Source of the DNA: Asaccharospora irregularis DSM 2635
GTDB lineage: Bacteria; Bacillota; Clostridia; Peptostreptococcales; Peptostreptococcaceae
Direction: 5' to 3'
Assembly: GCF_900129815.1 (NCBI RefSeq)
Contig: NZ_FQWX01000004.1
Coordinates: 1 to 64,000, forward strand
Length of the DNA: 64,000 nucleotides
The notes under the pieces are model-generated. The model saw nothing but the letters and a program-made list of their open reading frames with translations, made no database searches and was not told the origin of the DNA. Both the position numbers and the translations under genes were made by a program. Of this stretch, positions 1 to 64,000 are shown in pieces. How positions within the stretch are numbered: position 1 is the stretch's first letter; the number at the start of each line of letters is the position of its first letter.

Positions 1-188
<188 letters not shown>

Positions 189-320
189 AAGTTTTGTTTT
201 CCTTGCTCAGACTAATCATTATCTGAATATCTGGCTTGGTTTGTGTTGTTTCAATTCTATAAATTAACCTACTGTTTAATTTTCAAAGTTCAATTTGTTT
301 TGCTCCCTTTTCTTAGGGAC

Positions 321-356
321 AAGTAATAATATACTATAAATTTAACAGTAGGTCAA
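321..356 (-). promoter_or_regulatory. rRNA operon promoter
   Basis: Read on the minus strand there is a TTGACC -35 (351-356), a 17-nt spacer and a TATATT -10 (328-333), predicting a start near 321 and a ~130-nt leader before 16S. A motif close to the spacer (ACTGTTaAAT) recurs in the leader near 270-279. Confidence 0.8.
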
Positions 357-388
357 CAGTTTTTTATATTTTATTTTAAAATTATTTT

Positions 389-1162
389 TTAATTATTTTT
401 TTCGTACTCTTTTTTCAGTTTTTCAATAATTTTTCTTTCTAATCTGGATACTGTCATTTGAGATATGTCCATTTCTTTTGCTATAGTTGACTGAGTTTTA
501 TCTAAAAAAAATCTGTCCTTGAATATTTTTACTTCTAACTCGTTTAAGTTCTCCATAAATTTATTTACAAAGTCTTTATACTCTATACTTACAAAGCTAT
601 TTTCTTCTTTTCCTATCCTATCTATAAGGGTAAGATCTTTGTCATCAGAGTCATCATTATTTGATGAGTCTAATGATACTGGCTTGTATCCGTATGAAGC
701 CTCCATAGCCTCCAAAACTTCTTCTTCTGTAGCACCAATATACTCAGCGATATCCTTAACCTTTGGGTGTTTTTTATTTTTCTGTTCAAGTATAAGCTTT
801 GCATCATTTATTTTTTTGTTTAATTCTTGAACTCTTCTAGGAACCCTAAGTGTCCATACTTTATCTCTAAAGTATTTTTTTATTTCTCCTATTATTGTTG
901 GTGTAGCAAAACTTGAAAATTCAAATCCTTTTTCTACATCATATCTATCTATTGCATATATTAAAGCCAAAGAAGCAACCTGATAAATATCTTCGAACTC
1001 AACACCTTTATTTATGTATTTTTTAGCTAACAATTTTACTAAATATAGATGTCTTTCTACAAGAATATTTCTAATATACTGATCTTTATTTGTACTATAT
1101 ATTTTAAATAGCTCTTTTGTATCCATATCTAGGTAATTTGTAGCATTACCTACATTTTTCAT
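389..1162 (-). CDS. sigB: RNA polymerase sigma factor SigB (SigB/F/G family)
   Basis: A 257-residue sigma-70-family protein. Region 2 starts near residue 36, with the recognisable FSSFATPTIIGEIKKYFRD segment. Region 4 lies at about 206-250 with an HTH (STIAKEMDISQMTVSRLE). The size fits the SigB/SigF/SigG group. It is third in rsbV-rsbW-sigB, and its ATG overlaps the rsbW stop by one base (TAATG), implying translational coupling. In relatives this factor runs a general stress regulon and is held by the anti-sigma factor RsbW. SigF is the main alternative by sequence, but the spoIIA operon order has the same plan, so the assignment rests on the origin-proximal location seen in C. difficile. 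Confidence 0.85.
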   Translation of the reverse strand: MKNVGNATNYLDMDTKELFKIYSTNKDQYIRNILVERHLYLVKLLAKKYINKGVEFEDIYQVASLALIYAIDRYDVEKGFEFSSFATPTIIGEIKKYFRDKVWTLRVPRRVQELNKKINDAKLILEQKNKKHPKVKDIAEYIGATEEEVLEAMEASYGYKPVSLDSSNNDDSDDKDLTLIDRIGKEENSFVSIEYKDFVNKFMENLNELEVKIFKDRFFLDKTQSTIAKEMDISQMTVSRLERKIIEKLKKEYEKNN

Positions 1163-1569
1163 TAAATATCAGCTCCTAAGAATTTAGTCATTTTTATTAA
1201 TGTTCCTTCATTATTTTTTGATTCGATGCTCACTTCATCCATTAGTGACTTTATAATAAATAGACCTAATCCACTTTCTTTTGGATTTTCTAAATCTGGC
1301 GTACCTACAGAGCTAATATCATATCCTTTGCCATCATCTCTTATTTCTATACTAAGACCATTTTCTAATATGCTAAATTTTATATAGAATCTATCATTAT
1401 CTCCATGCTTTATAGCATTTGTACAAGCTTCTGATACAGCTACTTTTATGTCATCTATATCATCAACAGAGAAACCTATTTTATTAGCTATCCCCGATGT
1501 AGTTAATCTTATAATTCCTACATAACTTGGATTTGATGTTATTTCCATTTTTATAGTTTCACAAGCCAA
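1162..1569 (-). CDS. rsbW: Anti-sigma-B factor / serine kinase RsbW
   Basis: A 135-residue GHKL-fold kinase with N-box EACTNAIKHG (47-56), G1 DDGKGYD (78-84) and G2 SGLGLFI (99-105). In this family RsbW binds and inactivates the sigma factor and phosphorylates the antagonist RsbV. The start is TTG, chosen because a GGAGGG Shine-Dalgarno lies at proper distance and the N-terminus fits the family. It lies between rsbV (a few bases upstream) and sigB (1-nt overlap), as expected for a partner-switching operon. No phosphatase gene (RsbU type) is visible nearby. Confidence 0.9.
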   Translation of the reverse strand: MACETIKMEITSNPSYVGIIRLTTSGIANKIGFSVDDIDDIKVAVSEACTNAIKHGDNDRFYIKFSILENGLSIEIRDDGKGYDISSVGTPDLENPKESGLGLFIIKSLMDEVSIESKNNEGTLIKMTKFLGADI

Positions 1570-1572
1570 ATT

Positions 1573-1890
1573 TTATCCCTCCATTTTAAATATTTTATCT
1601 AGACCTGTTATAGTGAAAATTTTATTAACATTATTTCTAGGGTTTAATATAAATATTTCTTTATTGTTTACCTTTAATTTTTTTAATACCCCAATTAGTA
1701 CACCTAAACCTGTAGAATCTATATATTCTAAATTTTCAAGATTTACTTTTATATCTAAAACTTCTTTGTCTAAAAGTGAGTATAAATGTTCCTTTACCTT
1801 ATCACATGTAGATACATCTAATTCTCCATCTATTAAAACATCCCAAAAAGAATTTGTGCTATCTAGTTTTGAACTAATATTCATTGACAT
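1573..1890 (-). CDS. rsbV: Anti-anti-sigma factor RsbV (STAS domain)
   Basis: A 105-residue single STAS domain with the phosphorylation motif IDSTGLG; the acceptor serine is Ser59. Dephosphorylated RsbV binds RsbW and frees the sigma factor. The ATG follows GAGGAGG at good spacing and is the first gene of the rsbV-rsbW-sigB operon. About 30 bp separate it from the upstream DUF948-type gene, so the operon promoter could lie inside that gene or transcription may come from further upstream. Confidence 0.9.
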   Translation of the reverse strand: MSMNISSKLDSTNSFWDVLIDGELDVSTCDKVKEHLYSLLDKEVLDIKVNLENLEYIDSTGLGVLIGVLKKLKVNNKEIFILNPRNNVNKIFTITGLDKIFKMEG

Positions 1891-1923
1891 ATACTGCCTC
1901 CTCTTACTTTATACAATTTTAAC

Positions 1924-2184
1924 TTACTTTCTTTTTATAAATCTAAATACCTTAACTGCACCTGTTGCTCTACCTACTAAATCTATTATACTCTCTGCAC
2001 TTTTTGTTATATGTGCTGTATTTTCTATTATTTCATTTATATATCTTTCGTTATAATCAACAATTCTATTTGATTTTTCAATTATTTTAGTTGTATTATC
2101 TAGTAATTTAGCAAGATATATAGCAATCACCAATGATGATATTCCAAATAATATAGCCCCTATTTGCCATCCCAAAGCATTCAT
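1924..2184 (-). CDS. DUF948-type small membrane protein
   Basis: An 86-residue protein with one N-terminal membrane segment (about residues 6-26, GWQIGAILFGISSLVIAIYL) followed by a helical, probably coiled cytoplasmic or extracytoplasmic part rich in N, E and I. Size and layout resemble the DUF948/YoxC group of general-stress-linked proteins. The ATG shares one base with the stop of the upstream YtxH-like gene, so the two are translationally coupled. Their place just before rsbVW-sigB suggests a link to the stress regulon, which is inference. Confidence 0.7.
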   Translation of the reverse strand: MNALGWQIGAILFGISSLVIAIYLAKLLDNTTKIIEKSNRIVDYNERYINEIIENTAHITKSAESIIDLVGRATGAVKVFRFIKRK

Positions 2185-2468
2185 TATTTATTCTCTCCCT
2201 CATCATCAAAAGTTTTACTTATAATTATTTCATCTTCACTTATATCTATATTCTCATCATAACAAGTATCATCTACTAAATTCGATAACTTATCTTTTAT
2301 TTCAACATATGTTTCACGTAAAACCTCTTTTGGATTTTCTTTTACTTCATCCAACTTATCTTTTGTATCTTTTCTTAACTCTGAACCTTTTTTAGGAGCT
2401 AAAAATAATCCTCCTATAAACCCTAGAATTAACCCCCAAAACAGAAATCTACCTTTTTTACTGCTCAT
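2184..2468 (-). CDS. YtxH domain-containing protein
   Basis: A 94-residue protein that starts MSSKKGRFLFWGLILGFIGG, with a glycine-rich membrane segment, the LAPKKGSELRKD motif typical of YtxH (PF12732), then a charged acidic tail. The ATG at 2466-2468 was chosen because AAGGAGTG precedes it; an upstream in-frame ATG would add 27 residues without a ribosome site. YtxH/GsiB-type proteins are usually general-stress (SigB) targets in Firmicutes. A near-consensus parS-like 16-mer lies inside this gene (2310-2325). Confidence 0.8.
   Translation of the reverse strand: MSSKKGRFLFWGLILGFIGGLFLAPKKGSELRKDTKDKLDEVKENPKEVLRETYVEIKDKLSNLVDDTCYDENIDISEDEIIISKTFDDEGENK
2310..2325. promoter_or_regulatory. 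parS-like ParB binding site
   Basis: The 16-mer TGTTTCACGTAAAACC matches the bacterial parS consensus TGTTTCACGTGAAACA at 14 of 16 positions, with the left half-site and central ACGT intact. It lies inside the YtxH-like gene, ~9 kb from oriC and ~18 kb from spo0J/soj. Binding is not shown. Confidence 0.55.
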
Positions 2469-2560
2469 ATATTTCACTCCTTTTGATTTGAAATTTTTAA
2501 TATATATGGCAATTATACTCATATACAAAGTTAAAGACAATATAATCAACTATTTTTTAC

Positions 2561-2589
2561 AGAAAAAGAATAGGTTTTATCCTATTCTT
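2561..2589 (-). terminator. Terminator overlapping the gyrA stop codon
   Basis: AAGAATAGG (2566-2574) pairs with CCTATTCTT (2581-2589) around a 6-nt loop. On the minus strand it is followed by CTTTTTCTG. The upstream arm lies in the last gyrA codons, so the hairpin would form only as ribosomes finish gyrA. Confidence 0.7.
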
Positions 2590-5008
2590 CTTCCATATTT
2601 ATTTTAGCAATAGAAACTACGGTTACTTCGTCATCAGTCTTCATTAGTTTGACACCACTAGTCACTCTACCAAATAATGATATCTCATCAACTCTTATTC
2701 TAATAAGAACACCATTAGAGTTTATAATCATTACCTCGTCATCTTCTTTAACCATTTGAGCTCCGACAATTTTTCCTGTCTTATCAGATATATTATAAGT
2801 CTTTATACCTTTTCCTGCTCTTATCTGGCTTCTATATTCATCTATGTTAGTTCTTTTTCCATATCCATTCTCACTAACTACTAGTACATCTGTTCCTTCA
2901 TCACACAAACTCATAGAAACTATTTTATCTTCCTTGGATAAAGATATCCCTTTAACTCCCATTGCAGTTCTTCCCATATGTCTTATATCATTTTCATTAA
3001 ATCTTATAGACATTCCATTATGAGTAACTAGAAGTACATCTTTATTTCCGTCTGTAAGCTTTACATCTATAAGTTCATCATCATCCCTTAGACCTATAGC
3101 TATTAGACCTGATTTATTTATATTCTTAAACTCATCACGTTTAGTCTTTTTAACGATACCTTTTTTAGTTGCTAATAATAAGTACTCATTACTATCATTA
3201 TCGTTTATAGCTATTAATGTAGCTATCTTTTCATCTGGGCCTAATTGCAATAAGTTTACTATTGCTGTACCTTTAGCTTGTCTCTTTCCTTCTGGAATTT
3301 CATATGCATTTAACTTGAACACTCTTCCCTTGTTAGTAAAGAATAACAATCTACTGTGAGTAGTTGTAGATACAAGGTGTTTTACGAAATCTTCTTCTCT
3401 AGTTGTAAGAGCTGATATTCCTCTTCCACCTCTTTTTTGGCTCTTATAAGTATCTGCTGGCAATCTCTTTATATATCCAAAATGAGTCAGAGTTATAGCT
3501 ATCTCCTCATCACTTATAAGATCTCTCATATCTATTTCGCCTTCAGCATGTCTTATTTCAGTTCTTCTTTCATCTGCATAGTTTTCTTTTATTATTAACA
3601 TTTCATCTTTTATTACATTTAAAAGTAATCTTCTATCAGCTAATATTTCTCTTAGTTTATTTATTCTTTTTATCAATTCTTCATACTCAGCGTCTATCTT
3701 TTCTCTTTCTAAACCTGTAAGTCTTTGAAGTCTCATATCTAATATAGCCTGAGCCTGGATATCAGTTAAATTGAATTTTTCTATTAATCCAGATTTAGCT
3801 TCTTGCCCAGTTTTAGAACTTCTTATTAATCTTATAACTTCATCTATATGATCTAGAGCTATTTTTAAACCTTCTAATATATGTGCTCTCGCTTCTGCTT
3901 TATTTAATTCAAATTTAGTTCTTCTTGTAACAACATCTTCTTGATGTTTAATATAATGATATAACATCTGTTTTATATTTAATACTTTAGGTTGACCATC
4001 AACTAAAGCAAGCATTATTATACTAAAAGTATCTTCCATTTGAGAATGTTTATAAAGGTTGTTTAACACTATGTTAGCATTTGCATCCCTCTTAAGCTCT
4101 ATAACTATTCTCATACCATTTCTATTACTTTCATCTCTTAGGTCAGATATACCTTCTATTTTTTTATCCTTAACTAACTCAGCTATTCTCTCTACCAACT
4201 TAGCTTTATTAACTTGATAAGGTATTTCTGTAACTAATATCTGCTGTCTTCCCTTTGGTAACTCTTCAATATAAGCTCTGGCTCTAACCTTTACCTTACC
4301 TCTACCAGTTCTATAAGCCTGTGCTATATTTTCTTTTCCCATTATTATAGCTGAAGTAGGAAAATCTGGGCCTTGTATATAATTTATTAAATCATCTACA
4401 GTACATTCTGGATTGTCTATTAAGTGTACTGTAGCATCTATAACCTCTCCTAGGTTATGAGGTGGTATAGATGTTGCCATACCAACTGCAATACCATTCG
4501 AACCATTAACTAATAAGTTTGGATATCTCGATGGTAAAACTGATGGTTCTTTCAAAGACTCATCAAAGTTTGGTATAAAATCAACTGTTTCCTTATCTAT
4601 ATCTCTAAGTAATTCTAATGATAATTTACTCATTCTAGCTTCTGTATAACGCATTGCAGCAGGAGAGTCTCCATCCACAGAACCAAAGTTACCATGACCA
4701 TCAACCAATAATGCTCTTGTTGAGAAATCCTGCGCCATTCTTACCATAGCAAAATAAACTGCTGTATCTCCATGTGGGTGGTACTTACCTAAAACGTCCC
4801 CAACAATACGTGCTGACTTTCTATATGGTTTATCTGGCATTAAATTTAATTCGTTCATTGAGTATAATATTCTTCTATGAACAGGTTTTAATCCATCTCT
4901 TACATCTGGCAATGCACGACCAGCTATAACACTCATAGCATAGTCGATGTATGATTTTTTCATTTCATCTGCTATTTCAATAGGGAGTACTTTATTTTGT
5001 TCTTCCAT
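2582..5008 (-). CDS. gyrA: DNA gyrase subunit A
   Basis: An 808-residue breakage-reunion subunit; with GyrB it introduces negative supercoils. The catalytic tyrosine is Tyr121 in AMRYTEARM. The quinolone region reads [17 protein letters not shown]: Thr82 occupies the E. coli Ser83 position (the wild-type residue in C. difficile), and Phe86 occupies the Asp87 position. A GyrA-box (QKRGGRG, about residue 523) opens the C-terminal beta-pinwheel that wraps DNA, so this is gyrase rather than ParC. ATG follows an AAAGGGG-type site, 20 bp after gyrB. Confidence 0.98.
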
Positions 5009-5028
5009 CTTATACTCATCCCCTTTCT

Positions 5029-6930
<1,902 letters not shown>

Positions 6931-8046
6931 TTAGTTACCTCCATTCTCTATGCTAATAACTTTTCCTTTATCTATGTTAAAAATAGTAGTATTACTTTTA
7001 TTAAATATACTTTTGTGTGAAACCTCAGCTGTTGTTATAAACATCTGTACAGCACTTAAATTATCAACCAGTAGCTTTTGGCGCGTCTCATCTAGCTCAC
7101 TAAAAACGTCATCCAATATTAAAACTGGATATTCACCTACTTCATTTTTTATCAGCTCAATTTCTGATAATTTTAGAGAAATAGAGGCTGTCCTTTGTTG
7201 ACCCTGAGAACCATAAAGCCTTACATCTAATCTATTTATACATATATTTAAGTCATCTTTATGTATACCGTACCTAGTTGTTCTAGTTTCTATATCGTGA
7301 TCTCTACTAGATATTAATTTTTCTAAAAACCTAGTATATATCATATTTATATTATCTTCATCGCTTATATCAAGCTGATTCTTGTATGTTATAGACAAAT
7401 CTTCTATACCACCTGTAAGGTTTTTATGTATATTTATAGCTATATTAGCTATTTTTTTTATAAAATCTCTTCTCATAATATAAATATAACTTCCATACTT
7501 GGCCAAACTCTCATCATAAACATCAAGTAGATTTTTATCTACAAAGTTGCTCTTTAACAACTTATTTCTTTGGAATAATACCTTATTATAATTAGTAAGG
7601 TAGTTGTAATACTTAGGAATAATCTGACTTATCTCTTTATCTATAAAAGACCTTCTTTCCTTTGGACCTTCTTTAACAAGTCTTAAATCTTCAGGTGAGA
7701 ATATAACAACATTAAAATTTCCCAACAGTTCTTGTATTTTCTGAACATGAATTTTGTTTACTTTGATTCCCTTTTTATTTTTTCCAATTGCTATCTCTAT
7801 TACACATTCTCTACCATATTTTAAATAGTTTCCACCAGAATATAGACTTTCGCTATCGAAATTAATAATTTCTTTATCTTTATTCGTTCTAAATGATTTT
7901 CCAAAAGAAAGCATATATATAGCCTCTACTATATTTGTTTTTCCTTGACCATTTTTACCAACAAGAAGATTTACTTTTTCATTAAATTCTAGATGTAAAT
8001 TTTTATAGTTCCTAAAATTTACTAGCTGTAAGTTCTTTAATCTCAC
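6931..8046 (-). CDS. recF: DNA replication and repair protein RecF
   Basis: A 371-residue SMC-like ABC ATPase that works with RecO/RecR in loading RecA at gaps. Walker A is GKNGQGKTNIVEAIYML (about residues 30-46); near the C-terminus lie the signature region YGSQGQQRT and Walker B VLILDDVFSELDETR. The start is GTG, preceded by AGGAGTG. It sits in a yaaA-recF-gyrB-gyrA operon, 15 bp after the S4 gene and abutting gyrB. Confidence 0.97.
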   Translation of the reverse strand: MRLKNLQLVNFRNYKNLHLEFNEKVNLLVGKNGQGKTNIVEAIYMLSFGKSFRTNKDKEIINFDSESLYSGGNYLKYGRECVIEIAIGKNKKGIKVNKIHVQKIQELLGNFNVVIFSPEDLRLVKEGPKERRSFIDKEISQIIPKYYNYLTNYNKVLFQRNKLLKSNFVDKNLLDVYDESLAKYGSYIYIMRRDFIKKIANIAINIHKNLTGGIEDLSITYKNQLDISDEDNINMIYTRFLEKLISSRDHDIETRTTRYGIHKDDLNICINRLDVRLYGSQGQQRTASISLKLSEIELIKNEVGEYPVLILDDVFSELDETRQKLLVDNLSAVQMFITTAEVSHKSIFNKSNTTIFNIDKGKVISIENGGN

Positions 8047-8061
8047 AAAAGCACTCCTTTT

Positions 8062-8268
8062 TTACACCACTTTAATTTTTGAACCTTCAACTTCAATTAT
8101 ATCACCAGGTCTTATTTTTTTCCCTCTTCTTATTTCAATTTCTCCATTTAACTTAACTAAACCTTCTAAAATTAAAAATTTAGCATGCCCTCCCGTTGAG
8201 GCCACATCTGCTAATTTAAGAAATTGGTCTAATTTTATGTACTCTGAATCTATTTTTACCTCTATCAT
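8062..8268 (-). CDS. yaaA: S4 domain RNA-binding protein YaaA/RlbA
   Basis: A 68-residue S4-like RNA-binding domain (LDQFLKLADVASTGGHAKFLILEG...VNGE) ending in the typical KIRPGDIIEVEG strand. The ATG at 8266-8268 is chosen because GGGAGGTG precedes it; an in-frame upstream ATG lies within the ribosome site. This gene usually sits between dnaN and recF in Firmicutes and has been connected with ribosome assembly. Here it heads the recF-gyrB-gyrA operon, ~218 bp after dnaN. Confidence 0.9.
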   Translation of the reverse strand: MIEVKIDSEYIKLDQFLKLADVASTGGHAKFLILEGLVKLNGEIEIRRGKKIRPGDIIEVEGSKIKVV

Positions 8269-8446
8269 AACAACACCTCCCATTTTAATATTTTATAGTA
8301 TTTATTTAATTATACTTAGCTTTATAAATATAATTAAATACAGTTTATGACTATATAATTTCAACAAAAATCATGCTTTTAAGTCCCTCAACTATGTCTT
8401 AATATAAAGACACTAAAATATAATTATATCATAAATTTAGATATAA

Positions 8447-8474
8447 AAACCCAACTTTATGATAGTTGGGTTTT
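8447..8474. terminator. Bidirectional-looking terminator after dnaN
   Basis: A 9-bp stem (AACCCAACT / AGTTGGGTT) with runs of T on both sides lies just downstream of the dnaN stop. It separates dnaN from the yaaA-recF-gyr operon. Confidence 0.75.
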
Positions 8475-8485
8475 TTATAGATTAA

Positions 8486-9592
8486 TTATATATTAGATGA
8501 CATCCTTACTGGAAGTAATAAATATGTATACTTCGTTCCGTCAACTGGTTTTATTATGCATGGATTAATATTAGTTGTGAATTCTATAAATATCTCTTCA
8601 CTATCTATGTTTTTTAGTCCTTCTATAAAATATCTAGAGTTAAAAGCTACGTCTAGATAATCACCTTCTAATTCTAAGTTTACCTCTTCGTAAACATTAC
8701 CTTTTTCAGTATTAGAAGTTATAGCCATTGCATTATCTCTTATAGACAATTTAATCAAATTGTTTTTTTCTGATTCAGATAACAATGATGCTCTTTCTAT
8801 ACTGTTTTGAAGACTTTTAGTATTTAACTTTATCTTAGTATTATACTCCCTAGGAAGTAATTTTTGATAGTCTATAAATTCACCTTCTAATAACCTAGTG
8901 ATTACTCTTGTTTCATTAATTATAAATATGGCATTTTTATCATCAAATCCTAATTTTACATCATCTTCACTAGAAAGAAGACTATTTATATCATTAAGAG
9001 CTTTTCCTGGTATTATTACTTTTATACTCTTTTCTATATTATTAAGTTCACAACTTTTAACAGCCAATCTATATCCATCTATAGCAACTAGGCTTATATT
9101 ATTATTTTCGATTTCTAAAAGTTCACCCATTAAAACATGCTTACTTTGATCTTGAGATATAGCAAATACAGTCTGCTTTATCATATTCTTTAATATGTCT
9201 TGCGGAATAGTATATAAATTTTCTTCTTGAACATCTGGTAATCTAGGATATTCTTTGGCAGAATCACCTTTTATTTTAAATCTTGAGTTAACACAATTTA
9301 TATAAACGTTGTTTTCAGAGTCAGTTTCTATTTCAACAAAAGAATCTGGAAGTTTTCTAATAATATCTCCGAAAAGTCTAGAGTTTACTACTATTTCTCC
9401 CTCTTCTACTATTTCCGCTTGAACAAAAGTTTCTATTCCTATTTCTAAATCGTATCCAGTTAATTTTAATTGATTTTCTTGCGTAGATAAAAATATACCC
9501 TTTAAAACATCTAAAGTAGTTTTACTATTAATAGCTTTTTGAGTAATTCCAATTTTATTAGCTAATGATTTTGGGTTACAAATTATTTTCAA
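8486..9592 (-). CDS. dnaN: DNA polymerase III beta subunit (sliding clamp)
   Basis: A 368-residue sliding clamp with three repeated clamp folds. The C-terminus ends in YTYLLLPVRMSSNI, matching the family's conserved P-(V/M)-R end. The start is TTG, supported by AAGGAGG just upstream. A perfect DnaA box (TTATCCACA on this strand) fills the gap between the Shine-Dalgarno and the start codon. DnaN tethers polymerase and recruits Hda/YabA-type and repair factors. It is separated from dnaA by ~240 bp containing origin elements. Confidence 0.97.
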   Translation of the reverse strand: MKIICNPKSLANKIGITQKAINSKTTLDVLKGIFLSTQENQLKLTGYDLEIGIETFVQAEIVEEGEIVVNSRLFGDIIRKLPDSFVEIETDSENNVYINCVNSRFKIKGDSAKEYPRLPDVQEENLYTIPQDILKNMIKQTVFAISQDQSKHVLMGELLEIENNNISLVAIDGYRLAVKSCELNNIEKSIKVIIPGKALNDINSLLSSEDDVKLGFDDKNAIFIINETRVITRLLEGEFIDYQKLLPREYNTKIKLNTKSLQNSIERASLLSESEKNNLIKLSIRDNAMAITSNTEKGNVYEEVNLELEGDYLDVAFNSRYFIEGLKNIDSEEIFIEFTTNINPCIIKPVDGTKYTYLLLPVRMSSNI

Positions 9593-9640
9593 TGTGGATA
9601 ACCTCCTTGCACTAATTATATATAAAATAAATAAAAATAA

Positions 9641-9658
9641 TAGTAGGAATAGTAGTAG
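9641..9658 (+). promoter_or_regulatory. DnaA-trio element (candidate)
   Basis: Six consecutive triplets TAG TAG GAA TAG TAG TAG. The 3' end of this strand faces the DnaA boxes to the right, and the AT-rich tract lies on the far side. That is the arrangement described for DnaA-trios, on which a DnaA filament extends along one strand during origin melting. Confidence 0.6.
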
Positions 9659-9701
9659 GTGCTGTTAGTAATGTTAATAAGTGTATAGGTGTAAATAAAC
9701 G

Positions 9702-9740
9702 CAAAGATATTAACATGTGTACAAGATGTTAATATCTTTG
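9702..9740. repeat. 15-bp perfect inverted repeat between dnaA and dnaN
   Basis: The arms 9702-9716 and 9726-9740 are exact complements (CAAAGATATTAACAT) around a 9-nt loop. It could end dnaA transcripts, but the minus-strand tail (CGTTTATTTAC) is a poor T-run; on the plus strand the tail is better. Each arm contains a box-like TGTTAATAT. Confidence 0.75.
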
Positions 9741-9831
9741 TTATTTTTTAATGTATATTTTGTGTATAAAATCGACCCCAAAACATATACACATTTTATC
9801 AATAGGATACTAACAAGCAATTGTGAACAGA

Positions 9832-11151
9832 TTACCCCTTTAAATCCGAAACTATTTTGTCTATTTTTATTTTAATTTCTTCATTATTTTGTATATCTTT
9901 TGATATCTTATCATGGGCATGGATTACTGTTGTATGATCCCTTCCTCCGAACTCTTCACCTATTTTAGGAAGCGATAAATCTGTAAGCTCACGAGTTATA
10001 TACATAGCTATTTGCCTTGGGTAAGCTATAGATCTTGTTCTTTTTTTACAATTAAAGTCTTCCATTTTAATGTTGAAAGTAGAAGCGACCTTTTCTTTGA
10101 TCCTAAGAACAGTGATTTCTTCTGTTTTTGAAGTAGTGATTATATCCTTTAAAGCTTCAGCTGCTAAATCTAGAGATATAAGTCTATTTGTAAGAGATGA
10201 ATAAGCAACTACTCTTGTTAAAGCTCCTTCTAGCTCCCTTATATTAGATTTAATATGTTTTGCTATATAAGTCATTACTTCACTTGGTACTTTGATGCTT
10301 TCCATTTGAGCTTTTTTTCTTAGAATAGCCACTCTGGTTTCAAAATCAGGAGCTTGTATATCAGTTATAAGACCCATTTCAAATCTAGATCTTAGTCTAT
10401 CTTCTAATGTAGGTATTTCTTTTGGTGGCCTATCACTAGAAATTATAATTTGTTTATTCGCCTCATATAAAGAATTAAAAGTATGGAAGAACTCTTCTTG
10501 AGTATGTTCTTTTCCAGCTATAAATTGGATATCGTCTATCAATAAAATATCTACATTTCTATACTTGTTTCTAAATTCTTCATTTCGATCATCTTTTATT
10601 GAGTTTATAAGCTCATTTGTAAATTTTTCAGAAGACACATATACAACTTTAGCGTCCTTTTTTTGACTCATTATATGATGTCCAATAGCATGCATTAGAT
10701 GTGTTTTTCCAAGCCCAACGCCTCCATATAAGAAAAGAGGGTTGTATGTTCTAGCTGGGGACTCAGCAACGGCAACACAAGCAGCATGAGCAAATCTATT
10801 ACTATTACCAATCACGAACGTATCAAATGTGTATTTTGGATTTAGGTTTGGATAGTTCCTTTTCATTTTTATAACTGGATTATCCTCTCCTAAACTAGCA
10901 ACTTCTTTTTCATCGAGTACAAATTTTATATTGTATTTTTTCAAAGATAGTTGATTTATTGAGTTTTCTATTAAAGTTAAGTACCTATCTTCCAAGATCC
11001 CCTTAGTAAATTCATTGGGAACTAGGAGAAATAAATCGTTTGAGTAAATTTTTAGAGGTACTATTTGTCTAAAAAAAGCTTTGAAGCTAGGGGCAGATAA
11101 TTCACCCTTGATTAGCTGTAGTGTTTTGTCCCATAAAGAAACTATATCCAT
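9832..11151 (-). CDS. dnaA: Chromosomal replication initiator protein DnaA
   Basis: A 439-residue AAA+ initiator. Domain I (1-~80) binds partners; a short linker follows. The AAA+ domain has Walker [17 protein letters not shown] (about 142-157), Walker [11 protein letters not shown] and sensor/arginine segments ([13 protein letters not shown]). Domain IV carries the DNA-binding [15 protein letters not shown] signature. The ATG follows GGAGG at good spacing. Candidate DnaA boxes lie on both sides, pointing to autoregulation and a bipartite origin. Confidence 0.98.
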
Positions 11152-11600
11152 AATATAAACCTCCGAACAGAATAATTAACATTTTCCACAAAGTTATTAA
11201 CAAAAAAGCAAAATATATATATATTTTTTACAAAATAATTAAATCTATGGATAATAATGTGGATATTGAACTAATAAGTAAAATATGTGTAACTTAATAC
11301 TAAAAGATATAAACAGCATGTATATAAAGTTATAAATAGCATAAAAATATACTAAATATAGATTATATTTAGATTATAGGCACATATGATATAAGTTATA
11401 CACATTTCTATCCACAACCTGTGAATAAATTTAATATGTAGATAAGTTATATGAACATTATCAACAAGTATATTAATAATATCAGAATAAACGGCAAAAT
11501 TCAATAATTTATACTCAATTTATCCACAATATTAAGAGTATGTTTATAAAATAATACACAAGAAAAATGTATATATAATATGTTTGGATTTGAATAGATA
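11152..11600. other. oriC: oriC, upstream-of-dnaA DnaA-box region
   Basis: Perfect DnaA boxes are TTATACACA (11396-11404, plus), TTATTCACA (11420-11428, minus) and TTATCCACA (11520-11528, plus). One-mismatch boxes are at 11258-11266 (minus), 11408-11416 (plus) and 11552-11560 (plus). The tract is very AT-rich and has no supported gene. It also carries the dnaA promoter, which I could not place with confidence. Confidence 0.75.
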
Positions 11601-11878
11601 GCTGAATAAGTGTCAATAAAGATATATGCAGGTCGGCTATTATAAAATTTAAAAATCCAGTTTTATTGGCTAAAGCTTCTATATTTAAAGCAAGAAGGGT
11701 TTGAATAAACTTAATTTTGAATACTTTAGACTTCGTTTTATTATTTTAATAAAAAATACAATCCTAAAGACTTGTTATTTTTATAAGCTTATTTTAAAAT
11801 ATAGAAATAATATAAAAATAACACATATAAGGAAAGTAATTGGTCTGATTTAGCCTACAAATATGCTACAAAAACTCG
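11601..11878. other. AT-rich intergenic DNA between oriC boxes and rpmH promoter
   Basis: About 280 bp with no open frame of useful length, no perfect DnaA box and no clear hairpin with a T-run. It separates the divergent dnaA and rpmH units. Confidence 0.5.
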
Positions 11879-11907
11879 TTGACAACTGATATAAAAGGAT
11901 TTATAAT
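11879..11907 (+). promoter_or_regulatory. rpmH promoter
   Basis: Perfect TTGACA (11879-11884), a 17-nt spacer and perfect TATAAT (11902-11907). It predicts a start near 11914 and a ~75-nt leader before rpmH, and also feeds rnpA onward if the following terminator is read through. Confidence 0.85.
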
Positions 11908-11987
11908 TATACGTGTTATGTTTACTTTGAGGGCAAAGTTATTATTTTTATAAACGGAAATAAAAATTTGAAAGGCGGTGCTATATA

Positions 11988-12122
11988 ATGAAAAGAACTT
12001 ATCAACCAAAAAAGAGACAAAGAAAAAAAGAACATGGTTTCAGAAAGAGAATGAAAACTTCTAATGGAAGAAACGTGTTAAAAAGAAGAAGAGCTAAGGG
12101 AAGAAACAGATTAACTCATTAA
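11988..12122 (+). CDS. rpmH: 50S ribosomal protein L34
   Basis: A 44-residue, strongly basic protein beginning [18 protein letters not shown] and ending KGRNRLTH, the universal L34 pattern (KRTYQPs...HGFRxRM.T..GR.VL..RR.KGR..L). The ribosome site AAAGGCGGTG precedes the ATG. It lies divergent from dnaA across oriC, the standard arrangement, and is followed by a terminator-like hairpin before rnpA, which probably lowers downstream expression relative to rpmH. Confidence 0.97.
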
Positions 12123-12125
12123 TTT

Positions 12126-12157
12126 AAAAAAGGCCGCTGTAAAAGTGGCCTTTTTGT
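12126..12157 (+). terminator. Terminator/attenuator after rpmH
   Basis: AAAAAGGCC(g)CT pairs with AGTGGCCTTTTT around a short loop and is followed by TTTTTG. Position between rpmH and rnpA suggests partial read-through control of RNase P protein and the YidC genes. Confidence 0.75.
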
Positions 12158-12199
12158 GTAAAAAGGTACAACTTACAGCTGTGTTTATGGAGGATAATT

Positions 12200-12553
12200 A
12201 TGGACTTTAATAGAACTAAGGGGTTAAAAAAGGACTCTGATTTTAGAAAAGTATATAAACACGGCAAGTCATTTGCGAATAAGTATTTAGTATTGTATAT
12301 ACTTAAAAATAAATCAGAATATAGTAGAGTCGGGATGTCAGTTTCTAAAAAAGTAGGAAAAGCAGTTACAAGAAACAGAGTTAGAAGGCTAATAAAAGAA
12401 GTATACCGTTTAAATATTGATGAAAATATTGAAGATGGATATGATATAGTATTTATAGCAAGAATACCTTCTCAAAATGCTGAATTTAAAGACATTCAAA
12501 AATCGGTAAAAAGTTTGGTCAAAAAAGCAGGTATTTGTAAGGAAATTAATTAG
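12200..12553 (+). CDS. rnpA: Ribonuclease P protein component
   Basis: A 117-residue basic protein that helps the RNase P RNA trim tRNA 5' ends. The signature RNRVRRLIKE lies at 58-67 and the N-terminal FRKVYKHGKSF segment near 15-25. ATG follows a GGAGG-like site. It is the second gene of the rpmH-rnpA-yidD-yidC-jag block. Confidence 0.96.
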   Translation: MDFNRTKGLKKDSDFRKVYKHGKSFANKYLVLYILKNKSEYSRVGMSVSKKVGKAVTRNRVRRLIKEVYRLNIDENIEDGYDIVFIARIPSQNAEFKDIQKSVKSLVKKAGICKEIN

Positions 12554-12591
12554 AATGTTGAGTTGGTATTGCCAATATGGAGGAGATCTAT

Positions 12592-12843
12592 TTGGAGAAA
12601 ATAATTAATATATTGAAGGAAATAGGCAACTGTTTATCGAAATTATGTATTTATTTGGTGAGATTTTATCAAAAATATATATCACCTTTAAAAGGACCTA
12701 CTTGTAGATTTTATCCAACATGTTCTCAATACTCAATAGAAGCATTTAAAAAGTATGGATTTATAAAGGGAATGTATTTTAGTATAAGAAGGATTTTAAA
12801 ATGTCATCCTTTCCATCCTGGAGGATACGATCCTCTAAAATAA
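12592..12843 (+). CDS. yidD: Membrane protein insertion efficiency factor YidD
   Basis: An 83-residue protein with the YidD core [32 protein letters not shown] and the ending [13 protein letters not shown], including the conserved cysteines. I chose TTG at 12592 because GGAGGAGAT lies ~5 nt before it; an in-frame ATG five codons upstream has no ribosome site. It sits between rnpA and yidC as in most Firmicutes and assists insertion of membrane proteins with YidC. Confidence 0.92.
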
Positions 12844-12877
12844 TTAAAGATTAATCTACTTTAGGAGGTATTAAAAA

Positions 12878-13579
12878 TTGAATTTAATAGGCAATTTATT
12901 AGGACATATTCTAAGAATTATATTTGAAAATGTTCATCAATATGGGCTTTCTATAATAATATTTACTATAATTGTAAAGGTGATATTATTACCGCTTACT
13001 ATTAAGCAGACAAAGTCAACAAAAGCAATGCAAGATATACAACCTCGTATAAAAGAGATACAAGAAAAATATAAAAGTAAGCCAGAAAAACAAAATGAAG
13101 AAATAGTTAAGTTATATAGTGAAGCTAAAATAAATCCTCTAGCAGGATGCTTACCTTTACTTATACAGATGCCTATATTAATAGGATTATTTAGTGTCTT
13201 AAAAAACCCAGTATCTCATGGCGTATTTGCAACACAAGCACAGTTCATGGCAGCAGACACTGGTTTTTTATGGATGAGTAACTTAACTGATAGCAACTTT
13301 ATATTAGGGGTATTGTCGGGGATAAGTGCATTTGTAATGCAAAAGGTAATGACACCACCAGACCAACAGCAAGGAAGTATGAAAATGATGCTTTACATGA
13401 TGCCAGCATTTTCATTTTACTGGGGAGTTACATTCCCAGCAGGAGTTATACTGTACTGGACAGTAAGTAACTTATTCTCAATAGGGCAACACTACTTAGT
13501 AATGAATCCTTTAAAAGCTAAGCTGGCGAACTCTAAGGAGGAAATAATTGATGAGAAAAAGCCTAGAATTAAGAAGTAA
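12878..13579 (+). CDS. yidC: Membrane protein insertase YidC/SpoIIIJ
   Basis: A 233-residue polytopic protein (about five membrane segments) that inserts proteins into the cytoplasmic membrane and supports SecYEG. The short N-terminus lacks a lipoprotein box. In the first core membrane segment (TIIVKVILLPLTIKQ) residue 34 is lysine where SpoIIIJ-type insertases usually carry the functional arginine of the hydrophilic groove. TTG start with TAGGAGG upstream. The end overlaps jag by ~29 bp. Confidence 0.95.
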   Translation: MNLIGNLLGHILRIIFENVHQYGLSIIIFTIIVKVILLPLTIKQTKSTKAMQDIQPRIKEIQEKYKSKPEKQNEEIVKLYSEAKINPLAGCLPLLIQMPILIGLFSVLKNPVSHGVFATQAQFMAADTGFLWMSNLTDSNFILGVLSGISAFVMQKVMTPPDQQQGSMKMMLYMMPAFSFYWGVTFPAGVILYWTVSNLFSIGQHYLVMNPLKAKLANSKEEIIDEKKPRIKK

Positions 13580-14192
13580 GACTAAAGATGAAGCTATAAA
13601 AAAAGCACTAGTAGAGTTAGAGGTTAGGGAAGAAGATATTGAAATAACAGTTATACAAAACCCTACAAAAGGCTTTTTAGGTATAATAGGTGCCAAAGAT
13701 GGTGTCTATAAAGTTTCCGTAAAAGAAAAAAAACAAGAAAAAAAGGAAACAGAAATTGCTAAAGAGTTCATATCTACTATGCTAAAAAATGCTAATGTAG
13801 ATGCAAAGGTAAATGTTGTTCAGGAAGGTAATTTAATAAAAGTTGATATTGAAGGAAAAGAAGCAGCATGTTTAATTGGTAGAAGAGGAGAAACTTTAGA
13901 TTCTATACAATTTTTAACAGGACTAGCTCTTAATAAAGTAAATAAAGACTCTCACCTAAGAGTTCTTGTAGACATAGAAAACTATAGATCAAAAAGAGAA
14001 AAATCTTTAGTAAGATATGCTAATAAGGCTGCTAGAGAAGTAGCTAAGACAAGAAAAACTAAGAAGTTAGATTATATGAACCCTTATGAGAGAAGAATTG
14101 TTCACTCAGCTCTTCAAAATGATAAATATGTAATTACATACAGTGAAGGAACAGACCCTTACAGAAGATTAGTTATAGAGTATAAAAAATAA
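13551..14192 (+). CDS. jag: RNA-binding protein Jag/KhpB
   Basis: A 213-residue protein with an N-terminal Jag domain (to ~50), a KH domain with GxxG-type loop (CLIGRRGETLDSIQFL) and a C-terminal R3H domain (PYERRIVHSALQ). In streptococci KhpB partners KhpA to regulate cell elongation and division genes. ATG at 13551 is placed 7 nt after AAGGAGG-type sequence; a TTG codon precedes it directly. It overlaps the end of yidC, implying coupling. Confidence 0.95.
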   Translation: MRKSLELRSKTKDEAIKKALVELEVREEDIEITVIQNPTKGFLGIIGAKDGVYKVSVKEKKQEKKETEIAKEFISTMLKNANVDAKVNVVQEGNLIKVDIEGKEAACLIGRRGETLDSIQFLTGLALNKVNKDSHLRVLVDIENYRSKREKSLVRYANKAAREVAKTRKTKKLDYMNPYERRIVHSALQNDKYVITYSEGTDPYRRLVIEYKK

Positions 14193-14197
14193 AACTT

Positions 14198-14228
14198 AAC
14201 CTCCTAGATAATAGGGGGTTTTATTTTT
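14198..14228 (+). terminator. Terminator after jag
   Basis: AACCTCCTA pairs with TAGGGGGTT (one wobble), followed by TTATTTTT. It ends the rpmH-jag block. Confidence 0.85.
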
Positions 14229-14308
14229 GAAATTTATTTTATATAATATTAGGATTAAGGAAACAATTAGAGTAGAATATAAAAATTTATAATAAAGAGG
14301 TGATAAAT

Positions 14309-15688
14309 TTGTTTATAGATGATACTATAGCGGCTATAGCAACTGCCCCCGGAGAAGGTGGTATAGGGATAATAAGAATAAGTGGAGAGAGATCACTTCA
14401 AGTTGCTCAAGAAATATTTAAATCTATGTCTGGAAAGCAGATCGAAGAATATAAGACGAGAACATTAATATATGGAAATATTATAGATAATGAAAATGTG
14501 ATAGATGAGGTATTAGTGGCATATATGAAGGGCCCTAATTCATATACGGCAGAGGATGTTATTGAAATAAACTGTCATGGTGGATTTATTTCTGTAAAAA
14601 AAATACTAGAACTAATTTTATCAAAGGACGTTAGACTTGCAGAAAAGGGTGAGTTTACAAAAAGAGCATTTTTAAATGGAAGAATAGATCTATCACAAGC
14701 AGAGGCTATAATAGATGTAATAAAATCAAAAACAGATAAAGCTCATGAAATAGCTCAAACACAACTAGAGGGAACTCTTTCTAATAAAATAAGAGAACTA
14801 AGAATGAATGTTACAGAATTATTAGCACATGTCGAGGTAGCAATAGATTATCCGGAAGAGGATATCGAACATATAACATATAAAACACTTAAAGATAAAG
14901 CAGAAATACTTAGAGATGAAATAAAGAAATTATATGATACAGCTGAGAGTGGGAAAATATTTAGAGATGGTTTAAAAACAGTTATAGTGGGTAAACCAAA
15001 CGTAGGAAAGTCATCTCTACTAAATTCTATATTAGGAGAAAACAGAGCTATAGTTACTGATATTCCTGGTACAACTAGAGATGTAATAGAAGAATTTGTA
15101 AATATAAAAGGTATACCTTTAAAAATAGTTGATACAGCAGGAATAAGAGAAACAGATGATATAGTTGAAAAAATAGGCGTAAAAAAATCAAGAGAATCTC
15201 TTAGTACAGCTGATTTAGTGATAGCAGTATTAGATTCATCAAGAAAATTATCAGAAGAAGATTTTGAAATTCTTGAGAACTTAGATAAGAAAAAAGCTAT
15301 TTTAATATTAAATAAGGTTGATTTAAATCAAAAGATAGAAGAAGAAAAAATTCTTCAATATGTAGACAATGATAGTATAATAAGAATATCAGCGTTAAAC
15401 AATGAAGGAATCGAAATTTTACAAAACAAGATAGAAGATTTAGTTTATAATGGAGAAGTTAAAAACTCATCTGACTTAGTAATCACAAACTCAAGACATA
15501 AAGATGCACTAAATAAGGCATACAAATCTATAAATGATGCAATAGATGCAATAAATCAAAATAAGCCTTTTGATTTCATTGAAGTAGACTTAAAAAATAT
15601 ATGGGATTACCTTGGATATATAAATGGAGACACTGTAACGGAAGACTTATTAGATAGTATATTTGAAAACTTCTGCATAGGTAAGTAA
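14309..15688 (+). CDS. mnmE: tRNA uridine-5-carboxymethylaminomethyl GTPase MnmE
   Basis: A 459-residue GTPase that with MnmG modifies U34 of tRNAs reading split boxes. The N-terminal folate-binding domain starts DDTIAAIATAPGEGGIGIIRISG. The inserted G domain has GKPNVGKSSLLNS, DIPGTTRD, DTAGI and NKVD, and the protein ends in the FCIGK motif with the conserved cysteine. The start is probably TTG at 14309 (AGAGGTG 6 nt upstream); an in-frame GTG at 14300 is part of that ribosome site. Confidence 0.96.
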   Translation: MFIDDTIAAIATAPGEGGIGIIRISGERSLQVAQEIFKSMSGKQIEEYKTRTLIYGNIIDNENVIDEVLVAYMKGPNSYTAEDVIEINCHGGFISVKKILELILSKDVRLAEKGEFTKRAFLNGRIDLSQAEAIIDVIKSKTDKAHEIAQTQLEGTLSNKIRELRMNVTELLAHVEVAIDYPEEDIEHITYKTLKDKAEILRDEIKKLYDTAESGKIFRDGLKTVIVGKPNVGKSSLLNSILGENRAIVTDIPGTTRDVIEEFVNIKGIPLKIVDTAGIRETDDIVEKIGVKKSRESLSTADLVIAVLDSSRKLSEEDFEILENLDKKKAILILNKVDLNQKIEEEKILQYVDNDSIIRISALNNEGIEILQNKIEDLVYNGEVKNSSDLVITNSRHKDALNKAYKSINDAIDAINQNKPFDFIEVDLKNIWDYLGYINGDTVTEDLLDSIFENFCIGK

Positions 15689-15700
15689 TATTTTTTTTGT

Positions 15701-15716
15701 AGTTTATCGTGAAACA
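15701..15716. promoter_or_regulatory. Weak parS-like sequence
   Basis: AGTTTATCGTGAAACA has an intact right half-site (GTGAAACA) and matches the parS consensus at 13 of 16 positions. It lies in the mnmE-mnmG gap, ~4 kb from oriC. The match may be chance. Confidence 0.25.
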
Positions 15717-15747
15717 TCTTTTAATGTTTAACAGAAAGGAGCCATAC

Positions 15748-17646
15748 ATGATAAAGTTTGAAGCAGGTAAATACGATGTTGTAGTAGTTGGAGCGGGACA
15801 TGCAGGCTGTGAGGCAGCCTTGGCTACAGCTAGAATGGGTCATAAGACTTTAATAATAACTATGTCTTTAGATTCTATAGCATTAATGCCATGTAATCCA
15901 TCAATCGGAGGAACAGGTAAAGGCCAACTGGTTAAAGAGATAGATGCACTTGGTGGCCAAATGGGAATAAATATAGATAAGACATATATACAAAGTAGAA
16001 TGTTAAATACAGCGAAAGGACCGGCTGTTCATTCACTAAGAACCCAAGCAGATAAGTTTAAGTATCATCAAGAAATGAAAAAAACATTAGAAAATGAGCC
16101 TAACCTAGACATAGTTATGGATGAGGTTGTAGAGTTGACTCATGAAGGAAATGTAGTAACAGGGGTTATTACAAAATTGGGCTGCCAATATAATTCAAAA
16201 GCAGTTATATTGGCTACGGGCGTTTACCTGAATTCTAAGATATATATGGGAGAAGTGTCTTTTTATGAAGGACCAAATGCATTAGGGTACTCAAAATATC
16301 TTACAGATAACTTAGTAGAATTAGGACTAAGAATGAGAAGATTTAAAACGGGTACTCCAGCTAGAGTTCACAAAGATAGCATAGATTTTTCTGTGATGGA
16401 TATACAAGAAGGGGATAAAAAAGTCACTCCATTTTCTTTTATGAACGAAAACATAGAAAAAAATCAAGAACCATGTTATTTGACTAGAACAACAGAGGAA
16501 ACTCACAAGGTTATACTGGACAATATCAATAGATCTGCTATGTATAGTGGAAAGATAGATAGTACAGGTCCTAGATATTGTCCGTCTATAGAAGATAAGA
16601 TAGTTAGATTTAATGATAAACCATCTCATCAAATATTTATAGAACCAGAGGGCTTAAATACAAAAGAAATGTATATTCAGGGTATATCTACAAGTTTACC
16701 TTATGAAATACAGCAACAAATGTACAAAACAGTAAAAGGGCTTGAAAATTGCAAGATAATGAGACCAGCATATGCAATAGAGTACGATTGTGTGGATCCA
16801 ACACAACTAAAAATAAGTTTAGAAATAAAAGGTGTAGAAAATCTATTTAGCGCTGGGCAGTTTAATGGGACATCTGGTTATGAAGAGGCTGCTGCACAAG
16901 GGCTAATAGCAGGAATAAATGCAGCTCTAAAAATACAAGGTAAGGATCCTTTTATATTAGATAGATCAGAGGCATATATAGGGGTATTATTAGATGATCT
17001 TGTAACAAAAGGAACTAATGAACCATATAGAATGCTTACTTCAAGAGCGGAATATAGACTATATCTAAGACAAGATAATGCAGATATGAGACTTACTCAA
17101 AAAGGATATGATATAGGTCTAGTGAAAGAAGATAGATATAGTAGATTTTTAAATAAAAAAAGTGATGTAGAAAAAGAATTTGAAAGATTAAAAACAGAAA
17201 GAGTAACTCCAAAAGAAGTAAATCATCTTCTTGAAGAGTTAAATGCATCGCCTATCAAGGTAGGATTATCTTTATACGAATTTTTGAAAAGACCAGAAGT
17301 GACATATGATTTAATTGAAGCTATAGGAAAAGGATCAAAAGAAGAAATATCAGATGAAGTTAAAGAGCAATGTGTCGTAATAACTAAGTATGAGGGATAT
17401 ATAGAAAAACAATTAAAGCAGATAGATCAATTTAAAAAGTTAGAAAACAAGAAACTTGATGAAAAATTAGATTATTCATCTATAGATGGTCTTAGATTAG
17501 AAGCTAGACAAAAGCTTGATGAGATAAAGCCTATATCAATAGGACAGGCATCACGTATATCTGGAGTTTCTCCTGCTGATATATCTGTACTTCTTATATA
17601 TTTAGAGCAAATGAGAAGGACTAGAGGAGGAAATAATGGAAAATAA
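15748..17646 (+). CDS. mnmG: tRNA uridine-5-carboxymethylaminomethyl enzyme MnmG (GidA)
   Basis: A 632-residue FAD enzyme, partner of MnmE. The dinucleotide-binding motif [21 protein letters not shown] lies near the N-terminus, followed by the GidA signatures [11 protein letters not shown] and [18 protein letters not shown]. The ATG at 15748 is chosen because AGAAAGGAG lies 7-8 nt upstream; an in-frame GTG further up would add residues not in the family. The end overlaps rsmG by 11 bp. Confidence 0.97.
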
Positions 17647-18355
17647 AGATATTTTAAGAAAGGGTATAGAGGAATTAGGCATATCTGTAAATGACAAAAT
17701 TCTACAGGATTTTAAGGTTTATAGAGAAGTATTAGTTGACTGGAATCAAAAAATGAACCTTACAGGGATAGAAGAGGAAAGGGAAGTATATATAAAACAC
17801 TTCTTAGATTCTATATCTGCAATAACTAATAATTATATAAAAGATGGTATGTCTATAATTGATGTTGGCACAGGTGCAGGTTTTCCTGGTCTACCACTGA
17901 GAATATGCTTGAAAAATGTAAAACTTACACTACTTGACTCACTAAATAAAAGAATTAATTTTTTGCAAGAGGTGAGTGCTAAAGTTGGTATAGATGATAT
18001 AGAATTTATACATGGAAGAGCAGAAGATTTTGGAAAAGACGAAAACTATAGAGAAAAGTATGATATTGCAACTGCTAGAGCTGTTGCTGGTCTACCTGTT
18101 TTGATAGAGTTTTGTGCACCTTTTATAAAATTAGGAGGGTACTTTGTCTGTTTGAAGGGTCCAAATGCTAATTTAGAACTAGAAGAGGCAAAAAAAGCTA
18201 TAGAAATAATGGGGTTAGAGTTTGTAGAAAAAATAGATGTTAAGTTGCCAGAGCTTGATTTAAGTCACAATATATTGGTATTTAAAAAAATCAAAAATAC
18301 ACCAGAAAAATACCCAAGAAAAGCTGGTAAACCATCAAAAAATCCTATAAAGTAG
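17636..18355 (+). CDS. rsmG: 16S rRNA (guanine527-N7)-methyltransferase RsmG
   Basis: A 239-residue SAM-dependent enzyme with binding motif [14 protein letters not shown] (about 79-92) and the ATARAVAGL segment of the GidB family. It ends with the basic [13 protein letters not shown] tail typical of RsmG. Its ATG lies inside the end of mnmG with GAGGAGG just before it. Loss of this gene gives low-level streptomycin resistance in other bacteria. Confidence 0.97.
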
Positions 18356-18563
18356 GGGTATAAACGATTATAATTGAATTTACTTCCTACAGAAACAAAT
18401 TAAATAATATTAAAAATAAATAAAATAAAAGGATTATGTAATTATATGAAGAAATAAATATCATATATAATTAACGTAATTTATAAACAACATAAGAAAA
18501 TTATTATCTTATGTAATTAAGAAATTTAAAAATATATTTATATTTAAGTGAGAGAGGGATGTT

Positions 18564-19349
18564 ATGGAAGATAAAAGAGTTATGGAGATACCTATAGAAA
18601 ATATAGTTCCTAATCCATATCAACCAAGAAAAATATTTTCGCAGGCTTCGTTGGAAGAACTAAGTAATTCTATAAGATCTTATGGAATACTTCAACCTAT
18701 AACAGTTAGAGAAAAAGATGATAAATATGAACTAATTGCAGGGGAAAGAAGGTTGAGGGCGGCTAAATTAGAAAATCTTAAGACAATCCCAGCTATTATA
18801 AATAATATGTCTGATGAGTCTTCAGCAGTTTTAGCTCTTTTAGAGAATCTACAAAGAGAAGATTTAAACTTTATTGAGGAAGCTATGGGATATGAAAACT
18901 TAATAAAGGAACATAGCTTTACTCAACAACAGTTAGCTGAGAAATTAGGAAAAAATCAATCTACTATAGCTAACAAACTTAGAATATTAAGATTACCTGA
19001 TGATGTTAAAATTAAGCTTGTAGAAAACAACTTAACAGAGCGTCATGCAAGAGCTTTTCTTAAACTACCAACTGAGGATTTGATGAAGGATGTTTTAGAT
19101 AGGGTAATAAAAAATGAATTAACAGTAAAAAGAACAGAAAAACTTATAAGTGACATCTTGTTTGACCTAGAGTCAGAGAAAGAACCTGATAAAAAACAGA
19201 ATATAAAGGGTGCCATGGGTATAAGAATATACCTAAATACTATGAAGCAAGCTTTTGATGCTATATTAAACACAGGAATTGAAGCTAAGTATAAAGAAGT
19301 AGATAAGGGCGATTATATGGAAGTTGTTGTTAAAATTCCTAAAAAATAA
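18564..19349 (+). CDS. noc: Nucleoid occlusion protein Noc (ParB family)
   Basis: A 261-residue ParB-like protein with the CTPase boxes ITVRE and GERRLRAAK, a LLENLQREDLNFIEEA segment and a KorB-type HTH (QQLAEKLGKNQSTIANKLRIL). It stands between rsmG and soj, the standard position of noc; Spo0J is a separate gene nearby. Noc in Bacillus binds dispersed sites and keeps the division ring off the nucleoid. About 200 bp of featureless AT-rich DNA precede it, and a terminator follows. Confidence 0.85.
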   Translation: MEDKRVMEIPIENIVPNPYQPRKIFSQASLEELSNSIRSYGILQPITVREKDDKYELIAGERRLRAAKLENLKTIPAIINNMSDESSAVLALLENLQREDLNFIEEAMGYENLIKEHSFTQQQLAEKLGKNQSTIANKLRILRLPDDVKIKLVENNLTERHARAFLKLPTEDLMKDVLDRVIKNELTVKRTEKLISDILFDLESEKEPDKKQNIKGAMGIRIYLNTMKQAFDAILNTGIEAKYKEVDKGDYMEVVVKIPKK

Positions 19350-19378
19350 AGATTACTGCTTAGCAGTAATCTTTTTTT
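19348..19378 (+). terminator. Terminator between noc and soj
   Basis: A perfect 12-bp stem (AAAGATTACTGC / GCAGTAATCTTT) with a 3-nt loop, followed by a T-run. Confidence 0.9.
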
Positions 19379-19403
19379 GGAAAGTTAGAAGGGGGGAAAT
19401 CTT

Positions 19404-20177
19404 ATGAGCAAAGTTATAGCTGTATTCAACCAAAAGGGGGGCGTGGGTAAGACTACTACCAATGTAAATTTAAGTGCAAGCTTAGGTAAAAAAGGAAAAA
19501 AGACTTTGGTTTTAGATTTAGACCCACAAGGTAATACAACAAGTGGGTATGGAATAGATAAGACCACGGTTGAAAATACAATATATGAAGTTATGTTAGA
19601 TAATCTAAGTATTAAAGATGCTATAATAAAGACAGAGTTTGAGAATGTAGATATAGTATCATCAGCTACAGATTTAGCTGGAGCTGAAATAGAACTTGCA
19701 TCTATTGAAAATCGTGAGTATGTCCTTAAAAAAGCTATAAAAGAAGTAAAGAAAGATTATGATTATATATTTGTAGATTGTCCACCGTCACTAGGAATGC
19801 TTACTATAAACTGTCTTACAGCCGTTGATAGCGTATTGATACCTATACAGTGTGAATATTATGCATTAGAGGGTGTAAGTCAGTTAATGGAGACTATAAA
19901 ACTAGTTAAATCAAGACTAAACCCAGATATAGATATACAAGGTGTAGTTTTGAGTATGTTTGATGGAAGAGCAAATCTTTCTATACAGGTAGTGGATGAA
20001 GTAAAAAAATATTTCAAGGGCAGTGTTTATACAACGCTTATACCAAGAAATGTAAGATTGGCTGAGGCTCCGAGTCATGGCAAACCAGTTATTTATTATG
20101 ATGATAAATGTAGGGGGACAATTGCTTATATGGAACTAGCCGAAGAGTTTATAGATTTAGAGGAGGATGTGATATAA
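19404..20177 (+). CDS. soj: Chromosome partitioning ATPase Soj (ParA)
   Basis: A 257-residue deviant Walker ATPase: Walker A KGGVGKTTTNVNL (11-23), Walker A' DLDPQGNTTSG and Walker B IFVDCPPSLG. Soj/ParA controls origin segregation and DnaA activity through ATP-dependent dimerisation, with Spo0J stimulating hydrolysis. No N-terminal DNA-binding extension is present, so this is the chromosomal short form. GGGGGG-rich ribosome site, ATG start, 1 bp between its stop and spo0J. Confidence 0.96.
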   Translation: MSKVIAVFNQKGGVGKTTTNVNLSASLGKKGKKTLVLDLDPQGNTTSGYGIDKTTVENTIYEVMLDNLSIKDAIIKTEFENVDIVSSATDLAGAEIELASIENREYVLKKAIKEVKKDYDYIFVDCPPSLGMLTINCLTAVDSVLIPIQCEYYALEGVSQLMETIKLVKSRLNPDIDIQGVVLSMFDGRANLSIQVVDEVKKYFKGSVYTTLIPRNVRLAEAPSHGKPVIYYDDKCRGTIAYMELAEEFIDLEEDVI

Positions 20178-20178
20178 A

Positions 20179-21048
20179 ATGGATAATAAAGTATCTAAGA
20201 GAACTAACAGATTAGGAAGAGGTCTTGGAGCATTAATACCTGACTTAAAAGAAGATATAGACAAAAAAGAAGTTGTAAATATAGACTTAGATAAAGTATA
20301 TCCTAACGATAAACAACCTAGAAGAGTATTTGATGAAGAAAAAATAACGATTTTATCTGAATCTATAAAAAACTACGGAGTTTTGCAACCCATAGTTGTA
20401 AAACAAGATGAAAATGGGAAATACATGATAATAGCAGGTGAAAGAAGATATAGAGCTTCAAAAATGGCTAAAAAGAAGGAAATACCTGCTGTAATAAGAG
20501 ATATCTCAATGAAAGAAATAATGGAGATAGCCCTTATTGAAAACTTACAAAGGGAAGATTTAAACTCAATAGAAGAAGCATTAGCATATAAAAGTTTGAT
20601 AGAACACTACCACGTTACTCAAGAAGAGATTTCAGAAGCTATAGGTAAAAGTAGACCTCATATAACTAACACTATAAGGTTATTAAACTTAAGTCCAGAA
20701 GTTTCAGATATGATTGGTTGTAACAAGATTACAGCTGGACATGGAAAAGCTCTACTTAGAATTTCTGATCCAGAACTGCAATTAGAAATAGCAAAAAAAA
20801 TAGCAGAGGAAGGATTATCTGTTAGAGAAACAGAAAGAATAGCTAAAAAAATAAGTGAGAGTGACGTAAAGGAAATTAGTAAAAAAATAAAAGATAAAGA
20901 TCTATTTATAACAGATATAGAAGATAAGTTGAGAAATGTATTTGGTACAAAGGTAAATATATCCAAGGGAAAGAAAAAGGGTAAAATAGAGATAGAGTAC
21001 TACTCTGAGGATGATTTAAATAACATAGTATCTATGCTTATGGAATAA
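20179..21048 (+). CDS. spo0J: Chromosome partitioning protein Spo0J (ParB)
   Basis: A 289-residue ParB with the N-terminal RLGRGLGALIPD motif, CTP-binding boxes (LQPIVVK, GERRYRASKMA, ENLQREDLNSIEEALAY), a central HTH (EEISEAIGKSRPHITNTIRLL) that reads parS, and a C-terminal dimerisation domain. It loads on parS as a CTP clamp and recruits SMC. It is in an operon with soj. Two parS-like sequences were found in this window (2310-2325 and a weaker one at 15701-15716). Confidence 0.96.
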   Translation: MDNKVSKRTNRLGRGLGALIPDLKEDIDKKEVVNIDLDKVYPNDKQPRRVFDEEKITILSESIKNYGVLQPIVVKQDENGKYMIIAGERRYRASKMAKKKEIPAVIRDISMKEIMEIALIENLQREDLNSIEEALAYKSLIEHYHVTQEEISEAIGKSRPHITNTIRLLNLSPEVSDMIGCNKITAGHGKALLRISDPELQLEIAKKIAEEGLSVRETERIAKKISESDVKEISKKIKDKDLFITDIEDKLRNVFGTKVNISKGKKKGKIEIEYYSEDDLNNIVSMLME

Positions 21049-21076
21049 AAACAATAAAAATAGGAGGAAGAGAAAA

Positions 21077-22219
21077 ATGATTTATTTAGACAATGCAGCA
21101 ACTACATATCCAAAACCAGAGAAAGTATATGAATCAATCATAGATTGTATGAAAAATTACTGTGCAAATCCAGGTAGAGCAGGGCATAAATTAGCAATGA
21201 AAGCTGCAAGAGAGATATATGATGCAAGGGAAAATATAGCAAGATTGTTTGGGATAAGCGATCCTATGAGTATCGTTTTTACACATAATGCAACAGATTC
21301 TTTAAACTTAGCAATAAAGGGTGTACTAGAGAGTAAAGATCATGTAATAACTACAAGTATGGAGCATAATTCAGTAATAAGACCAATAAAAGCTCTTGAA
21401 GAAAAAGGAGTCGAAAATACAGTAGTTAAATGCAACGAAGAGGGATTACTAGATTGTAGAGATATAGAAAAAGCTATAAAACCAAATACAAAGTTAATAG
21501 TTACAACACATGCTTCAAATGTAAGCGGAACTTTGATAGATATAAAATCAGTTGGAGAAATAGCAAAGAAACATGGAATACTATACTTAGTAGATGCATC
21601 TCAAACAGCAGGGGTTTATGATATACAGGTAGATGAGAATAATATAGATATGCTAGCAGCCCCAGGACACAAGTGTTTACTTGGACCACAAGGAACAGGG
21701 ATTTTGTATATAAGGGATGGATTAAAGTTATCAATACTAAAAGAAGGTGGAACAGGTAGTAAGTCAGAGGAGTTATATCAACCTGATCTAACTCCAGATA
21801 AATATGAATCAGGAACACATAATACGCCTGGAATAGTAGGACTTAATGAAGGTGTTAAATTTATATTTGAAGAGGGAATAGAAAATATAAGAAAGCATGA
21901 AGAAGAATTATGCCAGTATATGTTAGATAGATTAAATGAAGTTCCAGATATAAAGATATACGGACCAAAAGATAGCAAAAAAAGAGCGGCAGTTATATCA
22001 ATAAATATAGGTAATATGGATTCAGGAGAAGTTACATTTTTATTGGATAGCGAATATGAAATAGCAACTAGATCAGGGATACACTGTTCTCCTTTAGCTC
22101 ATACAACACTTGGAACTCTTAAGCAAGGTGCGGTTAGATTTAGTTTGGGGTATTTTAACACTAAAGAGGATATAGATAAGGCAATAGAAGCACTAAAAGA
22201 AATATCTGAAAATAATTAA
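21077..22219 (+). CDS. Class V aminotransferase, cysteine desulfurase-like
   Basis: A 380-residue PLP enzyme beginning IYLDNAATTYPKPE. The PLP lysine is Lys199 (APGHKCLLGPQG) and the persulfide-type cysteine is Cys337 in RSGIHCSPLAHTTLG. This spacing matches the cysteine desulfurase-like family that NCBI/TIGRFAM lists as am_tr_V_EGC-4510 (TIGR01977), rather than IscS/NifS. A YedF/TusA-DsrE gene and a DUF3343 gene occur 2.5-4.5 kb downstream; these three families co-occur in genomes with labile selenium use. That link is inference here. Confidence 0.85.
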   Translation: MIYLDNAATTYPKPEKVYESIIDCMKNYCANPGRAGHKLAMKAAREIYDARENIARLFGISDPMSIVFTHNATDSLNLAIKGVLESKDHVITTSMEHNSVIRPIKALEEKGVENTVVKCNEEGLLDCRDIEKAIKPNTKLIVTTHASNVSGTLIDIKSVGEIAKKHGILYLVDASQTAGVYDIQVDENNIDMLAAPGHKCLLGPQGTGILYIRDGLKLSILKEGGTGSKSEELYQPDLTPDKYESGTHNTPGIVGLNEGVKFIFEEGIENIRKHEEELCQYMLDRLNEVPDIKIYGPKDSKKRAAVISINIGNMDSGEVTFLLDSEYEIATRSGIHCSPLAHTTLGTLKQGAVRFSLGYFNTKEDIDKAIEALKEISENN

Positions 22220-22243
22220 TATATAAAATATAAATTTTGTGCA

Positions 22244-22295
22244 TTATAAAGAAGGTATGAAAATAGCTATTGCTAGATTCATACCTTCTTTATAA
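22244..22295 (+). terminator. Long hairpin after the desulfurase-like gene
   Basis: An 18-bp perfect stem (arms 22244-22261 and 22278-22295) whose 16-nt loop can pair further. The T-run after it is weak. Confidence 0.6.
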
Positions 22296-22358
22296 TTTAT
22301 TATTTTCCTGGGAAATATTTTTTATAATGCATAGGAAATTATATTCATTTTTAGAATG

Positions 22359-22409
22359 TTTATAAGTATAATTTCCGTACATGCATTTCAAAAAAATTAT
22401 ACTTATAAA
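22359..22409 (-). terminator. Hairpin after the GerMN lipoprotein gene
   Basis: A 16-bp perfect stem, arms 22359-22374 and 22394-22409, with a 19-nt loop. It lies just beyond the stop of the minus-strand lipoprotein gene, in the gap between convergent genes. Confidence 0.6.
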
Positions 22410-22430
22410 AGTTTTAGATAGAAAATTTTT

Positions 22431-23003
22431 TTATTTTAGGAAATCTCCATCTTCAAGCATTATGTGACCACTTTGATAGTTTTCTCCATCAACAGTAAGC
22501 TTTACTTGTCCTACTCCCATATTATCTATGTAAGTGTGTGCAAAAGAATTAAGCATTAACTCTTCAGTTCCACTTCCTAGATTTGTATTCATAAAGTTTG
22601 AGTCAACATCTATAAGTGCCGTTTTAACGCCATCTATATCCTCAACTTTAAATGAATTTAACTTAGCTTCTTTAGGTATAACGCCTAAAGACTGTAATTG
22701 AGAGAAAAGAGAATTTTCGTCAACTGTATCTAGTGAAACTGAATTTTTGATTAGGTCTTCACTATCTACATTATATGAATATATAGTAGTTTCTTTAGTA
22801 GTTTCCTCTTTAGTAGACTCCTCAGGAGTAGTTTTCTCTTCCTCTTTTACTTGAGTATTTTCCTCATTTTTTTGTTGTTCAGTAGGTGTAGAGCTGTTGC
22901 TAGTTTCAGATCTTTGATTATCAACAGTATTTTTCTCACATCCAACTATAAACAGAGAGGCTGATAATATACATATAAGCATTAAACTTATTTTTCTATT
23001 CAT
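22431..23003 (-). CDS. GerMN-domain lipoprotein
   Basis: A 190-residue protein with a lipoprotein signal (SLMLICILSASLFIVGC, lipobox cysteine at 22), then a ~50-residue low-complexity linker rich in Glu, Thr, Ser and Asn, and a C-terminal GerMN domain (SLQSLGVIPKEAKLNSF... through VGQVKLTVDGENY). GerMN domains occur in the germination protein GerM, spore/cell-wall proteins and LpqB. It points toward the plus-strand desulfurase gene, and the two genes end at separate hairpins. A spore or cell envelope role is inferred. Confidence 0.8.
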   Translation of the reverse strand: MNRKISLMLICILSASLFIVGCEKNTVDNQRSETSNSSTPTEQQKNEENTQVKEEEKTTPEESTKEETTKETTIYSYNVDSEDLIKNSVSLDTVDENSLFSQLQSLGVIPKEAKLNSFKVEDIDGVKTALIDVDSNFMNTNLGSGTEELMLNSFAHTYIDNMGVGQVKLTVDGENYQSGHIMLEDGDFLK

Positions 23004-23210
23004 TTTATTGCTACCTCCTTTTAAATAAAAGTGTATATATATATTATAAACTTAAGATGATTATATATAAATACAAAATAGTAACAAATTCCATAAAGTA
23101 TAAAAAAACATCTATTTTCTGTAAGAAAGACCAAAATTAAATAGTGTTTTTAAAATAAATATAAGTTATAATTATATTATAAGAAAATGTTTTCAAAAGG
23201 TGGGAATAAT

Positions 23211-24503
23211 ATGGAGATTTTGAGCTTAGGAGAGAAAATAAAAAAATTAAGAAAAGAAAAAAACCTTACGTTAAAAGAGCTGGCTGGGGATAGGATTACT
23301 GCTGCACAAATAAGCCATATAGAAAGAGATAAATCACATACAAGTTATGAACTATTAGAGTATTTGGGAGAAAAGTTAGATGTAAGTGTAGACTACTTAT
23401 TGGAAACTAAAGAAATGCAGTCTAAAAAGTTAACTGATAATATGATACTTAAAAGTGAAATATATATAAAATCCAATCAAATAGAAAAAGCAGAACAAGA
23501 AATAAAAGAGGTTTTAAGTATATGTGAGAAATACAATCTTATTGAAAACTATGGTAAATGCAATTTTTTGCTTGCAACAATAAATCTAAAAAAAGGCAAC
23601 AACAATGATGCTGTAACTAATTTCGAAAAGTCACTACACTTCTTTATAAAAAACAATGACAAAGAAAGTATATTTAAGTGTTACTTAAATATAGGAAAAG
23701 TCTATATGGATGAGAAATTCTATAATGGAGCTATAAGCCACTTTAACTTTGCAGAGGAAGTTTTAAGGGAAAGTAAAATAGAAGACATCAGTATATATCA
23801 AGATTTATATAGTAAAATATCATACTGCTATATAAAGCTTGACCAACCTCAAAAATCCCTAGATTATATAGCAAAAATATCAGAACTTAATAGACAAGGT
23901 AACTCTAAAGAAGAAGTGGATGTTTTAGTCTTAAGAGCTAACAATATGCTTAATACAGGAAAGTATGAAGAGGCGAGAGAATACTTTGATAAGGCATTAG
24001 CCATATTAGAAAAAGAAGAGAATAAGACTGAATTAGCAGTAATTTATTTAACTATAGCAGACACATATAGAAAAATGGGAAATACTGAAAAGTTTTTAGA
24101 GTATTCTCAAATAGCATATGATATCAAAAAGAATGATGAAGATGATTATATGATAAATAGTTTATGCAACATGATTAGAGCGTATATAGAACTTGGAGAA
24201 TTCGAAATAGCAAGAAAGTATTGTAAAATAGGATTAGCATCATCAATAAAAAGTAGAAATAGGTACAATGAGTATAGGGTTTTAAAATTCTATGCAGATA
24301 TTTATAAAGCCCAAAATAATTACGAAGTTGCTATTGAATATATATCAAAATGCATAGATATAGTTGAAGGTTTAAACGATACAAAAATTCTTGCCGATTT
24401 ATACATTGAACTAGGGGAACTTTATTCAGGTAGTTCAAAAGAAAAAGAATTGGAGTATTACCAAAAAGGAGTATTTATGTATAAAAATCTAGATATAATA
24501 TAG
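23211..24503 (+). CDS. XRE-family HTH regulator with TPR repeats
   Basis: A 430-residue protein: an N-terminal Cro/C1 HTH (LGEKIKKLRKEKNLTLKELAG...ISHIERDKS), then about eight tetratricopeptide-like helices with the GKYEEAREYFDKALAI pattern. This layout resembles RRNPP-type regulators, whose TPR part senses peptides. I found no small signal-peptide gene next to it, so the ligand is open. ATG at 23211 follows AAAGGTGGG; an earlier in-frame ATG lacks a site. About 280 bp of featureless AT-rich DNA follow, apart from a short AGTAATT/AATTACT dyad just past the stop. Confidence 0.8.
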   Translation: MEILSLGEKIKKLRKEKNLTLKELAGDRITAAQISHIERDKSHTSYELLEYLGEKLDVSVDYLLETKEMQSKKLTDNMILKSEIYIKSNQIEKAEQEIKEVLSICEKYNLIENYGKCNFLLATINLKKGNNNDAVTNFEKSLHFFIKNNDKESIFKCYLNIGKVYMDEKFYNGAISHFNFAEEVLRESKIEDISIYQDLYSKISYCYIKLDQPQKSLDYIAKISELNRQGNSKEEVDVLVLRANNMLNTGKYEEAREYFDKALAILEKEENKTELAVIYLTIADTYRKMGNTEKFLEYSQIAYDIKKNDEDDYMINSLCNMIRAYIELGEFEIARKYCKIGLASSIKSRNRYNEYRVLKFYADIYKAQNNYEVAIEYISKCIDIVEGLNDTKILADLYIELGELYSGSSKEKELEYYQKGVFMYKNLDII

Positions 24504-24786
24504 AGAATAGTAATTTTAATAATAATTACTATATAAATTCAACTAATATTACAGAAAAGTATAAACAAATGACAGAAAAAATTTAAAAAAAATAGATATA
24601 AAATTAAAAATTTCACAAAAAATGAAGCCGATTTTACTATTTTATATAAATAGATATAGCTTTAGTTCGATTAAGAAAATAGAAATAATCTATAACAGAT
24701 AAAATAGTATATATGATAAAATTAAGTAAAAAGATCTATAAGATTTATAAAAATTAACTAATAATCTTGAGGGGATGATATATATT

Positions 24787-25377
24787 ATGATTATAGAAGT
24801 AGATGCTAGAGGATTGGCTTGTCCAAAACCAGTTATAAATACAAAAAAGGAATTAGAAAAACTAGAAGAAGGTGTTGTTATAACAACAGTTGATAACAAC
24901 ATAGCTAAAGAAAATATATTAAAATTAGCTAAATCTTTAAATTGTGAATCTATGGTTATAAAAGAAGAAGAAAATTTAATTTCTATAGAGATTAAAAAGG
25001 GAGAAAATGTTATAATAGAAAAAAAAGAAGAGAGTGACTTAGAAGATAAATGTATATATATATCTTCAGATAAAATGGGACTTGGAAACGATGAATTAGG
25101 ACAAGTTCTAATAAAAGGATTTATCTACACTCTAACAGAAACAAAACCTTATCCAAAACAAATACTTCTTGTAAATGGAGGAGTAAAACTAAGTGCAGAA
25201 AATGAAGCGACTATAGAAAATCTTAAGATACTTGAGGAAGCAGGGGTTGAAATACTGTCTTGCGGAACTTGTCTAGATTACTATGGTCTAAAAGAAAATC
25301 TACAGGTAGGTACAGTTACAAATATGTATACTATAGTAGAATCAATGAAAAATTCAGCAAACACTATAACAATATAA
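24787..25377 (+). CDS. yedF: Sulfurtransferase-like selenium metabolism protein YedF
   Basis: A 196-residue fusion. The N-terminal TusA/SirA domain has the active CPxP motif (DARGLACPKPV, Cys12). The C-terminal DsrE-like domain has SSDKMGLGNDELGQVLIKGF and a SCGTCLDYY cysteine pair. This two-domain layout is the YedF family (TIGR03527), associated with selenium-dependent molybdenum hydroxylases and labile selenium. ATG at 24787 lies ~12 nt after GAGGGG; the ATG overlapping that site is rejected. A terminator follows. Confidence 0.85.
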   Translation: MIIEVDARGLACPKPVINTKKELEKLEEGVVITTVDNNIAKENILKLAKSLNCESMVIKEEENLISIEIKKGENVIIEKKEESDLEDKCIYISSDKMGLGNDELGQVLIKGFIYTLTETKPYPKQILLVNGGVKLSAENEATIENLKILEEAGVEILSCGTCLDYYGLKENLQVGTVTNMYTIVESMKNSANTITI

Positions 25378-25408
25378 GAATTATAGAATAATAATTGGAT
25401 TAAATTAG

Positions 25409-25442
25409 GCTGCATTATTTTTTAATATATGCAGTCTTTTGT
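25409..25442 (+). terminator. Terminator after yedF
   Basis: CTGCAT...ATGCAG stem around an A/T loop, followed by TCTTTTG. Confidence 0.6.
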
Positions 25443-25486
25443 TTAATTAACAATAAACTTACTAGCAAAAGAGAGGTATCTTGCAT

Positions 25487-25750
25487 ATGAAAGAAATGTA
25501 TATAGTATCATTCAACTCAACTCACCATGCTATAAGAACAGATAAGCTTATAGGAGAGAATAATATAAAAGCAGTTACTTTACCGACCCCAAGGGAAATA
25601 ACCGCAAGTTGTGGAATTTCAATTAGATTTAACTACGAAGATACAGATAAAATAAAAAATATATTAACTGAAAACAACATTGAATACAGAGGAATTTATA
25701 ATATAAAAAAACTAGAAGATGGGCTAAAAGAAGTAAGGCAGATAGATTAG
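25487..25750 (+). CDS. DUF3343 domain protein
   Basis: An 87-residue protein (MKEMYIVSFNSTHHAIRTDKL...LPTPREITASCGISIRF) matching DUF3343, a small family of putative Se/S carrier-like proteins. The GISIRF segment with a cysteine just before it (Cys in ASCGIS) is characteristic. A TTG two codons upstream is the alternative start; GAGAGG fits either. It sits between yedF and the DUF951 gene, which are in the same direction and probably partly cotranscribed. Confidence 0.8.
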   Translation: MKEMYIVSFNSTHHAIRTDKLIGENNIKAVTLPTPREITASCGISIRFNYEDTDKIKNILTENNIEYRGIYNIKKLEDGLKEVRQID

Positions 25751-25761
25751 GAGGTAAGAGT

Positions 25762-25947
25762 ATGCCTATGGATATAAAAATTGGAGATATAGTTGAATTA
25801 AAAAAACAACACGCTTGTGGATGTAAAGAATTTGAAATAACAAGAGTAGGAATGGACATAAAGATAAAGTGTCAAAAATGTTCTAGGATGATAATGTTAG
25901 ATAGAGAGACTTTAGAAAAAAGAGTAAAGAAAATAGTTAGAAAATGA
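25762..25947 (+). CDS. DUF951 small zinc-ribbon-like protein
   Basis: A 61-residue protein with CGC and CQKC cysteine clusters in the pattern HACGCKEFEITRVGMDIKIKCQKC, the hallmark of DUF951 (a YyzM-like family near origin genes in Firmicutes). Probably binds zinc and nucleic acid; function unknown. TAGGAGGT precedes the ATG. It starts 11 bp after the DUF3343 gene, so they share a transcript. Confidence 0.85.
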   Translation: MPMDIKIGDIVELKKQHACGCKEFEITRVGMDIKIKCQKCSRMIMLDRETLEKRVKKIVRK

Positions 25948-26003
25948 CATAAAAATAACATTTAAAAAGTATAAAGTAGCTATATTAATATAAAAAAATT
26001 TGA

Positions 26004-26009
26004 TATAAT
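26004..26009 (+). promoter_or_regulatory. Extended -10 promoter element for the aminotransferase
   Basis: TGaTATAAT (26001-26009) is an extended -10 element ~35 bp before the aminotransferase start. No clear -35 is seen. Confidence 0.55.
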
Positions 26010-26043
26010 AAAATAGGAAAACATTTTCAGGGGGTGCTTTAAT

Positions 26044-27246
26044 ATGGCTATTAAATTTGCGAAAAGAATGGATGGATTAAAAGGATCAGAAATACGTGAA
26101 CTTTTAAAACTTACAGAAAGACCAGAAGTTATTTCATTTGCTGGAGGGATGCCAGCACCAGAATTATTCCCAGTTGAAGAAATGAAGAAGATTTCAGTTG
26201 CAGTACTTGAAGAGGGAGGTAGACAGGCGCTACAATACACAACAACAGAAGGTTTTGCTCCACTAAGAGAAAAAATAGCTGAAAGAATGAATACAAAGAA
26301 TATGACTAATATAACTAAAGACGATATATTAGTTACTAGTGGATCACAACAAGGATTAGACTTTGCAGGAAAAGTATTCTTAGATGAAGGTGACGTAGTA
26401 TTATGCGAAAGCCCTTCTTACTTAGGTGCATTAAACGCTTTTAAAGCATATTGTCCTAAGTTTGTAGATGTTCCTACTGATGATGAAGGAATGATAATGG
26501 AAGAGCTAGAAAAAATAATACAAACAACTGACAGAATAAAAATGATTTATGTTATCCCAGATTTCCAAAATCCAACAGGAAGAACTTGGCCTATGGAAAG
26601 ACGTAAAAAATTCATGGAAATAATAAACAAATATGAAATACCTGTAATAGAGGACAATCCTTATGGAGAATTAAGATTTGAAGGTGAGTCTTTACCATCT
26701 TTAAAATCATTAGATGAAAAAGGATTAGTAATATTCCTAGGAACTTTCTCAAAAATATTCTGCCCAGGATACAGATTAGGATGGACATGTGCAGCTCCAG
26801 AAATATTAAGTAAGTTTGTATTTGTAAAACAAGGTTCAGACTTACAAGCTTCTACTATATCTCAGATGGAAGTTAGTAAATTTATGGATGTATACAATCT
26901 AGATGAGCATGTAGAAAAAATAAAATCAGTTTATGTAAAACGTAGAGATGTAATGTTAAAAACTATGGAAGAAGAATTCCCAGAAGGTGTTAAATTTACA
27001 CATCCAGAAGGTGGATTATTTACATGGGTTGAAATACCTAGTCATTTAAATGCTAAAGAATTAATGCCAAAATGTATAGAAAAAAATGTTGCTTATGTTG
27101 CAGGTGGAGCTTTCTTCCCTAATGGAGGAAGAGAAAATACTTTCAGACTTAACTACTCAAATATGCCAGAAGAGAAGATAGTTGAAGGTATCAAGAAAAT
27201 AGCTGAAGTTTTAAAAGAAGCTATAGGAGAAACTGCTAAAGCTTAA
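26044..27246 (+). CDS. Class I/II PLP-dependent aminotransferase
   Basis: A 400-residue fold-type I aminotransferase. The N-terminal SFAGGMPAPELFP segment, the QNPTGRTWP motif and the PLP lysine in LGTFSKIFCPGYRLGW place it in the 2-aminoadipate/MocR-like aminotransferase group (LysN-like). It lacks an HTH domain, so it acts as an enzyme rather than a GntR/MocR regulator. The substrate is not set by sequence; aromatic, branched-chain or aminoadipate are possible. GGGGG-type ribosome site, own promoter, strong terminator: a single-gene unit. Confidence 0.85.
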   Translation: MAIKFAKRMDGLKGSEIRELLKLTERPEVISFAGGMPAPELFPVEEMKKISVAVLEEGGRQALQYTTTEGFAPLREKIAERMNTKNMTNITKDDILVTSGSQQGLDFAGKVFLDEGDVVLCESPSYLGALNAFKAYCPKFVDVPTDDEGMIMEELEKIIQTTDRIKMIYVIPDFQNPTGRTWPMERRKKFMEIINKYEIPVIEDNPYGELRFEGESLPSLKSLDEKGLVIFLGTFSKIFCPGYRLGWTCAAPEILSKFVFVKQGSDLQASTISQMEVSKFMDVYNLDEHVEKIKSVYVKRRDVMLKTMEEEFPEGVKFTHPEGGLFTWVEIPSHLNAKELMPKCIEKNVAYVAGGAFFPNGGRENTFRLNYSNMPEEKIVEGIKKIAEVLKEAIGETAKA

Positions 27247-27334
27247 GTAAATTATAAAAATATAATAGTTTTACATATCTGAAAATGTTGTATTTACACT
27301 AACTATATTGTTAGTAGATACTATTTTCAGTGTA

Positions 27335-27368
27335 AAAAAGAGGGTGGTCAAATGACCACCCTCTTTTT
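27335..27368 (+). terminator. Terminator after the aminotransferase
   Basis: A 16-bp stem (AAAAAGAGGGTGGTCA with its complement) and a T-run. A smaller hairpin pairing TTTACACT with AGTGTAAA lies just before and overlaps its base. Confidence 0.9.
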
Positions 27369-27488
27369 GGGGAAATTGGGATGAAATATATTTAAGTTAT
27401 GGGGGCTATATGATTATATTATTACCAAAATAGCTAAAGATATACATATACTAATAAAAATAAAATTATCTTCTACAATTCAAAGGTA

Positions 27489-27517
27489 TTGACACATTTT
27501 TATAAAGGTGATAAAAT
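27489..27517 (+). promoter_or_regulatory. rpsF operon promoter
   Basis: TTGACA (27489-27494), a 17-nt spacer and TAAAAT (27512-27517). It gives a leader of ~75 nt before rpsF. Confidence 0.8.
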
Positions 27518-27524
27518 ACATGGG

Positions 27525-27592
27525 TATGAGATTTTATTCTCGTTTCTCTGCTCTAAGATAATAGAGCCGTTAAGTCCAAAGGGAGGTGAATT
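27525..27592 (+). ncRNA. Possible S6:S18 ribosomal leader
   Basis: The rpsF leader can fold CTCT-aagataat-AGAG followed at once by CCG. A CCG next to a short stem in rpsF leaders is the recognised binding feature for the S6:S18 complex in bacteria. rpsR is downstream in the same operon, as autoregulation would need. The structure was judged by eye. Confidence 0.35.
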
Positions 27593-27595
27593 ATA

Positions 27596-27874
27596 GTGAG
27601 AAATTATGAATTAGTTTTCGTAGTAAAGCCAAATGTTGATGAAGAATCAAGAGATGCTGTACTAAACAAAGTTAAGGAAGTAGTAGCTACTGAAGGTGAA
27701 GTAGTTAAAGTTGATACATGGGGAACTAAGAAGTTAGCTTATCCAATAGCTAAGTTCACAGAAGGTTATTATGTATTAGTTAACTTCAAATCAGGAGTAG
27801 AAGTTCCTAAGGAAATAGATAGAAACTTAAAGATAAACGAAAACGTAATAAGACACATGATAGTTGTTGCTTAA
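27596..27874 (+). CDS. rpsF: 30S ribosomal protein S6
   Basis: A 92-residue S6: MRNYELVFVVKPN start, WGTKKLAYPIAKFTEGYYVLVNF middle, and RNLKINENVIRHMIV end. The start is GTG with GGGAGGTGAA upstream. First gene of the rpsF-ssb-rpsR operon. Confidence 0.97.
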   Translation: MRNYELVFVVKPNVDEESRDAVLNKVKEVVATEGEVVKVDTWGTKKLAYPIAKFTEGYYVLVNFKSGVEVPKEIDRNLKINENVIRHMIVVA

Positions 27875-27910
27875 TAACTAGTCTTTTACGAAATAATAGG
27901 CGGTGTGATT

Positions 27911-28345
27911 ATGAACCATGTTGTATTAGTTGGTAGATTAACTAGGGACCCAGAGTTAAGATACATCGCAGGAACAGGGACACCAGTTGCAAATTTTGCA
28001 GTAGCTGTTGATAGAGAGTTTACTGGTAAAGATGGCAAAAAAGAAACAGACTTTATCGATATACAAGTTTGGGGCAAATCTGCTGAAAACTGTGCAAACT
28101 ATATAGGTAAAGGTAGTTTAGTAGCTATCCAAGGTTCTATAAGAATAGATACTTACCAAAACCAGGCTGGAGAAAACAGAAGAAGTTTTAGAGTGAATGC
28201 AAATAGGGTTCAGTTTTTAGATAGTAAAAATAAATCGGAAAATTCATATAAAGGAAGCGCTCAAAGCTTTGAGCCTAGCTTCGAACCAAAAGGATTAGAT
28301 CCTCAAGGATTCCAGGCTATAGATGATGACGATATACCGTTTTAA
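27911..28345 (+). CDS. ssb: Single-stranded DNA-binding protein
   Basis: A 144-residue SSB: OB-fold (NHVVLVGRLTRDPELRY... FIDIQVWGKSAENCANYIGKGSLVAIQG), a ~35-residue linker and the acidic tip DDDIPF, which recruits replication and repair partners. ATG at 27911 follows AGGCGGTG; the in-frame GTG two codons earlier lies in that site. It lies between rpsF and rpsR, as in most Firmicutes. Confidence 0.97.
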   Translation: MNHVVLVGRLTRDPELRYIAGTGTPVANFAVAVDREFTGKDGKKETDFIDIQVWGKSAENCANYIGKGSLVAIQGSIRIDTYQNQAGENRRSFRVNANRVQFLDSKNKSENSYKGSAQSFEPSFEPKGLDPQGFQAIDDDDIPF

Positions 28346-28363
28346 AAATATACCGTTTTAAAA
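28330..28363 (+). repeat. Short tandem duplication after ssb
   Basis: The unit ATATACCGTTTTAAAAA, which includes the last ssb codons and stop, is repeated immediately downstream, ending at the rpsR ribosome site. Confidence 0.85.
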
Positions 28364-28379
28364 AAGGAGGGAAAAAGTC

Positions 28380-28607
28380 ATGATGAACAAGAAGAGACGT
28401 AAGAAAAAAAGAGTTTGTCAATTCTGTGCTTCTAAAGACGCTAGAATAGATTACAAAAATACTCAAAGATTACAAAAGTATATAACTGAGAGAGGTAAAA
28501 TATTACCAAGAAGAATATCTGGAACTTGCGCTAAGCACCAAAGAGAATTAACAGTAGCAATAAAAAGAGCTAGAAATATAGCACTTTTACCATATACATT
28601 AGACTAA
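28380..28607 (+). CDS. rpsR: 30S ribosomal protein S18
   Basis: A 75-residue S18 with the KKRRVCQFC-type N-terminus, a CxxC pair plus the later CAKHQREL cysteine and histidine (the zinc-binding form), and [12 protein letters not shown] near the end. Two ATGs stand in tandem; GGAGG spacing fits either. Last gene of the operon, closed by a terminator. Confidence 0.97.
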
Positions 28608-28614
28608 TAATAGG

Positions 28615-28638
28615 ACGAGCCATTTGGCTCGTTTTTTT
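28615..28638 (+). terminator. Terminator after rpsR
   Basis: ACGAGCC / GGCTCGT stem with loop ATTT, then seven T. Confidence 0.92.
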
Positions 28639-28703
28639 GTATATATACTTAAATATATGCTTATTTATGATATAATGTTTATATGTTAAGGAGGGGGGAG
28701 ACC

Positions 28704-29024
28704 GTGAAAGTAGAAAGAGGATCCGATATAACGAAGAATATAAAATTAATAGAGTGGATGAAGACAGAATTATTGATGAGTATAAGCGATTTGTTTAATT
28801 TATTATTTAGAGGGGTAAAACCTTTAGATGAAGCACTTCAGGATACTTTAGCGAATATAATAATGATAACATATCTGTTAGCAAAAAGATTAGGGATAAG
28901 TTTTAAAGAAATAGATTATAAGGTGAAAGAAAAGATAAAAATAGGAATAGATGATGAACATAGCGTTGAAAGATGGTATGGAGACTTATCGAATTTAAAA
29001 AAACACATAGATAATAGGGAGTGA
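28704..29024 (+). CDS. MazG-like family protein
   Basis: A 106-residue mostly helical protein with a MazG-like pattern (KTELLMSISDLFNLLF...DEALQDTLANIIMITYLLAKRLG), a family of small all-alpha NTP pyrophosphohydrolase relatives. The metal-binding EExxD set of true MazG is not obvious, so catalysis is doubtful. GTG start chosen because AAGGAGGGG lies just upstream. It is 8 bp from the YybS gene and part of the yybS-gdpP-rplI-dnaB run. Confidence 0.65.
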   Translation: MKVERGSDITKNIKLIEWMKTELLMSISDLFNLLFRGVKPLDEALQDTLANIIMITYLLAKRLGISFKEIDYKVKEKIKIGIDDEHSVERWYGDLSNLKKHIDNRE

Positions 29025-29031
29025 TTTCAAA

Positions 29032-29985
29032 TTGAAGAATAAAAAAGGACTATCTCGAGAACTATTGATAGTCGTGGCAGCTATGGCTTTGGCTTTGATA
29101 ACGGCATATATACCACAATTAAGTATATTTAACATAATGATTCCAGCTATTTATGCTGTTATAGGTACGATAACTGATAATAGATATTCTATATTATCTA
29201 TAATAATAACTTTTTTTGTACTAGTAATTTTTGTAGATGTATCATATGCTCTAAGCATTTGTATTATTAATGCAGCACCTGGAATTATAGTAGGAAAAGC
29301 TACTAGAGTATGTATAGAAAGAGAGAGTAGGAATATATCAGAACCTATATATGTTGGTATTATAGCTTTTGTAATATCAACAGTTTTGTATTTCCTTATT
29401 ACTCAACTAATATTGAAGGTAAACTTATTAGATGAATTTATGAAAATATTGGAAGGTAGTATAAATACACAAATAAGTAGTATAAAAGAATACCAACCAC
29501 AACTAATAGAAGATTTAAATTCGAAAGACTTGTTGATTTACTTTAACAATATGTTACCTATGATGTTATTTTTACAAGGAGCAATTTCTGCATTTATAAC
29601 ATACTATTTAAGTATATTTTTCCTAAAAAAGATGAAGTGGAATGTAGAGTCACCAAAATTTACTGGTTTTTATCTTCCAGGGAATGCTGTAATGACTTCT
29701 TTTGTACTATACCTACTTGTTTTATTTATTAAATTTGTTGGTTCGAAACTATATACAGATTTAATAATGATGAATTTGCAGTTAGTGTTTAGCTTAATGT
29801 TTATAATACAAGGTATAGCGGTTTGTATCTATTACTTTAGAAGATGGATTAAAGAAGGCAAAGTTACTAATATATTATTTTCAGGTATAACGCTAGGATT
29901 GTTTGGGGTTATGGGAGTATCTTTTGTTGGGATGATAGATAGTATAATTGATTTTAGAAAGGTAAGAAGCTATAAATCCACATAG
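29032..29985 (+). CDS. yybS: YybS family (DUF2232) membrane protein
   Basis: A 317-residue polytopic protein, about eight membrane segments, DUF2232/YybS-like in size and gene order (yybS-gdpP-rplI-dnaB is conserved in Firmicutes). Function unknown. TTG start with GGGAGTG upstream. Ends 10 bp before gdpP. Confidence 0.85.
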   Translation: MKNKKGLSRELLIVVAAMALALITAYIPQLSIFNIMIPAIYAVIGTITDNRYSILSIIITFFVLVIFVDVSYALSICIINAAPGIIVGKATRVCIERESRNISEPIYVGIIAFVISTVLYFLITQLILKVNLLDEFMKILEGSINTQISSIKEYQPQLIEDLNSKDLLIYFNNMLPMMLFLQGAISAFITYYLSIFFLKKMKWNVESPKFTGFYLPGNAVMTSFVLYLLVLFIKFVGSKLYTDLIMMNLQLVFSLMFIIQGIAVCIYYFRRWIKEGKVTNILFSGITLGLFGVMGVSFVGMIDSIIDFRKVRSYKST

Positions 29986-29995
29986 GAGGATAGAG

Positions 29996-31981
29996 ATGAG
30001 GAATAAATCAACAAATATGCCAGAAATAAATATATATATAGTTATTATTGGTATTACTAGTTTAGTTTTACTTTACTATAATTTATATATAGGCAGTGTA
30101 TTTTTTGTTATTTTTCTATATTCGGTTTTTCACAATTGGCGAGTTACCAATATTAGAAGAAAAGAATGGACTAAGTATATTCAAGACCTATCTTTAAATA
30201 TAGATGAAACAACTAAAAAAGCTATAATTAATCTTCCTATACCTTTGTGTATACTTGAGTTTGATGGTCGTATATCATGGTATAACAACAAATTTTATAA
30301 TATGGTTGGAGAGGAAGATTTACTGGATACGAATATCGAAGATACAATAAAAAATATAAGCTTAAGAAAAGTACTAAATGAAAACAAGGAAATGTATACA
30401 GATGTAGAGTACGGAGATAGACAATATACAGTAGTTTACAATGTAATAAAAAAGGATCAAGAAGAACATGCGAAGTATTTGATGATACTTTATTGGATAG
30501 ATAAAACTGATTATTTAAAACTTGAAAAAGCCTATAATGAAGAAAAAAATGTAATGGCTTTGATACAGATAGATGGATATGATGAAGTACTAAAAAGTGC
30601 AGATGAAGATAAAAGGCCTTTAATAAATGTAGAGGTAGAAAAAATATTAACATCTTTAGAGACGAGTACAGAGGGAGCCTTAAGAAGGACATCTAAGGAC
30701 AAATTCTTTTTGGTTATGAACAGAAGAGAACTTAAAAAATTAGAGGCTGGAAAATTCGCTATATTAGATACTATAAGACATATTGACTATGGAAATAATC
30801 TTCCTGTTACAATAAGTATGGGAATAGGTATAGATGGAGATACAGTAAATGAAAACATAAAACTTGCCTCAGGAGCACTAGATTTAGCTCTAGGTAGAGG
30901 TGGGGATCAGGCTGTTATAAGAACGAAAGACAAGTTTACGTTCTATGGAGGAAAATCTAAGGCAGTAGAAAAGAAAACAAAGGTTAAATCTAGACTAATT
31001 GGTCATGCACTAAGAGAGGTTATCTTAGAAAGTAGTCATGTTTATATAATGGGACATAAGTACCCTGATATGGATGCTATGGGAGCTGCAGTTGGTATTT
31101 ATGATATATGTAAGTCGTGTAACAAACCAGCGAATATAGTATTAAACTCAGCAAATGAGTCAATAGAAATGTTTGCAAAAAGATTAAAAGAATGTGATTA
31201 TTATAAAAATATATTTGTAAGCCATGATGAAGCAATTGATAATTGCGGAAAAAACACTCTAGTAGTGGTAGTTGACACTCATAGACCTAACTTCACTGAA
31301 TGTGAAAAGCTTCTAGATATATCCGAAAAAGTTGTGGTTATAGACCACCATAGAAGAGGTGTCGAATTTATAAATGATACAGTTCTTTTATTCCACGAAA
31401 TATACGTATCATCTACTTGTGAGATGGTAACTGAATTAGTTCAGTATATGGAAGGGGATGTAAAGATAAATAAATTAACAGCAGAAGGCCTTTTAGCTGG
31501 AATAAGTTTAGATACTAAGAATTTCGCCTTTAAGACAGGTGTTAGAACTTTTGAGGCTGCATCGTATCTTAGAAAAGTTGGGGCTGATACAATAGAAGTA
31601 AAAAAACTGTTTAACTCAGATGTAAAGGACTTTATAACAAAAGCAGAGATTATACAAAGTACTAAGATTATTAATAACAGAATATGCTTAGCCTACTCTG
31701 AAACAGAGCTTGAAAATATAAATGTTGTTATAGCTCAAGCAGCAGATGAATTGTTAAACGTAAAAGATGTAGAGGCTTCATTTGTTCTTGGTCATAAAAA
31801 TGATAAGGTATTTATAAGTGCAAGGTCACTAGGACAAATAAATGTTCATGTTCTTATGGAAAAGCTAGGCGGAGGAGGACATATAGATATAGCTGGTGCA
31901 CAGCTTAAAGATGTTTCTCTAAAACAAGCATATGAAATGGTACATGACATAATAGAAGAATATCTAGAGGAGGAAGACTAA
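29996..31981 (+). CDS. gdpP: Cyclic-di-AMP phosphodiesterase GdpP
   Basis: A 661-residue membrane enzyme. Two N-terminal membrane segments (about 13-45) are followed by a PAS-like domain, a degenerate GGDEF domain (ending LGRGGDQAVI), and DHH/DHHA1 domains with VVVVDTHRP, VVVIDHHRRG and GGGGHIDIAGAQ. GdpP hydrolyses c-di-AMP and influences cell-wall and potassium homeostasis. Its stop is adjacent to the rplI ATG (TAAATG), so the genes are coupled. Confidence 0.94.
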   Translation: MRNKSTNMPEINIYIVIIGITSLVLLYYNLYIGSVFFVIFLYSVFHNWRVTNIRRKEWTKYIQDLSLNIDETTKKAIINLPIPLCILEFDGRISWYNNKFYNMVGEEDLLDTNIEDTIKNISLRKVLNENKEMYTDVEYGDRQYTVVYNVIKKDQEEHAKYLMILYWIDKTDYLKLEKAYNEEKNVMALIQIDGYDEVLKSADEDKRPLINVEVEKILTSLETSTEGALRRTSKDKFFLVMNRRELKKLEAGKFAILDTIRHIDYGNNLPVTISMGIGIDGDTVNENIKLASGALDLALGRGGDQAVIRTKDKFTFYGGKSKAVEKKTKVKSRLIGHALREVILESSHVYIMGHKYPDMDAMGAAVGIYDICKSCNKPANIVLNSANESIEMFAKRLKECDYYKNIFVSHDEAIDNCGKNTLVVVVDTHRPNFTECEKLLDISEKVVVIDHHRRGVEFINDTVLLFHEIYVSSTCEMVTELVQYMEGDVKINKLTAEGLLAGISLDTKNFAFKTGVRTFEAASYLRKVGADTIEVKKLFNSDVKDFITKAEIIQSTKIINNRICLAYSETELENINVVIAQAADELLNVKDVEASFVLGHKNDKVFISARSLGQINVHVLMEKLGGGGHIDIAGAQLKDVSLKQAYEMVHDIIEEYLEEED

Positions 31982-32431
31982 ATGAAGGTTATATTATTAA
32001 AAGATGTAAAAGGAACTGGTAAAAAAGGTGATGTTAAAGAAGTAAGTGATGGATACGCAAGAAACTTCCTACTACCTAAGAAGTTTGCCGTTGAAGCAGA
32101 TAGCACATCTATGAAGGAATTAAATGAAAAGAAAAAATCTCATGAAATAAAATGCCAAAAAGAATATGAGGCGGCTGTAGAATTAGGTAAGAAAATGGAA
32201 GAAATAAATATAGAGATATACTCAAAGGCTGGAGAAGCTGGAAGATTATTTGGATCAATTACTTCTAAAGATATAGCAGATCAACTTAAAAAACAAAAAG
32301 GTATAGAAGTTGATAAGAGAAAAATTATATTAGATGAACCAATAAGAGTATTAGGTTCAAGATTCGTAGAAATAAAAATACATCAAAAAGTAGTAACTAA
32401 AATAAGAGTAGATGTAAAAGAGAAGCAATAG
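31982..32431 (+). CDS. rplI: 50S ribosomal protein L9
   Basis: A 149-residue L9: N-terminal [33 protein letters not shown], a long linking helix and a C-terminal domain with the LFGSIT motif. The ATG follows the gdpP stop directly with AGGAGG inside gdpP. Confidence 0.97.
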
Positions 32432-32454
32432 TAGTGTACTTGAGGTGATTAAAA

Positions 32455-33783
32455 ATGGAGGATATGACAAGAGTCCCTCCACATAGTGTGGAATCAGAAC
32501 AGTCAATTTTAGGGTCTATATTGCTTGACAAAGATGCAATAATAACAGTCACAGAAACTATAAAACCAGGCGATTTTTATAAGGAAGCTCATAAAATTAT
32601 ATATGAATGTATGCTATCTTTGAATAACAAAGGAGAACCTATAGATTTAATAACATTAACAGAGGAATTGAAAAATCAAGGATACTTAAATGATGTTGGA
32701 GGGATAAGTTATATAACAAGTCTTTCAACTATAGTACCAACTACTTCAAATGTAAAATATTATGCAGATATAGTAAAAGATAAGTCTGTGCTTAGAAAGC
32801 TTATAAAAGCATCTAATGACATAATAAGTTTGGGATATGATGGTACAACAAAAATTCAGGATGTTTTGGATAAAGCTGAAAAAAAGATATTTGATATATC
32901 CCAAGAAAAAACGAGTGATGATTTTAAACCTATAAATTTAGTGTTGATGGATACCTATGATATGATAGAAAACTTATATACAAATAAGAGCGATGTCACA
33001 GGTATAACAACTGGTTTTAAGGATTTAAATAAAAAAATAAACGGTCTGCAAAGAACAGACCTAGTACTTATAGCAGCACGTCCAGCTATGGGGAAAACAG
33101 CATTTTCATTAAACCTTGTTCAAAATGCAGCCCTAAAGGGAGATGCATCTGTAGCAGTGTTTAGTTTGGAGATGTCAAAAGAACAATTAGTGCAGCGTAT
33201 GCTATCATCACAATCGAATGTAGAATTAAAAAAGATAAAAACTGGGACACTTAATAATAATGATTGGCCTAGAATAATAGATGCTATGGCAGTTTTATCT
33301 GAGGCAAAAATACACATAGATGATACTCCTGGTATAACTATATCAGAACTCAGATCAAAGTGTAGAAAATTAAAAATCGAAAAAGGTTTAGATTTAATCT
33401 TAATTGACTACCTTCAGCTTATGGAGGGTGAAGGGAACAATGAAAGTAGACAGCAAGAAATATCTAAAATATCTAGATCACTAAAGAAAATAGCTAAGGA
33501 ATTAGATTGTCCTGTAGTGGCATTATCTCAGCTATCTCGTGCCCCAGAGCAAAGGGCTGACCATAGGCCTATGTTATCGGATTTAAGAGAATCTGGAGCT
33601 ATAGAGCAGGATGCTGATATAGTAATGTTTTTATATAGAGATGAATATTACCATCCTGATTCAGAGAGCAAGAATATAGGAGAAATTATAATAGCTAAAA
33701 ATAGACATGGAGAAACTGGTGCTGTTGAGTTAGTATGGCTTGGTGAAGTCCAAAGATTTGGGGATAAACTAAGAGAGTTATAA
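32455..33783 (+). CDS. dnaB: Replicative DNA helicase
   Basis: A 442-residue hexameric helicase (DnaB of E. coli; DnaC in Bacillus naming). The N-terminal domain starts VPPHSVESEQSILGS. The RecA-like domain has Walker A ARPAMGKTAFS, Walker B LILIDYLQLM, and RGSG-like DLRESGAIEQDADIVMFLYRDEYY. No intein. GAGGTG ribosome site. Its loader is probably the DnaC/DnaI-like and DnaD-like pair at 42.5-44.6 kb. Confidence 0.97.
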   Translation: MEDMTRVPPHSVESEQSILGSILLDKDAIITVTETIKPGDFYKEAHKIIYECMLSLNNKGEPIDLITLTEELKNQGYLNDVGGISYITSLSTIVPTTSNVKYYADIVKDKSVLRKLIKASNDIISLGYDGTTKIQDVLDKAEKKIFDISQEKTSDDFKPINLVLMDTYDMIENLYTNKSDVTGITTGFKDLNKKINGLQRTDLVLIAARPAMGKTAFSLNLVQNAALKGDASVAVFSLEMSKEQLVQRMLSSQSNVELKKIKTGTLNNNDWPRIIDAMAVLSEAKIHIDDTPGITISELRSKCRKLKIEKGLDLILIDYLQLMEGEGNNESRQQEISKISRSLKKIAKELDCPVVALSQLSRAPEQRADHRPMLSDLRESGAIEQDADIVMFLYRDEYYHPDSESKNIGEIIIAKNRHGETGAVELVWLGEVQRFGDKLREL

Positions 33784-33792
33784 CATGTAGAA

Positions 33793-33933
33793 ATATCCAC
33801 ATGTATCCACAGAACAACCTTTCTGTTTTGGAAAAAAATGTGGATACTTGTAGAAAACAACTTATAAATATTGAAAAATAAAGGATGAAGTTATCCACAT
33901 TATCAACATGTGGGTGTTGATAACTGTTGATAA
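33793..33933. promoter_or_regulatory. DnaA-box cluster downstream of dnaB
   Basis: Within 141 bp: ATATCCACA (33793-33801), GTATCCACA (33803-33811), the complement of GTATCCACA (33839-33847), perfect TTATCCACA (33891-33899), then TTATCAACA (33900-33908) and two copies of its complement (33915-33923, 33925-33933). All are within one base of TTATCCACA. They lie between the dnaB stop and its terminator, ~22 kb from oriC. Confidence 0.75.
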
Positions 33934-33939
33934 GATATG

Positions 33940-33967
33940 GGGAGCTGTAGCTCCCTTTATAATTTTT
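33940..33967 (+). terminator. Terminator after dnaB
   Basis: GGGAGC-TGTA-GCTCCC stem-loop followed by TTTATAATTTTT. Confidence 0.85.
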
Positions 33968-34026
33968 ATATTAATGCATTAATTTTGTATATTAATCACA
34001 CAGTAAATCAATAATAAAGAGGTAGT

Positions 34027-34359
34027 TTGAAACTATCAATGGAGTTGAGGAATTTGGATATAAATATAAAATATATATACCCTGAAACTGTATTTATAAT
34101 TAGAGAAATAAATCTATTTAGAATCGTTGATCTTAATATAAAAGAAACGATAGTATTTTATGCTAGAATGATAAGAAATGAATATGAAATATGTATGTTA
34201 AACACGTCAATAGGTAATACTATTGGCATTTTAAAAGTAGATAATACCGAAAAATTTGATGAATTAATAGACAAAATTAAAAGAGAAGAAGAGAATATAA
34301 AAAAGATAAAAAATCTATCTGATATAGAAAATTACATATTAAAAATACTAAAAAATTAA
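34027..34359 (+). CDS. Hypothetical protein, possibly DUF4911-like
   Basis: A 110-residue protein (NIKYIYPETVFIIREINLFRIVDLNIKETIVFYARMI...NSIGNTIGILKVDN type) I cannot place firmly. Size and clostridial origin-proximal location fit DUF4911-like proteins. No signal or membrane segment; the C-terminal third is a charged helix. TTG start is 3 nt after GAGGT, which is tight; an ATG four codons later is 15 nt away. Both are uncertain. Confidence 0.55.
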   Translation: MKLSMELRNLDINIKYIYPETVFIIREINLFRIVDLNIKETIVFYARMIRNEYEICMLNTSIGNTIGILKVDNTEKFDELIDKIKREEENIKKIKNLSDIENYILKILKN

Positions 34360-34393
34360 AAAGGTTTGAAAATATATCGAATGTTTGATAAAA

Positions 34394-34422
34394 TTAACAA
34401 GTATAGTGTTCGAATATATAAT
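34394..34422 (+). promoter_or_regulatory. purA promoter with flanking PurBox-like half sites
   Basis: TTAACA (34394-34399), a 17-nt spacer and TATAAT (34417-34422). Inverted CGAA-centred motifs at 34373-34386 and 34404-34417 are spaced 17 bp apart, as paired PurBoxes are in Bacillus. Their cores (TCGAAT, and TCGAAC on the minus strand) differ from CCGAAC by two and one bases. Confidence 0.6.
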
Positions 34423-34428
34423 AATTAA

Positions 34429-35733
<1,305 letters not shown>

Positions 35734-35738
35734 TATAT

Positions 35739-35786
35739 AACTGTCCTAAAACGACTATTAAGTCGTCTTAGGACAGTTTTTTATTT
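35739..35786 (+). terminator. Terminator after purA
   Basis: AACTGTCCTAA/ACGACT pairs with AGTCGT/CTTAGGACAGTT, a long near-perfect stem, followed by TTTTTATTT. Confidence 0.92.
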
Positions 35787-35822
35787 AAAATAGATTAATT
35801 GGTGCTTTTTCTATTAACATTT

Positions 35823-35851
35823 AAGGTGATATAAAGGTGAAATAAAGTGCT
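35823..35851 (+). promoter_or_regulatory. 11-bp direct repeats upstream of the response regulator gene
   Basis: AAGGTGATATA and AAGGTGAAATA start exactly 11 bp apart, and AAGTGC begins 11 bp after the second. One-turn direct repeats are the usual target of OmpR-type regulators. A TTGACA element at 35870-35875 follows. Confidence 0.4.
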
Positions 35852-35960
35852 TTTTTATATATAATAAAATTGACAATGCCTTAGATATTAATAAAAGATG
35901 CTACTTTATAATTATAAATAATGCTTGTAGAGAACTATTCTTTTTTGAAAGGGGATAAAT

Positions 35961-36638
35961 ATGATAGATATTTTTATAGTAGAAGATGATAAAGATTTAA
36001 GTAGAGAGATAAATTTGGCCCTTAGTAAATGGGGTTATGAGGTTAAAGAGGTTGATAACCTGGAGGATATAACAAAAGAGGTCTTAGAGAATAATCCTAA
36101 GCTAGTATTAATGGATATAAACCTACCATCACATGATGGATTCTATTGGTGTTCACAAATAAGAAACTTTTTAAAAGTTCCAATAATATTTATATCATCT
36201 AGGGATAATGATATGGATATTATTATGTCTATAAATATGGGTGGAGATGATTATATAGTTAAGCCATTTTCTCCACAGGTTCTAGTTGCAAAAGTCCAGG
36301 CAATACTTAGAAGAACATATTCATATAATAGCAACCTAAAAAGTGACATTATAAAATTTAAAGAGGTAACCATGAATATAGTAGAAGCAAAAGTATACTA
36401 TAAAGACAAGAGCACAGAACTCACAAAAAATGAGCTAAAAATAATGAAAATATTAATGGACAATCAAGAGAAAATAGTTAGCAGAGAAGATATAATAGAA
36501 GAACTTTGGGATAGTGAAGAATTTATAAGTGAAAATACACTGACAGTAAATATAAATAGGCTTAGAAAAAAACTAGATTCTATAGGTTTAGAAGAATTTA
36601 TATTAACTAAAAAAGGACAGGGGTATATTATAAGATGA
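35961..36638 (+). CDS. OmpR-family response regulator, BceR-like
   Basis: A 225-residue regulator: receiver domain with the acceptor Asp52 (VLMDINLP) and switch lysine in YIVKPFSPQ, then a winged-helix DNA-binding domain (TENTLTVNINRLRKKLDSIG, KKGQGYII). It overlaps the sensor gene by 4 bp (ATGA). With the next three genes it forms a Bce-type module for sensing and removing antimicrobial peptides. Typed as BceR by context. Confidence 0.88.
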   Translation: MIDIFIVEDDKDLSREINLALSKWGYEVKEVDNLEDITKEVLENNPKLVLMDINLPSHDGFYWCSQIRNFLKVPIIFISSRDNDMDIIMSINMGGDDYIVKPFSPQVLVAKVQAILRRTYSYNSNLKSDIIKFKEVTMNIVEAKVYYKDKSTELTKNELKIMKILMDNQEKIVSREDIIEELWDSEEFISENTLTVNINRLRKKLDSIGLEEFILTKKGQGYIIR

Positions 36639-37651
36639 GTTTTTTAGAGTATTTATCCAACTATATAAAAGAGAATAGAATATTTTTATATTTAATTGTA
36701 ACTATAATGGCAATAGTAAATATTGTTATCTTACTAGATCCATATTTATCAAAAAGCTTAGAGAGCCTAATATATATAGATCTTTTAGTTTGTATAAGTA
36801 TATTAATTTTTCTAGTTTTAGGTTTTTTTAATTATAAAAATAAATTTGATATGTTCATCAGTTATATAAATAAGAAAAAAGATGAAGATTTTAATTTTAA
36901 AGGAAATGTAATATATACAGAAGTAGACAAGTTAGTAAAAGAGTACGACGAAGAGATATATAGTTTAAAAGAAGAGTTAGAGGAGATAAACGACTATATG
37001 ACAAACTGGATACATGAGGTAAAAATACCTATTTCAGTTTTAGAAATAATAAGCAAAAGAATTCGAGATATAGATACAGGTCTATCTAAAGATATAAGAA
37101 CGTCTGTAAGTAGGATAAATAGGCTTGTAGAACAGGCTATGTACTCTAGTAGAGCAGGGAACTATAGTTCAGATTTCTTGATAGGGGAGACCGACTTAGA
37201 AAATGTAGTTAAAGAGGTAATAAAGAAAAACAAATATCAGTTTATATACAATAAAATAGAAATAGAGACACAGGACTTAAACTACACGATTCTTACAGAT
37301 AAGAAATGGATTACCCATATAATAGAGCTTATAGTAGACAACTCAATAAAGTATAGCAAAGCAGGAGGAAAGATAGAAATATTTACTAAAGAGGCTAAAA
37401 ATGGTATAGAATTACATATAAAAGACTATGGACTAGGTATAGTTCCACAGGATATAGATAGAATATTTGATAAAGGATTTACAGGTCAAAATGGACGGAA
37501 GATAACAAAGTCAACGGGAATGGGTCTCTATATATCTAAGAAGATTTTAAATAAATTAAGTCACAAGATAGAAGTAATATCGACTCCAGGTGAATTTTGT
37601 GATGTATATATTACATTCTACAAATTATCAGATTACTTCAATGTGACATAA
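36635..37651 (+). CDS. Intramembrane-sensing histidine kinase, BceS-like
   Basis: A 338-residue kinase with two membrane segments (about 17-35 and 46-65) joined by a very short outside loop, no sensor domain, and a coiled linker. The H-box is NWIHEVKIPIS (His127), the N-box IELIVDNSIKYS, and G-boxes KDYGLGI and STGMGLYISKKIL are present. This compact form is the BceS family, which senses through its partner transporter instead of a ligand domain. Confidence 0.9.
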   Translation: MSFLEYLSNYIKENRIFLYLIVTIMAIVNIVILLDPYLSKSLESLIYIDLLVCISILIFLVLGFFNYKNKFDMFISYINKKKDEDFNFKGNVIYTEVDKLVKEYDEEIYSLKEELEEINDYMTNWIHEVKIPISVLEIISKRIRDIDTGLSKDIRTSVSRINRLVEQAMYSSRAGNYSSDFLIGETDLENVVKEVIKKNKYQFIYNKIEIETQDLNYTILTDKKWITHIIELIVDNSIKYSKAGGKIEIFTKEAKNGIELHIKDYGLGIVPQDIDRIFDKGFTGQNGRKITKSTGMGLYISKKILNKLSHKIEVISTPGEFCDVYITFYKLSDYFNVT

Positions 37652-37693
37652 ATGAAAGAAAAACCCTCCAAAGTGTAAGGTTAAGTGATGGAA

Positions 37694-37707
37694 TTAAGAT
37701 ATCTTAA
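37694..37707. promoter_or_regulatory. Palindrome upstream of the ABC transporter genes
   Basis: TTAAGATATCTTAA is a perfect 14-bp palindrome ~110 bp before the ATPase start. It may be an operator, but its sequence is not the published BceR motif. Confidence 0.35.
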
Positions 37708-37816
37708 ATTATAGAATATAAATATAAGTTAAATCTCATTCAACTAAATATAAAGGGATTGAAAAGACTAGAAATATTTATAAAAATAGTATTTATTAAA
37801 ATTTGGAGGGGAAAAA

Positions 37817-38572
37817 ATGATAAAAGTTGTTAATTTAAATAAGGATTTCAAAACGAATAAAAATACATTTAAAATTTTAAAAGAAATAGATTTAGAGGTG
37901 AAAAACGGTGAATTTATCTCTATAATGGGTCCATCAGGAGCTGGTAAAACAACTCTTTTAAACATATTATCTACAATAGATAGACCGACAAATGGCAAAG
38001 TTTACTACGATAATAGAGATGTAGGTACTATGAAAAACAAAGAACTGTCTAAGTTTAGAAGAGATAATATAGGATTTATATTTCAGGACTATAATTTATT
38101 AGATAGTATGAGTATTGAAGATAACATAGCACTTCCTCTAGTAATAGCAAACGAAAAACAAAGTAAAATAAAAACAGAGATTTTGAGATTAGCTAAGTTT
38201 TTTGGTATAGAAGGTCATCTAAAAAAATATCCATACGAGTTATCTGGAGGTCAAAAGCAAAGAGTTGCAGCTGCTAGGGCACTTATAACATCTCCTAAAA
38301 TTATATTTGCAGATGAACCAACTGGGGCATTAGACTCAAAAGCATCGTCAGAATTACTTAACTGTTTAAAAGATATGAATGAGAAGTTTGATGTAACTAT
38401 AATAATGGTTACACATGATCCTTTTAGTGCTAGTTACTCCAAGAAAGTTATATTTATGAAGGATGGAAAATTAAACGCAAGGATAGATAGCACTGGAAAT
38501 AGAAAAGATTTTTATAATAATATAATGAATTTACTAACTTCCATGGGAGGTGAAGTAAATGAGCTTCTTTAA
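37817..38572 (+). CDS. Antimicrobial peptide ABC transporter ATPase, BceA-like
   Basis: A 251-residue MacB/LolD-type ATPase: Walker A GPSGAGKTTLL, Q-loop region FIFQDYNLLDSMS, signature LSGGQKQRVAAARAL, Walker B IIFADEPTGALDS, H-loop MVTHDPF. It pairs with the large FtsX-type permease, whose ATG overlaps it by 14 bp. Such pairs drive target protection or removal of bacitracin-like peptides and signal to the kinase. Confidence 0.92.
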   Translation: MIKVVNLNKDFKTNKNTFKILKEIDLEVKNGEFISIMGPSGAGKTTLLNILSTIDRPTNGKVYYDNRDVGTMKNKELSKFRRDNIGFIFQDYNLLDSMSIEDNIALPLVIANEKQSKIKTEILRLAKFFGIEGHLKKYPYELSGGQKQRVAAARALITSPKIIFADEPTGALDSKASSELLNCLKDMNEKFDVTIIMVTHDPFSASYSKKVIFMKDGKLNARIDSTGNRKDFYNNIMNLLTSMGGEVNELL

Positions 38573-40451
38573 ATTGTCGTTTATGAATTTAAAGCAAAAT
38601 TTAAAAAACTATGGAATGTATATATTCTCAATGTTATTTTCAATTATAGTTTTTTATAATTTTATGACACTTATGTTTAGCAAACAATTTACTCAAATAC
38701 AGGATTTAGCTACAATATCTAGTGTCTCCGGTATGTGTATATTTGTGCTCTTTATATTTTTTGTATTTTTTATATCTTACTCAAGTAGTTTTTTTATAGA
38801 GCAGAGGAAAAAAGAATTTGGTATATACACGTTTATGGGAGTTGAAAATAACAAGATAGCCTTACTATTTGCTCAGGAAGGTCTACTTATAGGTTTAATA
38901 TCTCTTGTTGGGGGATTAATAGGTGGAGTTTTAGTTAACAAGGTATTTCTAATGACATTAGTTAAGATATCAAAACTAAGTGTTGTTATGAAATTTGAAG
39001 TGTCTAAGGAATCTTTGATAACTACAGCGATAGTTTTTATTGGAATTCTTTTATTTGTATTTATAATTGAATATATAAAGTTGCTAAGAACTGATATAAG
39101 TAAGCTTATAAATGCAACTAATATATACCAAAGTGACAATAGCAAAAACAAAACACTACAGGGGTTATTAGGGGTTATAATAATAGCATTTGCATATATA
39201 GTTATATTAAAGTACACGAAGCTTAATATACCTTTTCCAGTGGCAATAATACTAACAGTTATTATGGTAATAGTAGGAACAATGTTTTTATTTAAGGGAT
39301 TTTTTACATTTATTATATCTAAAATAATAAAAAATAAGAAAATATTATACAATGGAACAAATATACTGAGTTTTAATAATATTATTTTTAGGATAAGAGA
39401 TAATAACAAAACCTTGGCACAAGTGGCAGTTTTAATAACTTGCTGTTTAACAAGTATAATAGTTTCAATAACTATGAAATCATTGTTTACTCAAGGTAAG
39501 GAAGCAGAGTATCCATACAGTATGACGTATATTTCAAATAGCAATGATGATATTGTAGACAATGCAATAAAAATATCTAAGGAGGAAGTCAAGTATAAAT
39601 TATCAGCAGAATTTATACCATATAGTATAAGTTCGAATTCTAAGGAAAAAATACCTTATATAGATGATGTTTGGATTATGAAGTATTCAGATGTAGAAAA
39701 TATATCTAAGTTTAGAAAATTAGAAAATGAAGATAAATTATTAAAGAGAGAATTAAAAGATAATGAGGCGTTTTTTGCTATACCAGGAGCTCTAATAAAT
39801 GCGTTTGACTTTAAGGTGAATCTAAATATAGCAGGTAAAAATGTGAAAATAGTAGATGCACACACATTAAATCTATTTGGAAGATTTAATGAGGGAGCAG
39901 TATTAATTGTAAATGACGATGATTATAGATATTTTAGCGAGAAACTATCAGATGCAAAAATATCACAGGTAAAAGCTATAACTCTAGAAAACTTTGATAA
40001 TACTTCAAAAATTTCTGAGTATATAAAAAATAGTAGCGATATAGAAGTATATAGTGTAGATAATTTTGATGAAAACTCATACAATTTCATAAATTCTATA
40101 TATTTTATGGGCCTGTTTATGAGCTTGGTATTCGTAGTATCTGTGGGCAGTATAATGTATTTTAAATGTATATCAGATGCAAGCAAAGACAAGAAAAGAT
40201 TTGATACATTAAGAAAGATAGGTACAGGTCAGGAATATATAAATAAGGCTATATTTAAGCAAGTTGGTATATTCTTTTTATTACCGATTTTAATAGCTAT
40301 TGTACACAGCAGTGTCGCAGGTTATGCTATAAGCAAACTATTTAATCAGGATGGAAGGCTAGTTATATTAGTAACTGTAGTAGCTTTTTCAATAATCTAC
40401 TCAGCATATTATTTAATTACGGCTAAAAAATATATTGATATAACAAAATAA
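38559..40451 (+). CDS. Antimicrobial peptide ABC transporter permease, BceB-like
   Basis: A 630-residue permease with about ten membrane segments, FtsX-like regions at both ends (FGIYTFMGVENNKIALLFAQEG; DTLRKIGTGQEYINKAIFKQVG) and a ~200-residue outside domain between the middle segments (about 310-510). This architecture is characteristic of BceB/VraG. GGAGGTG ribosome site lies in the ATPase gene. A terminator-like stem follows. Confidence 0.92.
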   Translation: MSFFKLSFMNLKQNLKNYGMYIFSMLFSIIVFYNFMTLMFSKQFTQIQDLATISSVSGMCIFVLFIFFVFFISYSSSFFIEQRKKEFGIYTFMGVENNKIALLFAQEGLLIGLISLVGGLIGGVLVNKVFLMTLVKISKLSVVMKFEVSKESLITTAIVFIGILLFVFIIEYIKLLRTDISKLINATNIYQSDNSKNKTLQGLLGVIIIAFAYIVILKYTKLNIPFPVAIILTVIMVIVGTMFLFKGFFTFIISKIIKNKKILYNGTNILSFNNIIFRIRDNNKTLAQVAVLITCCLTSIIVSITMKSLFTQGKEAEYPYSMTYISNSNDDIVDNAIKISKEEVKYKLSAEFIPYSISSNSKEKIPYIDDVWIMKYSDVENISKFRKLENEDKLLKRELKDNEAFFAIPGALINAFDFKVNLNIAGKNVKIVDAHTLNLFGRFNEGAVLIVNDDDYRYFSEKLSDAKISQVKAITLENFDNTSKISEYIKNSSDIEVYSVDNFDENSYNFINSIYFMGLFMSLVFVVSVGSIMYFKCISDASKDKKRFDTLRKIGTGQEYINKAIFKQVGIFFLLPILIAIVHSSVAGYAISKLFNQDGRLVILVTVVAFSIIYSAYYLITAKKYIDITK

Positions 40452-40465
40452 AATTACAAACATTT

Positions 40466-40551
40466 AAAAAAGTATTACCTAAACACCAGATTCTTTATAA
40501 TGCATAGTAAATTTTTATATATTTTGGTGTAAGGGAATACTTTTTTTATTC
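40466..40551 (+). terminator. Terminator after the BceB-like gene
   Basis: AAAAAGTATT...ACACCA pairs imperfectly with TGGTGT...AATACTTTTT around a long A/T loop, followed by TTTTTTTATT. Confidence 0.7.
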
Positions 40552-40733
40552 ATACAAAATTTTTTATTTTAAAAAGAACTTAATTTTAAGTGTAATGTTT
40601 GCTTCATTGAAAATCATTTGAATTTCAATGGTTTTAGACTTATAAGTTCAATTTATATTTTAGAAATGGATAGTCTTGGAATATATTTATAGTAATATTA
40701 AAATAAAATTATAAAAAAAAATCAAAAAAAGTA
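40552..40733. other. Non-coding AT-rich gap before the tRNA cluster
   Basis: No gene is supported. One hairpin pairs CATTGAAA (40604-40611) with TTTCAATG (40623-40630). Confidence 0.4.
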
Positions 40734-40762
40734 TTGACGAAAAAACCACAGGCATATATAAT
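40734..40762 (+). promoter_or_regulatory. tRNA cluster promoter
   Basis: TTGACG (40734-40739), a 17-nt spacer and TATAAT (40757-40762), ~45 bp before the first tRNA. Confidence 0.85.
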
Positions 40763-40812
40763 AATATTTGTGAGTGAGAGAAAACTCGAAAAAAGTCGAA
40801 AAAAAGACGTAT

Positions 40813-40888
40813 GATCCATTAGCTCAGTCGGTAGAGCACCTGACTTTTAATCAGGGTGTCCCGCGTTCGAGTCGCGGATGGATCACCA
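40813..40888 (+). tRNA. tRNA-Lys (UUU)
   Basis: 76 nt with acceptor stem GATCCAT/ATGGATC, anticodon loop CUUUUAA giving UUU, GTTCGAGTC T-arm and encoded CCA. Confidence 0.97.
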
Positions 40889-40893
40889 TTTAT

Positions 40894-40968
40894 GGCCCGT
40901 TGGTCAAGCGGTCAAGACACCGCCCTTTCACGGCGGTAACAGGGGTTCGATTCCCCTACGGGTCACCA
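40894..40968 (+). tRNA. tRNA-Glu (UUC)
   Basis: 75 nt with acceptor stem GGCCCGT/ACGGGTC, anticodon loop CUUUCAC giving UUC, T-arm GGTTCGATTCC and encoded CCA. Confidence 0.97.
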
Positions 40969-40973
40969 TTTGT

Positions 40974-41049
40974 GGGATTATAGCTCAGCTGGGAGAGCAC
41001 CTGCCTTACAAGCAGGGGGTCACAGGTTCGAGCCCTGTTAATCCCACCA
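40974..41049 (+). tRNA. tRNA-Val (UAC)
   Basis: 76 nt with acceptor stem GGGATTA/TAATCCC, anticodon loop CUUACAA giving UAC, T-arm GGTTCGAGCC and encoded CCA. Confidence 0.97.
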
Positions 41050-41056
41050 TTTATAT

Positions 41057-41133
41057 GGCCTGGTAGTTCAGTTGGTTAGAATGCCAGCCTGTCACGCTGG
41101 AGGTCGAGGGTTCGAGTCCCTTCCAGGTCGCCA
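41057..41133 (+). tRNA. tRNA-Asp (GUC)
   Basis: 77 nt with acceptor stem GGCCTGG/CCAGGTC, anticodon loop CUGUCAC giving GUC, discriminator G and encoded CCA. Confidence 0.97.
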
Positions 41134-41149
41134 ATAAAAACTGTATTAT

Positions 41150-41225
41150 GCTGGTGTGGCTCAATTGGCAGAGCAGCTGACTTGTAATCAGCAGGTTGTA
41201 GGTTCGATTCCTATCACCAGCTCCA
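41150..41225 (+). tRNA. tRNA-Thr (UGU)
   Basis: 76 nt with acceptor stem GCTGGTG/CACCAGC, anticodon loop CUUGUAA giving UGU and encoded CCA. Confidence 0.97.
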
Positions 41226-41229
41226 GTGG

Positions 41230-41260
41230 AAACTCTTAGATTTTATCTAAGAGTTTTTTT
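41230..41260 (+). terminator. Terminator of the tRNA cluster
   Basis: AAACTCTTAGA pairs with TCTAAGAGTTT, followed by a T-run. Confidence 0.92.
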
Positions 41261-41301
41261 AGTTTAATATAAAATAATTATATAAAAATATACCTTGCAA
41301 A

Positions 41302-41367
41302 ACAAGATAGATAGTTTTATAATATATTTATAAAACAGTTCAAGATTATTTTATTTAGCTATCTTGT
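41302..41367. promoter_or_regulatory. Nested inverted repeats upstream of padR
   Basis: The outer arms ACAAGATAG (41302-41310) and CTATCTTGT (41359-41367) enclose inner arms GTTTTATAA (41314-41322) and TTATAAAAC (41328-41336). This may be the autoregulatory operator of the PadR gene. Confidence 0.45.
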
Positions 41368-41389
41368 ATTACAACATAGGAGGGTGATG

Positions 41390-41710
41390 ATGAACTCAAC
41401 TCAAATATTAAAGGGAATATTAGAAGGCTGTTTATTAGCTGTAATATCGGAAGAAGAAGTATATGGATATGAAATGACAAAAAAATTAGAGCTATATGGT
41501 TTTAATATGGTTAGTGAGGGAAGTATATATCCTTTACTGATAAGAATGAAGAAAAATGGTTTAGTAAAAACAACAACTAAAGAATCTGATAGTGGACCCA
41601 AGAGAAAGTACTATTCTTTGACAGAAGATGGTAAAGAAGAATTAAATTTATTTATAAAAGAATGGAAAAATATTTCTGGTAGTGTAAATAAGTTGCTAGA
41701 AAGCAAGTAG
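41390..41710 (+). CDS. PadR family transcriptional regulator
   Basis: A 106-residue winged-helix regulator (LKGILEGCLLAVISEEEVYGYEMTKKLELYGFNMVSEGSIYPLLIRMKKNGLVKTTT...GPKRKYYSLTEDG), the compact PadR-s2 type. Two or three start codons stand in tandem; ATG at 41390 has the best spacing from AGGAGGG. PadR genes paired with HAAS-domain membrane proteins commonly regulate themselves and that partner, which follows 10 bp downstream. Confidence 0.9.
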   Translation: MNSTQILKGILEGCLLAVISEEEVYGYEMTKKLELYGFNMVSEGSIYPLLIRMKKNGLVKTTTKESDSGPKRKYYSLTEDGKEELNLFIKEWKNISGSVNKLLESK

Positions 41711-41720
41711 GAGGGATTTT

Positions 41721-42458
41721 ATGAGTAATATTTCTAAAGAAGGAGAAAAATTTATTGAGGATTTAAATTTATATCTATTTAGCACAGGTAAAAGTGAACA
41801 ACAGATAAAGGAATTTATACAAGAGGCAGAGGAACATCTAATTTTAGGAGAAAAGGAAGGAAAGACAATAAAAGATATTTTTGGAGATTCACCAGAGGAG
41901 TATGCAAAATCAGTAGCCAAGGAAATTTCATTTGATAAAGTAGATGTATTACAAACAGCATTTATTTTTATTTTGGGATTTGGAGCCTGGATATTTTTAG
42001 GGGGGATAGACAATAAAGTATTTACTATGTCTTTAGTTGAGGCAGCAGCTACCCCAATAATCTTTTTAATTACTTTGTTTCTTATATTTTACTCATCTCG
42101 AAAATTTGCATTTAAAGATAAGAAATGGACTATATCTTTGTTTGTAATTTTCATATTAAATATAGCTAGCCTAGTAGTTGTAGGATTGATAGGAAGAAGC
42201 ATGGATCAAACAATAGTTTTAAATAGACTAATAGTAAATTTAATAATAATAATACTTTTTGTAAGTTTATTTATAATTTCAAAAAAAATAGATACATGGA
42301 TTTTGATGCTTCCTTTTATATGGTATGTAGGAGTTATCATATCGAATTTTACAAGTATAAATCTTGCAGACAATAGTGTACTAAGAATAGTTTCACCAAT
42401 ATTAGGATTAGTTTTTACTGTTTTAGAATCTAAAAGAATGACAAGAGAAAAGGCATAA
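41721..42458 (+). CDS. HAAS-domain (DUF1700-like) membrane protein
   Basis: A 245-residue protein. Its N-terminal ~80 residues are helical and soluble (FIEDLNLYLFSTGKSEQQIKEFIQEAEEHLILGEKEGKTIKDIFGDSPEEYA), matching the HAAS signalling domain. Five or six membrane segments follow to the end. HAAS domains occur in proteins encoded directly after PadR regulators. Function otherwise unknown. It ends at a shared terminator with dnaC/I. Confidence 0.75.
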   Translation: MSNISKEGEKFIEDLNLYLFSTGKSEQQIKEFIQEAEEHLILGEKEGKTIKDIFGDSPEEYAKSVAKEISFDKVDVLQTAFIFILGFGAWIFLGGIDNKVFTMSLVEAAATPIIFLITLFLIFYSSRKFAFKDKKWTISLFVIFILNIASLVVVGLIGRSMDQTIVLNRLIVNLIIIILFVSLFIISKKIDTWILMLPFIWYVGVIISNFTSINLADNSVLRIVSPILGLVFTVLESKRMTREKA

Positions 42459-42490
42459 AACTTAAGATAAATAAAAATTAATGTGCAAAT

Positions 42491-42544
42491 AAAAAGGAAT
42501 TATAACATCAATAATATTAAATCATGATGTTATAATTCCTTTTT
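42491..42544. terminator. Shared bidirectional terminator
   Basis: A perfect 20-bp stem (arms 42491-42510 and 42525-42544) with T-runs at both ends lies between the convergent HAAS gene and the helicase loader gene. Confidence 0.92.
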
Positions 42545-42548
42545 AGAA

Positions 42549-43541
42549 TTACTTGAATCTTTCCCATCTTAGATCGTTCCCTATAAATTCTATGACCCTG
42601 AATTTATCCAAGATTCTTGATAAAGTTCTTTGAGTGTATGTTTTTCCTATCTGAGAAGGAGATAAGTTTGTTGATATAATAATTTTCTTGCCCGAGATTA
42701 ATCTAGTATTAACTATATTAAAGATTTCTCCACTTGTAAATGAATTGTTTAATTCGGTTCCCAAATCATCTATTATTAAAAGGTCACATTCAAACAAATT
42801 TTTATAGTTTTCATTACTTGCTTTTGAGTTGTCGTCCCTTCTAAATTTATAATCTTCTATTATTTCTAGTATTTTAAATGATGTCTGGTATATAACAACA
42901 TATCCCTTATCTAATAAGTCTTTGGCTATGCAATTGCACATATATGTTTTCCCTACACCTGTGGATCCATAGAATAATAAATTTTCGCTATTATCTACAT
43001 CAAAGTCAAATACAAATTTTTCACAGATAGAAAGTGTATTAAGCATATTTTCTCTAGGAGATATGCCATTATTATTAGATTTATTAGGAGAAAATATATC
43101 CAAATTAAAGTTAGAGAAGTTCTCCTGACTTAAAACTTTATCTAAATTAGACATTTTATATGCCTCATTTATTATTTCTTGCTTTAGGCAATTACATTTT
43201 TCACCACTAGGCAAGAACCCTTTGTCTTGGCAGTTTTCGCAAGTAAATTTCATTTCTAAGTAGTCATCAGGAAAGCCATAATTATTTAATAATGTACTTT
43301 TTGTTAAATTAAGTTCAGCTATTTCATCTTTAGATTTTAATACAATCTCCTCTCTAGATTTTGGGTCTAAAAGGACGGCTTTGGTTAATCTAAGTCCTAT
43401 TTTAGCGATTTTATTTTCTATATTTTGTATTTCTGGTATTCTTTCATAAACTTCTTTTTTTCTATTCTCTAAACAGAGTTCATTATTATCTCTTCTTTTT
43501 TCATATTTTAGAAGTATATCTCTGATTTTACTTTCATTCAT
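42549..43541 (-). CDS. Replicative helicase loader, DnaC/DnaI-like AAA+ ATPase
   Basis: A 330-residue AAA+ protein. The N-terminal helicase-binding region has a zinc cluster CENCQDKGF...KCNC, then Walker A YGSTGVGKTYMCNCIAK, Walker B LLIIDDLGTE and sensor IIISTNLS. This is the DnaI-type helicase loader. The gene follows a DnaD-like gene by 8 bp; in C. difficile the equivalent proteins (helicase, loader, DnaD-like) have been studied as the loading machinery. Confidence 0.93.
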   Translation of the reverse strand: MNESKIRDILLKYEKRRDNNELCLENRKKEVYERIPEIQNIENKIAKIGLRLTKAVLLDPKSREEIVLKSKDEIAELNLTKSTLLNNYGFPDDYLEMKFTCENCQDKGFLPSGEKCNCLKQEIINEAYKMSNLDKVLSQENFSNFNLDIFSPNKSNNNGISPRENMLNTLSICEKFVFDFDVDNSENLLFYGSTGVGKTYMCNCIAKDLLDKGYVVIYQTSFKILEIIEDYKFRRDDNSKASNENYKNLFECDLLIIDDLGTELNNSFTSGEIFNIVNTRLISGKKIIISTNLSPSQIGKTYTQRTLSRILDKFRVIEFIGNDLRWERFK

Positions 43542-43549
43542 TTAATCAC

Positions 43550-44605
43550 CTACCTAAATTTTTCTTTTTGACTTTTTTTGATAATCTCATCTAATTCATC
43601 AGGTGTATATTGGGTAAAAGTCTCATTAAAATTATGAAACTTAGTTTTCTTAAAAACATCAGTATTATTATTAGAAGTGTTCTTCTTTTTAACTTTATCT
43701 TTTGAATTAAGAAGGTCTTCTGCTTCTTGAAGATCTTTAAGGTTTTTTATGTTAGAATTATTCCAACTTTTAACCACTCCATTTATATAAGATATAGAAG
43801 GATTGGATACATTTTTGGATTTTGAGCAAGCTTCTAGTATAACCTCTATATCCATTTGGAATTTGTCAATCCACTCGTCCATAATCTGCTTTTCAGATCT
43901 AGATGGTTGCCTTGAAAAGCCTAATTCATTGAAAATCGTTCTATACATCATCTGTCGTTCACTTCTTAATGCGAAACTATCTTTAACATCTTGAGGTGTA
44001 TATAAGTTGGAATCATACCAATTTCTTATAATTCCTTCTATATATTTAACAGATTTAGAATTTCCAGTTCTTTCTTTTACATGTTCATAAGCACATATTA
44101 TCATATCAGGACTCATGTTGTACTTGTCCATAATTTCCATAAGAGATATTTTTTCACTAGGATCAAGATATCTACCTACGATTTTGTTTAATGAATTAAA
44201 CATTTTTCTAATACTAGGATTTTCAGCACTATGAACAATTCTATCTGAACTAGATTTTATAGAAGGTGTATCAATAACTATGTTTTCCATATAAACCCTT
44301 TTTAAATCAAGGAATTCTATTGAATAGTTGAATTCATCAGAACCATCGGTTCTATGTATCTTAATTATTTTTTTGCTTTCCCAGAACTCCCATGCCAAGA
44401 GAACATCAGATAGCGGGACATTTAAATTTTTAGCTATTGAGTTGTTGTCAAATCTAGGATTTGAACTATAATCACAAGCCTGCTTATACCCCAAAAGATA
44501 TACTTTTACGTATAACCCGTCCGCCATTGGCATAAATATATCTATGAAGATATTAGGAATAGTGATTTCACCTAAATCTATTTCGTTAATCTCTTTAAAA
44601 AACAT
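43550..44605 (-). CDS. DnaD-domain replication initiation protein
   Basis: A 351-residue protein. The N-terminal ~100 residues resemble a winged helix (DDBH1 type). Two DDBH2 domains follow in tandem, each ending in the YxxxIxxxW motif (YIEGIIRNW and YINGVVKSW). A basic, low-complexity C-terminus precedes the stop. This arrangement matches DnaD/DnaB primosomal proteins. ATG follows AGGTGAT. First gene of the two-gene primosome operon; DnaD-like then loader. Confidence 0.9.
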   Translation of the reverse strand: MFFKEINEIDLGEITIPNIFIDIFMPMADGLYVKVYLLGYKQACDYSSNPRFDNNSIAKNLNVPLSDVLLAWEFWESKKIIKIHRTDGSDEFNYSIEFLDLKRVYMENIVIDTPSIKSSSDRIVHSAENPSIRKMFNSLNKIVGRYLDPSEKISLMEIMDKYNMSPDMIICAYEHVKERTGNSKSVKYIEGIIRNWYDSNLYTPQDVKDSFALRSERQMMYRTIFNELGFSRQPSRSEKQIMDEWIDKFQMDIEVILEACSKSKNVSNPSISYINGVVKSWNNSNIKNLKDLQEAEDLLNSKDKVKKKNTSNNNTDVFKKTKFHNFNETFTQYTPDELDEIIKKSQKEKFR

Positions 44606-44799
44606 TTTATCACCTCAGATTAAATTATATCATTTTTGACATTACAATTGGATGCAACCAAAAAAACATCATTTAAAAATTGATGCCCATAAGAATGATT
44701 GTAACACAAAAGTATATTTTCAAATTATATCACAAAACAGCTATAAGATTATATTACAAATATTTATTAAAATTATTCATGTAAACAGGAGGGGATAAG

Positions 44800-46272
44800 T
44801 TGGTTATAAATTTTAGTAAAAGAGTGAGAAGGCTAATATGTATTGCAATTTGTGCAGTGTTAATTTTAGGAGGAGGTGTACACTTACTCAGAAACAATAA
44901 TGAAGTTGTAAAAACCTATGGGCTGCAAAATAACAAAAAAATAAATGAGTATAGCATGGATATAATTTTTGACGATGAAACAAAAAGGGTAATGTGTAAC
45001 CAAAATGTGAGTTATACAAATAACACAAAAACTAGCTTAGATAAATTATATTTTCATATATATCCAAATGCATTTTTAAGGAAGGAAACTGTTCCATTTG
45101 AAAAAAATGAAATGAAGCAGGCCTATCCAAATGGATTCAATGAAGGATATATAGATATAAAAAATATTCTAAATAAAAGTCAAAGGCTAAAGTATGAAGT
45201 AAAGGGAGAAAAAAATGATTTATTAGAGATAACTTTAAAAGAAAAATTAAAACCAAATCAAAAAATCTCAATAGATATGAAGTATAATATAAAACTCCCT
45301 AATTGTCTAGGTAGGTTTGGATATGGGGAAAATACTATAAATGTCACTAATTGGTTTCCTATAGCTTGTGTGTATGATGAAAGAGGATGGAATTTAAAAG
45401 GATATGAAACATTAGGGGATCCTTTTTATAGTGAGACTAGTAATTTTCATATAAAAATGTTGATACCAAGAAAGTATAAATTAAGTTCTACAGGAAAAGT
45501 AATTAATGAAAAAAATGATAACGAAAAAACACTTTACGAAATAGAGGCTCTTAAGGTAAGGGATTTTGCATTTATACTAGGTGAAAAGTTTGTTGTAGAT
45601 AAGACAGATTACAATGGGACTGCAATAAGTACATATAGTTTAAATAAAAAATATGCTAAGACATCTACTAAAATTGCCAAAGACTCAATAGCTATATTTG
45701 GTGATTTATTTGGGAAGTATCCATATGATACATACTCAGTAGTAGCAAGTGATTTTTATATTGGTGGTATGGAGTACCCTACGCTTGTTATGATTGATGA
45801 AAGTTTATATAGTGATAGAAGTAAATTTTTACTTGAATATGTCATTGCACATGAAACAGCACATCAATGGTGGTATTCAGTTGTAGGAAATGATGAAATA
45901 AGTGAACCTTGGCTTGATGAGGCCCTGACAGAGTACTCTACAATACTTTATTTTGAAAAGAAATATGGAAAAGAAACAGCAGATAGGCTTATAAAAACAA
46001 TGGAAGTACAGTCTAAAAACTATCTGTGTGAAAATATATTTAAGGCAACAAACCAATACAGAAATTCTACAGAATATAGCCTAAATGTATACACAAAGGG
46101 AGCTGTTATATTCAATGAGATAAGAAAGGAAGTAGGAGATAAGGTATTTTTTGATACTTTAAAAGAATACTATAGCAAGTATATGTATGAAAATGTAAAT
46201 GGTGCAAAATTCGCAGAGCTATGGCAAAGTAAGGGAGTAGATATAAATAAAATTATCAGTAAACACAAGTAA
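44800..46272 (+). CDS. M1-family (gluzincin) metallopeptidase
   Basis: A 490-residue protein with an N-terminal membrane anchor or signal (RLICIAICAVLILGGGVHL) and an M1 catalytic domain: the GGMEYPT exopeptidase-like motif, HETAHQWW and, 18 residues on, the third zinc ligand in EPWLDEALTEY. Probably membrane-anchored with the active site outside. TTG start chosen from GGAGGGG 7 nt upstream. Single-gene unit by spacing. Confidence 0.9.
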   Translation: MVINFSKRVRRLICIAICAVLILGGGVHLLRNNNEVVKTYGLQNNKKINEYSMDIIFDDETKRVMCNQNVSYTNNTKTSLDKLYFHIYPNAFLRKETVPFEKNEMKQAYPNGFNEGYIDIKNILNKSQRLKYEVKGEKNDLLEITLKEKLKPNQKISIDMKYNIKLPNCLGRFGYGENTINVTNWFPIACVYDERGWNLKGYETLGDPFYSETSNFHIKMLIPRKYKLSSTGKVINEKNDNEKTLYEIEALKVRDFAFILGEKFVVDKTDYNGTAISTYSLNKKYAKTSTKIAKDSIAIFGDLFGKYPYDTYSVVASDFYIGGMEYPTLVMIDESLYSDRSKFLLEYVIAHETAHQWWYSVVGNDEISEPWLDEALTEYSTILYFEKKYGKETADRLIKTMEVQSKNYLCENIFKATNQYRNSTEYSLNVYTKGAVIFNEIRKEVGDKVFFDTLKEYYSKYMYENVNGAKFAELWQSKGVDINKIISKHK

Positions 46273-46369
46273 ATAATAGGTAAAAACTATGCAGGGCGTT
46301 AAAAAATATTTAATGTCCTGTTTTTTTGGTATAATATAATTTATGAGCATAGGAAAAAGAGGTGAAAAA

Positions 46370-47167
46370 ATGCTGAAATATTGTTCTATAGGAAGTGGAA
46401 GTAGCGGAAATTGTCATTATGTAGGATATAAAGATACCAATATATTGGTAGATGCAGGTTTAAGTGGAAAGAGAATAGCAACAACCCTAAAGGATATAGA
46501 GGTTGAGGCTAATAAAATAAAAGGAATATTTATAACACATGAACATTCAGATCATATAAAAGGAGCAGGTATACTTTCTAGAAAATTTGATATACCTATA
46601 TTTGCAAATATAAAGACATGGTGTTCTATGAAGGACAAGCTAGGTGATATACAAGATAAAAATATGAAAGTGTTTGAAAATGATAAAACATATTCTATTG
46701 GGGATATAATAATAAGACCATTTTCAATAGAACACGATGCAGCCGATGCTGTAGGATATAATTTTTATACAGGAAATGATGAAAAAATGTCCATAGCAAC
46801 AGACATAGGGTGTATAACGGATAATTTAAAAAGACATTTATATAAATCTAAGTTGGTAGTATTAGAATCAAATTATGATCATAATATGCTTATGATGGGG
46901 TCATACCCTTATTCTTTAAAAAAGAGGGTAGTATCAAATACAGGACACTTATCCAATGAAGATGCGGCTAATTTTTGTGTAGATTTAATAAAAGAAGGGA
47001 CAGAATCTATACTTCTAGCCCATTTAAGCAAAGAAAATAATTTTCCAGAGCTTGCATATGAAACATCTAAGGGAATATTATCACAAAATGATATGTTTGT
47101 AGGACAAGATGTTAAGTTGGATGTCTTGTTAAGAGATAGTGCCTCTCATGTCTATAATCTTAAATAG
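46370..47167 (+). CDS. walJ: MBL-fold metallohydrolase, WalJ/YycJ-like
   Basis: A 265-residue metallo-beta-lactamase fold hydrolase with [10 protein letters not shown] metal ligands and the [11 protein letters not shown] opening typical of YycJ/WalJ, a 5'-3' exonuclease. In Bacillus the gene sits with walRK; here it precedes rlmH, also part of the usual neighbourhood, but walRK are not in the window. ATG at 46370 follows AAAGAGGTG; an upstream in-frame ATG lacks a site. Confidence 0.85.
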
Positions 47168-47178
47168 AGGAGAAAATA

Positions 47179-47658
47179 ATGAACATAAATATTATTACTG
47201 TAGGAAAATTAAAAGAGAAATATTTGAAGTTGGGAATAGATGAATTCAAAAAGAGATTGTCTAAGTACTGTAAACTAGAAATTATAGAATTGGATGATGA
47301 GAAGGCCCCAGAAAATCTAAGCGACAAAGAGATGGAAATGATAAAAGATAAAGAAGGAAAGAAGATTCTCGGTAAGGTAAAGGGAAATAGCTATGTTATA
47401 GCCCTTGCGATAGACGGAAAGAACTTGTCTTCTGAAGAACTGGCTAGCACTATTGAGAGTTTGGGCGTTAGGGGCAATAGTCATATTACTTTTGTTATAG
47501 GAGGATCCTTGGGGCTATCTGATGAGGTTCTAGAGAGAGCTGACTATAAGTTATCTTTTTCTAAGATGACTTTTCCTCATCAGTTGATGAGGCTGATTCT
47601 TTTGGAACAGGTTTATAGGGCTTTTAGGATTAATAAGGGAGAACCGTATCACAAGTAG
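47179..47658 (+). CDS. rlmH: 23S rRNA (pseudouridine1915-N3)-methyltransferase RlmH
   Basis: A 159-residue SPOUT methyltransferase with [18 protein letters not shown] and the knot-proximal [31 protein letters not shown] end. It acts on the mature ribosome at helix 69. AGAGGAG precedes the ATG; 11 bp after walJ. Confidence 0.97.
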
Positions 47659-47663
47659 CTGCA

Positions 47664-47854
47664 AAATTTTTGTTTATTTTTGATAAAGAAGAAATGGGAT
47701 TAGATTTTCAAATGTTAAAAAAGGAATAAATCCAAGAACTAAAGAAAAAAGAAGAGATACATATCTTGTAGAGATGTTAAGAAATAATAACTTGTCAGAA
47801 GTAGATTTTCAAAAAATGAATATGAAAATTTTATCATATGACCTTGATATATAA
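47664..47854 (+). pseudogene. Frameshifted 3' gene fragment
   Basis: One frame gives FDKEEMGLDFQMLKK and then stops; restoring one A in the homopolymer near 47717-47722 would continue it as GINPRTKEKRRDTYLVEM and on through VDFQKMNMKILSYDLDI to the stop. No start or N-terminal part is seen. Family not recognised. It may be the tail of a lost accessory gene, or a sequencing error could explain the shift. Confidence 0.5.
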
Positions 47855-47857
47855 ATA

Positions 47858-47899
47858 TAAAAGGCAAGTAGAGGCTAAAACTACTTGCTTTTTCATTGT
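47858..47899 (+). terminator. Terminator after the fragment
   Basis: GCAAGTAG pairs with CTACTTGC, followed by TTTTTCATT. Confidence 0.85.
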
Positions 47900-48034
47900 A
47901 ACAATAATTATGAAGTTTAAAATTATTAAAAAAATCTTTATATATAGTATATAAAGGTTGATATTAAGTAATATTTTAAGTTACTATAATAAAAATTAAT
48001 AAAGTAAGTTTATATAAATGGAGGAGGTTGAGTA

Positions 48035-48589
48035 ATGAAATTTTATTTGGATAAATTGACAGTTGCGTATTGTTTTCAATCAAAAGACTACATATCATTT
48101 GAAATATTACCATATGAAAACCCATACTATGATGTTAGAGATATAGAAAATGAAGAGTTAATTTATAGAGATAAATATGTTGATTCATGTATAGATTGTG
48201 CTTGTAAAGTATGGAGCAATTGTAATTTTTCAGATAATTTAGCTGTTATATATGAAGACAAATATAATGAGTCTAAAAAAAGAGAAAATGAATTTGTTGA
48301 AATGTGTTTGGGGTCTACTGAATGTACTACTTTCCCATTTGAATGGATTGATGATGAAGAAAAATATTATGGAACACGGTATGTTTGGGAAACAAATAGA
48401 ATAAATATTGAAAAACTTTTTAGAGGGATCATTGTTTCTGATATAGGAGATAATACTGAGCTTGATTGTGCAGTTTATATAATAGATAAAGAAACAGATA
48501 ATGTATTTTTTCTTTATGATGACAGGGGAATTCATGTATTTTCTAATAATTGCACATTTATAGAAAAGTTAAAGCAAATAAAAATATAA
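48035..48589 (+). CDS. DUF3885-like protein
   Basis: A 184-residue soluble protein, acidic and rich in aromatics. The C-terminal part (AVYIIDKETDNVFFLYDDRGIHVFSNN) resembles DUF3885, whose members end in a similar YDDRG block. The N-terminal half is less clear. GGAGG precedes the ATG. It is followed 45 bp later by an SF0329-like gene. Both kinds of gene are often found near polymorphic toxins as candidate immunity genes, but no toxin is present here. Confidence 0.55.
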   Translation: MKFYLDKLTVAYCFQSKDYISFEILPYENPYYDVRDIENEELIYRDKYVDSCIDCACKVWSNCNFSDNLAVIYEDKYNESKKRENEFVEMCLGSTECTTFPFEWIDDEEKYYGTRYVWETNRINIEKLFRGIIVSDIGDNTELDCAVYIIDKETDNVFFLYDDRGIHVFSNNCTFIEKLKQIKI

Positions 48590-48633
48590 TATTTAAATAG
48601 TAACTATCAGATATAGAATATAAGGAGGGGTAT

Positions 48634-49182
48634 ATGGGTAAATCATGGACTGGATTAAGGAAAGAATTAGAAGAAGAATTTTTATGTGAAAGTTTGAGAG
48701 GTCGTGTTCAGTATTTTTTAACACATTATCATGGAGCACCAGATAATTATGGGAGGTTTTGCGTGAGGGTTGATAAAAATGAGTATGCTATGGCAAATCC
48801 ATATGCATATTATGTGAAGGGATATCCTAATTTAGAATATTTGGCTAAACAGGAACTTGATATTCCAGAGAGAGAATGGATAGATGAAGATTGTTTATAT
48901 GATGAGAAAAATAAGGTGATTGAAGATGAAGTTGTAAATATATCAATAAATAATGGAGATTTTGATATTTATAACATTACAGATGCAATTAGAGAATATA
49001 AAGAATTACCTATCGTGAAAAGTATTGTATCGGAAAATCCAATTGTTAGGATGTTTGCTGTAATGGATAGACGTATAGGAAAAAGAACACTTAAAAAATT
49101 AGCCAAAGAAGTTGATACACAACCTAAATGGTTACAATTCTTCTACAAACTACGCTTAGACTCTGAAAATATTTATTATTAA
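48634..49182 (+). CDS. SF0329-like family protein
   Basis: A 182-residue soluble protein beginning SWTGLRKELEEEFLCESLRG, followed by RVQYFLTHYHGAPDNYGRFCV. It ends with VMDRRIGKRTLKKLAKE and QPKWLQFFYKLRLDSE. This pattern recalls the family NCBI calls SF0329; no catalytic motif is recognised. GAGGGG ribosome site. A strong terminator follows. Confidence 0.55.
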   Translation: MGKSWTGLRKELEEEFLCESLRGRVQYFLTHYHGAPDNYGRFCVRVDKNEYAMANPYAYYVKGYPNLEYLAKQELDIPEREWIDEDCLYDEKNKVIEDEVVNISINNGDFDIYNITDAIREYKELPIVKSIVSENPIVRMFAVMDRRIGKRTLKKLAKEVDTQPKWLQFFYKLRLDSENIYY

Positions 49183-49224
49183 AGTTATTAAATATAGATA
49201 ATATTATGTACATAAATTTATAAA

Positions 49225-49268
49225 AATATAGAGTTAGACGATATATATTGTCTAACTCTATATTTTTT
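49225..49268 (+). terminator. Terminator after the SF0329-like gene
   Basis: A 15-bp stem (AATATAGAGTTAGAC with its complement, 49250-49264), then TTTTTTG. Confidence 0.9.
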
Positions 49269-49472
49269 GTATAACAAAGATATTTACAAATCAGTCAAAT
49301 ATAAGATGTGAAATCGTACCTTAAAAAGTAAAAATTAATATTGCATTTCAGCGAGCATGTGAAAAAAAGTCTGTAAATTACAAAATTAACAGATTTCTAT
49401 GATAATATTAAATTATTATACGAGTCTGTTTTACTATGGAAAAAAGAGAAACTAAGTGAAGGAAAGAAAAGT

Positions 49473-49609
49473 ATAATAGGAGGATTAATTGAAGAATATG
49501 ATATTCAAAGTGCTGAGGATTACAAGATGAATTAAAAGATTTTCTTAGTGGAACAATGCAAAATATTCTTAAAGTGGAGTTGGATATTCAGTATCAAAGG
49601 GTGTTATGA
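49473..49609 (+). pseudogene. IS256-type transposase relic, N-terminal part
   Basis: A broken frame reads IIGGLIEEYDIQSAEDL and, shifted by one base, QDELKDFLSGTMQNILKVELDIQ. This matches the start region of mutator/IS256 transposases (ExYDIKTAEDLQ.ALKDLxGxTxQxMLxAELD). Frameshift and stops make it nonfunctional. The mid part is missing. Confidence 0.5.
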
Positions 49610-49651
49610 CAGATTTAGGAACTTTAACTGTAACACCGTCATGTTCAGGGC

Positions 49652-49783
49652 GAAGCTTTAGTAAAAGCTATTGGACAAAAGATGCTGGAACATATTACTT
49701 TTAAACTTGTAGATAATGAATTAATAGAAAATAGAAGTTTTTTGAAACATATCTCAAATCAAATTATGTTATATAAAAAATAG
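49652..49783 (+). pseudogene. Unidentified gene remnant
   Basis: An open 43-codon stretch (EALVKAIGQKMLEHITFKL...) with no start; I do not recognise it. It lies between the two transposase relics and has no ribosome site. Confidence 0.3.
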
Positions 49784-50145
49784 AGTAATTAAAAAATAAA
49801 ATGCTTAATTAATTCATATCTTAGAACTCAAAAATCTGTTCTAAGATATTTTTTACTAAAAAGCTTTCTTTAGAACTAGTACGGAGAACGAAACATAAGT
49901 AAGGGAATGTGTTTTAAAACATAAAAGCGGTATAACTAATAAAAGATACGGCTTTTAATTGAGGAAGAAGTTTTTCTATATATTCTACTAAAGGAACACT
50001 ATCAGATAAAAGAACAATATTTGTCAGCTTTAAAAGAATATCTTTACATAAGTTTTTTTCAGAATCATTTTTTAGATTAGGTTGATTAAGATAAATAGCT
50101 CTTATAGATGATTATATAGATTTAAACTAGTATATAAAATCAATT

Positions 50146-50265
50146 TATCATGCTTCTAACGAAGAACAAGCTCACCCAACAATGCTTAAAGTAACCGAAA
50201 AATGGTCTCTATCTCTTAGAAACTGGCGGAAAGTTTTTTACAGTCTCACTTTACACTATCTATAG
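50146..50265 (+). pseudogene. IS256-type transposase relic, C-terminal part
   Basis: A 39-codon open stretch, YHASNEEQAHPTMLKVTEK then WSLSLRNWRKVF, resembles the C-terminal region of mutator-type transposases (A..EAL..L.EKWxxKYPxAxxSWxxNW..L..FF). No start codon; not functional. Confidence 0.4.
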
Positions 50266-50320
50266 TTCCAAAAAACTTAACATATTAATAATAAGCTGTA
50301 TTCTATCATATATTTTATAC

Positions 50321-50662
50321 TTATTTTGCCACATAATAGGAGTCAATCGACATAATTATTTCTTCGTGTACAATAAGTACCTTGTCTGCATTTTCACCTA
50401 TAGCCTCATAAACAGTACATTTAGGAAGGTCTCCCTGCTTATTAATTATTGCTATCTTTTTTCCCCTTTTAATATCCTGAAATTTTTCCATAAAATCAGG
50501 CTCAGAATAGATTGAATAGTTAATATTATTATATGTAAAACTTTCATCATTATTTCTATTTATATGGGGTAAAAACGGAGAAAATCTCCACAAATAGAAT
50601 ATAAAACAAGCTAGAAATATTGATAGCACAATCAAAATTTTAAAGTTATTATTTTTTTTCAT
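50321..50662 (-). CDS. Small membrane-anchored protein of unknown function
   Basis: A 113-residue protein with one N-terminal membrane segment (FKILIVLSIFLACFIFYLW) followed by an outside domain of ~85 residues. I do not recognise the domain. Start follows a weak AGGGTG-type sequence ~10 nt before. It lies in the decayed accessory region and is not clearly in an operon. Confidence 0.5.
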   Translation of the reverse strand: MKKNNNFKILIVLSIFLACFIFYLWRFSPFLPHINRNNDESFTYNNINYSIYSEPDFMEKFQDIKRGKKIAIINKQGDLPKCTVYEAIGENADKVLIVHEEIIMSIDSYYVAK

Positions 50663-50812
50663 AGTATACTAAATTCACCCTTTCTTAATCATTTACTAAT
50701 AAAAATAACTAGATAAATGTTTTATTCCTAAACTTAAAAGCAAATATTGCAAAATATAAAATTACAGAAACTAAGAGTGTTAATATGCTTTTTATTGTAG
50801 TACTTTTAGCCT

Positions 50813-50968
50813 CTAAGCTGTAATATTTCCCATTGTTCGCCCATTAATATAGTTTCCATTGTTAAAAGTTCTGCTAAAACTTGAATTATACCCAAAACAA
50901 GAACCTACCATAGTAAATACTAATGTACTTGTTATAATTACTATTGACTTTAACTTTTTACTCATCAT
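50813..50968 (-). CDS. Small secreted or membrane peptide, possibly frameshifted
   Basis: A 51-residue protein starting MMSKKLKSIVIITSTLVFTM, with a signal-like N-terminus and a mature part rich in Asn, Ser, Gly, Thr (YNSSFSRTFNNGNYINGRTMG). Start chosen from GGAG just upstream; a longer frame upstream has no site. In another frame, the bases after ~50836 continue NGKYYSLEAKSTTIKSIL plus a membrane helix to a stop at 50709, so the original gene may be longer and now frameshifted. Confidence 0.4.
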   Translation of the reverse strand: MMSKKLKSIVIITSTLVFTMVGSCFGYNSSFSRTFNNGNYINGRTMGNITA

Positions 50969-50998
50969 AATTTCTCCTATATATACCAATAAATTCAT

Positions 50999-51234
50999 TT
51001 TTATACGTTAATTACTATAACATAAATTGTAGAAGATATAAAAATAATAATAGATGAAATTAATCTAAGTTTCGACAACAAGATATATTACTATACTATA
51101 TCTAAACAACTTTTGAGCTATTTTAGTTTTAGTTAGTTATTTTTTTATTGTAAACATAGTAAAAGAAAAGACTAAGGTATCTGGACTTATGGTAAGGGTT
51201 CCGGGAAAAGGTACACCAACACTCCACAGCTAAT
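50999..51234. other. Non-coding remnant DNA before the permease pseudogene
   Basis: No intact gene. Near 51180-51230 a frame reads VRVPGKGTPTLHS, possibly the degraded N-terminal part of the same permease. Confidence 0.3.
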
Positions 51235-51494
51235 CTATTCAGAGTGAGTATAGGTTTTTCAATAGCATTAGCTGCATTTTTGCCGGTTTATGTAAATACT
51301 ATTAGGGGTGAAGCGATGTAGATGAAATTCTAATACATGCATCTAGAGTTCTTGGAGCTGTAATGATGGACTTTAGGATGCTTGGAAATGTAGATATTAT
51401 AATAGTGTGCATGATAGATATTTCAATATGGGGCAGGATTTATGATTTAATTTTACAGGGAGTATTTAAATTTTTAACTCCTTATATTAAGTAG
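51235..51494 (+). pseudogene. ABC transporter permease remnant (SsuC/NrtB-like)
   Basis: Two frames give LFRVSIGFSIALAAFLPVYV...IRG and then DEILIHASRVLGA followed by DFRMLGNVDIIIVCMIDISIWGRIYDL. These match the BPD-type permeases of sulfonate/nitrate/taurine importers (SLxRVxxGF; the EAA-loop EAARVLGA; the end with VFxGMIVIGLLGxxxDLLL). A stop, a frameshift and a deletion between the EAA loop and the C-terminal region make it nonfunctional. Confidence 0.6.
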
Positions 51495-51518
51495 AGATGA
51501 ATATTATTAAGAGAAACT

Positions 51519-51716
51519 ATGCTTGAAATAAAAGACATCACAGTTGAGTTTGAAAACAATAAAGAGAAAAAAAGAGTTTTGAACTCTACTTACCTAGATA
51601 TTAAAAAAGGTAAAATAGTAAGTATAATAGGTCCAAGCGGTTGTGGAAAATCTACTTTTTTAAGTGTGATTGGAGGAATAAATACCTATACATTTAATTT
51701 TTCAAAAATAACTTAG
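51519..51716 (+). pseudogene. Truncated ABC ATPase (SsuB/NrtC-like)
   Basis: A 65-residue open frame begins MLEIKDITVEFENNKEKKRV and contains Walker A IIGPSGCGKSTFLSVIGG, then changes to unrelated sequence and stops. Q-loop, signature and Walker B are missing. It follows the permease remnant in the usual order. The break coincides with a 24-bp perfect palindrome (51709-51732). Confidence 0.7.
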
Positions 51717-51732
51717 TAAGCTTACTAAGTTA
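51709..51732. repeat. 24-bp perfect palindrome at the ATPase truncation
   Basis: TAACTTAGTAAG is followed directly by its complement. It abuts the end of the truncated ATPase gene. As RNA it would be a loopless stem; as DNA it may be an old element end or joint. Confidence 0.8.
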
Positions 51733-52116
51733 AAGTTATAATAGTACAATAATCTTTATATATAAAAATAACTAAAAGACTCGCTTAATCAAAATTAGAG
51801 TAGATATGTGATATAATAGCCCTTGTAAAAGCATAAAAGTCCAACAAGGTAGCTCTATAAGCAAAATACAAATTATTGGAATAATTATATATTCAAATAA
51901 CTACAAGTTATTATTAATCAACAGACTTTTGGAGTATAACCAGAAGTAATTTAACTTGTATTAATGCTTGCAATGTCAAACTTATTGCTAGTAAATGGTT
52001 AATAGTATAAATAATAATCAGTACATTGGTTGTAATTCTTAATTTTAATATTTAGAAAATTAATTGTATTTAAAAATAAAAAGACATTAAAAATTTAATT
52101 TGGAGGAGATGATTAT
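51733..52116 (+). other. Long leader/intergenic region before the glycosyltransferase
   Basis: An extended -10 TGaTATAAT ends at 51817, giving a leader of ~290 nt. A hairpin pairs ACTTTTGG with CCAGAAGT (about 51944-51966). No known riboswitch class was recognised; nothing codes. Confidence 0.4.
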
Positions 52117-53043
52117 ATGAAAAAAATAGCGGTATTAGTACCATGTTATAACGAGGAATTGACTATAAAAGCAGTTATCAATGATTTTAAAAATGTAATT
52201 CCAGATGCTGATATTTATGTTTATGATAATAACTCAAAAGATAAAACTGCACAAATAGCAAGAGAAGAGGGAGCTATAGTCGTTAGAGAATATCGCCAGG
52301 GCAAAGGCAATGTAGTAAGAAGTATGTTCAGAGACATAGAGGCGGATGTATATATAATGGTCGACGGTGACGATACATATCCTGCTAAGGATGCATATAA
52401 TGTTGCAAAACTTGTAATGGAAGGAAAGGCGGATATGGCGATAGGGGATAGGCTATCGAGTACGTATTTTACGGAAAATAAGAGACCGTTTCACAATACA
52501 GGAAACAGATTGGTTAGAGCTTTGATAAATAAAATATTTAAGAGTGATATAAAAGATATAATGACAGGATGTAGAGCGTTTAATAGAAAATTTGTAAAAT
52601 CTTTCCCAGTTTTATCTAAAGGTTTTGAAATAGAGACGGAAATGAGTATACATGCATTAGATAAAAGATTTTTAATCGGAGAAGTAGAGATAGATTATAG
52701 AGATAGACCGGATGGAAGTCAGTCAAAACTAAACACGTTTAGAGATGGATTTAAAGTACTAAAAACTATATTAAATTTATACAAAGATTACAAACCACTA
52801 TCATTTTTTGGAAGTATCTCAGCTGTATTATTTATAATAGGTGTATTAGCATTTGTACCTGTATTTTTAGGATTTATAAAAACTGGATTAGTAGCCAAAT
52901 TCCCAACTTTAATAGTATCAATTGGACTTATGACATCTGCATTGGTATCGTTAGCGTGTGGGTTTATACTAGATACAGTTAAGAAGCACTCAGATCAATT
53001 TTATGAAATAGCAATGAATTTATTAGAGAAAGGTGATAAATAA
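52117..53043 (+). CDS. Family 2 glycosyltransferase with two C-terminal membrane segments
   Basis: A 308-residue GT2 enzyme: N-terminal VLVPCYNEELTIKAVI, the nucleotide-sugar site DNNSKDKT, DXD-like VDGDDTYPA, and GSQSKLN before two C-terminal membrane segments (about 228-250 and 262-285). This is the DPM1/polyprenyl-phosphate sugar transferase layout; the product is probably a lipid-linked sugar. Next gene, 3 bp away, is a polytopic membrane protein that might use it. Confidence 0.85.
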   Translation: MKKIAVLVPCYNEELTIKAVINDFKNVIPDADIYVYDNNSKDKTAQIAREEGAIVVREYRQGKGNVVRSMFRDIEADVYIMVDGDDTYPAKDAYNVAKLVMEGKADMAIGDRLSSTYFTENKRPFHNTGNRLVRALINKIFKSDIKDIMTGCRAFNRKFVKSFPVLSKGFEIETEMSIHALDKRFLIGEVEIDYRDRPDGSQSKLNTFRDGFKVLKTILNLYKDYKPLSFFGSISAVLFIIGVLAFVPVFLGFIKTGLVAKFPTLIVSIGLMTSALVSLACGFILDTVKKHSDQFYEIAMNLLEKGDK

Positions 53044-53046
53044 TAT

Positions 53047-54342
53047 ATGGACTTAGATAAATCAAAAAATATCTTAGGAAAAACTAAAAAATTATCATTT
53101 TTATATATTAGCCTGATGGTTATATTTTTATTAACTATGTCTTTATCATATGCTATACCTAATAAAAGCATAATCAACCATACTAGAGAATCGATACCAC
53201 TACTTAAGTATGAGGGATTGTATCCAAAGGTAATGTCGGATTCTTATTCTAACCAACTAGATAATTTTACTGATTCATGGATGTTGAGTATAGCCATAGG
53301 TGGTGACAATAGTCATCCAATAAAGTCTGCACTTGAGAATTCATTTAAAAATGATAAGGAGATTGAGAGTAAAATAGACAACCTAGCTAAAACAATAGAT
53401 AGTGATAGTGCGAAGCGGGGTTCATACAGTAGATATTGGCATGGATATTTGATAGTTCTTAGACCATTACTAACAAAGTTTAATTACGAGGAGATAAGAT
53501 ACCTAAACTCATTTATGATAATGGCTGTTTTTATGTTGGTTTGCTATTTGATAAAAAGAGAACTTGGGGCTAAATATTCATTTACCTTCCTAATAACTAT
53601 GATTGCAATAAAGATACTTATAGCTCCTATGTCACTTCAATTTTCAAATATGTTTTATGTAACGTTTTTTAGTATGATAGCAGTACTTATTTATCATAAA
53701 AAAATAAAGCAGGATGATTTAAGTATATATACTTTTTTTGCAATAGGTTCTGTAACTAGTTTTATGGATTTATTGACAACACCTATTTTATCATTAGGGA
53801 TACCATTAATAACATATATTTTGTTGGAAGAAAGTGAAAGTAAATTTATAGAAAACTTTATAAATATAATAAAATTGTCTACTATATGGACATTAGGATA
53901 CGCAGTAACTTGGGCATCAAAATGGGTATTAGCAAGTATTGTGCTTAGAAGAAACATAATAAAAGAGTCGTTATCACAAATATTGGTTAGGACATCTTCA
54001 GTAGCAGCAAATACAGTACTAAATAGACATGAAGTAATACAAAAAAATACAGAGTTAATATTTGATGATTTTACAATAAAGATATTTTTAGCGGCACTTG
54101 TTTTATGGCTAGTACTATTAGTTATTTATAAAAAAAATAAAATAATTAATATGATTCCTGTGCTTATAATAAGTGTATATCCATTTATATGGTATTCAGT
54201 ATTGAAGAACCATTCATATATGCATTTTTGGTTTACTTATAGAAGCTTAGGTGTAACAGTATTTTCATTGTTAACATTTATGGCTTACTCAATAGATACA
54301 TCGAGGATTAAAAGTATTTTTAAAAAACATGCTAAGAGATAA
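53047..54342 (+). CDS. Polytopic membrane protein, possible GT-C-type partner
   Basis: A 431-residue protein with about nine to ten membrane segments and a long loop between the first two (about 38-150) containing charged, conserved-looking residues. Membrane topology and tight spacing after a polyprenyl-sugar synthase suggest a GT-C-type glycosyltransferase or flippase-like enzyme; no family motif is recognised. ATG start lacks a strong ribosome site, so translation is probably coupled to the upstream gene. Confidence 0.65.
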   Translation: MDLDKSKNILGKTKKLSFLYISLMVIFLLTMSLSYAIPNKSIINHTRESIPLLKYEGLYPKVMSDSYSNQLDNFTDSWMLSIAIGGDNSHPIKSALENSFKNDKEIESKIDNLAKTIDSDSAKRGSYSRYWHGYLIVLRPLLTKFNYEEIRYLNSFMIMAVFMLVCYLIKRELGAKYSFTFLITMIAIKILIAPMSLQFSNMFYVTFFSMIAVLIYHKKIKQDDLSIYTFFAIGSVTSFMDLLTTPILSLGIPLITYILLEESESKFIENFINIIKLSTIWTLGYAVTWASKWVLASIVLRRNIIKESLSQILVRTSSVAANTVLNRHEVIQKNTELIFDDFTIKIFLAALVLWLVLLVIYKKNKIINMIPVLIISVYPFIWYSVLKNHSYMHFWFTYRSLGVTVFSLLTFMAYSIDTSRIKSIFKKHAKR

Positions 54343-54435
54343 TATATTTAAATTTAATATAGAAATAAGGTAGTTATAGAGTTTGTTAAATGCGAGGGTT
54401 AGAGAAATAAAAATTTTAAAATTATATTAAGAAAT

Positions 54436-54474
54436 TAGCACTAATCTTTCCATGAGATAGTGCTTTTTCTATTT
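54436..54474 (+). terminator. Terminator after the membrane protein
   Basis: AGCACTA(A)TC pairs with GATAGTGCT, followed by TTTTTCTATTT. Confidence 0.75.
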
Positions 54475-54533
54475 ATTGAGTAATAGATGGTTACAATATA
54501 TAATATATATAAAAACCGGAAAGGGCTATACTT

Positions 54534-55340
54534 ATGATTAAAATAAAAAATAGGATTTGCTCAAACAATAAACAACCATCTCTTCTGTTGAGAAAAGAAG
54601 CTTTAGATGTTTTTATAATAAAACAAAAAAGAACTTGCTATGATTCGTTCTATCCATTTAAAATATTATCAAAAAATAGATTTGAAAGAATTGATTTTGA
54701 ACCAATTACTATATTGTACGGAGGAAATGGATCGGGCAAATCAACAGCATTAAATGTTATAGCAGAAAAAACACAGGTAGACAGAGACTCTATTTATAAT
54801 AAGTCCGATTTTTACTTAGATTATGTTAATATATGTGAAATGTATATTGAAGATAAAATCCCTGAAAATAGTAGAATTATAACAAGCGATGATGTATTTG
54901 ACTATATGTTAAATATTAGAAATATTAACCAAGGGGTTGATCAAAAAAGAGAAGAACTTTTCAAAGAATATTTAGAAATTAAAGGATCTAGTTTTCAAAT
55001 GAGTTCTCTAGAGGATTACGATGAATTAAAAAGAGTTAATAATGTTAAAAGTAAGACTCAATCTAAGTTTGTACGTGAAAACTTAATGAATAATGTCAGA
55101 GGATATTCTAATGGAGAAAATGCGTTTAGATATTTTAATGAGTATATAGAAAATAAAATTAATAGACAATTAAAGGAATCTAATCAAAAAAATTATGAGG
55201 AAAAGTTAATTTTAGAAAATAGGATGAGCAATATAATTTCAATGCTATGTATTGAGAGTAATATTGATAAAAAAGCTGAGTACGAGAAGGAGTATGAGTT
55301 AATTTTAACAAAATTAAAAATGTTTAATGATAAAATATAA
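54534..55340 (+). CDS. AAA-family ATPase lacking its Walker B half
   Basis: A 268-residue protein. The first ~215 residues follow a common ATPase family: FYPFKILSKNRFERIDFEP, Walker A YGGNGSGKSTALNVIAEK, IITSDDVFDYML and the ABC-like signature GYSNGENAFRYF. In relatives a Walker B (YLLDEPENSLS) and H-switch (STHSPF) follow at once. Here the sequence continues as a charged coiled coil (NRQLKESNQKNYEEKLILEN...) and ends. So it may bind ATP but should not hydrolyse it normally. Start follows weak signals (GGAAAGGG, ATG). Confidence 0.7.
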   Translation: MIKIKNRICSNNKQPSLLLRKEALDVFIIKQKRTCYDSFYPFKILSKNRFERIDFEPITILYGGNGSGKSTALNVIAEKTQVDRDSIYNKSDFYLDYVNICEMYIEDKIPENSRIITSDDVFDYMLNIRNINQGVDQKREELFKEYLEIKGSSFQMSSLEDYDELKRVNNVKSKTQSKFVRENLMNNVRGYSNGENAFRYFNEYIENKINRQLKESNQKNYEEKLILENRMSNIISMLCIESNIDKKAEYEKEYELILTKLKMFNDKI

Positions 55341-55590
55341 GTTAAAACTTACTTTAATATTGATTAATTTAATAATTAATATTAAAAATTTTATGACAAT
55401 TTGAGTATTTATTTACAACTAAATAAAAACATGCTACATTTACTGTATGCACATAAAAAATCTTGGGGCTTAGGAAAACGTTATATTAAAATGTGTAGTT
55501 AAGGGGTGGAGTACCTTTAGAAAGCTAAGGGTATTCTTTAAGAACATTAGTTAAAAATTAAACTATTAAAATTTAAGGGGGAAATTAAGA

Positions 55591-56781
55591 ATGGAGAACT
55601 TAAAAAATCAAAAATTTGCTACGAAGACAATACACGGAGGGTACAAAAAAGATTCCTCAGGTGCTCTAACAACACCTATTTATCAAACATCTACATTTGT
55701 ATTTGATAATGCAGAACAGGGTGGAAGAAGATTCGCATTAGAAGAGGGAGGATATATATATACTAGACTTGGAAATCCTACTAATACTCAATTAGAGGAA
55801 AAAGTTGCTTTACTTGAAGGTGCAGAAGCTTGTGTATCAACAGCTTCAGGAATAGGTGCAATAACTTCAGCTTTATGGACAGCTTTAAAAGCAGGAGATC
55901 ATGTAGTTGCAAGTAAAACCTTATATGGATGCACATATGCAATGTTTAACCATGGTATTAGTAGATACGGAGTAGAGATTACTTTTGTTGATGCCGCAAA
56001 TCTAGATGAAGTAAAGGCTGCTATGAGAGAAAATACTAAAGTTGTTTACTTAGAGACTCCAGCAAATCCAGATTTAAAGTTAGTAGATATAGAGGCTGTA
56101 TCTAAAGTAGCTCACGAAACAGAGGGATGTATAGTAATGGTTGATAATACTTTCTGTACTCCATACATACAAAGACCGTTAGAATTAGGAGCAGATGTAG
56201 TAGTTCACTCAGCTACTAAATATTTAAATGGGCATGGAGATGTTATAGCAGGATTTGTTGTTGGTAAGTTAGACTTTATAAATCAAGTAAGACTATTTGG
56301 AATCAAAGATATGACGGGTTCTGTGTTAAGCCCGTTTGATGCATATTTAATAATAAGAGGAATGAAAACTTTACAAATAAGAATGGATAGACACTGTAAG
56401 AATGCTATGGAAGTAGCTAAATTCTTAGAATCACATGAAAATGTGACAAAAATTAATTATCCGGGGCTTGAAAGTTTCCCACAATATGAATTAGCAAAAA
56501 AACAAATGGATCTTCCAGGAGGAATGATTGCTTTTGAAGTTAAGGGGGGACTAGAATCTGGTAAAAAATTACTTAATTCTTTAGAGTTATGTGTTTTAGC
56601 AGTTAGTTTAGGTGATTGTGAAACACTAATACAACATCCTGCCTCAATGACTCATTCTCCATATACACCAGAGGAAAGAGCTGAAGCTGGCATATCTGAA
56701 GGTTTAATAAGAATATCAGTTGGATTAGAAGATGTAGAGGATATAATAGCGGACTTAAAACAAGGACTTGATAGATTATAA
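55591..56781 (+). CDS. megL: Methionine gamma-lyase
   Basis: A 396-residue Cys/Met-metabolism PLP enzyme. The PLP lysine is Lys210 ([11 protein letters not shown]), and Cys114 in [10 protein letters not shown] corresponds to the active-site cysteine that marks methionine gamma-lyases, against cystathionine lyases. It splits methionine to methanethiol, ammonia and 2-oxobutyrate. GGGGGAAA ribosome site. A ~100-nt leader with a small stem (about 55509-55540) precedes. An NhaC-family transporter lies just downstream past a terminator. Confidence 0.88.
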
Positions 56782-56830
56782 AAAAGTAAAAGGTTGCTAA
56801 AAAATTTGTAGCATAATAAATAGTATATTT

Positions 56831-56876
56831 AAAACTACCAGGGAAGATATATAATACCTTCTCTGGTAGTTTTACC
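56831..56876 (+). terminator. Terminator after the methionine lyase gene
   Basis: A 16-bp stem (AAAACTACCAGGGAAG with its complement, one wobble), then TTTTACC. Confidence 0.88.
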
Positions 56877-56904
56877 TTAAATTAATTTAGAAGGGATAGA
56901 AAAT

Positions 56905-58224
56905 ATGCAAAACGTAAGCAATCAAGTTGAAAATAAAGGTAATGCATTTGCATTACTTCCAATAGGAGTATTTTTAGTTCTATTTTTAGGAAGTGGTATT
57001 GTAATAGGAGATTTTTATAAAATGCCTGCATTAACGGCATTTGTAATTGCAGCTGGTGTAGCCTTTATGACTAATCCTAAAGAATCTCTAGATACTAAAA
57101 TGGAAATATTCTGTAAAAGCGCGGGAGATAGTAATATACTTATAATGCTTGTAATTTTCCTACTAGCAGGAGCATTTGGGAGTGTAGCCAAGGCAATGGG
57201 TGGGGTAGATTCAACGGTTAATCTGAGTTTATCAGTTCTGCCTCCCAATCTACTAGTTCCGGGCCTATTTTTAGTAGTTTGCTTTATATCTACATCTATG
57301 GGAACATCAGTTGGAACAATCTCTGCATTAACGCCTATAGCATTAGGTATTTCTCAAAAGACTGGAATGCAACTAGAATTACTAGTAGCAATAATAGTAG
57401 GGGGAGCCATGGTTGGAGACAATTTGTCTATGATATCTGATACAACCATAGCTGCAGCAAGTACACAAGGTTGTGAATTAAAGGATAAAGTAAAGATGAA
57501 CTTTCTTGTAGTACTACCAGCGGCATTAGTAAGTCTCATAATAATATCTATAATGTCATCAGGCTACGGGGTTACTTCAGCTGAGGCTGGATCTTATGAG
57601 ATAATAAAGGTTGTACCATATGTAACTGTTTTAGTAGGCGCTTTATTGGGTGCCAATGTTTTTGTACTTCTTGCCGGTGGGATTTTATTTGCTGGTGCAA
57701 TAGGTATACTAACAAATGCTATAGATATATGGGGATTTATTGGGGCTGTATCCGAAGGTATGGCTGGAATGCAAGAGTTATGTATATTGGTATTGATAGT
57801 AGGAGGAGTAATAGGATTAATAAAATATAATGGCGGTATAGATTTTATACTAAACTTTATAACAAGTAGGATAAAGACAGCAACAGGTGCTAAATTTGGT
57901 ATAGCGTTACTTGCAAGTGTAATAGATTTATGTACTGCAAACAATACAATAACTATAATAACAGCTGGACCTTTGGCTAAGGATATTGGAGAAAAGTATA
58001 ATCTTGACCCAAGAAAAATAGCTAGTATGTTAGATATGTTCGCATCGTGTTGGCAGGGAATGATACCTTATGGAGCCCAGGTACTAACAGCTGTTGGAAT
58101 AGCCGGGGTTTCTTCTGTAGGAATAATAAAATATTTACATTATCCTATGTTATTGCTTATATTCGCGATCATATCTATAACTATAGATTTTTCATTTCTA
58201 AAGAAAGGTAAGAGAGCGAGTTAA
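56905..58224 (+). CDS. NhaC-family Na+/H+ antiporter-like transporter
   Basis: A 439-residue protein with about eleven or twelve membrane segments and the NhaC signature (CFISTSMGTSVGTISALTP; GGAMVGDNLSMISDTTIAAAS). NhaC homologues such as MetT have been predicted to be methionine transporters when next to methionine genes. Being beside methionine gamma-lyase, this may import methionine with sodium; ordinary Na+/H+ exchange is the alternative. A terminator separates the two genes, so the link is positional. Confidence 0.82.
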   Translation: MQNVSNQVENKGNAFALLPIGVFLVLFLGSGIVIGDFYKMPALTAFVIAAGVAFMTNPKESLDTKMEIFCKSAGDSNILIMLVIFLLAGAFGSVAKAMGGVDSTVNLSLSVLPPNLLVPGLFLVVCFISTSMGTSVGTISALTPIALGISQKTGMQLELLVAIIVGGAMVGDNLSMISDTTIAAASTQGCELKDKVKMNFLVVLPAALVSLIIISIMSSGYGVTSAEAGSYEIIKVVPYVTVLVGALLGANVFVLLAGGILFAGAIGILTNAIDIWGFIGAVSEGMAGMQELCILVLIVGGVIGLIKYNGGIDFILNFITSRIKTATGAKFGIALLASVIDLCTANNTITIITAGPLAKDIGEKYNLDPRKIASMLDMFASCWQGMIPYGAQVLTAVGIAGVSSVGIIKYLHYPMLLLIFAIISITIDFSFLKKGKRAS

Positions 58225-58240
58225 TTTGGACAGTTTAAAT

Positions 58241-58286
58241 AACCTCTACGAGTATTGTGAATACAAAGTACTTGTAGAGGTTTATT
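58241..58286 (+). terminator. Terminator after the NhaC-like gene
   Basis: AACCTCTACGAGTA pairs with TACTTGTAGAGGTT, one wobble, then TATTTATA. Confidence 0.8.
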
Positions 58287-58332
58287 TATAAAATAAATAA
58301 TGTATATATATGTAATATAATAAATAGGGTTT

Positions 58333-58779
58333 TTATAAATCCTTTTTCAAATAAACCATGTCTACAAGTTGTACTTCACCTTCAAAAATTGGATTATCAT
58401 AATTATCAATGAAAAAGTTTTTAATGCGAGTATAAATTTTAAAACCGCAGCGTTCATAAAAAGGGATTGTCAAAGGGCTATCTCCAGTGCCCACAATCAT
58501 CGTTTTGAACTCATCCTTATAATACTCAGATAAATACTCTAATAATCTACTTCCATAGCCTTGTCCTTGATATTTTTTATATGTAGCCAAGTTTTTTATC
58601 TCGCATTCATCATTGTTTTCTTTTGTTACAACACAGACTGTTTTAAGATCTCCGTCATACAATGCAAACAATTTTCCTCTATCTAAGTATTTATCAATCA
58701 TGCTTTCTTGTTCATCACCCAAAAGTAATAGGTCTAAGAAGTCTTTTTTATTTTCTTTTATAATTTTTATTATTTCCAT
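58333..58779 (-). CDS. GNAT family N-acetyltransferase
   Basis: A 148-residue GNAT: acetyl-CoA binding segment [19 protein letters not shown] and late [12 protein letters not shown] motif. Substrate unknown; size fits small-molecule or protein N-acetylases. It is the only minus-strand gene in this part. ATG follows AGGGAGG. Confidence 0.88.
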
Positions 58780-58911
58780 ATAATCCTCCCTATAACATAT
58801 ATAATCCTTTATATTTATATATTATTTTTATTATACATTATTTTGAATGGTTGATTATTCACCTATGATATAATGTAATTTATATTAATTAAAATTTTAA
58901 GGGAGAAAACT

Positions 58912-59619
58912 ATGAGATTAAATAAGTTTATTAGCTCAACAGGAATGTGCTCTAGGAGACAGGCTGATGAATTAATTAGAGAAAAAAGAGTAACAATTAA
59001 TGGACAAATTGCAACAGTTGGACAATCTGTAAATATAGATGATAAGGTATGTGTAGATAGAAAGCTTTTAAAACAGAAAAAAAATGATGTATATATTATC
59101 TTAAATAAACCAAGGGGTATAACTTGCACAACAGAGCGACATATAGAGGGAAACATAATAGATTTTGTAAATCACTCTGAGAGGATATTTCCAGTAGGCA
59201 GATTGGACAAGGACTCCGAAGGATTAATTTTGCTTACAAATGATGGTGATATTGTAAATAAAATTCTAAGAGAAGAAAATAACAAGAAAAAGGAGTATAT
59301 TGTAACTGTAAACAAACCTATAACACAATCTTTTATAAAGGGAATGGCTAATGGAGTGAAGATATATAATCCTGTAAGAAATGAATATACTATTACAAAA
59401 AAATGTGAGTTAGTTAAAATAAAGGATAATACATTCAAAATCACATTGTCCCAAGGGCTAAATAGGCAAATCAGGAGGATGTGCTCACATTTCGGATATA
59501 ATGTAATAAAGTTAAAGAGGGTTAAAATTATGGACCTAACATTGGGAAATTTAAAGATAGGCGAATGGAGAAATTTAAGCTCTGAGGAAATAGAGAATAT
59601 TAAGTCTAAACTATCTTAA
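58912..59619 (+). CDS. rluF: Pseudouridine synthase, RluF/RsuA type
   Basis: A 235-residue enzyme: N-terminal S4 domain (MRLNKFISSTGMCSRRQADELI), then the catalytic domain with VGRLDKDSEGLILLTNDGD, whose Asp is the catalytic residue, and QGLNRQIRRMCSHFG. The R-QIRRMC...G ending and KPRGITCT fit RluF (23S rRNA U2604) more than RsuA. GGGAG ribosome site. Confidence 0.88.
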   Translation: MRLNKFISSTGMCSRRQADELIREKRVTINGQIATVGQSVNIDDKVCVDRKLLKQKKNDVYIILNKPRGITCTTERHIEGNIIDFVNHSERIFPVGRLDKDSEGLILLTNDGDIVNKILREENNKKKEYIVTVNKPITQSFIKGMANGVKIYNPVRNEYTITKKCELVKIKDNTFKITLSQGLNRQIRRMCSHFGYNVIKLKRVKIMDLTLGNLKIGEWRNLSSEEIENIKSKLS

Positions 59620-59718
59620 TTTGGGATTACTATAATCATGAAATTGACTTTAAAGGGATATATATAGTATAATTTTGTTAAAATTTGGATAAAAATATAT
59701 GGGTTATGGAGGATAGAA

Positions 59719-60126
59719 ATGGCATATAAATGGTCAGATGATTTATTGACAGGAAATAAGCAGATTGATACAGAACACAAGGAACTACTAAATGCAATAA
59801 ATAATTTATTAGATGCTTGCAGTGTAGGCAAAGGTAGAACTGAAGTAGAAAGTACGGTAAAGTTTTTAACGTCTTATACAAAAACACATTTCTCACATGA
59901 AGAAGCTTTACAAAGAAAGTACAATTATCCTGATTACAATAATCATAAAAAGGAACATACTCAGTTTATAGAGACTATTGAAGATATACAAAGAAAGCTG
60001 CTATCAAATGGTCCGAGTGTTATTTTAGTTGGTGAAGTAAATAGTAAGGTTGCTAGTTGGGTAATTAGACATATAAAAAAAGAGGATGTTAAAGTAGCAA
60101 AACATATAAGAGAGAATTCAAAATAA
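59719..60126 (+). CDS. Bacteriohemerythrin
   Basis: A 135-residue hemerythrin-like protein with the full diiron ligand set: IDTEHKEL, HFSHEEAL, HKKEH and HIKKEDVKVAKH. It reversibly binds oxygen or senses redox or iron; obligate anaerobes use it for oxygen tolerance. GGAGG ribosome site, own terminator; a single-gene unit. Confidence 0.92.
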   Translation: MAYKWSDDLLTGNKQIDTEHKELLNAINNLLDACSVGKGRTEVESTVKFLTSYTKTHFSHEEALQRKYNYPDYNNHKKEHTQFIETIEDIQRKLLSNGPSVILVGEVNSKVASWVIRHIKKEDVKVAKHIRENSK

Positions 60127-60143
60127 TTTTAGAATTTAAATAC

Positions 60144-60171
60144 AAGCCGTATCAAAACTGATACGGCTTTA
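60144..60171 (+). terminator. Terminator after hemerythrin
   Basis: AAGCCGTATCA / TGATACGGCTT perfect 11-bp stem, loop AAAC, then TTATGG (short T-run). Confidence 0.85.
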
Positions 60172-60212
60172 TGGCTATAAACAAACAAAATTAGAATAAG
60201 GGAGAACTACGA

Positions 60213-60734
60213 ATGAAAATAGAATTTGAGGTAATGGAAAACGACTATATAAATTTTAATATATATCATCTGGAGAAATCTAAATCTAGAAAAAATACAT
60301 TCAACTTGCTTAGATTCTTTATACCTATAATATTTTCTATACCAATATATTTTATTGGAACAGGGGTATTCAAGCAACCAAGTCTTTATTGGTTTATAAT
60401 TTCTATTATATTTATAGCTGGGTGGATTTTAACTTACCCAAAACAGTATAAGAAGTTGGTATCTAAGGAGATTAAGAAAATTTTAAGAGAAGGAGACAAT
60501 TCTTCTATACTAGGCAAGAAAAGCCTGAATATTGAAGATGGCATTATTACTGTAAAGGGAGAATTTAGTTTAGAAACAATATCATCAGAGAATATTCAAG
60601 ATATAAGAATTTATGATGATATGATCCTTGTATATGTAGGTGGATTTGTAGCCCATATAATACCAAGGAGATATTTAGATGAGGATAATGAAAAAAATCT
60701 TTTAGAAAGTCTGGAAAAAATTAAACATGCTTAG
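60213..60734 (+). CDS. YcxB-like membrane protein
   Basis: A 173-residue protein with two membrane segments (about 36-51 and 58-74) and a C-terminal cytoplasmic domain with the LETISSENIQDIRIYDDMILVYV pattern of YcxB-like proteins. Function unknown. GGGAG ribosome site. ~195 bp of A/T-rich DNA without a recognisable feature follow. Confidence 0.75.
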   Translation: MKIEFEVMENDYINFNIYHLEKSKSRKNTFNLLRFFIPIIFSIPIYFIGTGVFKQPSLYWFIISIIFIAGWILTYPKQYKKLVSKEIKKILREGDNSSILGKKSLNIEDGIITVKGEFSLETISSENIQDIRIYDDMILVYVGGFVAHIIPRRYLDEDNEKNLLESLEKIKHA

Positions 60735-60931
60735 ATTATAAATTATTAAATATGACTGGTATATAAACTACTGATGTGATTAATATATAAATTATTATAG
60801 ATTAATTTGATAAATAAGATTGAACTCATATCCTTTGTGGTAATATAACAGATATATAGTATAGATTCTAGAAATAAAGTAAAAATTAGAGTATATAAAT
60901 ATGTTAAATAAAATAAAAGGAGAATATATAT

Positions 60932-61528
60932 ATGAGTAAAGTATTATATATAAAAGCAAATATTAAAGAGGACGGACAATCAAGAACTTTTAGAGTATCA
61001 GATAGTTTTGTTGAGGAATATAAGAAAAATAATCCTGAAGATGAAGTAGTAGTATTGGATTTATATAAAGAGAAGATAGATTTTTTAAGACCAGAAGATT
61101 TAGGAAAAATATTTGGACCTAAAGATGAAGAAAGTAAAAACCATCAAAAGCTAAAGTATGCATACCAATTTGCAGAGGCTGACAAATATATAATCGCAGC
61201 ACCTATGTGGAATTTAAGCATACCAGCAATACTAAAGGCTTATATTGATTATGTAAGTGTTACAGGGATAACATTTAAGTATACAGCAGAAGGACCTGTA
61301 GGCCTTTTAAATGATAGAAAGGCTGTTCATATAGTATCTAGAGGTGGAGGATATGACAATTCACCTTATGAAATGGGAGATAAATATCTGAGAACTATAT
61401 TGGGATTCTTTGGAATTAGCGATATAGAGACTATAGCAATAGAAAATGTAGATGTTATGGGTGTAGATGTTGAAAGTAAAGTAGAAGACGGTATAAAAAG
61501 AGCCAATTTAATAGCACAAAAATTCTAG
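60932..61528 (+). CDS. FMN-dependent NADH azoreductase-like quinone reductase
   Basis: A 198-residue flavodoxin-like protein of the AzoR family: MSKVLYIKANIKEDGQSRTF start, AAPMWNLSIPAILKAYIDYV and KAVHIVSRGG motifs that bind FMN. Such enzymes reduce quinones, azo compounds and other electrophiles with NADH. AAAAGGAG precedes the ATG. It stands before an OhrR-like regulator and a nitroreductase; together they may be a thiol/electrophile response set. Confidence 0.88.
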   Translation: MSKVLYIKANIKEDGQSRTFRVSDSFVEEYKKNNPEDEVVVLDLYKEKIDFLRPEDLGKIFGPKDEESKNHQKLKYAYQFAEADKYIIAAPMWNLSIPAILKAYIDYVSVTGITFKYTAEGPVGLLNDRKAVHIVSRGGGYDNSPYEMGDKYLRTILGFFGISDIETIAIENVDVMGVDVESKVEDGIKRANLIAQKF

Positions 61529-61537
61529 TGACTATAT

Positions 61538-61583
61538 AAAAGCCAAATGGAGTGAAAAAAGTACTCTATTTGGCTTTTTATTT
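61538..61583 (+). terminator. Terminator after azoreductase
   Basis: AAAAGCCAAATGGAGT pairs with ACTCTATTTGGCTTTT (one wobble), then TATTTG. Confidence 0.88.
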
Positions 61584-61597
61584 GATTTGTTTTGAAG

Positions 61598-61656
61598 TTG
61601 ACATAATAATTATATTAAAATATAATTATCGTACAAGATTAATCGTATACGATAAT
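61598..61656 (+). promoter_or_regulatory. Consensus promoter with overlapping dyad, marR operator
   Basis: TTGACA (61598-61603), exactly 17 nt, TATAAT (61621-61626). The inverted arms ATTATCGTA (61625-61633) and TACGATAAT (61648-61656) overlap the -10; the right part is inside a perfect 12-bp palindrome ATCGTATACGAT (61642-61653). Bound regulator would block the polymerase. Confidence 0.75.
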
Positions 61657-61691
61657 ATATTTTTTTATTGTGGATGACAGGAGTGTATAGG

Positions 61692-62138
61692 ATGAACGAG
61701 AATCTAAAATTAGAAAATCAACTTTGTTTTAAAATTTATTCTGTATCAAAGAGCATGATTAGGATATATGGTCCATTACTAAAGGAGATAGATTTAACCT
61801 ATCCACAGTACCTAGCGATGTTGGTTTTATGGGAACACAAGAAACTACCATTTAAGGATATGTGTTTTAAGTTAAAGATGAAAACAGGCACATTGACTCC
61901 TATTTTAAGCAAACTAGAAGGAAATGGGTATTTAGAAAGAATTAAGGATGAAAGCGACGATAGGAAAATATATATATCTATAACTCAAAAGGGTTTAGAT
62001 ATAGAGAAAAAAGCTAAAGATATTCCAAAAAAAATAGCAAATGATCTCAATTTTTCAGAGGAAGATTGTCAAAAATATATAAAGGAGTTTGATTATTTAG
62101 TGAATAAATTAGACCTTATAGAAAATTATATTAAATAA
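61692..62138 (+). CDS. MarR-family regulator, OhrR-like
   Basis: A 148-residue winged-helix regulator. The N-terminus (MNENLKLENQLCFKIYSVS, Cys12) matches OhrR, where a cysteine at position 15 (LENQLC) senses organic hydroperoxides, and TYPQYLAMLVLWE follows as in OhrR. ATG at 61692 follows CAGGAG; an upstream ATG lacks a site. No ohr gene is next to it; candidate targets are its own promoter and the neighbouring azoreductase and nitroreductase. Cys-only type is inferred. Confidence 0.82.
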   Translation: MNENLKLENQLCFKIYSVSKSMIRIYGPLLKEIDLTYPQYLAMLVLWEHKKLPFKDMCFKLKMKTGTLTPILSKLEGNGYLERIKDESDDRKIYISITQKGLDIEKKAKDIPKKIANDLNFSEEDCQKYIKEFDYLVNKLDLIENYIK

Positions 62139-62234
62139 GATATATAAACAAAAAATAGTTAGAATGTAAATTTTTATTTTGTTATATTAAATATTTCAAG
62201 AATAAAGATTGTAGATTATTAGGAGGTACTCAAT

Positions 62235-62993
62235 ATGGATATAAAAGATCAATGGATTGAAGCTGTAAATAATCGAACATCAAGAAGGACATATATAGAA
62301 AAATCATTAGGACAAAGTCATATCAATGAACTTAACAAATTAATAGATAAAATAAATGAAGAAAGTAGTTTGAATTTTCAATTTTTAGATGATTGTTCTA
62401 AGCTTTTTAAGGGTTTTTCTGCATCTTATGGCATGATAAAAGGGCTAAATTCATGTATAGCTATAGTAGGAGATAAAAATATAGAGAACTTTAAGATAAA
62501 AGCTGGGTATTATGGTGAAATATTAGTATTAGAGGCTACCAATATGGAGTTGGGAACCTGTTGGATTGGTGGTACCTATGATAGAAAAGAATGTGAAAGG
62601 TATATAGATATAAATCAAAACGAGGAATTAATTTGTGTAATAGCTATAGGGAATGTTTTAGAGGATAAAAGCATGAGAGAAAAATTAATATCTAAGATGA
62701 ATAAGGGAAAAAAATCATTTAGTCAGGTTTTATTAGACAAAGATTGTGATTCAGTGCCAAGTTGGGTTAAAGAGGGGATTAATTTTGTATTGAAATCTCC
62801 ATCCGCACTAAATAAGCAACCATTTGCATATTCATTTAAGAATAATGAGATAAGAGCTTTCAACATTTCTAAAAAGCATGGATATGAGGAAATAGATTTA
62901 GGAATATCTATGTTACACTTTGAATTAGGGGCTAGAAAAGAAAACTATAATGGCAAATGGAATTATATAAACGGAGAAAAAATATTTAAATAA
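62235..62993 (+). CDS. Nitroreductase-family protein, TM1586 type
   Basis: A 252-residue flavin-dependent nitroreductase-fold protein: NRTSRRTYIEKSL start, KAGYYGEILVLEATNMELGTCWIGGTYDR centre, and a second half (FVLKSPSALNKQPFAYSF) that repeats the fold, as in the putative TM nitroreductase family. A typical nitro- or flavin-reducing role is likely. TAGGAGG precedes the ATG. ~95 bp after the MarR gene, possibly in the same unit. Confidence 0.8.
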   Translation: MDIKDQWIEAVNNRTSRRTYIEKSLGQSHINELNKLIDKINEESSLNFQFLDDCSKLFKGFSASYGMIKGLNSCIAIVGDKNIENFKIKAGYYGEILVLEATNMELGTCWIGGTYDRKECERYIDINQNEELICVIAIGNVLEDKSMREKLISKMNKGKKSFSQVLLDKDCDSVPSWVKEGINFVLKSPSALNKQPFAYSFKNNEIRAFNISKKHGYEEIDLGISMLHFELGARKENYNGKWNYINGEKIFK

Positions 62994-63023
62994 TATAGAA
63001 ATAACTGGTAATCCAAAAATTTT

Positions 63024-63050
63024 CCACACTAATTTTAGTGTGGTTTTTTA
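63024..63050 (+). terminator. Terminator after nitroreductase
   Basis: CCACACTA pairs with TAGTGTGG, then TTTTTTA. Confidence 0.88.
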
Positions 63051-63112
63051 TATTAGAAATAAAATAGCAATTTGGGAACAGATTAATTATTTGTTAATTG
63101 ATATACTTTAAT

Positions 63113-63124
63113 TATCACGTGATA
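63113..63124. promoter_or_regulatory. 12-bp palindrome before the AraC-like gene
   Basis: TATCACGTGATA is a perfect palindrome ~18 bp before the start codon. Possible operator; weak as parS (11 of 16 positions). Confidence 0.4.
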
Positions 63125-63141
63125 GAAAGTGAGGATATAAG

Positions 63142-64000
63142 TTGAATTACAGTAAAGTGATATCACAATGTATTGATTTTATCGAGGAAAACATAAAAGA
63201 TGATTTAACACCAGATTTAATAGCTAGCAAATGCGGGTACTCAACATTTCATTTCTGTAGAATATTCAATATTCATAAAGGAATAACATTAATGGATTAT
63301 ATAAGAAAAAGAAGGTTATCGTTAGCATCATCAGAACTGTTTGATGGAAGAAAAGTAATAGATATAGCCTTAGAGTATGGATTTGATACGCAGAATGGAT
63401 TTTGCAAGGCTTTTAAAAAGGAGTATGGATTTAGTCCTACCCAGTATATAAAGCGTATGGATGGATATTTTCAAAAACAGTCACTATATAAAATTGGAGG
63501 TTATATTATGGATCCTATTATTGTAAAAAAGCCTGCATTCAAGATTGCAGGGTATGGTATAGAAACAAATATTTCTAGTGGAAATTATACTAAAGATGTA
63601 GCTTCGTTTTGGGTTAACTATAACGGTGAAAATCTTGAAAGTAAAATGTATGACATTTTGAATCCTAAAAAACATGGAGAGGTTGGATTATGCATACCAT
63701 CTAACAATCAAAATGGTGATGCTATCTATCTTATGGGAGTTATAGTTGATGATTTTGATCGTGTTACAGAAGATATGATGACAGTAGATATACCTGAGGC
63801 GACATATGCAGTATTTACAACTCCGCCAGTTGACACATCAGAAGACGACGAACAAATAATATTTGCAAATGTCATAAAGGAAACTTGGAAATATATATTT
63901 GAAGAGTGGTTTAAAGATAGTAAGTATGTATTTGATGAAAGCAAAATGGATTTTGAGTTTTATGATGAGAGATGTCATTGGAGAAAGGATACAGTTATGG
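63142..64000 (+). CDS. AraC-family regulator with GyrI-like effector domain (partial)
   Basis: No stop inside the window, so the 3' end is missing. The 286 visible residues start MNYSKVISQCIDFIEENIKD, with two AraC-type HTHs (LTPDLIASKCGYSTFHFCRIF; VIDIALEYGFDTQNGFCKAFKKEYGFSPTQY), and from ~residue 125 a GyrI-like small-molecule binding domain (VKKPAFKIAGYGIETN...). Such regulators respond to toxic compounds. TTG start with GTGAGG upstream. Confidence 0.85.
   Translation, partial: MNYSKVISQCIDFIEENIKDDLTPDLIASKCGYSTFHFCRIFNIHKGITLMDYIRKRRLSLASSELFDGRKVIDIALEYGFDTQNGFCKAFKKEYGFSPTQYIKRMDGYFQKQSLYKIGGYIMDPIIVKKPAFKIAGYGIETNISSGNYTKDVASFWVNYNGENLESKMYDILNPKKHGEVGLCIPSNNQNGDAIYLMGVIVDDFDRVTEDMMTVDIPEATYAVFTTPPVDTSEDDEQIIFANVIKETWKYIFEEWFKDSKYVFDESKMDFEFYDERCHWRKDTVM

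Follow-up and report, generated by a model that had tools for sequence, protein, structure and literature searches.

A conserved, ordered array of predicted DnaA boxes behind dnaB in Peptostreptococcaceae, probably serving DnaA control near oriC

What could a dense group of DnaA boxes be doing outside the replication origin, directly behind the gene for the replicative helicase? The locus that raises this question belongs to Asaccharospora irregularis DSM 2635 (NZ_FQWX01000004.1, positions 1 to 64,000), a 64-kb stretch that we refer to as the window. Between positions 33793 and 33933, seven sites with at most one mismatch from TTATCCACA, four forward and three reverse, lie downstream of the dnaB stop (33783) and ahead of a terminator-like hairpin, which begins at 33939 and is followed by a T-rich tail (Table 1). 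An earlier note on this DNA had claimed seven sites in both orientations within 141 bp, after the stop codon of dnaB and before its terminator, some 22 kb from oriC; the positions proved exact, and we measured 22.6 kb from dnaA to dnaB, mid-gene to mid-gene. The cluster reported there thus stands, and what had been overlooked is that its boxes keep a fixed geometry with opposed boxes, resembling DARS more than datA, and that the pair A/B can form a hairpin. Our search of the open-licence literature, whose coverage mostly leaves out subscription papers, yielded no account of clostridial DnaA boxes clustered behind dnaB. We describe here an array that is ordered, conserved and undescribed in the literature searched, and whose function is probably DnaA control near oriC.

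Table 1. Features of the dnaB 3' array and of the dnaA-oriC region, in window coordinates
Feature	Coordinates	Strand	Basis or remark
oriC2 (dnaA-dnaN gap)	9593..9831		DnaA-trio-like triplets at 9638-9658
dnaA (Bac_DnaA + C-terminal helix-turn-helix domain)	9832..11151	-	Pfam
oriC1 box cluster	11152..11560		motif matches
dnaB, replicative helicase	32455..33783	+	Pfam DnaB + DnaB_C
Extra DnaA box A0 (ATATCCACA)	33793..33801	+	motif match
A/B inverted repeat	33796..33854	+	the DnaA-box duplex forms the core of the stem; covariation of flanks and inner stem between genera
DnaA box A (GTATCCACA)	33803..33811	+	motif match
DnaA box B (GTATCCACA)	33839..33847	-	inverted relative to A, 36 bp from A
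TTGAAA, conserved non-box element of the B-C spacer	33871..33876	+	alignment
DnaA box C (perfect TTATCCACA)	33891..33899	+	motif match
DnaA box D (TTATCAACA)	33900..33908	+	in tandem with C at a 9-bp step
DnaA box E (TTATCAACA)	33915..33923	-	opposed to D; D-E 15 bp in the window, 16 bp in most relatives
DnaA box F (TTATCAACA)	33925..33933	-	10 bp from E
Terminator-like hairpin + T-rich tail, 3' of the array	33939..33966	+	
110-aa ORF, no Pfam family	34027..34359	+	follows the array
purA, adenylosuccinate synthetase	34435..35733	+	family search

We compared the number of sites with chance expectation. The window contains 38 sites with at most one mismatch as against 20.9 expected, while in the whole genome (2.62 Mb) 992 such sites were found against 1305 for a reversed control pattern, showing that the motif is not over-represented genome-wide. 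At the genome density, at least seven starts within a 141-bp span have a Poisson probability of about 1.5e-13, or about 4e-7 after multiplication by every genome position, and 2000 base shuffles of the 155-bp gap gave a mean of 0.05 sites with a maximum of 2. The cluster behind dnaB is the densest of the window, the runner-up among separate stretches being oriC1 with six sites; several predicted DnaA boxes are here clustered, beyond chance, in non-coding DNA outside oriC. Box C is the sole perfect match among the seven boxes of the window's array, and the extra box A0 has a counterpart in genus g20, where a second box likewise precedes A by 10 bp. Elsewhere in the same genome, perfect DnaA-box pairs occur at C26:422 and 486, C45:493-554 and C54:20931-20994, and these may be further DnaA sites.

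We detected dnaB in all 71 genomes of the window's family and analysed its 3' flank in 70 of them (G045 was left out), over flank lengths of 206 to 1900 bp. At least three boxes per 160 bp were present within 1.9 kb downstream of dnaB in 68/70 genomes, representing 22 of the 23 genera, and at least four in 63/70, while upstream of dnaB none of 30 family loci reached three boxes per 160 bp, the maximum being one. Absence from close relatives, the outcome that had been named beforehand as speaking against the site, thus did not occur; the only family exceptions are the two genomes of g6, each 88% complete, both of which are devoid of the cluster. Named records carrying it include Clostridioides difficile CD160 (L012), Clostridium sp. 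CCUG 7971 (L009), Peptostreptococcaceae bacterium VA2 (L010), an uncultured Romboutsia (L011) and Alkalithermobacter (L013). The window's genus is represented by one genome in the comparison set, and its dnaB is nearest to that of genus g3 (92-93% identity), which we take for Clostridioides because the array of C. difficile CD160 (dnaB 92%) is the same as that of the g3 locus L095.

The boxes are not only present but also ordered. They follow the arrangement A> <B C>D> <E<F with consensus start-to-start steps of 36/51/9/16/10 bp, the window having 36/52/9/15/10. When neighbouring boxes (at most one mismatch, steps under 60 bp) were counted in the 70 loci with the spacing left unconstrained, the commonest steps were ++9 (45), --10 (40), +-36 (38), +-16 (36) and -+51 (30). 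When each step was confined to a preset range and each box was allowed up to 3-4 mismatches, the six-box order appeared in 37/70 loci and in 0/70 shuffled flanks; the exact 36/51/9/16 spacing was seen in 28 loci of 9 genera, and A/B plus the quartet, with 32-52 bp from B to C, in 41/70. The quartet C-D-E(-F) was present in 57/70 loci of 20 genera, with D and E at 16 bp in 52 and at 15 bp in 5, the window included; this count allows D and E at most two mismatches, tolerates a poor C or F and imposes the 9-bp and 10-bp steps. In genus g13 (dnaB 60-64% identical), the A/B step was exactly 36 bp in all eight loci read, while the quartet rules found no quartet there. A spacing as constant as this points to DnaA assembling there as a single ordered complex, not on loose sites.

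Conservation at the level of single bases follows the boxes as well. When all 47 loci L089-L135 were aligned regardless of boxes and 15 genera were represented by one row each, box columns were conserved at 0.91 (share of the commonest base) and spacer columns at 0.66, with P 4e-13. The boxes are thus conserved while the spacers drift, and a cluster is kept in 68/70 loci. Rows selected for their boxes (9 genera) gave 0.94 for boxes and 0.73 for spacers, a selection that favours the boxes, and in the alignment A2, whose rows were likewise selected for having boxes, 8/9 bases of box B are invariant across 46/46 rows. Two non-box elements are also kept, namely, GAACA..CTTT within A/B and TTGAAA in the B-C spacer. 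The boxes, their order and spacing, their conservation and their place behind dnaB are all directly visible in these loci.

We then considered genomes outside the family, using a sequence-only quartet model, R1, built from 51 rows with the window's own row excluded; its alignment (A1) comprises 51 of the 57 quartet loci, five with a 15-bp D-E step, the window among them, and one duplicate having been left out. In the window's genome the best match was the site behind dnaB (37.4 bits), followed by matches of 23.1 bits and, at oriC1, 17.6 bits. At an E value of 1e-5, the model matched 61/71 family genomes and 22/226 other genomes of the order; 57 of the 61 best family matches fall in the dnaB 3' flank, although most of these are training rows. 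Of 20 out-of-family matches examined, 8 are flanked by dnaB and purA and 1 by dnaA and dnaN. A search of the class gave 35 matches among 391 genomes, 29 of them outside the order, and in 20 of these latter genomes the matched stretch contained dnaA in 6 cases and dnaB in none; in the other 14 stretches, none of 36 window proteins used as queries was found. We therefore rejected the model as an out-of-family detector of the dnaB site, for which it is not specific, and conservation outside the family rests on a direct count of boxes behind dnaB.

A dnaB match was available in 134 genomes of the order outside the family, of which we took 60 for this direct count, hand-picked across families f2-f12 among the matches listed; 8 genomes already known to have the quartet between dnaB and purA were excluded, while G168 (model match beside dnaB) and G071, G089, G107 and G152 (model matches elsewhere) were included. 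At least three boxes per 160 bp were found within 2.2 kb downstream of dnaB in 29 genomes, as against 0/60 upstream of dnaB and 0/60 after shuffling (maximum 2 in both). The clusters were present in 11/14 genomes of f3, 3/4 of f5, 3/3 of f6, 3/3 of f7, 7/10 of f11, 1/1 of f12 and 1/8 of f9, and in none of the 17 genomes of f2, f4, f8 and f10. The array is thus not essential to the clade, since g6, f2, f4, f8, f10 and 7/8 genomes of f9 are without it. Among 80 dnaB loci from named records, taken irrespective of order, 7 (L009-L013, L031 and L034) have at least four boxes per 160 bp within 3 kb downstream, while upstream of dnaB L088 alone has three boxes. Two of these loci, from Clostridium beijerinckii (L031, 6403-6540) and Clostridium sp. 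(L034), display a different architecture, with 5-6 boxes spaced regularly at 25-29 bp and lying about 2 kb behind dnaB. In three genomes of one other clostridial family (L280-L282), the C-D-E 9/16 geometry, two boxes tandem and one opposed, lies in the dnaA-dnaN gap. Such comparisons suggest that the quartet may be a DnaA-binding module of wider occurrence in clostridia, which in several families of the order has been placed behind dnaB. Phage-borne copies were rejected, the exact C-D-E pattern having 0 matches in viral contigs. Family f51 has quartet-like clusters beside a polysaccharide deacetylase gene (L293 3753-3794, L294 6373-6551 and L296 3679-3711), with ispF (YgbB) as a further neighbour in two of the three, and the window's dnaA and dnaB neighbours were not found in these stretches; they are possibly a lineage-specific DnaA-box locus. 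Family f2 (L197, L199-L201 and L215) has a tandem box pair, which in L201 lies upstream of an ORF that is RecU-like by eye.

Among the functions that such an array may have, we favour on balance that of a conserved origin-proximal DnaA-binding site which is copied early, takes up or inactivates DnaA and would thereby restrain or tune initiation. The C-terminal helix-turn-helix domain of DnaA, present in the window's protein, reads DnaA boxes, and DnaA would bind this predicted extra-origin array, the inverted pair A/B followed 51-52 bp on by the quartet C>D> <E<F, as one ordered complex. With only about 20 kb between the array and oriC, the array would be copied early in each round and its dosage would double early, and the duplicated array would then take up or inactivate DnaA, so that re-initiation would be restrained. 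Both genes lie on one contig, with no wrap at its ends, in 42 genomes; there dnaA and dnaB are 18.4-25.5 kb apart in 37 and 29-67 kb apart in the remaining 5. Conservation gives good support to the view that DnaA has a binding site here, near oriC, the array persisting despite different next genes and despite an ORF between dnaB and the array. We infer DnaA binding, the ordered complex and the effect on initiation, including its sign, from established DnaA biology; for the effect, we rely on datA and on the removal of six clusters in Bacillus, as given in a review (PMC5295017). Of the claim that this is a titration site duplicated early in each round, the predicted DnaA site near oriC is what conservation supports, while titration would be the most economical function for it. 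The quartet model also matches oriC in other families, and the geometry alone therefore does not say titration; nor would simple titration account for the covariation of the A/B hairpin.

Control through a DNA site would be attractive in this family. No protein exceeded the Pfam cut-off for YabA in any of the 71 family genomes, two genomes having weak matches below it, while B. subtilis and L. lactis served as positive controls. For C. difficile, a paper on its origin reports no YabA homologue and states that the regulation of DnaA activity is unknown (PMC7561715), and it is this combination, no clear YabA and an unexplained regulation of DnaA, that makes site-based control attractive. In clostridia without YabA, a 145-bp site beside dnaB and near oriC, whose cluster is found in 22/23 genera and whose quartet in 20, is a concrete and easily deleted candidate for once-per-cycle control. 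Its natural variants, in which F is lost, the spacer is off by one base or the hairpin is broken, could show which box geometry DnaA complexes need.

In the window the array is flanked by the dnaB stop and a terminator, and in many genomes purA lies downstream of it; DnaA bound there could also stop transcripts of dnaB from reading through, or regulate whichever gene comes next, the small ORF or purA. We consider such transcription control quite unlikely. In many genomes the array is followed by an ORF of about 100 aa and then purA, but the next gene is not constant between genera: purA follows directly in g5, an HD-type ORF in g21 and in one g2 genome, and a DUF134-like ORF in g12 (HD and DUF134 named by eye). 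The ORFs of about 100 aa that follow the array in many relatives look similar to the window ORF 34027-34359. Moreover, an ORF separates dnaB from the array in g2 and g22 (ferritin-like, named by eye) and in g11 (166 aa), and in g13 dnaB is faced by a convergent ORF, helicase-loader-like by eye, leaving the array between two 3' ends. The varying next gene and the arrangement in g13 led us to reject a promoter or operator of a flanking gene as the main role, the array probably not being a promoter operator, and together with the intervening ORFs they weaken the idea of the earlier note that the boxes control dnaB transcripts. A different history, in which the array is a displaced part of oriC and thus a secondary or relic origin, has in its favour the C-D-E 9/16 geometry in the dnaA-dnaN gap of L280-L282 and the rank of oriC1 as third-best match of the quartet model in its own genome. 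This reading is hardly probable at all. Both oriC1 and oriC2 of the window carry box clusters in their usual places, and three TAG/TAA triplets in a row, the DnaA-trio test that we applied, were absent near the array in the window and in 57 family loci, while the same test finds two in oriC2; on this absence we rejected a displaced origin. A criterion of four triplets in a row misses oriC2 too. The triplets TAATAGTAG and TAGTAGTAG at 9638-9658 in the dnaA-dnaN gap resemble the description of C. difficile oriC2.

Two further readings concern the geometry itself. The A/B stem showed a covariation of 0.184 as compared with a shuffled mean of 0.098 and at most 0.085 for slid versions, and the inner stem 0.319 as compared with 0.151 and at most 0.193, although relatedness inflates these scores and the outline of the inner stem was itself drawn by eye from those sequences; of 47 distinct rows chosen from the 70 loci, the alignment used (A2) retains 46, without L115. 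Flank pairs of A/B change on both sides in several genera, and six hand-chosen sequences folded with z of -2.9 to -6.3. These data suggest that A/B may also act as a hairpin, either in RNA or in DNA that is single-stranded, with relatedness and possible arm-to-arm template switching still contained in the scores from the flanks and inner stem. A DnaA-box stem on the lagging-strand template could then be a DnaA-dependent helicase-loading site, or the hairpin could form in the 3' end of the dnaB mRNA; as the explanation of the array we regard this as unlikely, since template switching between the arms, or a flank preference common to both boxes, would yield the same symmetry, inner-stem pairs with two-sided change do not exceed shuffles (263/500 reach the count), some flank pairs are broken in g3 (Clostridioides), and the hairpin was examined within the family. 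For the quartet C-F, covariation was at the shuffled level (0.042 versus 0.040), on which we rejected an RNA hairpin there, and an RNA family was rejected because Rfam gave no match at the site under gathering scores. The opposed boxes of the quartet permit another idea, that C/D and E/F hold DnaA molecules head to head, promote release of ADP and recharge DnaA, which would make the array a positive control element of the DARS type. DARS2 is driven by IHF and Fis. The order C-D-E, found with every box at one mismatch or fewer (+9+16-) in 32/70 loci and in 57/70 with looser matching, is that of the E. coli DARS core, and the essential boxes of datA all point one way, while the boxes of the array do not (PMC5742627). 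We nevertheless see no more than a slim chance for a DARS-like role, because fixed opposed boxes may serve other complexes and the literature searched describes no DARS in Firmicutes. More speculative still, and a long shot in our view, the array might be a two-part DnaA machine, in which a DARS-like quartet changes the nucleotide state of DnaA and is coupled to a fork-activated, single-stranded DnaA-box hairpin. If so, the copying of a site about 20 kb from oriC would report that initiation has happened, and the array would replace YabA-type control in a family without clear YabA.

The favoured reading, an origin-proximal site that would restrain re-initiation by taking up or inactivating DnaA, sets the array beside several known systems without making it identical to any of them. 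The A site of the ABC primosome is a single-stranded DNA hairpin containing a DnaA box. The A/B pair is similar in that a DnaA box would form the stem of the hairpin into which it can fold, and it differs in being chromosomal, part of a larger array and conserved across a bacterial family. Like the DnaA-box clusters of Bacillus, the array is a non-coding group of boxes outside oriC. In B. subtilis, removal of six such clusters gave early initiation, according to a review that also doubts significant regulatory clusters in this species, in contrast with E. coli (PMC5295017). In another study, the eight strongest DnaA-binding regions of B. subtilis in vitro, including the two of oriC, have apparent Kd values of 0.13-0.33 uM for ATP-DnaA, the others being sda/yqeG, ywlC, ywcI/vpr, yydA, trmE and gcp/ydiF (PMC4447404). 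None of these strong regions lies behind the helicase gene, as the array does, the comparison being one of location alone. In E. coli, DnaA boxes crowd near oriC, as stated in a further paper (PMC12371093). Like datA of E. coli, the array is an extra-origin box cluster that would be copied soon after initiation. The essential boxes of datA, which also needs an IHF site, are unidirectional, and the core of DARS has three boxes, I being opposed to II and III, with equal spacing in DARS1 and DARS2 (PMC5742627). In the array, A, C and D run forward and B, E and F in reverse, in departure from datA, while C-D-E consists of two tandem boxes and one opposed, with the spacing kept, as in the DARS core. 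By its opposed boxes, the array therefore fits the DARS rule better than that of datA (PMC5742627); it differs from the DARS core in adding a further opposed box and the inverted pair A/B, and the likeness lies in the order of the boxes and in a spacing that is kept within each system.
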